Shown: positions 1 through 42,630 of the stretch, piece after piece
How positions within the stretch are numbered: position 1 is the first letter of the stretch
Layout of the letters: the number at the start of each line of letters is the position of its first letter
Assembly: GCA_946623145.1 (NCBI GenBank)
Contig: CAMOQT010000003.1
Span: 1 to 42,630 of the forward strand
Source of the DNA: an uncultured Azospirillum sp.
Lineage (GTDB): Bacteria; Pseudomonadota; Alphaproteobacteria; RF32; CAG-239
Reading direction: 5' to 3'
Length of the DNA stretch: 42,630 nt
Translations under genes and position numbers: made by a program
The notes under the pieces: model-generated
Database searches by the model: none
Seen by the model: only the letters and a program-made list of their open reading frames with translations
What the model was told of the DNA's origin: nothing

Positions 1-104
1 AATTCAGAAACCGGTCGATGATATCCCATTACACGAGTCCAAATTTCGCATGGCTGTCTTTCTTCGTCTGCTAATTTGATATCTTCGATATTAATAACGG
101 TCAT
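1..104 (-). CDS. Partial small ORF matching the C-terminal glycyl-radical (NRDD) domain of anaerobic ribonucleotide reductase; runs off the window edge
   Basis: Minus-strand translation MTVINIEDIKLADEERQPCEIWTRVMGYHRPVSEF..., with a strong Shine-Dalgarno (aaaaGGAGaaacaattATG). CEIWTRVMGYHRPVSEF is typical of the NrdD C-terminus just before the glycyl-radical site. Shorter than the ORF-track cutoff. Confidence 0.8.
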   Translation of the reverse strand, partial: MTVINIEDIKLADEERQPCEIWTRVMGYHRPVSE

Positions 105-149
105 AATTGTTTCTCCTTTTCAGTAATAATGTTACGTCTTGTGTGTTAG

Positions 150-2210
150 TTATTCAGCAGCGCCAGTACTTGACATTGCTGCGTTGATTTTTGCGGCTCT
201 CTTTTCTTCATCACAGAGAGGGCAGAATTTGTGTTCTCCGGCAATATAGCCATGTTTCGGGCATACAGAGAATGTTGGAGTTATCGTGATGTATGGCAAA
301 CGATAATTTGTTAGTACGCGTTTGACAATATCTCGGCATACTTCAGCTGAAGAAATTCTTTGATTCATATACAAGTGCAATACTGTACCACCAGTATATT
401 TTGCTTGCAGATGTGCTTGCAAATCCAAAGCTTCAAACGGATCATCAGTATAGTTAACCGGTAATTGAGATGAGTTTGTATAGTATGGATTCTCAGGTGT
501 ACCAGCTTGAATGATATTTGGAAATCTCTTCTTATCTTCACGAGCAAAGCGGTAAGTTGCACTCTCTGCCGGAGTAGCTTCCAAATTATACATATGTCCT
601 GTTTCTTCTTGGATCTTAATTAATTTTGCACGGATATAATCCAAGAATTTTTCAGCAAACTGTTGTCCCCATTCATCGGCAATATTATGTTCACCGTCTG
701 TGTAGTTGAGGATCATTTCATTAATGCCGTTAACACCAATGGTTGAGAAGTGATTACGCAAAGTTCCAAGGTAGCGCTTTGTGAATGGGAATAAGCCATT
801 GTCAATCAAGCGTTGAATAACTTTACGTTTAATCTCTAATGAAGTACGAGCAATATTCAATAATTCATCAACACGTCCATATAAACCTGTCTCATTACCT
901 TTGTAAACATAACCTAAACGTGCACAGTTAAAGGTAACAACACCAATAGAACCTGTCTGCTCTGCAGAACCGAACAAACCATTACCACGAGCCAATAATT
1001 CACGTAAATCTAATTGCAAACGACAGCACATAGAACGAATTTGTCCCGGTTTCAATGATGAATTAATAAAGTTTTGGAAGTATGGTAAACCGTATTTAGC
1101 GGTCATTTCAAATAATAATAAAGTATTTTCATCTTCCCAAGGGAAATCCGGCGTCATATTATATGTCGGAATTGGAAAAGTAAATGGACGACCTTTAATA
1201 TCACCTCTCATCATAACAGAGATATATGCCTTGTTGATCATGTCCATTTCCGGTTTCAAATCACCATAAGTAAATGGTTGTTCTTCCCCTGCAATTAAAG
1301 GATGTTTGTCACGCAAATCTTCAGGGCATACCCAGTCAAACGTGAAGTTTGTAAATGGAGTCTGAGAACCCCAACGAGATGGAACGTTCAAATTGTAAAT
1401 TAACTCTTGGAAATTTTGCTCAACTTGCTCATAAGTTAAATGATCTTTACGAATATATGGAGCAAGATAAGTATCAACAGAAGAGAAAGCTTGAGCACCA
1501 GCCCATTCATTTTGCAATGTTCCCATAAAGTTAACCATTTGTCCGACAGCGGCACTTAAATGTTTAGCCGGACCTGCTTCTGTTTTACCGGGGACTCCAT
1601 TAAAGCCTTCATGCAACAAGTTCTTCAAAGACCAACCGGCACAATATGCTGCTAACATATCCAAATCATGAATATGTAAATCACCATTACGATGAGCTTC
1701 ACCGACTTCTGACGGATAAACGTGGCTTAACCAATAGTTTGCGGTTACTTTACCTGAAACATTCAAAATCAATCCACCATTAGAATATCCTTGGTTTGCA
1801 TTAGCATTAACACGCCAATCGAGTCTTTCCAAATATTCATTGATTGAACTTTCAACATCAACCATTACCTTATGATCCGTACGTGTGCGATTACGTTGAT
1901 CTCGATATAAAATATAAGCTTTGGCAGTTGCAAAATAGTTTGAAGAAATTAAAGCTTGCTCGACAACATCTTGAATATTTTCAATTGTTGGTAAAGATTC
2001 TGCATATTTATGCTTCATAACTTTCAAAACTTGACCGGTAATCAGCCATGCTTCATTTTCTCCGAACTCTCCTGTGCTGTTACCTGCCTTTAAGATAGCT
2101 TGAAATATTTTATTGCTATCAAACGGGGCTAATGTTCCATCTCTTTTGGTAACTTGTGAAATATTTATATTCTCATTTGCAATAGTGCTATGGTAAACTT
2201 GTTCTGACAT
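150..2210 (-). CDS. nrdD: Anaerobic (class III) ribonucleoside-triphosphate reductase, large part, lacking the glycyl-radical tail
   Basis: N-terminal ATP-cone (VTKRDGTLAPFDSNKIFQAILKA), RNR barrel motifs (SMCCRLQLDLRELLARGNGLFGSAEQTGSIGVVTFNCARLGY), and C-terminal zinc-type motif (CPKHGYIAGEHKFCPLCDEE). Confidence 0.95.
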   Translation of the reverse strand: MSEQVYHSTIANENINISQVTKRDGTLAPFDSNKIFQAILKAGNSTGEFGENEAWLITGQVLKVMKHKYAESLPTIENIQDVVEQALISSNYFATAKAYILYRDQRNRTRTDHKVMVDVESSINEYLERLDWRVNANANQGYSNGGLILNVSGKVTANYWLSHVYPSEVGEAHRNGDLHIHDLDMLAAYCAGWSLKNLLHEGFNGVPGKTEAGPAKHLSAAVGQMVNFMGTLQNEWAGAQAFSSVDTYLAPYIRKDHLTYEQVEQNFQELIYNLNVPSRWGSQTPFTNFTFDWVCPEDLRDKHPLIAGEEQPFTYGDLKPEMDMINKAYISVMMRGDIKGRPFTFPIPTYNMTPDFPWEDENTLLLFEMTAKYGLPYFQNFINSSLKPGQIRSMCCRLQLDLRELLARGNGLFGSAEQTGSIGVVTFNCARLGYVYKGNETGLYGRVDELLNIARTSLEIKRKVIQRLIDNGLFPFTKRYLGTLRNHFSTIGVNGINEMILNYTDGEHNIADEWGQQFAEKFLDYIRAKLIKIQEETGHMYNLEATPAESATYRFAREDKKRFPNIIQAGTPENPYYTNSSQLPVNYTDDPFEALDLQAHLQAKYTGGTVLHLYMNQRISSAEVCRDIVKRVLTNYRLPYITITPTFSVCPKHGYIAGEHKFCPLCDEEKRAAKINAAMSSTGAAE

Positions 2211-2272
2211 CTTAAGCGAATCTTTCTCTAAATTAAATGGTTAATATCCTTTTTTGTTGTTCAACATCTACA

Positions 2273-2320
2273 TACAATATATAGTATTAAAATTTTGTAA
2301 ATGTCGCTATATATTGTATA
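2273..2320. promoter_or_regulatory. Pair of NrdR-box-like sites upstream of nrdD
   Basis: TACAATATATAGTATT (2273-2288) and CGCTATATATTGTATA (2305-2320) resemble the NrdR box (acaCwATATATwGtgt); starts are 32 bp apart, about three helical turns. Confidence 0.7.
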
Positions 2321-2540
2321 CACAATTTTTTTTATTTTTGTTCTGCTATTATTTTTCTTGATTGCTATTTTGGGTAAGAATATTCATATAATCAATGTGA
2401 AAAACCCTTTTTTCGAGCTTGACAGGAGCTATCTTATTCAAAAACAAACATAAAAAATTTTCGCCCTTATGGATAAGTTTGTTAATAAGATTTTTATACT
2501 TATTTTTCAATGCATTAGAATTTATCTTTTTTTTACAAAA

Positions 2541-2571
2541 AAATACCACAGAAAACGACTCTGTGGTATTT
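2541..2571 (-). terminator. Rho-independent terminator downstream of the TolC-like gene
   Basis: AAATACCACAGA / TCTGTGGTATTT 12-bp stem followed by a U-run on the minus strand. Confidence 0.75.
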
Positions 2572-2589
2572 TGCAATTTATCCCTTAAA

Positions 2590-4488
2590 TCAATGAGATG
2601 GCATAACTTCGACATCTGTTCCTAAATCGGATTCGTCAACATATCTATCTCGGCAATGCTTTCCGACACAGCGTTTTAGAACTGTCGCTCTACTACCGTC
2701 AGTCAACCCTCTTACTCTCAGAGACTCTTCATAAACTTCAACAATTATTAATCGAAATTCTATATAACCTAAACGATTATCAGAATCACTTATATATATC
2801 TTTATAGGATATATTCCTTCATTAGAAGGCATTGCAACACCCGTAAATTTATAGGTTTCTGGATCATATTTTAACCAACGAGGAAGCGGTTTATGATTGG
2901 CTAAGCCGGCACGTGTTGTAACATCTCCTTTAATTTCCATTTTTTGGAACACTTCATTAGGAATCTTAATTTCTATTCTTTGACCTGTCTCATAGGTAAC
3001 ATCAGGCATCCATTCACCGCTCAAATTAATTGCCGGGCGTTTTCCCGGAATTTCGGCCGGACGAGGACGATTATCCGGAATAAAGATGCCTTTACGCCAT
3101 TCTTCCATTGTTTTACGCAAAGCAATTGCAATTTGAGATGGTTTTTTATCAAGAATCGAATAAGGAATCGCATCCAAGCCAACAGTTGCATACAAATTAC
3201 CTAAAGAATCCTGGACTTCGGCATAAGCTTGGAAAGCTTTAACCTCGTCACTAACAGCTCTTGCACCTTCTAATATTGATTTAGAAGATTTATGACCATT
3301 CTTTATAGAAACATCTTCTGCAATATCTTCTGATGTGGAAGCAATTTCCATATTTACCTGATAATCTTCTACAGCTGATGTGTACCAAGCCCAAGAGAGG
3401 TAAACTTGGTTAAGAATCAAATTTGTCATGCGCTGACGACGTAAAGTATCTGCTTCAGTTAAATTTTGATTCTTTACATTTTCAATAATCGTCATACCAA
3501 TGTCTTTAGCTTGACGAGACCATAAGCGATTATAGTAGTTCGGGTCATTTTTATATTTTGCTTTTTCACCCGGACGGAAACTTTTTACAACGATTTGTAA
3601 ATCTTCCGTATTTGTCTGTAAATCATAAATTCTCAATTCCGGACGATTAACTAAAGCTAACCATTCTAATTGTGATAATTCATTTTTCAAAGCCGGAAGT
3701 TCAAAATTACCATATTCTTTACCAACTAATTTATATTGTGTCGTTGGGTGGAATCCCATCAATCCAGCCAAGCGAATCTCTGCTGTTTCCATCTTACGTT
3801 TTAACTCCAGCAGATTTTTAATCGAATCCATATAATTGCGTTTTCTTTTTAACTCTGATGTTTTTAATGAACCTCCCTTCTGAGCCAGTTTTTTAGCTTC
3901 TGCATTCAATTCATCAACATCCAAAGTCATATATTCAACCATATCATCGATAACAGGTATCAATTTTTGAGCAGCTAATGTCTGCCAGTATAGGCGGCGG
4001 GTTTCTTGTAATATATTATGAATAACCTTTCTGCTGCGCTCAACGGAAGCTCCTGCGTGAAAACCGTCTGCGGCACTTTGGTAGTACATCCCTGTAATAT
4101 CCAAAATATTCCATGCTACTTTCATATCCGGGCTAATACGACTATTTAATGTATCATTACTATACCCTGCCGTTGCCACAATATCAGGTAATTTGGACGC
4201 CGGTGCTTTTCCTGCCTCTATCAAACTTTGCTCATAACTGATTAAACGTCTGGAATAATTGTATTTTAGAGCTAACGCCATCGCCATATATATATCTATC
4301 GGCTTTTCAATCTTTTGAGGCGCATCAATAAACATATTTTGAACATCGACATCAGCGCGAATCGCTCTATCCCAATCGCTATAATACACAGGTTCAGGTC
4401 CTGCGACCATAATTTCCTCTGTTTGAGGAGTTGAACAAGCGCTAACAATAGCAGATATTACCAGGAATGAGCATAAATTTTTTTTCAT
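2590..4488 (-). CDS. TolC-family outer membrane lipoprotein with a C-terminal Ig/cadherin-like domain
   Basis: Lipobox (FLVISAIVSACSTP), long helical TolC-like region (ALKYNYSRRLISYEQSLIEAGKAPASKLPDIVATAGYS..., coiled-coil ELNAEAKKLAQKGGSLKTSELKRKR), C-terminal GLANHKPLPRWLKYDPETYKFTGVAMPSNEGIYPIKIYISDSDNRLGYIEFRLIIVE resembling He_PIG/CADG domains. Confidence 0.7.
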   Translation of the reverse strand: MKKNLCSFLVISAIVSACSTPQTEEIMVAGPEPVYYSDWDRAIRADVDVQNMFIDAPQKIEKPIDIYMAMALALKYNYSRRLISYEQSLIEAGKAPASKLPDIVATAGYSNDTLNSRISPDMKVAWNILDITGMYYQSAADGFHAGASVERSRKVIHNILQETRRLYWQTLAAQKLIPVIDDMVEYMTLDVDELNAEAKKLAQKGGSLKTSELKRKRNYMDSIKNLLELKRKMETAEIRLAGLMGFHPTTQYKLVGKEYGNFELPALKNELSQLEWLALVNRPELRIYDLQTNTEDLQIVVKSFRPGEKAKYKNDPNYYNRLWSRQAKDIGMTIIENVKNQNLTEADTLRRQRMTNLILNQVYLSWAWYTSAVEDYQVNMEIASTSEDIAEDVSIKNGHKSSKSILEGARAVSDEVKAFQAYAEVQDSLGNLYATVGLDAIPYSILDKKPSQIAIALRKTMEEWRKGIFIPDNRPRPAEIPGKRPAINLSGEWMPDVTYETGQRIEIKIPNEVFQKMEIKGDVTTRAGLANHKPLPRWLKYDPETYKFTGVAMPSNEGIYPIKIYISDSDNRLGYIEFRLIIVEVYEESLRVRGLTDGSRATVLKRCVGKHCRDRYVDESDLGTDVEVMPSH

Positions 4489-4623
4489 AACATAAACCCT
4501 TTATATACTTCTATGCTATATAATTAACTCAATAAATTGAAACTGAACAGTATTTATTTGATTTTATTCAGCTTTCATATCATAATATTTTATATAGAAT
4601 TAAATTGAGGTTAAATTTTTATT

Positions 4624-5397
4624 ATGTTTGATATTTTTAATACTGTTTTTAAATACAAAGAAAAATTAAGTCCGGATAAACTCGGAGCATATCCTGAGCG
4701 CCTTCATGTCAAAGCTATGCCCGAACGCCGTTATCTATGGTCTTCACGGATTTTGGTTATTGTTGCCGTGTTCAGCATTGCTTTTAATCTCATTTTAACC
4801 AGCACTATTTATCTGCTTTTGCCTGAACGGAGAAGCGCACCTCGTTTATTTTATATTGATCACAGATATAATCAATTGCAGTTACTGCAACCTGCTGAAA
4901 TCAATGTTTCGGTTTTTAATCTGGTAACAGAAGAACAAATCAAAAATTACATTATGTTAAGATATCTTATTGGAAAAAGATATGATGAGCTAGCTGCTCG
5001 TTGGGGAAAAGCTTCTCCGCTTTATTGGATGTCTTCTCCTTCTGTTTATTCTAACTTTTCTGATGGAGAAGCCCCACAAGGTAGTGCATTACAACGTGTT
5101 CGCCATTTATTGCGAAATGTTAAAATAGATTGGATTTCTCAAATTTCTGCGGATGTTTGGCAAGTTCAATTCCAAACTCTTGATTATTACCCCGGCAGAA
5201 AAGAACCGGATATCACCATCTGGAGATCCACACTCCGTGTCGCTTACAGAATCATCAATTATCCGGATAAAAACTATGCTTTACTAAATCCTTTTGGATT
5301 TTTGGTAACCAATTATTCTTTAGCTTACCATGGAAAACCGAATGTTTCCGAGCACTATATTGAAAAGGCTCGCGATACAAATAAACGCAGACGGTAA
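4624..5397 (+). CDS. VirB8-like type IV secretion system inner membrane protein
   Basis: Short cytoplasmic N-terminus, one TM, periplasmic domain with IKNYIMLRYLIGKRYDE, MSSPSVYSNF and a terminal LLNPFGFLVTNYSLAY motif (compare VirB8 NPLGFxVTxYR). Confidence 0.65.
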   Translation: MFDIFNTVFKYKEKLSPDKLGAYPERLHVKAMPERRYLWSSRILVIVAVFSIAFNLILTSTIYLLLPERRSAPRLFYIDHRYNQLQLLQPAEINVSVFNLVTEEQIKNYIMLRYLIGKRYDELAARWGKASPLYWMSSPSVYSNFSDGEAPQGSALQRVRHLLRNVKIDWISQISADVWQVQFQTLDYYPGRKEPDITIWRSTLRVAYRIINYPDKNYALLNPFGFLVTNYSLAYHGKPNVSEHYIEKARDTNKRRR

Positions 5398-5401
5398 ACG
5401 A

Positions 5402-5563
5402 TTACCACTCTATATTGGTTCCATCAATACAGCGTTGCGGATTTTTCTCACACACATTCTCTCTACCGAGATTGTGTAATCGGTTACGTTCAGGTGTGAA
5501 TTTTCCTGCTTCACAGGCGGACAAAAAAGCAATAAGACAAAAACAAATGATAATTTTTTTCAT
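5402..5563 (-). CDS. Small lipoprotein, 53 aa, unknown function
   Basis: MKKIIICFCLIAFLSACEAGKF... gives a signal peptide with lipobox LSAC; RBS AAAGGAAAAAAG precedes this internal ATG, so it is preferred over the 60-aa start. Confidence 0.6.
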   Translation of the reverse strand: MKKIIICFCLIAFLSACEAGKFTPERNRLHNLGRENVCEKNPQRCIDGTNIEW

Positions 5564-5573
5564 CTTTTTTCCT

Positions 5574-5942
5574 TTAAAATACAAGATGTAAACTAAAATA
5601 TAATGCTAATAAAACGATAATTCTGGCCAAATACTTTAATAAAGCACTCTTATCATATTCTGCAGAACTGCGCCAAACCCCTAAAATTACCGAAAACAGA
5701 TAAACAAAAAATATGACCAGGCTGGTCAAATAGCAGACAACGGATAACAATATATCAGACCCATCTCTTAACGGATTATAATAGTGTGTCAAAAAAACAA
5801 AAATACTACGTCCATGTAATTGAGGTGCCAAAACATGTCCACAAACTCTTACAATAAAATAGCAGATAAAATAGCCTAATACACCAAACTTCCAAAAAGT
5901 TTCGCCCAGACTTAATTCCCCTGCTAAAAATTTTTTATACAT
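5574..5942 (-). CDS. Multi-pass membrane protein, unknown function
   Basis: 122 aa with about three hydrophobic segments; spaced as a gene directly upstream of the lipoprotein. Confidence 0.55.
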   Translation of the reverse strand: MYKKFLAGELSLGETFWKFGVLGYFICYFIVRVCGHVLAPQLHGRSIFVFLTHYYNPLRDGSDILLSVVCYLTSLVIFFVYLFSVILGVWRSSAEYDKSALLKYLARIIVLLALYFSLHLVF

Positions 5943-6012
5943 AACAGCTTCTTTCTATCCAATACCATTTGATCACAGTTTAAATATTTCTTTAAATTTA
6001 TCAAGTTCTTTT

Positions 6013-7725
6013 TCAGAAATGCGGAACTATTTCAATGTAATTTTTCGTCCCTATTTCCTGTTGAATTTTTGCTATATATTGAGAATGTTCACCCCATACT
6101 GTATATTTATCAATAAATGCTTTTGCCTTATTGGGAGATTTTGAAAGTTGCAAAGCTATTGTCTCCTCTAATAAAGCATATGCTGCCTCATGGAATTTAT
6201 CAAAATGGATATGAACTTTATGTTCAGCATCAAAACTAAAAGCACCTCTTGCCAATAAGTAATTAAAATGTATTAATTCTGAAATTCGGTGTGCCTCTAC
6301 AGGTTCTGCTTTCAAAAACAATCTTTTAACGACCCATGTCGTATATATTTTTTTCAATGTTTCTTCTGTAATAACACCTATTTTAGCATATTCAGGCATA
6401 AATGTAATTGAAACCATATCTGCTTTATGTTCTTCAATAATACTCTTATAATTTCCCAAAGCCCGTTGATAATTATTGTCAGGTCCTAATGAATGACCGT
6501 TTTCATGTCCAATGACAAACAGATGATCTGCTTCATCATCATAATATTTATGAAACTCTGAAGCAACCAAACGATCTAATATCTTTTTTTCTCGTTCTTT
6601 ATCTCCTGATTGTCGAACTTGACGATGATAAACATTTCTACGTCCACCACCGGTTTTAATAGCTAATTTATCATTATTAGGTAAATTCTGAGCCAAAGTA
6701 ATCGCTCCTCGACATTGAGCATAATCTCCAGCCAACATGGCAATGTCTGCATCAACCATTGTTTGTTTTAATTCGCCTCCGGAAGTAACATTTTGCTCAT
6801 ACCTGTCACTTAAAGGCATTAATTTTGCCAAATTAGGAATATATTCCTTGAATTGCAAAATTAAATTCGTTCCCTCTTTATTGACAATTCCCGCTCTGGC
6901 ACCAAGCATATCTTTTGCATTGATTTCAATTCCATGACTTTCTAATTCTGATAAAAGGTCCGGATTATCATAAATACTCGGCGTCATTTTATCATCATAA
7001 CTTTCTCGACCAATCGTAAACTCAAGCTGATTATTATTTTGCAAAACAGCCCAATGCTTATCCGCAAGCATATCCATATCTTCGTTGTTTTGTATCAGTG
7101 CTTGAGCTTGCCAACCTAAAAAATCCTTAAAATCTTCATCCGTCGTATAATGTGCAGCTACTTCTAGTTCATTAGCGACTTTAGAAAAAATCTCAGAAAA
7201 ATATTCGGTATAATCTATCGCTTTAAGATTTTCGCCCTCACGACGCACCATCGTACGAACACTTAAAATCTTTTTAATTTCTTCTATTTTACCTTGGGTC
7301 AACATTCTTTTTATAATATGGTGAAATTCTTCTGTTGTTAAATCAGAAGGATAAAAATTACGACCTATGGCACCTTTGACGCCTTTAAATATTTCAATAG
7401 GCTCAACATCTATTCCGTTATGACCTTCTACACCTCTAAACATTTCAAAAAGTTTTAATGTTTTTTCTGCATAGCTACTTGTACGTGCCGCCTCTTTCAG
7501 GGCTTTATGCATACTTAAATTTAAAGCATGATCTTGTTCTTCCGCCACTTCATTAAAATATTCAGCTGCCTTTACCAAATGCTCCAGAGCTTTTTTATTT
7601 CCTTCTGTTAAGTTTTGATATCCCGAAAAATCTCTATCAATAAGCTCTATCTTTCTGGTTTTATGGCTTAAAATATCATCTAACTCTTCTTCTTTCAGAG
7701 AAATTTCATATTCATTAATCTTCAT
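6013..7725 (-). CDS. M49-like (dipeptidyl peptidase III-like) zinc metallopeptidase, divergent
   Basis: VIGHENGHSLGPDNNY followed by SIIEEHKADMVS: H-E-x-x-H and E-E-x-x-A-D motifs in the spacing expected for M49-like families. Confidence 0.65.
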   Translation of the reverse strand: MKINEYEISLKEEELDDILSHKTRKIELIDRDFSGYQNLTEGNKKALEHLVKAAEYFNEVAEEQDHALNLSMHKALKEAARTSSYAEKTLKLFEMFRGVEGHNGIDVEPIEIFKGVKGAIGRNFYPSDLTTEEFHHIIKRMLTQGKIEEIKKILSVRTMVRREGENLKAIDYTEYFSEIFSKVANELEVAAHYTTDEDFKDFLGWQAQALIQNNEDMDMLADKHWAVLQNNNQLEFTIGRESYDDKMTPSIYDNPDLLSELESHGIEINAKDMLGARAGIVNKEGTNLILQFKEYIPNLAKLMPLSDRYEQNVTSGGELKQTMVDADIAMLAGDYAQCRGAITLAQNLPNNDKLAIKTGGGRRNVYHRQVRQSGDKEREKKILDRLVASEFHKYYDDEADHLFVIGHENGHSLGPDNNYQRALGNYKSIIEEHKADMVSITFMPEYAKIGVITEETLKKIYTTWVVKRLFLKAEPVEAHRISELIHFNYLLARGAFSFDAEHKVHIHFDKFHEAAYALLEETIALQLSKSPNKAKAFIDKYTVWGEHSQYIAKIQQEIGTKNYIEIVPHF

Positions 7726-9292
7726 TTTTTATCTCCACTGCTCTAAAGCGATAAACGTTAATTCCGTTATTCCAATAATTAGGATTCATTCCTGCTTTTA
7801 TTTTAAGTTGTTTAAAAAATTCAGTTTTATCTCTCAACTGTGTCCAAACAACCGGCAGAAAAACACCTTGACGGTTTCCATCTCTGATAACTATTCCGTC
7901 TTTTCCTGCTTTTATTTGTTTTAAGACATCTTGTTCGTTGGTATAATTAATCTTTTCAAAATTCGTTAACAGAGAAATACTATATGTTATTTCCGGTAAT
8001 TCATCTTCTGTTACCGGAGAAAAACGATTATCTTCTAACGCTGCGGCATAAGCATTATTTGCAATTCCCTGTGCAACCGAAAGAGTTGGCAGAATATTTC
8101 CTATACATCCTCTGAGTTCTCCATTCTTATATAAAGTTACAAAAACCGCCCCTTTATCAAATAAATCTTCAGGAAAACTGCTACGAGAAGGAGAATAATG
8201 TTTATGATGCTTAACAGCTTTTACTAAACCTTCTTGAGCTATTTGCATTAATATATCTTTATAAAGATTACTGAAATTTTGCAAATTATCTGTTTCTTTT
8301 TCGAGTTTACTTTGTTTTTCTATAACTTCATCAGGATAAAAACTCCAGGCTCCATAGCCGACAACTTTTGACTTATCACCTTGACTATCTCCGGAATTAA
8401 TCAATTCTAACATTTGTGGACGATAATTACTGTTTTCTGCCAAAATCAATGCTGCATTTATTCCGGTAGCTCCGCAAGATTCATGATCATCCAAAAACTT
8501 ACCCTTGCTTATTTTTTTAGCTGTTTTGGCATCAATTTTAACCGCTTCGTTATATTGATAATAATGAGATAAATCTGCCGAAACGATCATAATTGTGTCC
8601 TCATTCATCAGATATTTTTGCAGTCCTTTAGATAAATCTTCTGGAGAAATATTTCCGTATATGATAGGGATAATTTCGGCCTGTGGTAAAACTTTTTGAA
8701 TAAAAGGAAGCTGAACTTCTATGCTATGCTCTTTTATATGTGCCCGATTATTAATATTGAATTGCTTGTTTTCTGCCGCTAATTGCTTAACAATCTGCTT
8801 ATTAACTTTAACATCTCCCAATGGGGTAGAAAAATAATCTATATCTGATAAAAAAGCACCTTGGCCACCATAAAAATGAGAAGGACCAACCAATATAATC
8901 TTCTTTATTTTTGCCGCTGCTCCCAGTAGTGTTGCATAAGCTTTTCCTGCTGCTCCGGCAGAATATTCATATCCGGCATGAGGGACAATTAACATTTTGG
9001 GATAATGACTATATGTAAATTTAAATTCCCCTGATTGTTGAATATATTTTTCAACATTTTTAGATAATTTCTCTGGTTGCGCCATATAAAACAATCCTGC
9101 TACGGCCGGATTTCTGTACTGAGCCAACACATCCTCCTTAGCTTGATAATTAGTTACATATTTGGAATTTGCAGATAAATATTTATCCCAATACCAATAA
9201 TTCAGAATTATTATTGCGACGACAATACACCCTCTTATGATGTACTTGGTTATTTTTGACGATTCAACCTCTTTCTTTTTTTTGCGTCCCAT
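7715..9292 (-). CDS. Membrane-anchored Memo-AMMECR1 fusion (AmmeMemoRadiSam system proteins B and A in one chain)
   Basis: N-terminal TM; Memo motifs RNPAVAGLFY, VPHAGYEYSAGAAGKAYATL, VGPSHFYGG, EHSIEVQLPFIQ, SADLSHYY; AMMECR1 motifs GAVFVTLYKNGELRGCIG, AALEDNRFSPVTEDELPEITYSISLL, GVFLPVVW. Confidence 0.9.
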   Translation of the reverse strand: MGRKKKKEVESSKITKYIIRGCIVVAIIILNYWYWDKYLSANSKYVTNYQAKEDVLAQYRNPAVAGLFYMAQPEKLSKNVEKYIQQSGEFKFTYSHYPKMLIVPHAGYEYSAGAAGKAYATLLGAAAKIKKIILVGPSHFYGGQGAFLSDIDYFSTPLGDVKVNKQIVKQLAAENKQFNINNRAHIKEHSIEVQLPFIQKVLPQAEIIPIIYGNISPEDLSKGLQKYLMNEDTIMIVSADLSHYYQYNEAVKIDAKTAKKISKGKFLDDHESCGATGINAALILAENSNYRPQMLELINSGDSQGDKSKVVGYGAWSFYPDEVIEKQSKLEKETDNLQNFSNLYKDILMQIAQEGLVKAVKHHKHYSPSRSSFPEDLFDKGAVFVTLYKNGELRGCIGNILPTLSVAQGIANNAYAAALEDNRFSPVTEDELPEITYSISLLTNFEKINYTNEQDVLKQIKAGKDGIVIRDGNRQGVFLPVVWTQLRDKTEFFKQLKIKAGMNPNYWNNGINVYRFRAVEIKNED

Positions 9293-9312
9293 TTATCTTC
9301 TCGTTATTTTAA

Positions 9313-11478
9313 TTAATCTAATTCCATTCCTGGTTTTACAGCCATATTCCGTCTCTGATATGTTCTTCCTTCAGCCTCTCTCTTATGGCTCAAAATAACG
9401 TATGAGAATGGTTTCAAGGCATAATTTTCACCTGCTTTATAAGTTTTATCTTCTTTCACAAAACCCTGTCGGGAAGAATCAAAAATAAGTTTCCATGAGC
9501 CACCTGATGGCGGTAATGGTAATTGATAATCAACCGTATAATAATCATCTCCTGAAATCATGACCATAAAGTCATCATCTTTACCTCCGGCTTGACGACT
9601 GCTTCCATTGAGCATATAAGCAATCGTTTTAGCATAAGGAGTGTGCCAATCTTGCTCTTCCATTTCTTTTGCGTCAGGACGAATCCAGGTAATATCTTTT
9701 ACTCCGTTTTCTTTAACCTTTTCACCGGTAAAAAGTTCCATACTGCTAAACGCCCCATGATTACGACGAAATGCATTTAATCTTTGAATATTCATAAAAA
9801 GCATTTTATTTTCAGAAGACATTTCTTTCCAGTCGACCCAAACGCTTTCATCATCAATACAATATGGATTATTATTTGGGCTTGAATAACCGCGTTCATC
9901 TCCTGCACGCATAAACGGAACACCTTTACTTAAAATATCAAAGGCGGCATTACTGACAGCGCGTTGATATAATTCATTACGATCTGATGATTTGCGATAA
10001 TTATCAGGACTTCCGTCGCGTCCTTCTTCTCCGTTCGGACGTGTATCTTTATAGTATTCAAAAGCGCCTAAAAGGCTAAATCCATCATGAGAACGCCCTG
10101 TTCCAATTACAGCACTGCTTTTTGTTGCCGGATCAACCAAAGCAGAACCCGCAATCTGAGTAGCAACTTCTCCTTGTTTTCCACCTTGAGAACTAAAAAA
10201 TTCAGCCACCGTTTTACGTCTTGCATCACTCCATTCTTTAACACCTTGGATTTGTCCTGAAAATCTTCCGGAATAATTTCCACCCAAAGCACTCCAGGGC
10301 TCAACGATAACATCCATATTTAACTTTTCGCGCGCATAGCGAATTTCTTGCATGAAACCACCATTATCTTGAAACTGACCATATTGATTAAGAGCGTTGT
10401 CTCCGCCTAAATCAAATCTCAAACCATCAACACCTAAAGAATTGGCATAATCTAAAAAGTCATGCAAAATTCGCTGTCCGCCCTTTGCATTTAAATTAAA
10501 ATTATTACGGCAACCGGTAAAATTTGCATAATTTGATTTATCATCCCCATTGGGGAGATAATAATTCGGACTGTCTATCAATTTATAAGATAAAGCGCGA
10601 TTATAAAATCCTTGTGTATCATATTCTCCGGTATGATTGAAAACGACATCTAAAGTTACTTTTATGCCACGACTATGTAAGGCATTAATCAGATATTTTA
10701 AATCTTCGTGATTTCCGTAACGGGGATTAACGGCAAAATGACAATACGGATTATATCCCCAATTATCGGTTTGACCTTTAGCTTTTTGCAAGTGGCGCCA
10801 AGGACATGTCGGCGTTATCGGCATTAATTCAATATTATTGACTCCTAATTGTTCAAAATAATCCAACATCCAAGGATTAGCCAAACCTCTTAATTTTCCT
10901 CGTTCAGCTAATGGTAAATTAGGGTTTCTAAATGTATAGTTACGGACATGGGTTTCTAAAATAGAATTTTTGCCCCAGGGAATTGTCGGTTTATGGTGTA
11001 GATAAGGGTACTTTTTCTTATCTTTTTGAGGATTTTGTTCAACCACAACAGATTTTGGCATATATGGCGCGCTATCTAAATCATTATCGACGCAAAGATA
11101 ATCATTTTCCCAATCTTTAATCTCCCCTGAAACATCTAAGCAATAAGGATCTATAGCTAATTTATTTGGATTAAAGAACAATCCCTGCTCCGGATTATAA
11201 TCTCCATAAATACGATAACCATATTTTTGACCGGCTTTAATTTTAGGAACAGAAACAGACCATATATCTCCTTCTTTTTTTTCTAATGGAATTCTTTTTT
11301 CTGTTTTTTCATCATCAGAAAAAAGGCAAAGCTCAATTTTTTTTGCATGTTCAGACGGAAGTGTGAAAACTGTTTTTTCCGGAGTAAAAACTGCACCCAT
11401 TTTATATTTTTCTGCCATTTTAAATCTTTCAAAAAAGTCTATATTTCTAATATTTGAAATATATAACTTTTTCTTCAA
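9313..11478 (-). CDS. glgX: Glycogen debranching enzyme / isoamylase-type GH13
   Basis: N-terminal CBM48-like region, GH13 motifs VTLDVVFNHTGE, VDGLRFDLGGD, DVIVEPW, GRSHDGFSL; true start may be the internal MAEKYKMG. Confidence 0.9.
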   Translation of the reverse strand: MKKKLYISNIRNIDFFERFKMAEKYKMGAVFTPEKTVFTLPSEHAKKIELCLFSDDEKTEKRIPLEKKEGDIWSVSVPKIKAGQKYGYRIYGDYNPEQGLFFNPNKLAIDPYCLDVSGEIKDWENDYLCVDNDLDSAPYMPKSVVVEQNPQKDKKKYPYLHHKPTIPWGKNSILETHVRNYTFRNPNLPLAERGKLRGLANPWMLDYFEQLGVNNIELMPITPTCPWRHLQKAKGQTDNWGYNPYCHFAVNPRYGNHEDLKYLINALHSRGIKVTLDVVFNHTGEYDTQGFYNRALSYKLIDSPNYYLPNGDDKSNYANFTGCRNNFNLNAKGGQRILHDFLDYANSLGVDGLRFDLGGDNALNQYGQFQDNGGFMQEIRYAREKLNMDVIVEPWSALGGNYSGRFSGQIQGVKEWSDARRKTVAEFFSSQGGKQGEVATQIAGSALVDPATKSSAVIGTGRSHDGFSLLGAFEYYKDTRPNGEEGRDGSPDNYRKSSDRNELYQRAVSNAAFDILSKGVPFMRAGDERGYSSPNNNPYCIDDESVWVDWKEMSSENKMLFMNIQRLNAFRRNHGAFSSMELFTGEKVKENGVKDITWIRPDAKEMEEQDWHTPYAKTIAYMLNGSSRQAGGKDDDFMVMISGDDYYTVDYQLPLPPSGGSWKLIFDSSRQGFVKEDKTYKAGENYALKPFSYVILSHKREAEGRTYQRRNMAVKPGMELD

Positions 11479-11491
11479 TTTGCAAAGTTAT

Positions 11492-12157
11492 TTAAGTGTT
11501 TGTCCCTAAATTTTGGTAAAAATCTTTAAAGTCATTAAAATAAATGATTTGACTATTCGGTTCTCCTTCATCTCCCCATATTGAACGACCAATACGGATA
11601 GCCTGAGCATGAGCATTAAGTGCCGCCTGACTATCCAGCGGAGAATCTCCTATAACCCAAACCGTTTCCGGTGTGATTTTTTGTGGTAACATATCTTCCT
11701 CTAAAGCATAATAAATATGCTCCGGAGAAGGTTTATCCGCAGGGGCTTCGTGTCCGCAAACAATCTTTCTGAAATATACTTTTGGAAACAGTAACTCTTT
11801 TTCTTTCTCCAATAATATTCTCTCTTTATTACTGATGATATAAAGTTGAATGCCCCGCGCACTCAAATAGGTCAATAATTTCACCACATAAGGAAATGTC
11901 TTAATTTTGGTTGGCATAATGCGCAGATAAATATCTCGATAACGGGTATAAGCTTCTTCCGCAATTTTCCCAAAAATGAGTGGAAAATTATCTTTAAAAG
12001 ATAAACTGCCGTCCCTTAATTTTTTAACTTTATCCCAGCAAGGTAAATGATACGCCGCTAATACTTCATTAATAGCCGTCGTTAACGAACTTCGGCTCTC
12101 TACCAGCGTATTATCCCAATCAAAAAGGGCATATTTTAATTTTGATATATCTAACAT
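11492..12157 (-). CDS. HAD-family hydrolase (phosphoglycolate phosphatase-like)
   Basis: FDWDNTLVES (motif I), YIISNKE (motif II), KPSPEHIYYAL and WVIGDSPLDSQAALNA (motifs III/IV). Confidence 0.85.
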   Translation of the reverse strand: MLDISKLKYALFDWDNTLVESRSSLTTAINEVLAAYHLPCWDKVKKLRDGSLSFKDNFPLIFGKIAEEAYTRYRDIYLRIMPTKIKTFPYVVKLLTYLSARGIQLYIISNKERILLEKEKELLFPKVYFRKIVCGHEAPADKPSPEHIYYALEEDMLPQKITPETVWVIGDSPLDSQAALNAHAQAIRIGRSIWGDEGEPNSQIIYFNDFKDFYQNLGTNT

Positions 12158-12203
12158 ATTGTGTCCTTGTTTTTTAGATATACCTTAGCCTCAAAAAAAT
12201 CAA

Positions 12204-12923
12204 CTATTCCTTCAAAACACGAGCCACAGTTAAAGCATCTACGCTCTTTGCTCCCGCTGTTTTTAGAACTAAACCACACTCTTTTAATGTTGCTCCTGTG
12301 GTATAAATATCGTCGATTATCACAACTCTTTTGTCTTTAATTTTATCCGCTGAAACGACCGTAAAAGCGTTTTTAACATTATTTCTTCGCCGACTTCCGC
12401 TGCATTCAACTTGAGGTTTTGTATTTTTATGACGTTTAAGCGATGTATAATCAACCGGCACCCCTGTTAATTTACTCAGTTCTTTACACAATAATGCCGC
12501 TTGATTGTATTTTCTATGTCTCAATCTTGTTTTATGAAGAGGAACAGGGATCAAAATATCTACACCTTGTTCCCAAATATCATGTCCTGCAGCTAAAAGC
12601 CATCGTGCTAAAAAGGGGGCATTTTCTGTTCTATCAAGAAATTTAAAGTTTATCAGAAGTGGTTTGCTATTTTCATCATAATATACTTTGGCCCGTTGCA
12701 TTCTAAACGGATTTTTATTATCACTCACGCAGGTTGCACAAGTTTTAGCTTTTGTTCCGCAAGAAAGAGGACATCCGCAACTTTGGCAATAAGGCTTGCT
12801 TATAAATTTTATTTTAGAAAAACAATCTTCACAAAGACCATTTTCTCCGCTCAAAATTTTTCCACATAACAAACAACGTGGCGGTAAAATGATGTTTAAT
12901 ATATTTTTCAAAAAAGCTAACAT
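12204..12923 (-). CDS. comF: ComF family protein
   Basis: N-terminal zinc-finger cysteines (PPRCLLCGKILSGENGLCEDC, CQSCGCPL), PRTase motif VVIIDDIYTTGATLKECGLVLKTAGAKSV. Confidence 0.93.
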   Translation of the reverse strand: MLAFLKNILNIILPPRCLLCGKILSGENGLCEDCFSKIKFISKPYCQSCGCPLSCGTKAKTCATCVSDNKNPFRMQRAKVYYDENSKPLLINFKFLDRTENAPFLARWLLAAGHDIWEQGVDILIPVPLHKTRLRHRKYNQAALLCKELSKLTGVPVDYTSLKRHKNTKPQVECSGSRRRNNVKNAFTVVSADKIKDKRVVIIDDIYTTGATLKECGLVLKTAGAKSVDALTVARVLKE

Positions 12924-13795
12924 CAGGCGGTGATTTTCAATAATTCCTTATGAATATCATTAATATTATTGACGACGATGATTCCCGCATCTTTCATTGT
13001 GTTAACTTTGTCCTGAACAGTGATATCTCCGTAAGTCATCAAATCTCCGACATATCCCATTTTATGATCATCAAGCATTGTATTACCGGCCACAATGCCT
13101 ATTATTGGCTTTTTATGCTTTAAATGACGGTAATAAGCAGCTCCTTCTTCCTCAAACAGTCCGCCCATTTGACCGACCATAACAATTGCATCGGTTTGAT
13201 CATCTTCATGAAAAGCTGCAATAGCATCAACAAAATCCATACCGATAATCATATCATCTCCTAAACCGATAACCGTTGACTGACCGGCATTGGCTCTTTT
13301 TGTTTCCAACACAGCCTCATATGTTAAGGTTGATGAACGGGAAACTATTCCTATACGTCCTACAGTATGAATGTTTTCAGGGAAAATACCTAATCTTGCT
13401 TCTCCAGGAGTAATAATTCCCGGTGTATTTGGGCCGATCAGACGGGTTTTAGATTGCTTCAATATGGCTTTAACTTCCAACATATCTTTAACAGGAACAT
13501 TATCAGCAATACAGACCATCAGGTCTAATCCGGCTTCTACACCTTCTTTAACGGCAGCAACAACCTGTTTTGCCGGAACAAACATAACGGAAGCATTTGC
13601 TCCTGTCCCTTTTATGGCTTCTTTTACCGTATTAAAAACAGGAATACCTAAATGTTCTGTTCCTCCTTTTCCCGGTGTAACACCTGCAACTACATTTGTT
13701 CCGTAGTCCAAAGATCTTTTAACATGGAAAGAAGCTTGTGTACCGGTGATACCTTGTACCAATACTTTTGTCTCTTTATTTACAAAAACAGACAT
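12923..13795 (-). CDS. Succinyl-CoA synthetase alpha-subunit-like protein, catalytic His replaced by Tyr
   Basis: CoA-binding/ligase fold motifs KVLVQGITGTQASFHVKRSLDYGTNVVAGVTPGKGG, GPNTPGIITPGEARLGI, SRSSTLTYEAV; KMGYVGDL stands where SucD has RMGHAGAI. Confidence 0.85.
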   Translation of the reverse strand: MSVFVNKETKVLVQGITGTQASFHVKRSLDYGTNVVAGVTPGKGGTEHLGIPVFNTVKEAIKGTGANASVMFVPAKQVVAAVKEGVEAGLDLMVCIADNVPVKDMLEVKAILKQSKTRLIGPNTPGIITPGEARLGIFPENIHTVGRIGIVSRSSTLTYEAVLETKRANAGQSTVIGLGDDMIIGMDFVDAIAAFHEDDQTDAIVMVGQMGGLFEEEGAAYYRHLKHKKPIIGIVAGNTMLDDHKMGYVGDLMTYGDITVQDKVNTMKDAGIIVVNNINDIHKELLKITA

Positions 13796-14997
13796 TAGTC
13801 ACTTTCCTCCATAGCTTGAAGCAATTTATCAACCGAATCCTGCATATCCTCAGCAATGATAACCGGCAAATGAGAATTTTGCAAAATTCGTTTTGCTTCA
13901 TCTTTATTTGTTCCTTCAAAACGAACAACAAGAGGGACATTTAATCCAACTTCTGAGGCAGCCGCAACAATTCCGTCTGCCACCAGATTACATCTTAAAA
14001 ATCCACCCAGTACATTGATTAATATACCTTCCACGCGGGGATTAGTCATAATTAATTTAATACCAGCGGCTATTTTATCTCTATCAACACCACCTTTAAC
14101 GTTCAGGAAACATGCTGTATCTTCTCCCCGAGCTCGGATTAAATCCATCGCGGCCAAAGCAATTCCATCACCATTTACAATACAACCGATACTTCCATCA
14201 AACGAGCAATATTGGAAGCCATTTTTTGAAGCACGCAATTCTCGCTCTTCAATTTCATAAGCATCGAACAGTGGTTTCATTTGCGGCTGACGAAATAATG
14301 CCTTATCGTCAATTGTTAATTTTGCGTCCAGAGCAACAATTTCACCGTAACGATCAATTCCTGCCGGGTTAACTTCCAGCATTAAAGCATCTGTATCTTT
14401 AAATGCTTGAAACAAGCCTTGGACATATTTTTTTAAACGCGAACGGTATCTGTCTTTTAATTCCAAAAAAGCGGCCGCTTCTTTAACCTGCTTCGAAGAT
14501 ATTCCTTTATGCAAATCTAATTTAAGGCGCAGAATTTTTTCAGGCTCCTCAGCTGCGATTTGAGTAATATTTTTATCGCCCAAATAGGCTAACAACAAAG
14601 TTATTTCTGCTTCTAATCGATCAATAGCCAGACCAGTATAAAATATCTTTTTAATTTTATGAAAAGCTTCCACATAAACACGTGTAACAACTCTTCCTTT
14701 TGAACTCGTTTGCGGCGTTACCAAAGTAGCACCCAACATCTCTTCAGCCCCCTTCATAATAGCGCGACGAGATGTCATATATCTGATACCGGAACCTTTT
14801 CCCGCATTTTTTTCCAAAAAATATCCTTTAGGACGTGCTCCTGACTGAATTTGTGCTTTCAAAACCCAAGGTCCACGTGAAGATACTTCCGAAGCAGCTC
14901 TTTTGGCTTCTAACGGCGTATAGGCAATTTTTCCTTTAGGAATCTTAATTCCGTACTGACTAATAATTGCTTTTGCCTGATATTCATGTATATTCAT
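13795..14997 (-). CDS. Succinyl-CoA synthetase beta-subunit-like protein, divergent
   Basis: MNIHEYQAKAIISQYGIKIPKG start, LEVNPAGI, DAKLTIDDKALFRQP, SFDGSIGCIVNGDGIALAAMDLI, GLNVPLVVRFEGTN; overlaps the SucD-like start. Confidence 0.85.
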   Translation of the reverse strand: MNIHEYQAKAIISQYGIKIPKGKIAYTPLEAKRAASEVSSRGPWVLKAQIQSGARPKGYFLEKNAGKGSGIRYMTSRRAIMKGAEEMLGATLVTPQTSSKGRVVTRVYVEAFHKIKKIFYTGLAIDRLEAEITLLLAYLGDKNITQIAAEEPEKILRLKLDLHKGISSKQVKEAAAFLELKDRYRSRLKKYVQGLFQAFKDTDALMLEVNPAGIDRYGEIVALDAKLTIDDKALFRQPQMKPLFDAYEIEERELRASKNGFQYCSFDGSIGCIVNGDGIALAAMDLIRARGEDTACFLNVKGGVDRDKIAAGIKLIMTNPRVEGILINVLGGFLRCNLVADGIVAAASEVGLNVPLVVRFEGTNKDEAKRILQNSHLPVIIAEDMQDSVDKLLQAMEESD

Positions 14998-15009
14998 ACC
15001 GTATCTCTA

Positions 15010-15408
15010 CTATTGTGCGCCGGCGTATTCCTTTATTTTCTCAACCATTGAGAACAGACCGTTACGGCGACTTGGGCTTAAATGTTCTTGCAGTTTTAGT
15101 TTAGCAAAAATTTCTTCAACTTCAATCTCTTTAATCTCTTGTGCAGATTTATTTGAATAAATCATTAAAACAATAGCAATTAAGCCTTTTACAATAAAGG
15201 CATCGCTATCTCCTTTAAAATAAAATTTTCCGTTTTCCTTTTTGGGTTCAAGCCACACTTGAGATTGACATCCTCTGACTTTCCAGTCTTCCGTTCTGTA
15301 TTCTTCATCCAGAGGCTCTAAATGACTGCCAAGTTCTATAATGTAACTGTATTTTTCCTCCCAACCATCCAGAAGTTCGAAATTATCTATCAGTTCATTA
15401 ATATCCAT
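15010..15408 (-). CDS. sufE: SufE family Fe-S assembly protein
   Basis: WEEKYSYIIELGSHLEPL, DWKVRGCQSQVWL (conserved Cys), LSPSRRNGLFSMVEKIKEYA. Confidence 0.93.
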   Translation of the reverse strand: MDINELIDNFELLDGWEEKYSYIIELGSHLEPLDEEYRTEDWKVRGCQSQVWLEPKKENGKFYFKGDSDAFIVKGLIAIVLMIYSNKSAQEIKEIEVEEIFAKLKLQEHLSPSRRNGLFSMVEKIKEYAGAQ

Positions 15409-15869
15409 TATATCATCTCCATCATAGCTCGAGCTTCTTCTGTCATACGGTCAAAGCTCCATGCCGGCTCCCAAACGATTTTAACTGTCACTTTTCCAAC
15501 CCCTTCAACCAGAGCCACAACATCTGCGGCTTGTTGAGGTAAGACACCGGCAACAGGACATCCCGGAGCCGTTAATGTCATATCAATCTCAACATCTCCG
15601 TTATCACTTTGACGGACATCATAAACCAATCCTAAATCATAAATATTTATTGGAATTTCCGGATCAAAAACTGTTTTAAGCGCTTCAACAATATCTCCCT
15701 GAGATGCTTTTTTCTCTCCTTCAGGTAAAGCTTGCCCAGCGTGAGCCTCGTAATCTTGAGGAACAACAGATCCTTCAGAAGCAGTATCCTGCCCCTGAGT
15801 CATAGCACTTAGAAGTCTTAATTCATTTTCATCTATTTCTTTTTCTTCACTCACTATTTTATTCCTCAA
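15408..15869 (-). CDS. sufT: MIP18/DUF59-family SUF assembly protein
   Basis: ALKTVFDPEIPINIYDLGLVYDV, MTLTAPGCPVAGVLP, VKIVWEPAWSFDRMTEEAR. Confidence 0.9.
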   Translation of the reverse strand: MRNKIVSEEKEIDENELRLLSAMTQGQDTASEGSVVPQDYEAHAGQALPEGEKKASQGDIVEALKTVFDPEIPINIYDLGLVYDVRQSDNGDVEIDMTLTAPGCPVAGVLPQQAADVVALVEGVGKVTVKIVWEPAWSFDRMTEEARAMMEMI

Positions 15870-16779
15870 CCATCAAAATCAGACAAACAATCGACACTAA
15901 AAGTAATATCAAATACTGTGGTTTGATTTTTATATAATGTCCTTTTTTAGCAAAAGTAAACAGATAGTTATTTCCTAACATAATCCATACCGGATATGCG
16001 TGGACAATTGCTGCTACATAAGCCGGGTTTGGACTTAAATACATTGTATAAGTTTTCAAAACACTGTGTAGAATCGCAAAGCACATAAAAAACCATGCAA
16101 ATTTTAGGTTTTTACGTTCAAAAATCTCTTTAAAATGCCGTTTTTCTTGGAATAATATATTGCACACCCCTGCGACAAAAGAAGTTATCAAGGTATAATA
16201 AAATATTGCCGAAATTACATTTTCTGCACCTAAATGTGTCGTTTCTTTACTGGTCACATCAATAAACGTTTCACAACTCATTGCAGCCAATAAAAACCAT
16301 AAAGCTTTACGATTAGCTTTAGCCTGACTGATAAGAATTAAGGCTGTTGCGACACCTAACAAACATATGACAATTAAGGAAAATTTATCAGGTTCTGCAA
16401 TTAATTCCTGTAACTCATGGGGATGAATAAGCACCCAGACGATAAAGATAATGGCAATACTGACAGGATGAATAAGACTGGTAACTTCCGCTCCAAAGGC
16501 TTTCGCTGAATTAAGAATCCGATTTTCTCCAATTGATAAAACTAAGCCTTGTACCACGCATAAAACATAAAACCAGATATTGTGAATTGGCACAAAATAA
16601 AAACAAAACGGCAACAGAATAACTGCCGTTCCTAAACCGCGATAAGCCATTAAAACAGAGCCTTTGACTTTTAAAAACTGATTAGCCCATACATAACTTG
16701 CGGTTAATAAGCTTAAACAAAGAGCCAATATCCACCAATAGTTTTGCATTAAATCCTCTGCTTCTTGTTTTTTGCACAA
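15859..16779 (-). CDS. DMT-superfamily (EamA-like) transporter, about 10 TM (paralog 1)
   Basis: Two-repeat hydrophobic architecture; clear similarity to the product of 17563..18453. Confidence 0.75.
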   Translation of the reverse strand: MCKKQEAEDLMQNYWWILALCLSLLTASYVWANQFLKVKGSVLMAYRGLGTAVILLPFCFYFVPIHNIWFYVLCVVQGLVLSIGENRILNSAKAFGAEVTSLIHPVSIAIIFIVWVLIHPHELQELIAEPDKFSLIVICLLGVATALILISQAKANRKALWFLLAAMSCETFIDVTSKETTHLGAENVISAIFYYTLITSFVAGVCNILFQEKRHFKEIFERKNLKFAWFFMCFAILHSVLKTYTMYLSPNPAYVAAIVHAYPVWIMLGNNYLFTFAKKGHYIKIKPQYLILLLVSIVCLILMVEE

Positions 16780-16840
16780 TTAACAGAAGTTATAAGCGAA
16801 TATTTTTGCTTGTCAAGATTATCTCTTGATGAAAAATGAC

Positions 16841-16868
16841 TTGCTAATTCCTTAAAAGCTATTATATT
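16841..16868 (+). promoter_or_regulatory. Candidate sigma70-type promoter for the structured RNA/XRE transcript
   Basis: TTGCTA (16841-16846), 16-bp spacer, TATATT (16863-16868). Confidence 0.4.
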
Positions 16869-16894
16869 TTAGATGGATTAAGTTTCGGATATTA

Positions 16895-17024
16895 TTATAC
16901 ATGCCATGAGGACTAGGAAACCTCCGGCAACATAACTTTGCCAAGTTATATGGCACCTAACAGGCACTACTCTGAAAGGAGGAGTGCCACGATAGTTGTA
17001 TGACTTAGTGGGTGCACGTTGCCG
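16895..17024 (+). ncRNA. Structured RNA / candidate riboswitch-like leader upstream of the XRE gene
   Basis: Self-consistent multi-helix fold: P1 16895-16901/16997-17003, P2 16908-16911/16921-16924, P3 16932-16938/16943-16949, P4 16963-16972/16979-16988 (one A-G mismatch), pseudoknot 16914-16917/16956-16959; competing helix CGGCAAC 16925-16931 / GTTGCCG 17018-17024. Confidence 0.55.
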
Positions 17025-17040
17025 TGTTTTTCTACGCTCC

Positions 17041-17067
17041 TCCGCCTTTCAGAAGGCGGATTTTTTT
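17041..17067 (+). terminator. Rho-independent terminator between the structured RNA and the XRE start codon
   Basis: TCCGCCTT-tcag-AAGGCGGA stem then TTTTTTT, 24 nt before the ATG at 17091. Confidence 0.85.
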
Positions 17068-17090
17068 ATTTTTCAGAGGAGTTTTAGAAA

Positions 17091-17558
17091 ATGAATACAC
17101 AAAAACAAATCTCATCTAGTCAAGTTCGTTTTCGTAGTCGTTGCCCGAATGGTGAAATTAATCCTGTTGACGTTTATGTCGGAAAAAGAATCGCTCTTCG
17201 TCGTAAATTATTGAATCTCTCTCAAGATGTTTTAGCAAAAAAACTCGGTATTACTTTTCAACAAGTTCAAAAATATGAAAAAGGAAAAAATCGCATTAGT
17301 GCCAGCCGTTTATGGGATTACAGCCAAATTTTAGGCGTTGAAATTAATTATTTTTTTCAAGACATGCCTCAAGAAATAGCTAATCAAAGTCCGAGAATGT
17401 TTCACAACACAGTAAATGAACAAAACATTTTGTTAGATACACCTTTTGATTTAACCTCTGAAGCACAGGAAATTTTGCTATATTATTCCAAAATTCATCA
17501 CCCTGCTATTTCTCAAGCTATTACTGATTTATTAAAAGCGCTTACACAATCTTATTAA
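17091..17558 (+). CDS. XRE-family HTH transcriptional regulator
   Basis: VGKRIALRRKLLNLSQDVLAKKLGITFQQVQKYEKGKNRISASRLWDYSQILGVEINYFF; SD cagaggag upstream. Confidence 0.93.
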   Translation: MNTQKQISSSQVRFRSRCPNGEINPVDVYVGKRIALRRKLLNLSQDVLAKKLGITFQQVQKYEKGKNRISASRLWDYSQILGVEINYFFQDMPQEIANQSPRMFHNTVNEQNILLDTPFDLTSEAQEILLYYSKIHHPAISQAITDLLKALTQSY

Positions 17559-17562
17559 AAAT

Positions 17563-18453
17563 TTATTTTCCAAGCAAAATTAAACCGATGACAGATGCGA
17601 ATAAAACACCGACAACTTTTAGGCTAATATGCGGACATAGATAATTTTTATAATGACAAACTTGGTAAATATCCCAACCGATAATTAACATAGGATACGT
17701 ATAGATAATTGCTGCAACATATGATGGATTAAATGTTTTAGCCATTGCCACGTTCTTTGAGGCTAAAGACAGAAGTGCCCAAATAACCAATATCACCCCA
17801 TTTTTCAAATTTTGTGGTTTCCACAGCAAGGATGTTTTATAAGTCCTTAAATATGCCCATAAGTTGGCTACACCCATGATAATACTCATAATCAAAATAT
17901 AATAAAAGACAGCCGAAGACAGATTTTCTTTTCCAAAAAACATCGCCTGTTTGTTCAAAATATCCGACCCTGTTGTCATAAACAAGCACGGCAACAAATA
18001 TATAAAGGCACGGAAACCTATCTTACTTTTACGCAATTGCAAAATTGTAATCGTAATTCCTACTAAACAGGCAATGATTCCTAGACACCGCCACGGATTA
18101 TGAATTAATAAAATAATCTGGTACGGATATATCATCAACCAAGAAATAAATGTCACACCGATACTCAACGGTTGAATGGCGCTTGTCATTTCTGCTCCGT
18201 ATTTATTGACGGCATGAAAAAAACGATTATCCAAATATGATGCCCATAAGCCTTGCGCAATTACAAACACATAAAAATAGGGATCATATATGAATGGAAA
18301 AAAAGGAATAAACGGCAACATAACAAGTCCGGCACCGAGACCACGATATGTCATGAATAACGAAGCCGGCATTTTGAAAATTTGGCTTGAATAAATATAA
18401 ACAGCCGTAAATAGGCTGGAAATTAAAGCCGCTATCCACCAAACATTTTCCAT
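17563..18453 (-). CDS. DMT-superfamily (EamA-like) transporter (paralog 2)
   Basis: WWIAALISSLFTAVYIYSSQIFK...TYRGLGAGLVMLPF...NRFFHAVNKYGAEMTSAIQPLSI parallels paralog 1 (YRGLGTAVILLPF...NRILNSAKAFGAEVTSLIHPVSI). Confidence 0.75.
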   Translation of the reverse strand: MENVWWIAALISSLFTAVYIYSSQIFKMPASLFMTYRGLGAGLVMLPFIPFFPFIYDPYFYVFVIAQGLWASYLDNRFFHAVNKYGAEMTSAIQPLSIGVTFISWLMIYPYQIILLIHNPWRCLGIIACLVGITITILQLRKSKIGFRAFIYLLPCLFMTTGSDILNKQAMFFGKENLSSAVFYYILIMSIIMGVANLWAYLRTYKTSLLWKPQNLKNGVILVIWALLSLASKNVAMAKTFNPSYVAAIIYTYPMLIIGWDIYQVCHYKNYLCPHISLKVVGVLFASVIGLILLGK

Positions 18454-18464
18454 ATTCGTTTTCC

Positions 18465-19679
18465 TTAGAAAAACTTTTGAGCCTTACGAACAGCACCAAC
18501 TAAGGCATCAATATCTTCTTTGGTGTTGTATAATCCTAATGATGCTCTTGCTAAAGATTCATATCCCATACGATTAACAATCGGTTGTGCACAATGATGT
18601 CCGGTCCGAACCGCTACCCCTTCTTTATCTAAAATAAAGGCTAAATCCTGAGGATGCATTCCATCAACATTAAAAGAAAAAACCCCGCCTTTATCTTTGG
18701 CTTGTCCGACAACTTTCAAGCCATTGATTGTACTTAATTGTTCCGTTGTATATTGGGTTAATTCTTGTTCGTGTGCTGTAATATTTTGCATTCCCAACGT
18801 CATCATATAATTGACGGCCTCGCCCAAACCAATGGCCTGCATAATTGCCGGTGTTCCCGCTTCAAAACGAAACGGCGGTTCATTAAAGGTTGTCTTTTCA
18901 TAAGTGACGGTATCGACCATATCTCCGCCATATTGATACGGCGGCATAGAATTGAGAATATCATATTTTCCATAAAGTACACCGATACCGCTCGGACCAT
19001 AAGTTTTATGCCCCGAAAAGACAAGAAAATCACAATCTAAATCTTGGACATCAATCTTTTGATGAACGGCATATTGGCAGGCATCAATAAGGACTTTCGC
19101 CCCTACGGTATGTGCTTGACGTGTTATCTCTTTTATCGGAAAAATTGTCCCTAGTACATTAGACATTCCAGTCACAGCGACTAACTTTGTTTTATCTGAC
19201 AGTAGTTTCTGGTATTCTTCTTCCAGATATTCCCCTTTATCATTAACCTTAAATATTTTTAATTTAATTCCTAATTCATCACGCAACGCTTGCCATGGCA
19301 CTAAATTGGCATGATGTTCGGCCTCTGAAATTAAGACTTCATCACCGGCTTTAAGGTACTTTCTTCCCCATGTTGCCGCGACCAAGTTAATTCCCTCTGT
19401 TGCATTGCGAACAAAAACAATCTCTTTATCACTCTTAGTATTCAAAAATTCGTGGATTTTACTGCGTGCTTCTTCGTAAGCAATGGTTATCTGCTCTGAT
19501 AAATGATAAGATCCGCGATGCACATTTGCATACTCCTCAAGATACAAGCAGCGCATTTTTTCAATAACTTGTGCCGGTTTTTGTGCTGAAGCGGCAGAAT
19601 CGAGAAATGTATTCGGTTTACCATTAATTAAAACCGATAAAATAGGGAAATCTTGGCGAATTTTATAAACATCATACAT
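18465..19679 (-). CDS. sufS: Cysteine desulfurase SufS
   Basis: FLDSAASAQKPAQVIE, ISEAEHHANLVPWQ, LVFSGHKTYGPSGIGVLYGK (PLP Lys), RTGHHCAQPI (catalytic Cys). Confidence 0.96.
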   Translation of the reverse strand: MYDVYKIRQDFPILSVLINGKPNTFLDSAASAQKPAQVIEKMRCLYLEEYANVHRGSYHLSEQITIAYEEARSKIHEFLNTKSDKEIVFVRNATEGINLVAATWGRKYLKAGDEVLISEAEHHANLVPWQALRDELGIKLKIFKVNDKGEYLEEEYQKLLSDKTKLVAVTGMSNVLGTIFPIKEITRQAHTVGAKVLIDACQYAVHQKIDVQDLDCDFLVFSGHKTYGPSGIGVLYGKYDILNSMPPYQYGGDMVDTVTYEKTTFNEPPFRFEAGTPAIMQAIGLGEAVNYMMTLGMQNITAHEQELTQYTTEQLSTINGLKVVGQAKDKGGVFSFNVDGMHPQDLAFILDKEGVAVRTGHHCAQPIVNRMGYESLARASLGLYNTKEDIDALVGAVRKAQKFF

Positions 19680-19696
19680 GGTCGCTGACTTGTCCT

Positions 19697-20845
19697 TTAT
19701 CTCAAACTTTTAAACCATTCTCGAATTTTTTCATTTTCAATCATATTGATTACATCATTTAAATAAGCTTCTATCAAAATATTTTTAGCTTCTTCTTCTC
19801 CAATGCCGCGAGATCTCATATAAAATAACTGTTCTTTATCCAACTCTCCGCTGGCAGCCCCATGAGAACATTTAACATCATCCGCAAAAATTTCCAACTC
19901 TGGCTTAACATCTATTTCAGCCGTATCGCTTAACAAAATGGCTTTATGCAATTGCGTTCCCGAAGTATGAACCGCATTCGGAGCAATGTGAATTCGCCCT
20001 TGAAAAACACCTTTTGCCGTTCCGCCGATAACACCTTTCACAATCTGAGAAGATTTCGTTTGCGGCTGATAATGATAAATATTTGTCGTGGTATCAAGCG
20101 TTGCCCAACCGTTCATCATATATGCGGCATTAACAACAGCTTCCGCTTTTTCTCCGTTAAGAGAAACTTCCGTTTCATTGCGGGCGATATTGGCGCCTTT
20201 TTGCAAACAAAAGCTATCATATTTTCCACCTTCGGCAATATTTACTTTATGCAAAGCAATATGATTGGCTTTAAATGCTTCGTTTTGGTATTTATAGTGA
20301 TCTAAATGGGCATAAGATTGAATTTCTATCTCATTGACAATGTTGGCCAAGTAGCAAGACTTTACATTTCCATCATAAGTGAATTGTTCTATAATCTCAG
20401 CTTTAGAATTTGACTTACAAATGATCCGATTGCGGAAATGGTAAAAATAATTTTTATCTTCAGGCATCATAAAATAATTTAAAACTAATGGTTGATTAAG
20501 CGTTCCTGAAATTTCAATTTGTAATCCTTGGGTTAAATAAGCCGCATTCATCTTAGCAAACGGATAATTTGACAAGGCTTCTGCAGATGATATTATTTGA
20601 AAAGTTACACCTTCAATATGAGGAAGTTCGGAAACAATTTTTCCATTACTGATATGTATAATATTAGCAGAAAAAGGAACATTTTCGCCTTTTTTACTTG
20701 TGGTTTCACAAAGCTGATAATCTGTTCCGAGCAAATCACGTAAGCGCGTATATTTCCAAGCTTCTGTTTTAGGTGTCGGCAAAATCACACCGGCTTTTGC
20801 AGCCAGTTCTGAATAAGAATATATTTCGCCGGACATCAAAGTCAT
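19697..20845 (-). CDS. sufD: Fe-S cluster assembly protein SufD
   Basis: GTAKGVFQGRIHIAPNAVHTSGTQLHKAILLSDTAEIDVKPELEIFADDVKCSHGAASGELD. Confidence 0.95.
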   Translation of the reverse strand: MTLMSGEIYSYSELAAKAGVILPTPKTEAWKYTRLRDLLGTDYQLCETTSKKGENVPFSANIIHISNGKIVSELPHIEGVTFQIISSAEALSNYPFAKMNAAYLTQGLQIEISGTLNQPLVLNYFMMPEDKNYFYHFRNRIICKSNSKAEIIEQFTYDGNVKSCYLANIVNEIEIQSYAHLDHYKYQNEAFKANHIALHKVNIAEGGKYDSFCLQKGANIARNETEVSLNGEKAEAVVNAAYMMNGWATLDTTTNIYHYQPQTKSSQIVKGVIGGTAKGVFQGRIHIAPNAVHTSGTQLHKAILLSDTAEIDVKPELEIFADDVKCSHGAASGELDKEQLFYMRSRGIGEEEAKNILIEAYLNDVINMIENEKIREWFKSLR

Positions 20846-20846
20846 A

Positions 20847-21605
20847 CTATTTAACCTTTACATACTCGGCATAACCGTTTTGTTCTAATTCTACCGCCAA
20901 ATTTTTATTACCGGTTTTAACAATATGACCGTCAGCAAAAATATGAACAAAATCAGGTTCTACATAATTTAATAATCTCTGGAAGTGTGTAATGATCAGC
21001 ATCGAGCGTTTGCCGTCTCGCAAGCTGTTCACACTGCCAGCAACAACTTTCATGGCATCAATATCAAGACCTGAATCTGCCTCATCTAAAATAGCAAAAT
21101 CAGGCTTCAAGACTACCATTTCCAGGGCTTCCATACGTTTTTTCTCCCCCCCAGAGAAGCCAACATTAATCGGACGTTTCAACATTTCATTATCTAGACC
21201 GAGTTTACGTCCTTCTTCTCTGACCAATTTTAAAAATTCCATCGTATCCAATTCCGGTAAATTTTTATATTTACGAACAGCATTAACAGAATGTTTCAAA
21301 AAAGTGGTCGATGGGACACCCGGAATTTCAACAGGATACTGCATAACTAAAAAAATACCTTCGCGAGCTCGATCTTCTGTACTCATAGAGAGTAAATCTT
21401 TCCCCTTAAAGCGTACTGTTCCTGAAGTTACCGTATATCCTGGTTTTCCGCATAGAACGTAGGAAAGTGTTGATTTTCCCGCACCGTTAGGTCCCATAAT
21501 CGCATGGATTTCACCCTCATTTATCGTCAGGTTAAAATCTTTGATAATTTGTTTGCCGGAAACTTCGGCGCATAAGTCTTCAATTTCCAATAACGGTGCG
21601 TTCAT
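20847..21605 (-). CDS. sufC: Fe-S cluster assembly ATPase SufC
   Basis: Walker A GPNGAGKSTLS, NVGFSGGEKKRMEALEM, Walker B AILDEADSGLDIDAM. Confidence 0.97.
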   Translation of the reverse strand: MNAPLLEIEDLCAEVSGKQIIKDFNLTINEGEIHAIMGPNGAGKSTLSYVLCGKPGYTVTSGTVRFKGKDLLSMSTEDRAREGIFLVMQYPVEIPGVPSTTFLKHSVNAVRKYKNLPELDTMEFLKLVREEGRKLGLDNEMLKRPINVGFSGGEKKRMEALEMVVLKPDFAILDEADSGLDIDAMKVVAGSVNSLRDGKRSMLIITHFQRLLNYVEPDFVHIFADGHIVKTGNKNLAVELEQNGYAEYVKVK

Positions 21606-21620
21606 TTTCTCTTTCCTTTT

Positions 21621-21791
21621 TTACTCAGCTGCTTGAGTTCCCAAATACTCAGATTTCAAATCTGTAAGTATTTTTTGTGCTTTAGAAAGAGGCTGAGTAT
21701 CTTTCTTTCTAATATTTTTCAGAATTTCTTTAGCTGAAACAGCCATAATTGTTAATACTTTTACAATTTCTTTGTCTTGTTTTTTTATCAT
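21621..21791 (-). CDS. 56-aa small protein encoded between sufB and sufC
   Basis: MIKKQDKEIVKVLTIMAVSAKEILKNIRKKDTQPLSKAQKILTDLKSEYLGTQAAE*; purine-rich RBS-like aaaaaggg upstream; fills the sufB-sufC gap; below the ORF-track cutoff. Confidence 0.65.
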   Translation of the reverse strand: MIKKQDKEIVKVLTIMAVSAKEILKNIRKKDTQPLSKAQKILTDLKSEYLGTQAAE

Positions 21792-21824
21792 TTTTTTCCC
21801 TTTTTCATTTCTTGATTATGTTTT

Positions 21825-23268
21825 TTATCCAACACTACCTTCTAAACTGATGTTTATCAATTTAGCAGCTTCTATTGCAAATTCCATCGGCAGATGCTGC
21901 ATGACTTCTTTGCAAAAACCATTTACTATCAAACTAACGGCCTCTTCTTCACTGATACCGCGTTGTTGACAATAAAATAATTGTTCATCGCTGATTTTTG
22001 AGGTCGTTGCCTCATGTTCCAAAACAGCGCTGCGATTACGATTTTCCACATAAGGAACCGTATGCGAACCGCAGGTTTTGCCAATCAGCAAACTATCGCA
22101 TTGTGAATAATTACGAGCATTATCCGCCTGCGGAGTGACTTTAACCAAACCACGATAGGTCTGATTTGAGAAACCGGCAGAAATTCCTTTCGAGATAATT
22201 TTTGAGGTGGTATTTTTGCCGATATGAATCATTTTCGTTCCGGTATCAGCTTGCTGGCGATTATTTGTAATTGCCACAGAATAGAATTCACCAACCGAAT
22301 TATCCCCCTGTAATACGCAGGAAGGGTATTTCCATGTAACGGCAGATCCTGTTTCTACTTGTGTCCATGAAATTTTAGAATTAACACCGCGACAAGCCGC
22401 ACGTTTGGTCACAAAATTATAGACACCGCCTTTTCCTTCCTTATCTCCCGGATACCAGTTTTGAACTGTCGAATATTTCACTTCGGCATTATTCATCACT
22501 ACAATTTCAACAATAGCCGCATGAAGTTGATTTTCATCACGCTGAGGGGCTGTGCATCCTTCAAGATAAGAGACATAGCTGTCATCTTCGGCGACAATTA
22601 ATGTACGCTCAAATTGCCCAGTATTTTTAGCGTTAATTCTGAAATAAGTCGATAATTCCATCGGGCTTTTAACCCCTTTAGGAATATATACAAACGAACC
22701 ATCTGTAAACACGGCTGAATTCAGACATGCAAAAAAATTATCCGTATAAGGAACAACTGATCCTAAATATTTCTTAACCAAATCCGGATGATTTTTAATA
22801 GCTTCTGAAATTGAGCAAAAAATAATCCCTTTTTCAGCTAATTTAGCACGATACGTTGTTGCAACCGAAACGCTGTCAAAAACGGCATCCACCGCAACAA
22901 CACCAGCCAAAGCTTCCTGTTCTTTAAGAGGAATTCCCAGCTTATTATAGGTTTCGAGCAAATTTTTATCGACTTCATTCAAGCTTTTCGGCGCTTGTTT
23001 TTGCTTTGGGGCCGAATAATAATGCAATGCTTGGTAATCTATTTTATCATAGGTGAGTTTTGCCCAATTCGGTTCTGTCATGGTCTGCCAAAATTCAAAA
23101 GCTTTTAACCGCCATTCTAACAACCATTCGGGCTCCTCTTTTTTACGAGAAATCAAACGAATAATATCTTCATTTAGACCAATAGGAGCCGTATCGGCTT
23201 CAATGTCCGTTACAAAGCCGTATTTATACTTATCTCCGCTTTCGTCTATGATTTCCGGTTGTGTCATA
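21825..23268 (-). CDS. sufB: Fe-S cluster assembly scaffold SufB
   Basis: [51 protein letters not shown]-type tail ([28 protein letters not shown]). Start MTQPEIID chosen over the 501-aa ORF start because of its RBS (aaaaGGGattttATG). Confidence 0.95.
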
Positions 23269-23411
23269 AAATCCCTTTTATTTTTCTTAAGAATCGAGCT
23301 TAACTTAGCTTTATTTATCATAAATTGCAATGCTTAATTAAAATTTAAATTATAAGCTTTACAATTTAGAACCGATAGAGAACATTTGATATTGAATTTT
23401 AGAGGCTGCTG

Positions 23412-24305
23412 TTGAAAAAATTCGCCATTATTTTGGTTTTGTTGTTTTTATGTTCCGGTTGTTCCTTACAATCCGGAAAATTGCAGCTTTTGCCTTTTAA
23501 TACTTGGTGGGGAAATACTCCTGATACAATTACTGTCCAAAGAGGTGATACCCTTTATAATCTTTCCCGACGCTATAATATTCCTATTCGAGATATTATT
23601 GAAACCAACCATTTAACCCCGCCTTATACCTTATATGTCGGGCGAGTTTTACGTATGCCTACTGCTCGTTACCATACTGTGGTTATGGGCGATACTTTAT
23701 ATAGCATTTCCAGAAAATATAATGTTGATGTGACGACACTCAGTCGGCTGAATAATTTGCGAGAACCCTACACTTTGAGTATCGGTCAAAAATTAGCTTT
23801 ACCTGGAACCGTTAGCGCTTCAACTTATACATCCTCCAGCGAATCGTCAGCCAAAGTTTCTACAAAATCTGTTACCAAAACGACAACGATTGCATCATCT
23901 CAAACAACAAAACAACCTTCTTCCATCCGTAAAACAAAATTTGCTTGGCCTGTTCGCGGAACAATCATTTCGCGCTTTGGAACAATCGGCAAAGGCCGCT
24001 CTAATGATGGTATAAACATCAAAGCTCCTCTTGGAACAACCGTTAAAGCCGCCGATGCAGGTAAAGTTGTTTATGCAGGCAATGAGCTTAAAGGTTTTGG
24101 TAATTTGATACTTATTCAACATAATGACGGCTGGATTACAGCTTATGCGCATAACAATAAATTTTTAGCTAAAAAAGGACAATTTGTTCAAAAGGGGACG
24201 CCTATTGCTCAAGTCGGCAGCTCTGGCGGTGTAAATACTCCACAACTTCATTTTGAGGTTCGTGCCGGCAAAAAACCAATGAATCCTGTTCTTTATCTGC
24301 CTTAA
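23412..24305 (+). CDS. LysM / M23 peptidase lipoprotein (NlpD/DipM-like)
   Basis: Lipobox LFLCSGC, two LysM repeats (ITVQRGDTLYNLSRRYNI; HTVVMGDTLYSISRKYNV), M23 domain (NDGINIKAPLGTTVKAADAGKVVYAG...HFEVRAGKKPMNPVLYL). Confidence 0.93.
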   Translation: MKKFAIILVLLFLCSGCSLQSGKLQLLPFNTWWGNTPDTITVQRGDTLYNLSRRYNIPIRDIIETNHLTPPYTLYVGRVLRMPTARYHTVVMGDTLYSISRKYNVDVTTLSRLNNLREPYTLSIGQKLALPGTVSASTYTSSSESSAKVSTKSVTKTTTIASSQTTKQPSSIRKTKFAWPVRGTIISRFGTIGKGRSNDGINIKAPLGTTVKAADAGKVVYAGNELKGFGNLILIQHNDGWITAYAHNNKFLAKKGQFVQKGTPIAQVGSSGGVNTPQLHFEVRAGKKPMNPVLYLP

Positions 24306-24414
24306 TTATTTCATTTTTTCTGCACAAACAGGTTAAAACTTGCTTTTTAATGCTTGTTATCCTTATATAATGTTGTATAGTATGGTGAATTTTAATTTGT
24401 AGGAGAAAAATGAA

Positions 24415-24723
24415 ATGGACACGACTTTATATCAGTTGTTAATCCTGTTCTTATTGTTTTATTTGTTTTTAATCCGTCCGGAAGCAAAAAAAGCAAAAAA
24501 GCATCAAGAAATGCTTAATTCATTGAAAAAAGGCGACAAAATCATTACACGTAGTGGTGTATACGGCGTTGTTTCTAAAGTTCAAAATGAAAATGATTTA
24601 TTAGTTGATATTGCCGAAGGCGTAACAATTGTTTTAAACAAAATGGGCGTGTTCAGTTTAGCTGACGAAGCTGGTGCTCCTTCAGCAAATAGTCAAACTA
24701 CGAAGAAAAACAAAGGAAAGTAA
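24415..24723 (+). CDS. yajC: Preprotein translocase subunit YajC
   Basis: FLLFYLFLIRPEAKKAKKHQEMLNSLKKGDKIITRSGVYGVV; next to secDF. Confidence 0.95.
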   Translation: MDTTLYQLLILFLLFYLFLIRPEAKKAKKHQEMLNSLKKGDKIITRSGVYGVVSKVQNENDLLVDIAEGVTIVLNKMGVFSLADEAGAPSANSQTTKKNKGK

Positions 24724-26266
24724 TATGTATAAATTGTCAACATCTCGAGTCTTCTTGATTTTAGCAATTTGTGCGGTCGGTATTTTCTTTGCCGTTCCGA
24801 ATATGCTGAAGGATAAAGACTCTTTGCCTAAGTGGTGGCAGCCAGTCAATCTTGGTCTTGATTTACAAGGCGGTTCCAATCTATTATTGCAAGTCAAAAT
24901 GGATGACGTTTTGAAAGAAAGAATGTCTACAATAGAGGATTCCGTTCGTCAAGTTTTGCGCGATAATCGTATCCGCTATAAAAATTTACAGGCTAACAGT
25001 GATGGTGTTACCGTAGAAATTGAGAACGCCGGCTCTCGTGCGACAGCCATTTCTAAGTTTTCAAAAATTGACGATGGTTTGGAAATTGTCGAAGATGGAA
25101 ATAATGTTATCACCATTAAATACAGCGACTTTGCTATTAATCAATTAAAAGCCAAAGTTGTTGATCAATCTATTGAAATTGTTCGTCGTCGTATTGATGA
25201 ACTCGGCACAAAAGAGCCTGTTATTCAAGGACAAGGCAGAGACAGAATCGTTGTTCAACTTCCGGGATTGCAAAATCCTGAAGCTGTTAAAGTTTTACTT
25301 GGTAAAACCGCTAAAATGTCTTTCCATATGGTTGATAGTCGCTCAACTGCTGCTGATGCCCGTCGCGGTATGTTAAGCTCGAGTTCCCGTTTAGTCAGCG
25401 GTGATGGTGGTACCTACGTTATCAGCCGTAAACCTGTTGTGGGGGGCGAAAATTTGATTGATGCTCAAGTCGCTTATCAAGATGGATCTCCTGTTGTCAG
25501 TTTCAAATTTAATACAATCGGCGGTAAAAAATTTGGTGAAGCAACTAAAAATAACGTTGGCGAAAGATTAGCCATTGTTTTGGATAATGAAGTTATTTCA
25601 GCTCCGACTATTCAAAGTGCTATTTTGGGTGGCAGCGGTGTCATTACAGGAAACTTTGATGTTAAGTCAGCTAACGATTTGGCTTTACTTTTACGTTCCG
25701 GTGCTCTTCCAGCACCTTTGGAAGTTATTGAGGAACGTACAGTTGGTGCCGGCCTTGGTGCTGATTCTATTAAAGCCGGTGTTTTTGCTTCAATTATCGG
25801 TTTAATCTGCGTTGTTTTATTTATGTTAGCGGCTTATGGTTTATTTGGTTTATTTACAACCATTACCGTTTTCATAAACCTATTCTTAATGCTTGGTGTA
25901 TTGAGTATTATGGGTGCAACTTTAACATTACCTGGTATTGCCGGTGTTATTCTGACAATCGGTATGGCTGTTGATGCTAACGTTTTAATTTTCGAACGTA
26001 TGCGTGAAGAAGTTAAAAATGGTCGTTCAACACGTGATGCCGCTGATGCTGGATTTACAGAAGCATGGCGTACGATTTTGGACTCTAACCTGACAACTTT
26101 AGTTGCTGGCTTTGTTCTGTTTTATTTCGGAACCGGTCCGGTCAGAGGGTTTGCCGTTACTTTAACCGTTGGTGTTTTAACATCTATGTTCACTTCTGTA
26201 ACGGTTTCTCGTTTAATTATTACCTACTGGCTAAATCGTTTTAAGCCTAAAAAACTCCCGATTTAA
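24724..26266 (+). CDS. secD: Protein translocase subunit SecD
   Basis: LGLDLQGGSNLLLQV, LPGLQNPEAVKVLLGKTAKMSFH, GMAVDANVLIFERMREE. Start ATG at 24724 (MYKLSTSRVF) preferred over the ORF-track start inside yajC. Confidence 0.97.
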
Positions 26267-26287
26267 TGAAGATAAGGAAATTAAAAA

Positions 26288-27223
26288 ATGAAAATATTTA
26301 ATTGGGTTACAAAAGATACAAACTTTAATTTTATGAAAGCTGCCAAACCGACTTTCATTGTTTCTACATTGTTGGTTATATTGTCTTTTGTCAGCTTTGC
26401 CGTTAAGGGTTTTAATTACGGCATTGACTTTTCAGGCGGTATTTTGATTGAAATTGAAAGCCCGGAAGCTATTGATGCTGAGTCTTTGAGAAAACAACTG
26501 ACAGAAGTTAAGCTTGATGACTTAAATATTCAATCTATCGGCGACAGCGGACAAGAATTTATGATTCGCGCTCAAGCCGAAAGTTTGGATGAAAAAGCAC
26601 AAATGGCTGCCGTTAGTGAAATTAAAAATGTTCTCGGAAGCGATTACGAATATAAACGTGTCGAACTCGTTGGGCCGCAAGTCGGTAGTGAGTTAAAACG
26701 TGCAGGATTACTTGCTTCTGTCGGCGCTATTTTAGCAATTTCCTTATATATCTGGATTCGTTTTGAATGGCAATTTGCTTTAGGTGCGATGATTGGTTTG
26801 TTCCATGACTTGATTATCACTGCCGGTTTATTGTCTTTCTTTCATTTGGATTTCAGCTTAACAACGGTTGCAGCTCTCTTAACTTTAGCCGGTTATTCCG
26901 TCAACGATACTGTTGTAACTTATGACCGTATCAGAGAGAATTTGCAGAAGTTCAGAAGAATGCCGCAGACAGATTTGTTAAATAAAAGTATTAACGATAT
27001 TTTGTCTCGTACAATCTTGACAGGCTTAACAACTTTGTTGGCGGCAGGAGCTTTGTTCATTTGGGGTGGAGATGCTTTAAGAAGTTTCTCTTTCACCATC
27101 GTTTGGGGTATCCTGATTGGAACATATTCTTCTATTTATGTTTGCGGAACATTCTTAAATCTGTTTGACTTAAGAGCCGCTCAAGATGATAAAAACATTA
27201 ATCCGTTTGGCAATGTTGATTAA
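26288..27223 (+). CDS. secF: Protein translocase subunit SecF
   Basis: GIDFSGGILIEI, VGPQVGSELKRAGLLAS, GYSVNDTVVTYDRIREN, RTILTGLTTLLAAGALFIWGGDALRSFSF. Confidence 0.97.
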   Translation: MKIFNWVTKDTNFNFMKAAKPTFIVSTLLVILSFVSFAVKGFNYGIDFSGGILIEIESPEAIDAESLRKQLTEVKLDDLNIQSIGDSGQEFMIRAQAESLDEKAQMAAVSEIKNVLGSDYEYKRVELVGPQVGSELKRAGLLASVGAILAISLYIWIRFEWQFALGAMIGLFHDLIITAGLLSFFHLDFSLTTVAALLTLAGYSVNDTVVTYDRIRENLQKFRRMPQTDLLNKSINDILSRTILTGLTTLLAAGALFIWGGDALRSFSFTIVWGILIGTYSSIYVCGTFLNLFDLRAAQDDKNINPFGNVD

Positions 27224-27250
27224 AAAAAGGGAGGTTAACCTCCCTTTTTT
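27222..27250. terminator. Bidirectional terminator between secF and mutT
   Basis: AAAAAAAGGGAGG-ttaa-CCTCCCTTTTTT perfect hairpin with A/T tracts on both sides. Confidence 0.85.
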
Positions 27251-27256
27251 ATTTTT

Positions 27257-27658
27257 TTAAGCCACTTCTTTATTTTTCTTTAAAGCTGCTAAAATCGGTC
27301 TATCTGCCGGAGGAAATTCGTAATCATCCATTTCAGACAGACTGACCCAGCGGGCTTGTTCATGATCAGGATGAAATGAGATATCATCACTTTTACTTTC
27401 AGCCCAATAGGCATTCAGAACTATTGTCCCAAAATCATAATCAAAGCTCGATTGCATAAAAAATTCACCTACAGTCACGGGCAGATTAAACTCTTCCATA
27501 AGTTCTCTTTTCAGGCATTGCGGCAAGGTTTCACCTTCCTCAAGCTTTCCCCCCGGAAATTCCCATAAATACTCTAAGCTTTTACCTTTTTTGCGTTGAG
27601 CAATAAGTATCTTGTTTTGATATTTAATAATACCGGCTGCAACTTGTTTAACAGACAT
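27257..27658 (-). CDS. mutT: NUDIX hydrolase, MutT-like (8-oxo-dGTP diphosphatase)
   Basis: Nudix box GGKLEEGETLPQCLKRELMEEFN; NxGKxLExLWEFPGGK context. Confidence 0.88.
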   Translation of the reverse strand: MSVKQVAAGIIKYQNKILIAQRKKGKSLEYLWEFPGGKLEEGETLPQCLKRELMEEFNLPVTVGEFFMQSSFDYDFGTIVLNAYWAESKSDDISFHPDHEQARWVSLSEMDDYEFPPADRPILAALKKNKEVA

Positions 27659-27769
27659 TTTTTTCCTTCTTATCTAATTATATTATATATACACATACCT
27701 CAGCTTCTCTTGTAATTCAAATAAAAATATGCTGATATAAAATAGCAAATTAATAAAGGAGATAAATTA

Positions 27770-28066
27770 ATGAATAAATATATTTTAGTTGCTGCTATTT
27801 TAGCTCTTTCTACCAATGCTTATGCTGCAGATGTTCTCACAACTTTAGATAAGGTTAATTCCAAAGTCGTTGCCACTCAGGGAGAAGTTGATGCAAGTAA
27901 GGCTAAATTACAAGCTAAGCAAGATGCTCTGAAAGAAAAAGTAGCAGGTGCTACAGATGCTAAGACATCAGAGACTTCTGAAAAAGCAGCTAAAATTCAA
28001 GAAAAAGTTAATACTATTAACACAAACTTGAACACATTGAAAAATAGTTTAACGGTTGCTGAATAA
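27770..28066 (+). CDS. Small secreted/periplasmic coiled-coil protein, unknown function
   Basis: Signal peptide MNKYILVAAILALSTNAYAA, Lys/Ala/Thr-rich helical mature part; RBS aaggag upstream and terminator downstream. Confidence 0.7.
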   Translation: MNKYILVAAILALSTNAYAADVLTTLDKVNSKVVATQGEVDASKAKLQAKQDALKEKVAGATDAKTSETSEKAAKIQEKVNTINTNLNTLKNSLTVAE

Positions 28067-28081
28067 ATTTCAGTGATTCAA

Positions 28082-28110
28082 AAAAATGAGATGCTTTGCA
28101 TCTCATTTTT
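28082..28110. terminator. Bidirectional terminator
   Basis: AAAAATGAGATGC-ttt-GCATCTCATTTTT hairpin. Confidence 0.8.
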
Positions 28111-28115
28111 TATTT

Positions 28116-29081
28116 TTAAAATTCTTGTTTTAAATTTCGATCAAACATGCTTCGAATCGCTGACTTTATATCTTGTTTTTCATAAATCGCTTTATACAAT
28201 GCTTGGCTAATCGGCATATCAATATGTTCTTTATCTGCAATTAACTTAACAGCTTTTAAAGTTGGTACACCTTCAGCCAATTTGCCAAATGCTTCACCTT
28301 TAGCAAATTGCTCTCCATACATACGATTGTGACTATGTTTAGAAAATAATGTTGCCTCATAATCTCCTAAATGGGCTAATCCGTAAGCAGTCTTTGGATT
28401 TCCACCAAAATGGGCTATAAAGCGACCAACTTCAACCGGTGCACGAGCCATCAAAGCTCCTTTTAAGCCGTACCATTCCAAACCATCTAAAATACCTGCG
28501 GCTAAGCCAATAACATTTTTTAATGCGGCTCCAATTTGATTTCCAATTAAATCTGCTCCGAAATAAAAACGAATTAACTCACTTTGCATCATATCTATAA
28601 CATGGCGCGTTGTTTCCGGCTCATCACTATCAATAACCGCGCAAGATGGTACTTTTTTCATATAATCTTGAACATGTCCAGGTCCAGCCAAAACTGCAAT
28701 ATGAACAGGTTGTGATACTTCTTCACGCATAATTTGATACATTGTTTTTGCAGTACTTTCTTCAAGCCCTTTCATAGCTAACAAAAAGGTTTTTCCGGCG
28801 ATATTATAGCCGTTTAACTGCTTACATAATGAACGAAAATGCTGACATCCGATAGAAATAATAATGAAATCATTTTGTAAAACATCTTCAATATTTTCAT
28901 GTAAAATCATATTATTTGTCATACACAAATAACTGTTTTTTCGAGTTTCTTTCAGTTCAATAAAATTCGGAGAGGTCGGAATATCGTACATATCGACGTT
29001 ATCAAACTTTGCACAATTAACGGAGTACCAGCCTAAAAATGTCCCCCAGCGCCCGCAACCGATTAATGAAGAATTTGTCAT
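28116..29081 (-). CDS. NAD(P)-dependent glycerol-3-phosphate dehydrogenase family protein (GpsA-like, divergent)
   Basis: IGCGRWGTFLG Rossmann motif, GAALKNVIGLAAGILDGL, AHLGDYEATLFSKHSHNRMYGE, EGVPTLKAVKLIA. Confidence 0.8.
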   Translation of the reverse strand: MTNSSLIGCGRWGTFLGWYSVNCAKFDNVDMYDIPTSPNFIELKETRKNSYLCMTNNMILHENIEDVLQNDFIIISIGCQHFRSLCKQLNGYNIAGKTFLLAMKGLEESTAKTMYQIMREEVSQPVHIAVLAGPGHVQDYMKKVPSCAVIDSDEPETTRHVIDMMQSELIRFYFGADLIGNQIGAALKNVIGLAAGILDGLEWYGLKGALMARAPVEVGRFIAHFGGNPKTAYGLAHLGDYEATLFSKHSHNRMYGEQFAKGEAFGKLAEGVPTLKAVKLIADKEHIDMPISQALYKAIYEKQDIKSAIRSMFDRNLKQEF

Positions 29082-29176
29082 AATTATTCCTTTATCAGAT
29101 TATTACTTAATATCCTATACCTAGCGCAAATTTGAAAGATTTGCAACATGATACGGCAATAACTCACAAGAGGTTG

Positions 29177-29548
29177 TTAAGAAGCTGAGCTTTTATTGTG
29201 TTGGCGGGCAACGATAGCATTAATATAATCAAATTCTTCAAAAGATTTGTAGGCATTATCATAACTTTTGCCATCACAATCATAAAAAACTTGATTCGCC
29301 AGGGATTTAATGGCGTTATCTATACGCTCAAAAGCGTGATTATAATCGGAATTAAAATTATTTTTAACTTTCTTTTGAACTAAATCATGATAGGCAGAAA
29401 TAACCTTAAGAGTCTCGTCTGCCGAATTGGCATAACCGCGCTGCTCAAAGTCTTTCATAATTTGAGCTGTGGTCTGGTAAAAGCATTTATTTGTTAAAAT
29501 TCCTCTTTGCTTTTTATTGTTGCCATCAATAATCATGATACACCCCAA
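29177..29548 (-). CDS. Hypothetical protein
   Basis: 123-aa ORF with plausible composition; no motif recognised. Confidence 0.5.
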   Translation of the reverse strand: MGCIMIIDGNNKKQRGILTNKCFYQTTAQIMKDFEQRGYANSADETLKVISAYHDLVQKKVKNNFNSDYNHAFERIDNAIKSLANQVFYDCDGKSYDNAYKSFEEFDYINAIVARQHNKSSAS

Positions 29549-29675
29549 TTAAAAACGTAATTTTATCTAACATAAAATCTTTTAAAATGCAAGTCCGCAT
29601 TCAAATTTATATGCTTTTAAAGTAACATACGGATATTAAAAAGATATTAAAGTAACTTTTTTTATCAAAAATTAT

Positions 29676-29707
29676 AAAAAAGAGAGGATTTCTCCTCTCT
29701 TTTTTTT
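29676..29707 (-). terminator. Terminator downstream of the PilV-like gene
   Basis: AGAGAGGA-tttc-TCCTCTCT stem flanked by A and T tracts. Confidence 0.8.
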
Positions 29708-29712
29708 CAGAC

Positions 29713-32700
29713 TTACCAAGCATTGAGTCGTCCACGATTATCATTCAATCGATTGATATAACTCGTTGTGTTAGCTTTGCTATCAGCTTTTACTGTCGGG
29801 TTACGGTAATTATCTATTTGATCATACTCACTATCAATCAAACTTGGATTGAAGCTTGCATTTTTACGGTTAAAGTAGCAATAAACCGTCGCATAGCCTT
29901 CCAAAGTTCCGGCATAAACCGGGAACATATTCCAGATAATTTTACTGCTATCATCAGCACCTGTATAATCAAAAGCATTACCCCCTGTTGTACCACCAGC
30001 ATGATCAATATAATCCTTATATAAATTATACGGATAGATAAAGCCCATGCCGACATCCCATCCTCTGAAATTAGTAGAGGTAGCACAATTACCATCACAA
30101 TATTTATCAGCGAAACTCTTCAGCCATGTATTTTTCTGATAATAAAGCGGAGTCGGAGCCGCATCTATTGCTGTTCCGTCTAAGTAATCGTACGGACTTT
30201 TAACAACATACGGAACGGATAAATCCGGGTGAGCTTTCCATGCAGTATAACTATCATCTCCTTTTGAATAAGGGATACCTGCCTGTGCCATAGAAATACT
30301 TGCCGGAACCATAGTTATAACTTTTGAGTATCCCGGAGGACAAGTCGGGCTCGGCACGAAACCACCCCATGGACTAACCTCTTGATAAATACTGTTACAA
30401 GTTCCAATACCACCTAAATCTTTATATCCTTTATTCGTTGTAAGACCTTTTGCTTCATATTCACTAAGCTTTAATCCTGTACCACCGCAAGAAGTTACTC
30501 CTTTTGCCGGATAGGTATTATCAACGACATAAATACCTTTATTAATAAAATCAGGTAAAATATCGCTCAGGCGTGCACCGCCGCGGGTAGTTAATTTAAT
30601 ATCATGCATCACAGAGGTATATCCTGGATTGATTTGATAATGTGTTTCTGTTTCTCCATTTATTAATGCATTATTTTCCAATTGCTTGGTTGAAACAAAA
30701 TATTCACCTTTTACATAGTTATTGTAATCTCTTGTTCCACCTTCATCTGCCGTCAAATCACCTGCCGTTAATTCTATTGCACCTTTACGAACATAGACAG
30801 GAACATTATCAGCATTTGCCGTTGTTGTTCTTGCTAAATCGAATTTAACAACATTTTCTGCTGCACTGCCATGTCCTTTCATATAAATTTCATCTGCGGA
30901 AACTTGGGCTGCCGGATTACTGCCAGAATCGAGACTATCTATCGCTTTCATTGTTAATCCGTCAGAATATGCCGTTGTGCCTTCACTTGCTGCTCCCTTT
31001 TGTAAATGCAACGTGCCGTTACGTATATACTGATTTCCATCAGTCATATATGTATCTAACGAATTTATATCGACAGCATTATTTGCTTCTCCTGTTTCTT
31101 TGGATCGTACTTCAAAATAGCCTTTTTCATCATTTAAAGAACTTTCAGGTCTGATTTTAAATGATTCAATTGAGGACAGAACTTTGTCTTTCTCGTCTGA
31201 TTTAAATACTCTGAAGGCTGTGTTGTTTAAGTTAATAGTTCCACTATTGATATCAATATAATATCCATATCCTTCTGTTGCCGCAGAAGTACTGTTGATA
31301 TCAATACTGGAAAGACCACCTTCTCCGGTTATTTTTGTTCCAGAATCTGTCATCTCGTATATACTTTTGTCTGTCTGCATTTTTACTGACGTTGCTTTGG
31401 CGCTATCAGTTCCGACGTCAAAAGTTCTACTTTCGCCATTTTTAGTCATATTAACAAAATCGCTAAACTCCAAATAACCGATATTTCCGGCTTCACCTCC
31501 GGAACCCATCAAATATACTTTGAAGAAATCTTTTCCAAAATTCAAACTTGCAGTATCTCCTGTTCCCTCAGCGCTACTGCTTATAACGGTCAATGCACGA
31601 CCTTTATCACCACCTGAGGCATTTTGGCCAACCGTCAATTTTTCCCGTGCATGTAAATCTTTTGCAGAAAAAGATTCTCCAACCGTGAAATCTCCGCTTA
31701 CGACAGAATTTCCTTTGACTTTTAATGCACAATTTCCTGTTATAGCCTGTGTGTCATCATTATAACTGCAGTCTCCCTCTGCCTCAACTTCAACCGGTTG
31801 TTTAAACGTTGATTGTTCACTTCCGGCGGCACCTGTATTGATTGAAACAATAGGGTCATCAGCTGTTCCAGCAACATAACTTAAGGCTGTGACGGCTGCA
31901 TTTGCTGCTACCTGGAAGGCATCTCCCGCTGCTGAAATTTCGTGACTGACAATTAAATTACCACCAGCACCTTCTTCTCCATCTGCCGCATGAGCTACAA
32001 GATCACCTCCTGTTACCTCAACACCACCATTAGCTAAGGTAATATTTCCCGTTCCATCAAGGAAGATATTTCCGCCACTTGCATCACCTTCTGCTCCGGC
32101 CATTCCTATACGGATATCACCGCTTTTAATATACAAAGCATCATTATCCTGCGACTTATTTTCAGCACCGACGGCTAAATGTCCGATATTTACAATGTCA
32201 TTACCCACCGTATCTGAACCTGCCGCCCCCATATATAATGTCGTCGCCATCGTGTTTAATAAACTGTTTTGTTCTGGTTTGGGGATACGATAAAGCACGC
32301 CGTCTATATCTATTTTTGCATTTTGAGAGGAAATACCTTGGATAGATGCTGCGACAACAGCACCTTTTTTAACGTTAATTCCTAATTCTGTTCTTGTATC
32401 AGAGACACCCCAAATTCCTAAGTTACCGGAAATTGTCCCTGTTGCACTATCACCATCTCCGCTTGTTTCACTAACGAAACCACCGTTACCACCAATCATA
32501 GAAGCTATACTGCTGGCTCGTATTGTCGGGAGTTCATCATTTTGCGGCTCTGTAATAACAAACCCCGTAATGACTCTATCTCCGGGATTTCCTTCAGCAG
32601 TTGTTGCACTTCCCTTTACTTTTAAAACAACCTTATAGTCACTAAACATTCGAGATTCTCTAACGGATCCATCATTATTTAATATACCATAAGGCAAAAA

Positions 32701-33018
32701 CTCACAAAAATGCCCTAAATCAACTTCTTCTGCAGCTTCTGTCGCATTCTCAAAACTTGAAAAATTATGAGAGCTCTCACTACAACTATTTGTTACTGTT
32801 TTTCCTTGACTGATGGCGTCATAATTTGCTGAAATATAATCATCAACAGCTTTGATAATAGCTCGCATTTCACCGGCCGCATTAATATCTTGTAATTCCG
32901 TTGTACGCTCCGCCGATTTTTTATACAGCATAGGCGTAACTAAAGCTATTAAAGCTAACATTGCTAAAGCTTCAATCATTACGCTACCTAATTCTGACTT
33001 ATTTAATTTCTTTTTCAT
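29713..33018 (-). CDS. Large type IVb-prepilin-like adhesin resembling PilV
   Basis: Prepilin-like N-terminus KKLNKSELG/SVMIEALAMLALIALVTPMLY (E at +5), conserved-like head GNLGIWGV...GAVVAASIQGISS...LYRIPKPEQNSLLNTMATTLYMGA, long repetitive middle, Cys-containing C-terminal domain. Confidence 0.65.
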   Translation of the reverse strand: MKKKLNKSELGSVMIEALAMLALIALVTPMLYKKSAERTTELQDINAAGEMRAIIKAVDDYISANYDAISQGKTVTNSCSESSHNFSSFENATEAAEEVDLGHFCEFLPYGILNNDGSVRESRMFSDYKVVLKVKGSATTAEGNPGDRVITGFVITEPQNDELPTIRASSIASMIGGNGGFVSETSGDGDSATGTISGNLGIWGVSDTRTELGINVKKGAVVAASIQGISSQNAKIDIDGVLYRIPKPEQNSLLNTMATTLYMGAAGSDTVGNDIVNIGHLAVGAENKSQDNDALYIKSGDIRIGMAGAEGDASGGNIFLDGTGNITLANGGVEVTGGDLVAHAADGEEGAGGNLIVSHEISAAGDAFQVAANAAVTALSYVAGTADDPIVSINTGAAGSEQSTFKQPVEVEAEGDCSYNDDTQAITGNCALKVKGNSVVSGDFTVGESFSAKDLHAREKLTVGQNASGGDKGRALTVISSSAEGTGDTASLNFGKDFFKVYLMGSGGEAGNIGYLEFSDFVNMTKNGESRTFDVGTDSAKATSVKMQTDKSIYEMTDSGTKITGEGGLSSIDINSTSAATEGYGYYIDINSGTINLNNTAFRVFKSDEKDKVLSSIESFKIRPESSLNDEKGYFEVRSKETGEANNAVDINSLDTYMTDGNQYIRNGTLHLQKGAASEGTTAYSDGLTMKAIDSLDSGSNPAAQVSADEIYMKGHGSAAENVVKFDLARTTTANADNVPVYVRKGAIELTAGDLTADEGGTRDYNNYVKGEYFVSTKQLENNALINGETETHYQINPGYTSVMHDIKLTTRGGARLSDILPDFINKGIYVVDNTYPAKGVTSCGGTGLKLSEYEAKGLTTNKGYKDLGGIGTCNSIYQEVSPWGGFVPSPTCPPGYSKVITMVPASISMAQAGIPYSKGDDSYTAWKAHPDLSVPYVVKSPYDYLDGTAIDAAPTPLYYQKNTWLKSFADKYCDGNCATSTNFRGWDVGMGFIYPYNLYKDYIDHAGGTTGGNAFDYTGADDSSKIIWNMFPVYAGTLEGYATVYCYFNRKNASFNPSLIDSEYDQIDNYRNPTVKADSKANTTSYINRLNDNRGRLNAW

Positions 33019-33028
33019 TGTCAGTCTC

Positions 33029-33856
33029 CTATAAAGCTGTCACATAAATAATACACGGAAATTGAGAATTTAGTTCATTTCCTTGCATACATTGTTGTTG
33101 AAATGTTGTATCATGTTTGTATATGTATGATGGAATAGATTGATTGCGCACATCAATCCCCTGTATGACAAAATCACTGTCCAAATTATTTCTTTCTAAG
33201 TCCGTATGCGTTTTGGGCACTATCAAACCACATGATGAGCCGACTGCCACCTTGCTGTGCATTGCATTATAAAATTCAGCCAAAACTTTACGCGTGGAAA
33301 CATTCTTCCATCTTTCGGGAATACGTCCATAAGTCACTAAATAAACTGCATTATGATCAGGATCATTGCAAAATTCAGGATCTGATGTTTGACCGGCAAC
33401 GACTGTTTGATTTAATGTCACTTCTCCAGTTTCTTCATCTGTCACAGGTTCGTATTCAGAAGCATTCAGGCAGTAAATAGTGGAATAATATGTTTTTTCT
33501 TCGTATTTATAACCGATAGGTAAGAATTTACATAAATCACCTGTTGTGGTCTCTTTTTCCACTTCATTACCATCTTCGTCAACATCTACCGTTTTTTCTC
33601 TTTTACATCCATCAATAGGGCCTGGGGCAATTCCTCCAGTTTCAGGATTCTTATAAAATTCTTCATATTTAGCCTTGGCATATTTTACAGCAGCATCATG
33701 TTGAACCAAAAATTTGGTAATAGCGGCTTCAGCCATTGGGGTTTGTTGCTGACTCATCAAGTCAGCACGGGGGGATAAATTATATGCAGCCAACATTACA
33801 ATAAACGTTGCTAAAACCATCCAAATATACATCGGCATCCTCGTGAAATGGTTCAC
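33029..33856 (-). CDS. PilM-like / pilus-associated protein
   Basis: N-terminal TM (MYIWMVLATFIVMLAAYNL) then AITKFLVQHDAAVKYAKAKYEEFYKNPETGGI; 11 bp upstream of the PilV-like gene on the same strand. Confidence 0.45.
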   Translation of the reverse strand: MNHFTRMPMYIWMVLATFIVMLAAYNLSPRADLMSQQQTPMAEAAITKFLVQHDAAVKYAKAKYEEFYKNPETGGIAPGPIDGCKREKTVDVDEDGNEVEKETTTGDLCKFLPIGYKYEEKTYYSTIYCLNASEYEPVTDEETGEVTLNQTVVAGQTSDPEFCNDPDHNAVYLVTYGRIPERWKNVSTRKVLAEFYNAMHSKVAVGSSCGLIVPKTHTDLERNNLDSDFVIQGIDVRNQSIPSYIYKHDTTFQQQCMQGNELNSQFPCIIYVTAL

Positions 33857-34009
33857 TTACAGTAAAGTATACCATAAAATCATCTTAAATTAAACATATT
33901 TTCTGTATTTTAGCGGCATAATCAATAATTATTCGTTAATTTATCTAATGAAGAAAAAAATACTTGACCTTTTAATATAAATTCGGTAAAAGTCTTGCGT
34001 AATCGTGAT

Positions 34010-34099
34010 GGAAAGGTGGCAGAGCGGTTTAATGCAGCGGTCTTGAAAACCGTCGAGGGGGCGACCCCTCCCAGAGTTCGAATCTCTGCCTTTCCGCCA
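34010..34099 (+). tRNA. tRNA-Ser (anticodon UGA)
   Basis: GGAAAGGTGGCAGAGCGGTTTAATGCAGCGGTCTTGAAAACCGTCGAGGGGGCGACCCCTCCCAGAGTTCGAATCTCTGCCTTTCCGCCA: acceptor stem, anticodon loop cttgaaa, long variable arm, T-loop, encoded CCA. Confidence 0.96.
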
Positions 34100-34104
34100 A
34101 TTCT

Positions 34105-34135
34105 AAAAAAACACTCATAAAGAGTGTTTTTTATT
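34105..34135 (+). terminator. Terminator downstream of tRNA-Ser
   Basis: AAAAAACACTC-ataaa-GAGTGTTTTTT hairpin followed by a T-rich run. Confidence 0.8.
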
Positions 34136-34141
34136 TTTTCA

Positions 34142-34287
34142 CTCTGTTCCATAAAACATATTAAAAACACATCAAACAAAGCATTGCTACGCAATCTGTT
34201 CTGTGGATACCGGGTATGCAAAGTCCCGTAGGGCTTGGCTTCCGGCATGACAAAGAAAGAAAAAATACTATTTTTTATGGAACAGAG
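34142..34287. mobile_element. MITE-like non-coding element with terminal inverted repeats and flanking direct repeats
   Basis: Perfect 15-bp TIRs CTCTGTTCCATAAAA (34142-34156) / TTTTATGGAACAGAG (34273-34287); 11-bp direct repeats TTATTTTTTCA at 34131-34141 and 34290-34300; GC-richer core with small palindromes (ATACCGGGTAT, TTGCtacGCAA). Confidence 0.7.
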
Positions 34288-34289
34288 CG

Positions 34290-34991
34290 TTATTTTTTCA
34301 ATGTCAGGATAAATATACTTCCTTGATGCCATTTTGATTTTATATCAATTTTTATTTTCAAAATATCTGCTAACTCTTTTACGATTGCCAGCCCCAATCC
34401 CATTCCTTGCTCCTGATTTCGCGGACAACGATAAAAAGCCTTAAATAATTTACGACATTCCTCTTTTTTTAGGCCCCGCCCATCATCTTTTATAATTATT
34501 TTTATTTTATCAGGCAGTTCATACCATTTTAAGTTTATTTTTCTATGTGCATATTTTATCGCATTATGCAAAAGGTTACGAACGATTCTTTCCAGCAGAA
34601 CAACATCCGTTTTATAGGTTATCGCCTTTCCCGAATATGTAAATTTTATATTTTTATATACTGTTATTTCTTGGTATTCTTGAGCGATTCTTTTTAATAA
34701 CTTATCTAAAGAAAAAACTTTAGGCTTTTTTTTCAAGCCTCCGCTTTCCAATTGTGTTAATGACATTAAATTATCTAACCAAGCTTCTAATCCGGCAGCT
34801 GAGTTTTTAATTTTAGAAACCAAATCCGCTTGCTGACTATTCAAATTTTCTTCTTGCAATAAGGCAATCAGAATTTTCAGCGCTTGCAATGGTTGTTTTA
34901 TATCATGGGTTAACTCTGCGTAAAAATAGGCTCTTTTACATTCTATCTCCTCAAATAGCTGCATTTGGCGACGCAGTTGATGTATTTCCAT
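34290..34991 (-). CDS. Soluble orphan sensor histidine kinase (HisKA + HATPase)
   Basis: H-box THDIKQPLQALK, N-box NLLHNAIKYA, G1 KDDGRGL, G2 GMGLGLAIVKE; no TM segment. Confidence 0.9.
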   Translation of the reverse strand: MEIHQLRRQMQLFEEIECKRAYFYAELTHDIKQPLQALKILIALLQEENLNSQQADLVSKIKNSAAGLEAWLDNLMSLTQLESGGLKKKPKVFSLDKLLKRIAQEYQEITVYKNIKFTYSGKAITYKTDVVLLERIVRNLLHNAIKYAHRKINLKWYELPDKIKIIIKDDGRGLKKEECRKLFKAFYRCPRNQEQGMGLGLAIVKELADILKIKIDIKSKWHQGSIFILTLKK

Positions 34992-35042
34992 TGCTTTTGT
35001 TATTTTTTTCTCCTATTCTTCTTATATAATTCCTTTATACAC

Positions 35043-35074
35043 AAAAAAAACCTTGCTTATCGCAAGGTTTTTTT
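35043..35074. terminator. Terminator (bidirectional-looking)
   Basis: AAAAAAAACCTTGC-ttatc-GCAAGGTTTTTTT hairpin. Confidence 0.8.
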
Positions 35075-35098
35075 GGGAATTTTTAATCCTGTTAATCG

Positions 35099-36034
35099 TT
35101 ATAATTTCATCATAAATAATATTTTACCCTCATCTTGAGGTAACTTAAACCACCAATTTTTAAATAAGAAAGAATTTGTCTCAACATAATCTTTAATTTT
35201 ATAGCTCGGTAATCTGGTCGTTGAAATATCTATTTTCAGCCAATATTCTTCATAATTACTGTATACACTTAAATCAACAACCAATCCCTCAAAGGTACTG
35301 ATATGGATTTTTTCGACGTACGGATATTTGCTTTCATCAAATTCTTGCGCCGATAAAACCTTTTCATACTGAAGATTCGTTAAAATATCGAAAATTTTAA
35401 CATATTCAAAACGATGATATGTACTTTTATTTTGGGCATAGAGGAAACTGTGTCCTCTTGTTTCCCTACTGATTGTAACATCTTGTTTACTAATAGAATT
35501 AACATCCACACCATCTACAAGATTATTATGTTGCGGTACCCATGAGATTACATTTTCCGGCAATTGTAATTTCCAAGTGGATATATAAATTTTATCATCT
35601 TTGGGATATTTTATGTAATGTTCATCTAGTTCTGAAGCGTTACTTACCATCGCTTCTCCCAATTTTTTATTACTTGCATCAAAAATTTTTATTGTTGTCC
35701 AAGTAAGATCGTTTTTCAGCTCCGGAGCTAAAAAATTCCCGATTTTAGCATTAGCTATTGCATTCATTAAACTCTGAATTTTGTGGAAATTAACATAATA
35801 GTTATCTGCTTCTTCAATACGCCAAACACTCTCATCCTCATATAATGTCAGTTTTTCTGAGGAATTCTCAATAATGATCTTTTTAATATTTTTGATATTA
35901 TCCGATGTCGTGAATATTAAATTACCGCGAAGATTTTCCATCAGTCGGGTATTGGCCGTATATAAACTGACAATCATACACAAAAATAATATAAGCGCTG
36001 CTATCCAAATTTTTTTCAGACTATTTATTATCAT
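35099..36034 (-). CDS. DUF4340-like periplasmic protein associated with a Gld-type ABC transporter
   Basis: N-terminal TM then IKKIIIENSSEKLTLYEDESVWRIEEADNYYVNFHKIQSLMNAIANAKI; overlaps the GldG-like gene. Confidence 0.75.
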   Translation of the reverse strand: MIINSLKKIWIAALILFLCMIVSLYTANTRLMENLRGNLIFTTSDNIKNIKKIIIENSSEKLTLYEDESVWRIEEADNYYVNFHKIQSLMNAIANAKIGNFLAPELKNDLTWTTIKIFDASNKKLGEAMVSNASELDEHYIKYPKDDKIYISTWKLQLPENVISWVPQHNNLVDGVDVNSISKQDVTISRETRGHSFLYAQNKSTYHRFEYVKIFDILTNLQYEKVLSAQEFDESKYPYVEKIHISTFEGLVVDLSVYSNYEEYWLKIDISTTRLPSYKIKDYVETNSFLFKNWWFKLPQDEGKILFMMKL

Positions 36035-37862
36035 TAAATTTCTCCTGTATTTTATTCAGACTGCGCCGTGATATCCAACCATATACCCCAATCCAGGCTA
36101 ATAAAATTAGGAATGGAAAAGCGACAAGATTTATAAAAATGATGTTTTGCTTTTTGGAAGAAAAAGTATCTTTGATTTTATAGCTGTAATATTGAAGTTT
36201 TTTTTGTAATTCTTCTATCTTCTCTCTGATTTCACTGTCTCTAAGAGCTGTCATTGCGTTAAATGTTTCAAGTTTTTCTTCTATCAACACTCTTAAGTTA
36301 TTATGTTCTTCGATTAGTTGCTGTAATTCATTTTGCAACCGACTGATTTCAGATAAGTACTGCTCTGCTATTTTAGAATATATTGTACTCCCTAAACTTT
36401 CTTGTGTCATTTTAGTTTGAGATTTGTAAAGTGCGGCCATTTCAGCTTCATTATTGAACATTTCTACTGTTTTAAGAATCAACTGCCCATTGTCATTCAA
36501 ATTTGTCCCGTTCAACCACACATTATCTCTTATAAAATCACTATCTCCAATCACTAATATTTGTGCCGGTTGATTTGAATAAAACAAATAATTGTGTTCT
36601 TTAAAAGTAACAGCTTGTGGAATATTCGTGAAAGCGGAATGAAATTTTCCTTTTATCAAAGATCCTAAAATAAACTCTCTTTGTTCTTCTTTATAACTTT
36701 TTACAATATTTTGTTTATCTTTTAAATTATCGGAAAGATCATAAACGCCACCTTTTTCCAATTTAAGAATCGGAGTCACAATAAAATCATTATCATGATC
36801 CAATTCTTTTATTTCCGAGGCACTTCGCAATTGTATGTTTTTTATTTCCGAAGAGATTCCCTCAATTGGCATTATCGCTGATTTTGGTAGATTTATCCAT
36901 AATGGATATGGTGTTTGATACCATCCATTTTGACTGTCGCCCACAAATTCTTTCTGCCCATATTGTTGTGTGCCGACTACTGTATCTGCCAACTCTATAC
37001 CCCAGTTTTTCAGTAAACCGTTTATCTCATTGAGGTTATCATAGGTTAATTTATATTCCGGTTCCTCAATGTATGTATCTAACAACATAATCAGTTTGCC
37101 TCCGCGCAAAACATACTGATCTAAGGCAAACATCAAAGATATTGGCATTTTAGGTGGAGCAACAACAATTAATGTATCAATACTTTCTGAGATATCACTA
37201 ATATTCATTGGCAATTCGACAAGGTTATATCTGGCTGCAAGTTCATCTAAAAAGGCATATCGTTCAATTTCTTGTCCATATGTTCTTTTGATTATTCTGT
37301 GAATCGGACTAATTAATCCTACTGTTTTGTGTCGTGTTTCATTAAATTTTGTGAGAACGGATGTAATATCTTTTTCTAACCAGAAATCTCTATCCATACT
37401 AAAATCAGAAATAACTTCTTTTTTGCCGTCCGCATCACTAAATAATACGCCAAAATATGAATTTGTCTGTCCCGTCAAAGATGGAATAGGCGCTATTCCT
37501 TCTTTTTGAGCTTCGCTTTCAATATCTGAATATGGTTTTGGATTTTTTAATGCAATAAACATCTTATCCTGGTTGCATTGCTGATATTGCTGTAAAAAGC
37601 GAATAACATATTCCGCATATTTTGCATAAACAGGATTTTCTTGGGCCATATCAGCTGAATAATAAATTGTTATATAGAGTGGTTGAATTAATTTTTGTGT
37701 CTGTTCGCAACTGAATTTTGATAACGAATATTTTTTATTTTCCGTTAAATCCCAAACCATTCGACCGCCTTGCATGCGTGAAAGAGTATTCATTGCTATT
37801 ATGCATACGGCTATCCCTATTAATAAAAACGCAAGATAATATTTTTTGATGCTTTTATTCAT
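36021..37862 (-). CDS. GldG-like ABC-associated periplasmic/membrane protein
   Basis: N-terminal TM, DLTENKKYSLSKFSCEQTQKLIQPLYITIYYS, LDQYVLRGGKLIMLLDTY, QILVIGDSDFIRDN, coiled coil and C-terminal TM. Confidence 0.85.
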   Translation of the reverse strand: MNKSIKKYYLAFLLIGIAVCIIAMNTLSRMQGGRMVWDLTENKKYSLSKFSCEQTQKLIQPLYITIYYSADMAQENPVYAKYAEYVIRFLQQYQQCNQDKMFIALKNPKPYSDIESEAQKEGIAPIPSLTGQTNSYFGVLFSDADGKKEVISDFSMDRDFWLEKDITSVLTKFNETRHKTVGLISPIHRIIKRTYGQEIERYAFLDELAARYNLVELPMNISDISESIDTLIVVAPPKMPISLMFALDQYVLRGGKLIMLLDTYIEEPEYKLTYDNLNEINGLLKNWGIELADTVVGTQQYGQKEFVGDSQNGWYQTPYPLWINLPKSAIMPIEGISSEIKNIQLRSASEIKELDHDNDFIVTPILKLEKGGVYDLSDNLKDKQNIVKSYKEEQREFILGSLIKGKFHSAFTNIPQAVTFKEHNYLFYSNQPAQILVIGDSDFIRDNVWLNGTNLNDNGQLILKTVEMFNNEAEMAALYKSQTKMTQESLGSTIYSKIAEQYLSEISRLQNELQQLIEEHNNLRVLIEEKLETFNAMTALRDSEIREKIEELQKKLQYYSYKIKDTFSSKKQNIIFINLVAFPFLILLAWIGVYGWISRRSLNKIQEKFNDNK

Positions 37863-37871
37863 TTTTTTCTC

Positions 37872-38603
37872 CTATCCTTTACGCCAACCGATGATTATTA
37901 TGTTTAACCAAAGAGAGAAAAAGATGATTCCTCCAAAATAAACAATTGTTTCTATTCCCATTTGCCCTTGTATCATCTGCTGATAGTATTCGCTAAAATT
38001 CAGGACACCATCCAATCTCGATTTCAGCATCGGAAATAGATTTTTGAAATAATAAAGAATCGCGTTAAAATTGACATTTTGCCAAACCCATCCGCCCAGA
38101 ACCGTCGTTAAATATGCAATAATAACATTGCTATTGCACGCAGAAATCAAGCACCCTAATGCGCAAAATGCCCCCATAACTATAATTTCAGCGATATATG
38201 CCGCACAAACATTTTCGAGATCTAACGGAATTAAAAAATTGCTATATACAGCAAAAGGTATCGTCATCAATAACATTAAAACAGAAAAAGACCATGCCGC
38301 CAAAAATTTACCAAGCACTAATTTTTTATAACTAACAGGTTGGGTAAGTAAAAACTCAAGCGTTCCATATCTTTTTTCTTCTGCCCAAACTTTCATTGTA
38401 ACTGCTGGTAATAAAATATTTAAGATATTCGGCTGATAAATAAAAAATGAAATAAGATTTCTATTATTATACTCAAAAAAATAAGCGGAATAAAAAACAG
38501 CCCCCATTGATATAAGCAGATATACACCCAATAAAATATAGGCCATATAACTTTTGAAATATCCGTGTATTTCTTTTGATGCAATTGTTAAAACAACACT
38601 CAT
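37872..38603 (-). CDS. GldF-like ABC transporter permease
   Basis: KEIHGYFKSYMAYILLGVYLL, LLPAVTMKVWAEEKRYGTLEFLLTQPVSYKKLVLGKFLA, six-TM pattern. Confidence 0.88.
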   Translation of the reverse strand: MSVVLTIASKEIHGYFKSYMAYILLGVYLLISMGAVFYSAYFFEYNNRNLISFFIYQPNILNILLPAVTMKVWAEEKRYGTLEFLLTQPVSYKKLVLGKFLAAWSFSVLMLLMTIPFAVYSNFLIPLDLENVCAAYIAEIIVMGAFCALGCLISACNSNVIIAYLTTVLGGWVWQNVNFNAILYYFKNLFPMLKSRLDGVLNFSEYYQQMIQGQMGIETIVYFGGIIFFSLWLNIIIIGWRKG

Positions 38604-39319
38604 TGCATATCTCCTTTTGTCAGCAGGCGGAATGCAGTATCAAGGTTATTATCCGGAGCTGCTTTCTTTAGTTCTTCAGGAACGCCGTCCCAAACCAATT
38701 TTCCTTTATTTATCAGTATTACTCTGTCGGCAATAGCTTCTACTTCTTCCATAATGTGGCTTGAAATAATAACTAAACGGTCTTTTGCGTATTCTTTAAT
38801 AAATTGATGAATTTCATGTTTTTGGTTAGGATCAAGACCTTCTGTCGGTTCATCTAAGATTAGAATCTCAGGATTGTGAATTAAAGCTCCAGCAATTCCT
38901 ACTCTGCGACGAAACCCTTTTGATAAGGTGTCTATTTTTTGTGTTAAAACTTCTGTTAATTGTAATTTATCCACAACAACTCTTAAGTGTTGGTCAAATT
39001 CATCTCCGTTCATTTGCCACAAGCCGGCAACATATTTAACATACTCATAAACATTCATTTCAGGATAAAGCGGGCTGTTTTCCGGAACATATCCCATATA
39101 TAAAAGCGAGCTTCTATCAACTTGGACATCTTTTCCCTCAATCAAAACCTCTCCCGTTGTCGGTTTTATATATCCGCTTAAAAGCTTTATGAGCGTACTT
39201 TTCCCTGCGCCGTTCGGACCCACCAAAAATACAATTTCATCTTTGGGTAGAATCATACTTATATCTTGCAATGCTTTGATTGTTTTATATGTCTTTGAAA
39301 GATGTTTAATTTCTATCAT
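38600..39319 (-). CDS. GldA-like ABC transporter ATP-binding protein
   Basis: Walker A GPNGAGKSTLIKLLSG, signature LSKGFRRRVGIAGALIHNPEILILDEPTEGLDPNQ. Confidence 0.95.
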   Translation of the reverse strand: MIEIKHLSKTYKTIKALQDISMILPKDEIVFLVGPNGAGKSTLIKLLSGYIKPTTGEVLIEGKDVQVDRSSLLYMGYVPENSPLYPEMNVYEYVKYVAGLWQMNGDEFDQHLRVVVDKLQLTEVLTQKIDTLSKGFRRRVGIAGALIHNPEILILDEPTEGLDPNQKHEIHQFIKEYAKDRLVIISSHIMEEVEAIADRVILINKGKLVWDGVPEELKKAAPDNNLDTAFRLLTKGDMQ

Positions 39320-39467
39320 ATTTTTGCCTTATTTATAAGTTTATGCTTTTTAGTTTAACAGGACTTTCTTAAATTTTCACAAATATTTTTATTTTATAAT
39401 TTGTGGATGACAAACGCATAAATTTAGTCTATGTATATAATGATTATAAATTCGCGGAGATATAAAA

Positions 39468-39992
39468 GTGGAAGAGACTTATACAAAGGAAGAAGCAAAA
39501 TCTCTTAAAGTGGGAATCGCTATTGCACTTGTTGTTGCAGCTATTTTTGCATTTAATTATTCAACTAAAGCAAAGATTGAGCACGCGGATGACAGCGTTT
39601 ATTATCCTTTACATGCGCGCTTTGGTCGCACGGATGGTTTAATGCTCGGGGATGCCGTTCGCTTATCCGGCGTTGATGTCGGTCGTGTCGTTGATGCTCG
39701 CTTAGATGAGCATTTTAATGCTGTTTTGACATTGGATATTAAAGAAGGCATTCAAATTCCTACAGACAGCAGTGCTGCCATTGTCAGTTCGGGTATTATG
39801 AGTGGAAAATATATTGAAATTGAGCCCGGCGGAGATGAAGAATATTTAAAGGCAAATGACGAATTTGCCTATACTCAAGATGCTATGGTCATTGAAGAAC
39901 TTATCGACAGAATTATTAGTATCGGCAAGGCAAACAGATCAAAAAGTCAAGTTAAAAAAATTGAAAAAGCTGAACAAGAATTTATGAATTAA
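39468..39992 (+). CDS. MCE/MlaD-family lipid transport protein (copy 1)
   Basis: YPLHARFGRTDGLMLGDAVRLSGVDVGRVVDARLDEHFNAVLTLDIKEGIQIPTDSSAAIVSSGIMSGKYIEIEPG. Confidence 0.92.
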   Translation: MEETYTKEEAKSLKVGIAIALVVAAIFAFNYSTKAKIEHADDSVYYPLHARFGRTDGLMLGDAVRLSGVDVGRVVDARLDEHFNAVLTLDIKEGIQIPTDSSAAIVSSGIMSGKYIEIEPGGDEEYLKANDEFAYTQDAMVIEELIDRIISIGKANRSKSQVKKIEKAEQEFMN

Positions 39993-40003
39993 AGGAGAGT
40001 ATT

Positions 40004-40462
40004 ATGAATAAAAAACCTGTTGAAACTATTATGGGCATTATCGTTATTTTGATTGCTGCTTTATTCTTGTTCTTTGCTTATCGTGTTTCTGATTTGCAAG
40101 TTGTTAAAGGATACACTGTTTCAGCTCATTTCTTAAAGGTTGGCGGATTAACTATTGGTTCTGATGTTCGAATTAATGGTATTAAAGTCGGTACAGTTGT
40201 CAGTCAAAAATTGAATCCGGAAGATTATGTTGCTGAGATTAAAATGAGCTTAGCACCTGATTTAAAACTTCCTAAAGACAGTGTCGCTGTTATTGCCAGT
40301 TCCGGATTGATGGGAAATAAATTTATTAAAATCGAACCAGGACAAAGTAAAGAAATTTTGGCTGACGGCGATGAAATTACTCATACAAAAGACTTTAAGA
40401 CTTTAGAAGATATGGTCGGTGAAATTATTTTTATGGTGACCGATAATGGGGATAAAAAATAG
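40004..40462 (+). CDS. mlaD: MCE/MlaD-family lipid transport protein (copy 2)
   Basis: VSAHFLKVGGLTIGSDVRINGIKVGTVVSQKLNPEDYVAEIKMSLAPDLKLPKDSVAVIASSGLMGNKFIKIEPG. Confidence 0.93.
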   Translation: MNKKPVETIMGIIVILIAALFLFFAYRVSDLQVVKGYTVSAHFLKVGGLTIGSDVRINGIKVGTVVSQKLNPEDYVAEIKMSLAPDLKLPKDSVAVIASSGLMGNKFIKIEPGQSKEILADGDEITHTKDFKTLEDMVGEIIFMVTDNGDKK

Positions 40463-41345
40463 TCTGAAAAAGTTAAGTTCTGTTGGTTTATATTTGGCAT
40501 CCGCATCTATTGCCAACGCTGCTAATTTGCCTATGAACACGGCACAAATGCAGGCTTTAGATAAAATAACTGGACAAATGAGTGTTATTGAAGTTCCGGT
40601 TAACGGAGAGGTTAAGTTTGGAAGTTTTTCAGTCGTCGTGCGTGACTGCCAATCAACACCTCCTGAAGAAGTTCCTGAAAACTATGCCTTTATTGATGTT
40701 GCTGACACCGATAGAGATGGTCATGTTTTTAATATTTTTAAGGGCTGGATGGTATCTTCTTCGCCCTCTCTTAACTCTGTTGAACACCCGATTTATGATG
40801 TCTGGTTATTAAAGTGCCATAATACAAAAATAGATACAGCAAAGCTTTTGTCCTCTCAACAATTAGCTGAGCGTGATAATCTGGAAAAATTCAAAGCACA
40901 AGATTTATCAAAAGAAGCAAAAATAGCTATTCAGGCTGCTGAACAGCAGGCTAAACAAGAGGAAGAGGCTAAAGCCGCTTTAGAAGAACAAGATAAAAAG
41001 AAAGAAGAAGAAAAGGAATTACACGCTCGTCAATTGGAAATAGAGAAAGAAATTCAAAATTCAGAACAGCAGGCGATTATTGACAGTTCTGATACTGATG
41101 GAGAAGGACCTGTTTCACTCTTGAATATCGGACAAAAAGAGTTTGATGAGCCTTCAAAAAATTCTTCGGCAACAGAACTTATGACAGAGCCTCAGAATCT
41201 TTCTCAGCCTTCTGCTGCAGTTGTAACAGATGTAACGGATGGTTTAGTGGTAATTGAAGATACACACCATGAAACTATTGACCAACCGCTTGATATCCCT
41301 GCTGATGTTGAAGAAATTTTGCCGCAAACACAATCTCAGGAATAA
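40446..41345 (+). CDS. DUF2155-domain secreted protein with a Glu/Lys/Ala-rich extension
   Basis: Signal peptide, then VPVNGEVKFGSFSVVVRDCQSTPPEEVPENYAFIDVAD...VFNIFKGWMVSSSPSLNSVEHPIYDVWLLKC. Confidence 0.88.
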   Translation: MGIKNSLKKLSSVGLYLASASIANAANLPMNTAQMQALDKITGQMSVIEVPVNGEVKFGSFSVVVRDCQSTPPEEVPENYAFIDVADTDRDGHVFNIFKGWMVSSSPSLNSVEHPIYDVWLLKCHNTKIDTAKLLSSQQLAERDNLEKFKAQDLSKEAKIAIQAAEQQAKQEEEAKAALEEQDKKKEEEKELHARQLEIEKEIQNSEQQAIIDSSDTDGEGPVSLLNIGQKEFDEPSKNSSATELMTEPQNLSQPSAAVVTDVTDGLVVIEDTHHETIDQPLDIPADVEEILPQTQSQE

Positions 41346-41349
41346 ATAT

Positions 41350-42276
41350 ATGAGCTCTCAAGATATTGATGTCAGTTTTGTTATGACTGTCTATAATAAG
41401 GAATATTATTTACCTTCTGTTTTGAAGGCTTTGCTTAATCAAAGCGGTGTAAAGAATCCGGAATATATTTTCGTAGATGATGTTTCTTCTGATCGTTCAA
41501 TTGAGATTATTCGTGAGGCCACTAAAGGGGTACCTAACGTTCAAATCGTTGTTAATGAGAAAAATCAAGGTATCAGCCGCAATACAAATAAAGCTATTGC
41601 TTTGGCTCATGGTGAATATACGCGATTGCTAGATTCCGATGATATTTTTCCGCTTGATTCAACCGAAATTTTGCTTGATTTAGCGAAATCTAATCATGCT
41701 GATATGGTTTATGGCTGTTTTACAAAAACAGGAGAAGAGCCTGAAGAATTAACGAATCGCAAGACCGGAGATTTTACCTATAAATATTATCCTGATGCTT
41801 TAGACGGAGTTTTGCATAATCGGTTTATTCGGATGGGACAGCTGATTAAAACATCGGTTTTACAGACTTCCGGTGGAGCTGATGAGCGTGTTTTCATTCA
41901 GGACGAATCTTTACCGTTGCGGGTTGCTATGAAGGCTCAGGGAGCTATTAAAATGTCCGCGAATGTAGTTTTGGTTCCTAAGGAAAAGGGAAATTTTTCA
42001 GGCAATAAACTGCAACTTGATAATGACCGCTTTATGGCTTACTATTTCGCTCTTGCCGATAATAAGGATACTCTCCCAAAAGATAAAAAGGCTTTGATGT
42101 ATAAAAGAGCCGTTTCTGCTTATTGGAAAATGGTTAAGAAGACGCACAAGTTTCCGTATCTTCATTGGGGATTTGGTAAATATCTTTATGTTCGATTGTT
42201 TAAACCGCAACCGCACTTTTATACTTTACAAAAAATGTATGGGCGGTTTATGGGGCTTGAGAATATTCGCCGCTAA
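41350..42276 (+). CDS. Family 2 glycosyltransferase
   Basis: VSFVMTVYNKEYYLPSVLKALLNQ, FVDDVSSDRSIEIIRE, NQGISRNTNKAIALAHGEYTRLLDSDDIF. Start at 41350 (MSSQDIDV) preferred over the ORF-track start inside the upstream gene. Confidence 0.92.
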   Translation: MSSQDIDVSFVMTVYNKEYYLPSVLKALLNQSGVKNPEYIFVDDVSSDRSIEIIREATKGVPNVQIVVNEKNQGISRNTNKAIALAHGEYTRLLDSDDIFPLDSTEILLDLAKSNHADMVYGCFTKTGEEPEELTNRKTGDFTYKYYPDALDGVLHNRFIRMGQLIKTSVLQTSGGADERVFIQDESLPLRVAMKAQGAIKMSANVVLVPKEKGNFSGNKLQLDNDRFMAYYFALADNKDTLPKDKKALMYKRAVSAYWKMVKKTHKFPYLHWGFGKYLYVRLFKPQPHFYTLQKMYGRFMGLENIRR

Positions 42277-42277
42277 T

Positions 42278-42630
42278 CTAGCGTCTATCGAACAGTTTTT
42301 CGATTTCTTTGAGACTGAGTTTAACATAAGTCGGGCGACCATGGTTGCATTGTCCGGAATGTTCGGTTTGCTCCATTTCTCGCAAGAGGTGATTCATTTC
42401 ATCAATATTTAAGGCTCTTCCGGCACGAACCGAGCCATGACAAGCCATAGTGGCGCAGACTAAATGCATCTTTTTCTCTAAAGTAAAGCCTTTTCCCCAT
42501 TCGGTCATTTCTTCAGCTAAATCATGAATTAAAGTCTGTACCTCGCAGTTTTTCAATAAAGCAGGTATTTCTCGCACTAAAACAGCAGCTGTTCCGAATT
42601 CTTCTATCTCTAATCCTAATTTTGAAAGTT
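42278..42630 (-). CDS. mutL: DNA mismatch repair protein MutL, C-terminal part (truncated by window edge)
   Basis: Frame continues to the edge ([27 protein letters not shown]...); [13 protein letters not shown] and [24 protein letters not shown] are the MutL C-terminal motifs. Confidence 0.93.

Follow-up and report, generated by a model that had tools for sequence, protein, structure and literature searches.

A pair of sucCD-like genes in the window (the whole stretch of 42,630 nucleotides that was analysed) appears from its residues to be a conserved new variant of succinyl-CoA synthetase (SCS) that extends across an entire bacterial order, and its job is probably other than that of a succinate-CoA ligase. 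The most likely explanation is that the two proteins form a pseudoenzyme that binds CoA and nucleotide. The original prediction had offered either a CoA-binding pseudoenzyme or a ligase with altered chemistry. This is supported by the conservation of the pair, the selection acting on it, its new residues, the lack of a second SucCD and the loss of succinyl-CoA genes, and it needs correction in its ATP-grasp component, since that site looks intact. Between a pseudoenzyme and an enzyme with new chemistry, sequence alone cannot choose.

The gene pair retains the architecture and fold of succinyl-CoA synthetase

Both open reading frames are intact and share a single base in the overlap typical of SucCD, as had been predicted:

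12923..13795, minus strand: SucD-like alpha subunit without the phosphohistidine, 290 aa (PF02629, 5.7e-27; PF00549, 9.5e-13)
13795..14997, minus strand: SucC-like beta subunit with ATP-grasp and CoA-ligase domains, 400 aa (PF08442, 3.7e-49; PF00549, 6.1e-19)

In an NCBIfam search, the alpha chain matched NF004230 at 347.2 bits (cut-off 336) and the beta chain matched NF001913 at 393.4 bits (cut-off 370), while the chains fell short of the models TIGR01019 and TIGR01016. The best PDB matches of the alpha AlphaFold model (pLDDT 90.6) were SCS alpha chains, with a TM score of 0.93. Those of the beta model (pLDDT 88.6) were SCS beta chains, and its low pTM of 0.63 probably reflects an uncertain placement of the domains. 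By domain architecture and fold, as judged with Pfam, NCBIfam and the AlphaFold models, the pair falls within SCS, and it is a member of the SCS superfamily by descent. A search for the phosphohistidine, Glu208 and the phosphate-site residues found none of them, so the pair does not appear to be an SCS of the working type.

The phosphohistidine is absent throughout the order

The gene is present in 156 of 158 genomes of the window's order, representing 17 genera. With 120 further loci fetched, the alignment of the order comprised 151 alpha chains and 149 beta chains; some of the beta-residue counts rest on 147 or 148 sequences. Alignment with E. coli and other alphaproteobacteria confirmed that the phosphohistidine is replaced by tyrosine in the window, and located both catalytic columns of the alpha subunit (mature E. 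coli numbering):

13052..13054, minus strand: Tyr248 (codon TAT), in the column of E. coli His246
13169..13171, minus strand: Gln209, in the column of E. coli Glu208

No gap beside the Tyr248 column could conceal a histidine. His occupies this column in none of the 151 alpha subunits of the order (Tyr in 136, Leu in 13, Phe in 1 and Ile in 1) and in all 19 comparison sequences from outside it (E. coli and other alphaproteobacteria), an absence that is far beyond chance. In SCS, His246 of the alpha subunit is phosphorylated and is stabilised by Glu208 of the alpha and Glu197 of the beta subunit (PMC10342173). The predicted change of GEIGG to GQMGG, which turns Glu208 into Gln, was found in the window, and across the 151 homologues this column holds Gln in 74, Lys in 31, Gly in 16, Ala in 12, Arg in 10 and Glu in just 2, as would be expected of a position released from constraint and free to vary.

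A conserved His at the phosphorylation site, for example that of DDHKMG, had been named beforehand as the result that would speak against the prediction. The alignment gave it no support: no more than 84 of 151 sequences have His at the DDHKMG position, and we rejected it as a replacement phospho-acceptor. None of the active-site loops in the alignment of the order's homologues contains a newly conserved His. The single newly conserved His, at position 282 of the window's alpha chain, lies in the C-terminal helix.

New residues are fixed around the phosphate site

In the relative Nmar_0206, a sulfate lies between two ‘power helix’ tips, where it touches Gly163, Ala164, Gly310 and Gly311 (PMC11494057). 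The equivalent tips and the loops that face them have changed in the order as follows (window numbering):

13331..13333, minus strand: Ser155, which opens the alpha ‘power helix’ (SCS has Gly), in 150/151
13253..13258, minus strand: Asp180-Asp181 of the GLGDD loop (GIGGD in SCS), Asp180 in 151/151 and Asp181 in 150/151
14167..14169, minus strand: Asp277, which opens the beta ‘power helix’ (SCS has Ala), Asp or Glu in 133/147
14095..14103, minus strand: Asn299-Val-Lys301 of NVKGG (DVGGG in SCS), Asn in 146/147 and Lys or Arg in 147/147

The small residues of SCS are thus missing from both phosphate-binding helix tips, with the beta carboxylate replaced by Ser, Gly, Ala or Asn in 14 of 147 sequences. 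The motif GIGGDP of SCS alpha reads GLGDDM in the window. The alignment also agreed with the motifs read earlier from the window, namely SRSST for SRSGT in the alpha chain, and VNGDG, NVKGG and GGFLRCN for VNGAG, DVGGG and GGIVRCD in the beta chain. In the AlphaFold models the alpha helix spans residues 155-167 and the beta helix residues 277-289. Since these helices begin exactly at Ser155 and Asp277, the changed residues stand at the position expected for the phosphate. On the facing loops, Asp180 of the alpha and Lys301 of the beta subunit may be joined across the interface by a salt bridge. In the alpha model, confidence is lowest at the swinging loop, which is probably mobile. Overall, some of the catalytic positions drift, while neighbouring ones have come under a new constraint. 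A statistical clustering of changed invariant sites was rejected, as 12 of 37 canonically invariant sites had changed in the hand-defined active-site loops versus 39 of 150 elsewhere, which is not significant overall (p = 0.42).

Residues of the nucleotide and CoA sites are retained

The beta subunit keeps the residues of the ATP-grasp site:

14326..14376, minus strand: ATP-grasp Glu208, Asn210 and Asp224 (E. coli beta Glu197, Asn199 and Asp213), in 148/148, 144/148 and 148/148

The Mg-nucleotide residues K46, R54, E99, E197, N199 and D213 (E. coli numbering) are each kept in 97-100% of the family. Beta E107 is lost. In the alpha subunit, the CoA motif G15/T17/G18/Q20 is complete in 151 of 151 sequences, and the swinging-loop Gly is also retained in the alignment. 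The original prediction had taken the ATP-grasp loop to be lost. It is not: the loop carries an insertion of about 10 residues and the Mg-nucleotide residues are kept. We rejected loop loss because His-bearing alphaproteobacterial SucC proteins also have insertions at the same loop, one being in genome G034 and others in G039 and G047, where the aligner places them slightly differently. The ATP-grasp site looks intact.

In one genus (g4; loci L041, L057, L195, L198-L200 and L202-L210), Leu, Phe or Ile replaces the Tyr at the catalytic column. Where it was inspected, the CoA loop TPGKGG is altered in this genus as well, whereas Asp180, Ser155 and the ATP-grasp residues are retained.

The variant forms a group of its own and is under purifying selection

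The original prediction had proposed a phylogeny to see whether the Tyr variant is a clade; in a concatenated tree, the order was separate from all other sequences with a support of 0.996. Of 387 genomes sampled across the class, only members of the window's family matched a DNA pattern for Ser155...Asp180-Asp181. As this pattern recovers 140 of the 151 known members, the absence of the signature outside the family is likely rather than certain.

For the three genome pairs with unsaturated dS, dN/dS was 0.050, 0.048 and 0.040 for sucD, and 0.047, 0.045 and 0.041 for sucC; the neighbouring sufE gave similar values where informative (0.043 and 0.048). The SucC-like and SucD-like proteins are under strong purifying selection. 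These ratios of about 0.04-0.05, together with the kept Mg-ATP residues and CoA-binding Gly motif, are therefore not those of decay. Recent decay or an error in a metagenome-assembled genome (MAG) was rejected on the presence of the gene in nearly all genomes and on the low dN/dS, and the earlier view that this is not simple decay is borne out by the order-wide retention, the purifying selection and the newly fixed residues.

Two observations concern single records. Genome G131 has two differing copies of the alpha gene (L128 and L150) in one bin, which is either a duplication or a mixed bin. Locus L092, recorded as Bacillales bacterium Bu78, encodes a His-bearing SucD that is 49% identical to that of the window, and the taxon name of the MAG behind it may be wrong.

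The pair lies between sufE and comF

The genes around the pair are the following:

15010..15408, minus strand: sufE, conserved upstream neighbour of sucC (PF02657, 1.3e-45), adjacent in 142/144 loci
12204..12923, minus strand: ComF-like protein with a double zinc ribbon and a phosphoribosyltransferase domain, downstream of sucD (PF18912, 3.8e-14; PF00156, 5e-9)
15408..15869, minus strand: SufT-like PF01883 protein, a looser neighbour (PF01883, 3.9e-19)

Adjacency was found for sucC and sucD in 146 of 149 loci and for sucD and comF in 145 of 147, and typical gaps are 3 to 15 bases between sufE and sucC, -1 between sucC and sucD, and -4 between sucD and comF, a spacing that suggests an operon. 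Genes beyond this cluster vary between genera. The pair had been described as next to sufE and sufT; the first part of this holds in nearly all loci, whereas sufT adjoins sufE in the window and in only 72 of 125 loci. SufE is single-copy in these genomes and is the neighbour of sucC, and it is the sole SufE found in the window's genome. The motif GC-x-S-x-V, including the persulfide Cys, is present in 144 of 144 SufE proteins. The only near-complete sampled family member without the pair, G025, lacks SufE too, which indicates a missing stretch of assembly. Around His-bearing SucCD, neither sufE nor comF was found in short control loci with flanks of about 0.5-2 kb.

Elsewhere in the window, a 525-aa protein encoded at 7715-9292 (minus strand) fuses a Memo-like and an AMMECR1 domain (Pfam) and likely carries an N-terminal membrane anchor; the gene next to it (6013-7725, 570 aa) has no Pfam match. 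Two similar-looking membrane proteins (15859-16779 and 17563-18453, minus strand) are encoded between sufS and the sufT-like gene, inside the suf cluster, and seem by eye to be of the drug/metabolite-transporter type.

The tested pathway genes around succinyl-CoA are missing

The search proposed originally for a second canonical sucCD found none in the sampled family genomes (the window's genome is 76% complete and its relatives up to 100%), nor any other Ligase_CoA genes; nearly all of them contain the alpha and beta genes only. In the genomes of the window's family, many of them 99-100% complete, we did not find sucA, citrate synthase, sdhA/frdA (30-residue scraps only), dapD (weak scraps only) or, except for one fragment, methylmalonyl-CoA mutase. 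ALAS had no match above the cut-off in the family, and three genomes had a sub-cut-off relative from the wider group. Among the genes tested for a succinyl-CoA source or user (sucA, dapD, ALAS and methylmalonyl-CoA mutase), none thus supplies such a pathway. The order has lost every Krebs-cycle enzyme tested. The family keeps an enzyme of about 1190 aa with PF01855, mostly as a single chain, whose size points to pyruvate:ferredoxin/flavodoxin oxidoreductase. Close relatives of the window's genome are MAGs from rumen and gut, including roe deer rumen, and the order consists of host-associated alphaproteobacteria that are probably fermentative.

In another family of the class, locus L065 of genome G034 encodes a His-bearing SucD whose SucC partner has Arg for Glu197 and a deletion. 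This genome, 81% complete, has no match to sucA, citrate synthase or sdhA. Its SucCD may be giving up its role separately, at an early stage.

Possible functions of the pair

We lean, with a little better than even confidence, towards a pseudo-SCS that binds CoA and nucleotide without synthesising succinyl-CoA, and that regulates or scaffolds a product of the cluster, most plausibly SufE. The sequences show that the ancestral SucCD lost the phosphohistidine and its Glu partner in the alpha subunit, that side chains appeared at both phosphate-binding helix tips (alpha Ser155, beta Asp/Glu277) and that the facing loops fixed new residues (alpha Asp180, beta Asn299 and Lys301), with the Mg-ATP residues and the CoA-binding Gly motif held by strong purifying selection. 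With the His missing and the tips changed, the phosphate site would therefore be filled, flanked by the retained CoA and Mg-ATP sites. The alpha-beta complex would still form and still bind CoA or acyl-CoA and Mg-nucleotide, but carriage of phosphate between the two sites would be impossible, hence no succinyl-CoA would be made; the new side chains could stand in for phosphate and hold the interface. As a more tentative step, such a CoA- and nucleotide-responsive partner might act on SufE in Fe-S cluster assembly, a link that rests on gene order, and adjacency is no proof. Against this explanation, the full ATP-grasp site is kept, including beta Glu197, a residue known for its part in His phosphorylation, and some phosphoryl chemistry may remain; the lack of a significant concentration of changed invariant sites in the active-site loops also counts against it.

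That same site keeps open the option of an active enzyme with new chemistry, which we regard as possible but less likely: acyl or carbamoyl transfer at a remodelled alpha-beta pocket without phosphohistidine, with or without ATP, for example if the new carboxylates, alpha Asp180 and beta Asp/Glu277, accepted the acyl group as in a CoA-transferase. The new residues are fixed rather than drifting, the CoA motifs are retained along with ATP-grasp, and FdrA/AllF offers a precedent within the SucD/PF00549 family (PMC8550087, PMC11326118); yet not every sequence has the carboxylate at beta 277, and the conserved cluster contains no substrate-pathway gene, its neighbours being sufE and comF. It is very improbable that the pair is a working SCS with another phospho-acceptor, either the Tyr itself or the His of DDHKMG. 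The Gly of the swinging loop and Glu197 of the beta subunit have been kept and the loop is probably mobile, being the least confident in the model, but 15 of 151 sequences have Leu, Phe or Ile in place of Tyr, the nearby His is far from universal, no active-site loop has gained a conserved His, and no known succinyl-CoA source or user occurs among those tested. Nor do we give much credit to a relic, a degenerating SucCD that persists because it sits between sufE and comF and whose complex would be structural at most. In favour of this, these bacteria no longer have the TCA cycle, and one genus has additionally lost the Tyr and altered its CoA loop; this is outweighed by dN/dS values similar to those of sufE, by the columns of new invariant residues and by reading frames that are intact in almost every one of about 150 genomes from 17 genera. 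A more far-reaching and rather speculative idea is that the order turned SucCD, the last TCA-cycle enzyme, into a His-free CoA/ATP-binding complex for SufE Fe-S assembly, working either as a CoA-sensing regulator of sulfur transfer or as an acid-activating enzyme (persulfide/CoA transfer, a new chemistry).

Few enzymes of central metabolism are better known than succinyl-CoA synthetase. The naming of the order's genes as succinate-CoA ligase is to be expected, because both chains pass the NCBIfam equivalog cut-offs though the His is absent, and it is probably wrong; a reaction that is probably absent from these gut and rumen bacteria would then enter their metabolic models. If the pseudoenzyme explanation is true, nature would here provide a clear example of an enzyme of central metabolism becoming a pseudoenzyme across an order. 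Experiments could draw on about 150 sequences, and Fe-S assembly could be tested directly for a link with CoA status.

Comparison with known systems

No published description of such an SCS pseudoenzyme was found in the open-access literature, a scope that leaves out most subscription journals. The window's pair shares with E. coli SucCD (PDB 1JKJ/2SCU) the fold, the two overlapping genes, the CoA-binding Gly motif and the ATP-grasp Mg-nucleotide residues, with 47% identity over the alpha model; it differs in lacking His246 and Glu208, in its helix tips and facing loops, and in being without a surrounding TCA cycle. ADP-forming acyl-CoA synthetases, ATP-citrate lyase and citryl-CoA synthetase, which use a phosphohistidine, have domains and the helix-tip phosphate site in common with the pair, but are far more distant in sequence and fold score.

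FdrA/AllF of E. coli is a SucD-superfamily protein without SCS activity that functions together with AllG and AllH in oxamic transcarbamylase (PMC8550087, PMC11326118). The lack of activity would be shared by the window's pair, whereas the architecture, the partners, the length (555 aa) and a location outside any suf cluster set FdrA/AllF apart, and the curated FdrA model NF004760 gave only a weak match (33.5 bits, 1.7e-8, versus a cut-off of 433). A parallel in ligand binding may be found in Pat acetyltransferases such as E. coli PatZ, which belong to the same superfamily, lack the catalytic His and retain the site for the CoA ligand; in type I/II GNATs, such His-less acyl-CoA-synthetase domains are inactive and bind and sense acetyl-CoA (PMC8556138). 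The pair had a weak profile match to the ‘protein acetyltransferase’ PDB chains 9isq and 9it0. Pat is a single chain with the ACD-type domain order fused to a GNAT, while the window encodes a free SCS-type two-chain protein beside sufE, with no GNAT domain found by Pfam in its 290 and 400 aa chains. By analogy, the pair might respond to its CoA ligand much as the His-less domain of Pat senses acetyl-CoA.

What the first reader, a model, noticed from the sequence alone, without database searches (positions are those of the whole stretch)
16895..17067. Structured RNA with two mutually exclusive folds and a SAM-clan-like core upstream of an XRE regulator
Seen in sequence: fold A is P1 (TTATACA/TGTATGA), P2 (GAGG/CCTC) whose loop TAGG pairs with CCTA after P3 (pseudoknot), P3 (ATAACTT/AAGTTAT), P4 (GGCACTaCTC/GAGgAGTGCC). 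Fold B pairs CGGCAAC (16925-16931) with GTTGCCG (17018-17024, followed by gtgttttt) and GCACCT (16953-16958) with GGGTGC (17010-17015), which destroys P1 and the pseudoknot. A third helix GGAGGAGTG (16978-16986) / CGCTCCTCC (17035-17043) would compete with P4 and the base of the 17041-17060 terminator. Knowledge: P1/P2/P3/P4 with a P2-loop to J3/4 pseudoknot, and the string CATGAGGACtaGgAAACCTCCGGCAAC, recall SAM-I/SAM-IV clan riboswitches. However, the conserved GGUGC partner of GGCAAC reads AUGGC here, so it would be a variant at best. Inference: ligand-responsive or attenuating leader, or an independent sRNA.
Basis: partly seen in the sequence, partly recalled or inferred. Interest (0 to 1): 0.75.

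Follow-up and report, generated by a model that had tools for sequence, protein, structure and literature searches.

The report
Pseudoknotted terminator RNA before XRE gene
The stretch encodes a real structured leader RNA that probably decides whether the regulator gene behind it is transcribed, and it belongs to an apparently undescribed, many-copy RNA family of animal-gut Alphaproteobacteria in which one short helix keeps being swapped for a new sequence while always staying paired.

Summary
It is not a SAM-clan riboswitch: Rfam gives no hit even at E 5, and the H1 loop and GGCAAC segment pair elsewhere than that model needs. Comparing the extra ("satellite") XRE genes of the same bacterial family revealed one architecture: hairpin H1, whose loop pairs (PK1) just before a C-rich strand; a segment after H1 that pairs (PK2) with the loop of a 3' hairpin; and a G-rich strand held by a local hairpin or paired with the C-rich strand, which overlaps an intrinsic terminator. 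The window RNA fits throughout; 0 of 1,500 shuffles do. A related sequence family (model R1) occurs in 118/128 genomes of the family, up to at least 29 copies each, upstream of surface, glycan and XRE genes. PK1/PK2 covariation is overwhelming, and PK2 is replaced en bloc, with compensation, between otherwise ~96% identical orthologues. Best reading: a cis-acting transcription attenuator of a new RNA superfamily; signal unknown. Architecture is well supported; attenuation is inferred; no transcript data were available.

The parts
16841..16868 (+). candidate promoter of the RNA (TTGCTA-16-TATATT)
   Evidence: consensus match 9/12; weak evidence, but the surrounding intergenic DNA is nearly identical in G005
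16908..16924 (+). hairpin H1: GAGG/CCTC with loop ACTAGGAAA
   Evidence: architecture scan; counterparts in the other XRE-associated RNAs
16914..16920 (+). PK1 5' strand (TAGGAAA, in the loop of H1)
   Evidence: pairs with 17028-17034; the equivalent pairing covaries in family R1
16925..16931 (+). V5 = PK2 5' strand (CGGCAAC), directly 3' of H1
   Evidence: pairs with 17018-17024; same position and partner in relatives
   Evidence: sequence; alternative pairing in the MFE
   Evidence: R1 RNAs have an analogous upstream ATCCCCGA/TCGGGGA hairpin
16978..16986 (+). G-rich strand of the antiterminator (GGAGGAGTG)
17014..17027 (+). hairpin H4 (GCAC..GTGT) presenting V3 in its loop
   Evidence: and sequence; closing stem GCAC/GTGT recurs in L103
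17018..17024 (+). V3 = PK2 3' strand (GTTGCCG)
17028..17034 (+). J1 = PK1 3' strand (TTTTCTA), directly before the C-rich strand
17035..17043 (+). C-rich strand of the antiterminator (CGCTCCTCC); overlaps the terminator 5' arm by 3 nt
17041..17067 (+). intrinsic terminator: 8-bp stem TCCGCCTT/AAGGCGGA, then T run
   Evidence: 8 pairs, 5 G-C; shuffles give 0.2 terminators on average
17091..17558 (+). XRE (HTH_3) regulator, satellite paralogue of the Lnt-XRE-metK family; the gene presumed to be controlled
   Evidence: Pfam HTH_3 1.2e-14; second, canonical copy at G000:C18
16820..17562 (+). RNA-XRE module: present in G000 and G005, absent between the same two transporter-like genes in G001
   Evidence: comparison with L071

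Best explanation
The region is the 5' leader of the XRE gene and a member of an undescribed superfamily of double-pseudoknot transcription attenuators. Shown by comparison: H1 forms, its loop pairs with J1 (PK1), the V5 segment after H1 pairs with the loop of H4 (PK2), and the C-rich strand behind J1 can pair with a G-rich strand. Inferred: when the local hairpin H3 (P4) holds the G-rich strand, the C-rich strand is free, the terminator (17041-17060) forms and transcription stops before the gene. When H3 opens, the G-rich strand captures the C-rich strand, takes 3 nt of the terminator's 5' arm (2-6 nt in relatives) and lets polymerase read into the XRE gene 24 nt downstream. PK1 and PK2 hold the two halves together and are the likely sensing part. 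The signal (XRE protein, another RNA, a ligand, or transcription/translation speed) is unknown.
For: (1) Invariance of 159 nt against 17-50% four-fold divergence in flanking genes; z = -4. (2) A descriptor of the architecture finds the window RNA; 0/1500 dinucleotide shuffles reach its score and 2/1500 give any match; in 42.6 kb on both strands only one other, low-complexity, hit appears. (3) The same descriptor fits most satellite-XRE leaders. On loci fetched after it was fixed: 13 of 30 non-canonical XRE leaders versus 0 of 29 canonical Lnt-XRE-metK leaders, Fisher p = 4.6e-5; 0 of 47 in the first control set. (4) In family R1: 66 of 75 RNAs fit; PK2 helix of at least 8 bp in 99 of 107 RNAs; 32 sequences x 15 PK1/PK2 pairs all paired, covariation score 0.925 against 0.244 +/- 0.019 in shuffles and <= 0.13 when slid; antiterminator helix with compensatory changes. 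(5) The C-rich strand overlaps the terminator arm by 2-6 nt in 20 of 22 RNAs tested. (6) Median 24 nt from RNA end to start codon, 64 of 71 within 40 nt. (7) Terminator and antiterminator states of the window RNA are close in energy, -59.3 and -55.3 kcal/mol without pseudoknots.
Against: No transcript, termination or structure data. The window's own sequence type has few close sequence relatives (pattern: G000, G005, G014, G015), so covariation for it rests on architecture, not on an alignment, and model R1 does not hit it. The descriptor was written after seeing some of these RNAs. The overlap between antiterminator and terminator is only 3 nt here, so exclusivity must be tested. Which state is the default, and the signal, are not known.
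Confidence: 0.68

Rival explanations
1. An independent trans-acting small RNA: the terminator simply ends the RNA, and the XRE gene is expressed from leak-through or another promoter.
For: Strong terminator; compact stable fold; some R1 RNAs lie 54-155 nt from the next gene or have no obvious codirectional gene; tandem RNA copies exist.
Against: Gene start within 40 nt of the RNA end in 64/71 cases with no room for a promoter; conserved overlap of an alternative helix with the terminator arm.
Confidence: 0.2
2. A SAM-clan riboswitch variant.
For: String resemblance CATGAGGAC..CCGGCAAC; the canonical copy of this XRE family neighbours metK in relatives (context read).
Confidence: 0.02
3. A mobile or selfish RNA-XRE cassette whose RNA serves the element (guide, immunity or copy control) rather than host gene regulation.
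For: Module absent at the same site in G001; three copies with the same XRE protein but different RNAs in G014; PK2 changes en bloc between close orthologues, as an address would.
Against: No recombinase was noticed, though it was not systematically searched; most R1 copies have no XRE and precede ordinary surface genes; none in viral contigs by pattern.
Confidence: 0.1

Closest known systems
Transcription-attenuation leaders and riboswitches with terminator/antiterminator platforms
   Same: Alternative helix overlapping the 5' arm of an intrinsic terminator just upstream of the gene; multi-copy regulon
   Different: Two pseudoknot-type pairings tie the 5' domain to the platform; one of them has no conserved sequence and diverges en bloc; no Rfam match
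SAM-I / SAM-IV / SAM-I/IV riboswitches (SAM clan)
   Same: Superficial P2/P3/P4 layout and a GGCAAC string
   Different: Different pseudoknots, no Rfam score, different regulon
Countertranscript-controlled attenuators of plasmid replicons such as pT181 (from general knowledge)
   Same: Leader RNA with termination control and rapidly diverging recognition loops
   Different: Here the variable segments pair within the RNA itself; no antisense RNA demonstrated
IS110 bridge RNA and other guide RNAs (from general knowledge)
   Same: Constant scaffold with short variable segments
   Different: Variable segments are complementary to each other, the RNA ends in an attenuator-like terminator, no recombinase or nuclease seen attached

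Membership tests
SAM clan riboswitch | Significant match to RF00162, RF00634 or RF01725 | tested here: not met
   No hit at gathering threshold or at E <= 5 in 341 nt
SAM clan riboswitch | GGCAAC paired with conserved GGUGC in P3 | tested here: not met
   Partner reads AUGGC; GGCAAC pairs with GTTGCCG at 17018-17024
SAM clan riboswitch | Binds SAM or SAH | not testable with these tools
   Needs in-line probing
Satellite-XRE double-pseudoknot attenuator superfamily (defined here) | H1 loop pairs (PK1, >= 6 bp) with a segment directly before the C-rich strand | tested here: met
   TAGGAAA/TTTTCTA, immediately followed by the C-rich strand
Satellite-XRE double-pseudoknot attenuator superfamily (defined here) | Segment directly 3' of H1 pairs (PK2, >= 7 bp) with the loop of a 3' hairpin | tested here: met
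   CGGCAAC/GTTGCCG; H4 stem GCAC/GTGT
Satellite-XRE double-pseudoknot attenuator superfamily (defined here) | G-rich/C-rich helix overlapping the 5' arm of an intrinsic terminator | tested here: met
   GGAGGAGTG/CGCTCCTCC, 3-nt overlap
Satellite-XRE double-pseudoknot attenuator superfamily (defined here) | Codirectional gene start close behind the terminator | tested here: met
   XRE ATG at 17091, 24 nt after the T run
R1 sequence family (GTATGTYCA type) | Match to covariance model R1 | tested here: not met
   Window RNA not hit at E <= 1; only a weak hit elsewhere at 37680
Transcription attenuator (functional) | Regulated read-through of the terminator | not testable with these tools
   No transcript data

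The most novel reading that the evidence does not exclude
The hypervariable PK2 helix is a per-gene address: dozens of surface-gene leaders in one genome each carry a private, self-complementary 7-10-nt key that is under diversifying selection, so that a trans-acting RNA or other factor can open individual leaders; the satellite XRE loci are regulatory nodes of this network.
Probability: 0.2. Interest if true: 0.93.

Novelty: new variant of a known kind. Interest (0 to 1): 0.8.

Why it matters
It points to a large, apparently undescribed RNA regulon (118 of 128 genomes examined in one GTDB family, up to at least 29 copies per genome, and matches in 20 other families of the class) that sits in front of outer-membrane, pilin-like, glycosyltransferase and regulator genes of animal-gut bacteria. 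Its exactly compensated, rapidly replaced pseudoknot is unusual: ordinary helices drift pair by pair, whereas here 7-10 bp change at once in RNAs otherwise ~96% identical. That asks for either an unknown mutational route or strong selection for new pairing sequences, and both can be tested.

Tried and rejected
Rfam for the window and region, for 19 relatives and for one R1 RNA (64): no family. BLASTN of the RNA in phages, plasmids and family genomes: only G005; short hits elsewhere lie mostly in coding sequence or are terminators. Exact pattern scans of viral contigs: none. SAM-clan reading: rejected. Bridge-RNA/guide idea: considered because of the variable segments, not supported, since they pair with each other. 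First regex for the covariation set failed and was replaced. The weak R1 match in the window at 37680-37794 did not show the architecture. Literature searches found no description of these RNAs, but the library is incomplete.

Full report
What was checked. The segment 16895-17067 lies between a divergent 306-aa membrane protein gene (15859-16779, minus strand) and an XRE gene (17091-17558, plus strand). The region is more stable than shuffles (z = -4.03). It ends in an intrinsic terminator, 17041-17060 plus a T run, 24 nt before the XRE start codon. No Rfam family matches at curated thresholds or, for the SAM clan, at E <= 5 in the local stretch, so the SAM-clan proposal fails its own test.

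Conservation. Among 152 genomes of the same GTDB family, BLASTN finds the RNA convincingly only in G005, a sister species. There, 16901-17059 is identical, although four-fold sites differ by 11/65, 27/106 and 19/38 in the three neighbouring genes. Recent exchange of just this stretch cannot be excluded from two sequences. A third species of the genus, G001, carries the same two transporter-like genes side by side without the RNA and XRE gene; the RNA and XRE gene therefore behave as one module. Whether G001 lost it or the G000/G005 lineage gained it is open.

The XRE genes led to the relatives. The family's canonical XRE gene sits between an apolipoprotein N-acyltransferase-like gene and metK (context read in the loci; gene names from general knowledge of these proteins). 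The window gene is an extra copy; its genome also holds a second, canonical-type one at G000:C18. Upstream regions of canonical copies fold little better than shuffles, but many extra copies are preceded by very stable RNAs (250 nt upstream, z down to -9) that end in a terminator just before the gene. None of these is in Rfam.

A sequence family, R1. A covariance model built on the 3' domain of seven of these RNAs finds matches in 118 of 128 family genomes. In the class sample, 26 genomes of 20 other families also match. Named records with the motif are mostly animal-gut and rumen Alphaproteobacteria assemblies, including 'Azospirillum sp. CAG:239'. The genes behind R1 RNAs include XRE regulators (12 of 71), large surface proteins, pilin-like proteins, lipoproteins, glycosyltransferases, capsule/rhamnan enzymes and OMP barrels.

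Architecture. Reading R1 RNAs side by side showed two long-range pairings besides the G-rich/C-rich helix. PK1 links the loop of H1 to the segment just before the C-rich strand. PK2 links the 7-10 nt directly after H1 (V5) to the loop of hairpin H4 (V3). In 107 R1 RNAs, 99 have a PK2 helix of at least 8 bp. In a 32-sequence set, all 480 cells of the 15 PK1/PK2 pairs are standard pairs; the covariation score is 0.925 against 0.244 +/- 0.019 for shuffles and at most 0.13 for slid partners. The set was picked for a 9-bp PK2, so the PK2 percentage is biased upward, but PK1 was not selected. RNAalifold also reports compensatory changes in the antiterminator helix.

Does the window RNA belong? It is not an R1 sequence. 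It does contain every element in the same order and spacing: H1 16908-16924; PK1 16914-16920/17028-17034; V5 16925-16931 with V3 17018-17024; G strand 16978-16986 with C strand 17035-17043; terminator overlap 3 nt. None of 1,500 dinucleotide shuffles reaches its score; two give any match. Scanning all 42.6 kb on both strands gives one further, low-complexity hit. Canonical XRE leaders give 0 of 47. The descriptor was written with some of these RNAs in view, so it was then run on newly fetched loci: 13 of 30 non-canonical and 0 of 29 canonical XRE leaders (p = 4.6e-5). Some of the missed ones are visibly of the same kind with weaker or truncated elements. The closest sequence types (GGRGGAGTG..CTCCTCCRCC) are in G014 and G015, again directly upstream of XRE copies.

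Mechanism (inferred). The C-rich strand overlaps the terminator's 5' arm by 2-6 nt in 20 of 22 RNAs, and the G-rich strand can instead sit in a local upstream hairpin (P4 in the window). Terminator and antiterminator folds of the window RNA are within 4 kcal/mol. The RNA-to-gene gap is too short for a promoter in 64 of 71 cases. This is what a terminator/antiterminator switch predicts. The ligand or factor is unknown; the XRE product is one candidate, on the ground of linkage only.

The odd part. Between orthologous R1 RNAs with 95-97% identity elsewhere, PK2 identity can drop to 43-47%, both strands having changed to a new fully paired helix. The same is seen in another sequence type, G002 versus G004, and in L378 versus L387, which share H1, PK1 and antiterminator strands but not V. 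Other close pairs keep PK2 unchanged. In small samples of several copies from one genome, every V sequence differed. No explanation was established.

Limits.

Noticed in passing
L166, L187, L188; L126, L127; L378, L387: Orthologous leaders nearly identical except for the PK2 helix, which is replaced en bloc with full compensation.
   Followed up: partly
L140 7457-7566 and 8098-8211; L144 10716-11113; L063: Tandem copies of these RNAs, in L140 with a repeated start of the XRE gene, suggesting module duplication.
   Followed up: no
L139, L140 (G014, three copies): Three loci encode the same 146-aa XRE protein but carry different leader RNAs.
   Followed up: partly
window 15859-16779 and 17563-18453: Two related multi-pass membrane proteins with no significant Pfam or NCBIfam hit, side by side in G001 within a suf gene neighbourhood.
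   Followed up: partly
window 16813-16829: Palindrome TCAAGA-N5-TCTTGA between the divergent promoters, a possible operator for the XRE protein.
   Followed up: no
window 37680-37794: Weak R1 match (16 bits) without the architecture; probably chance.
   Followed up: yes
L143, L161, L189, L179: A few identical PK2 sequences recur in different genera and before different genes (e.g. TATTAGGTA, TATATGCTT); not tested against chance.
   Followed up: no
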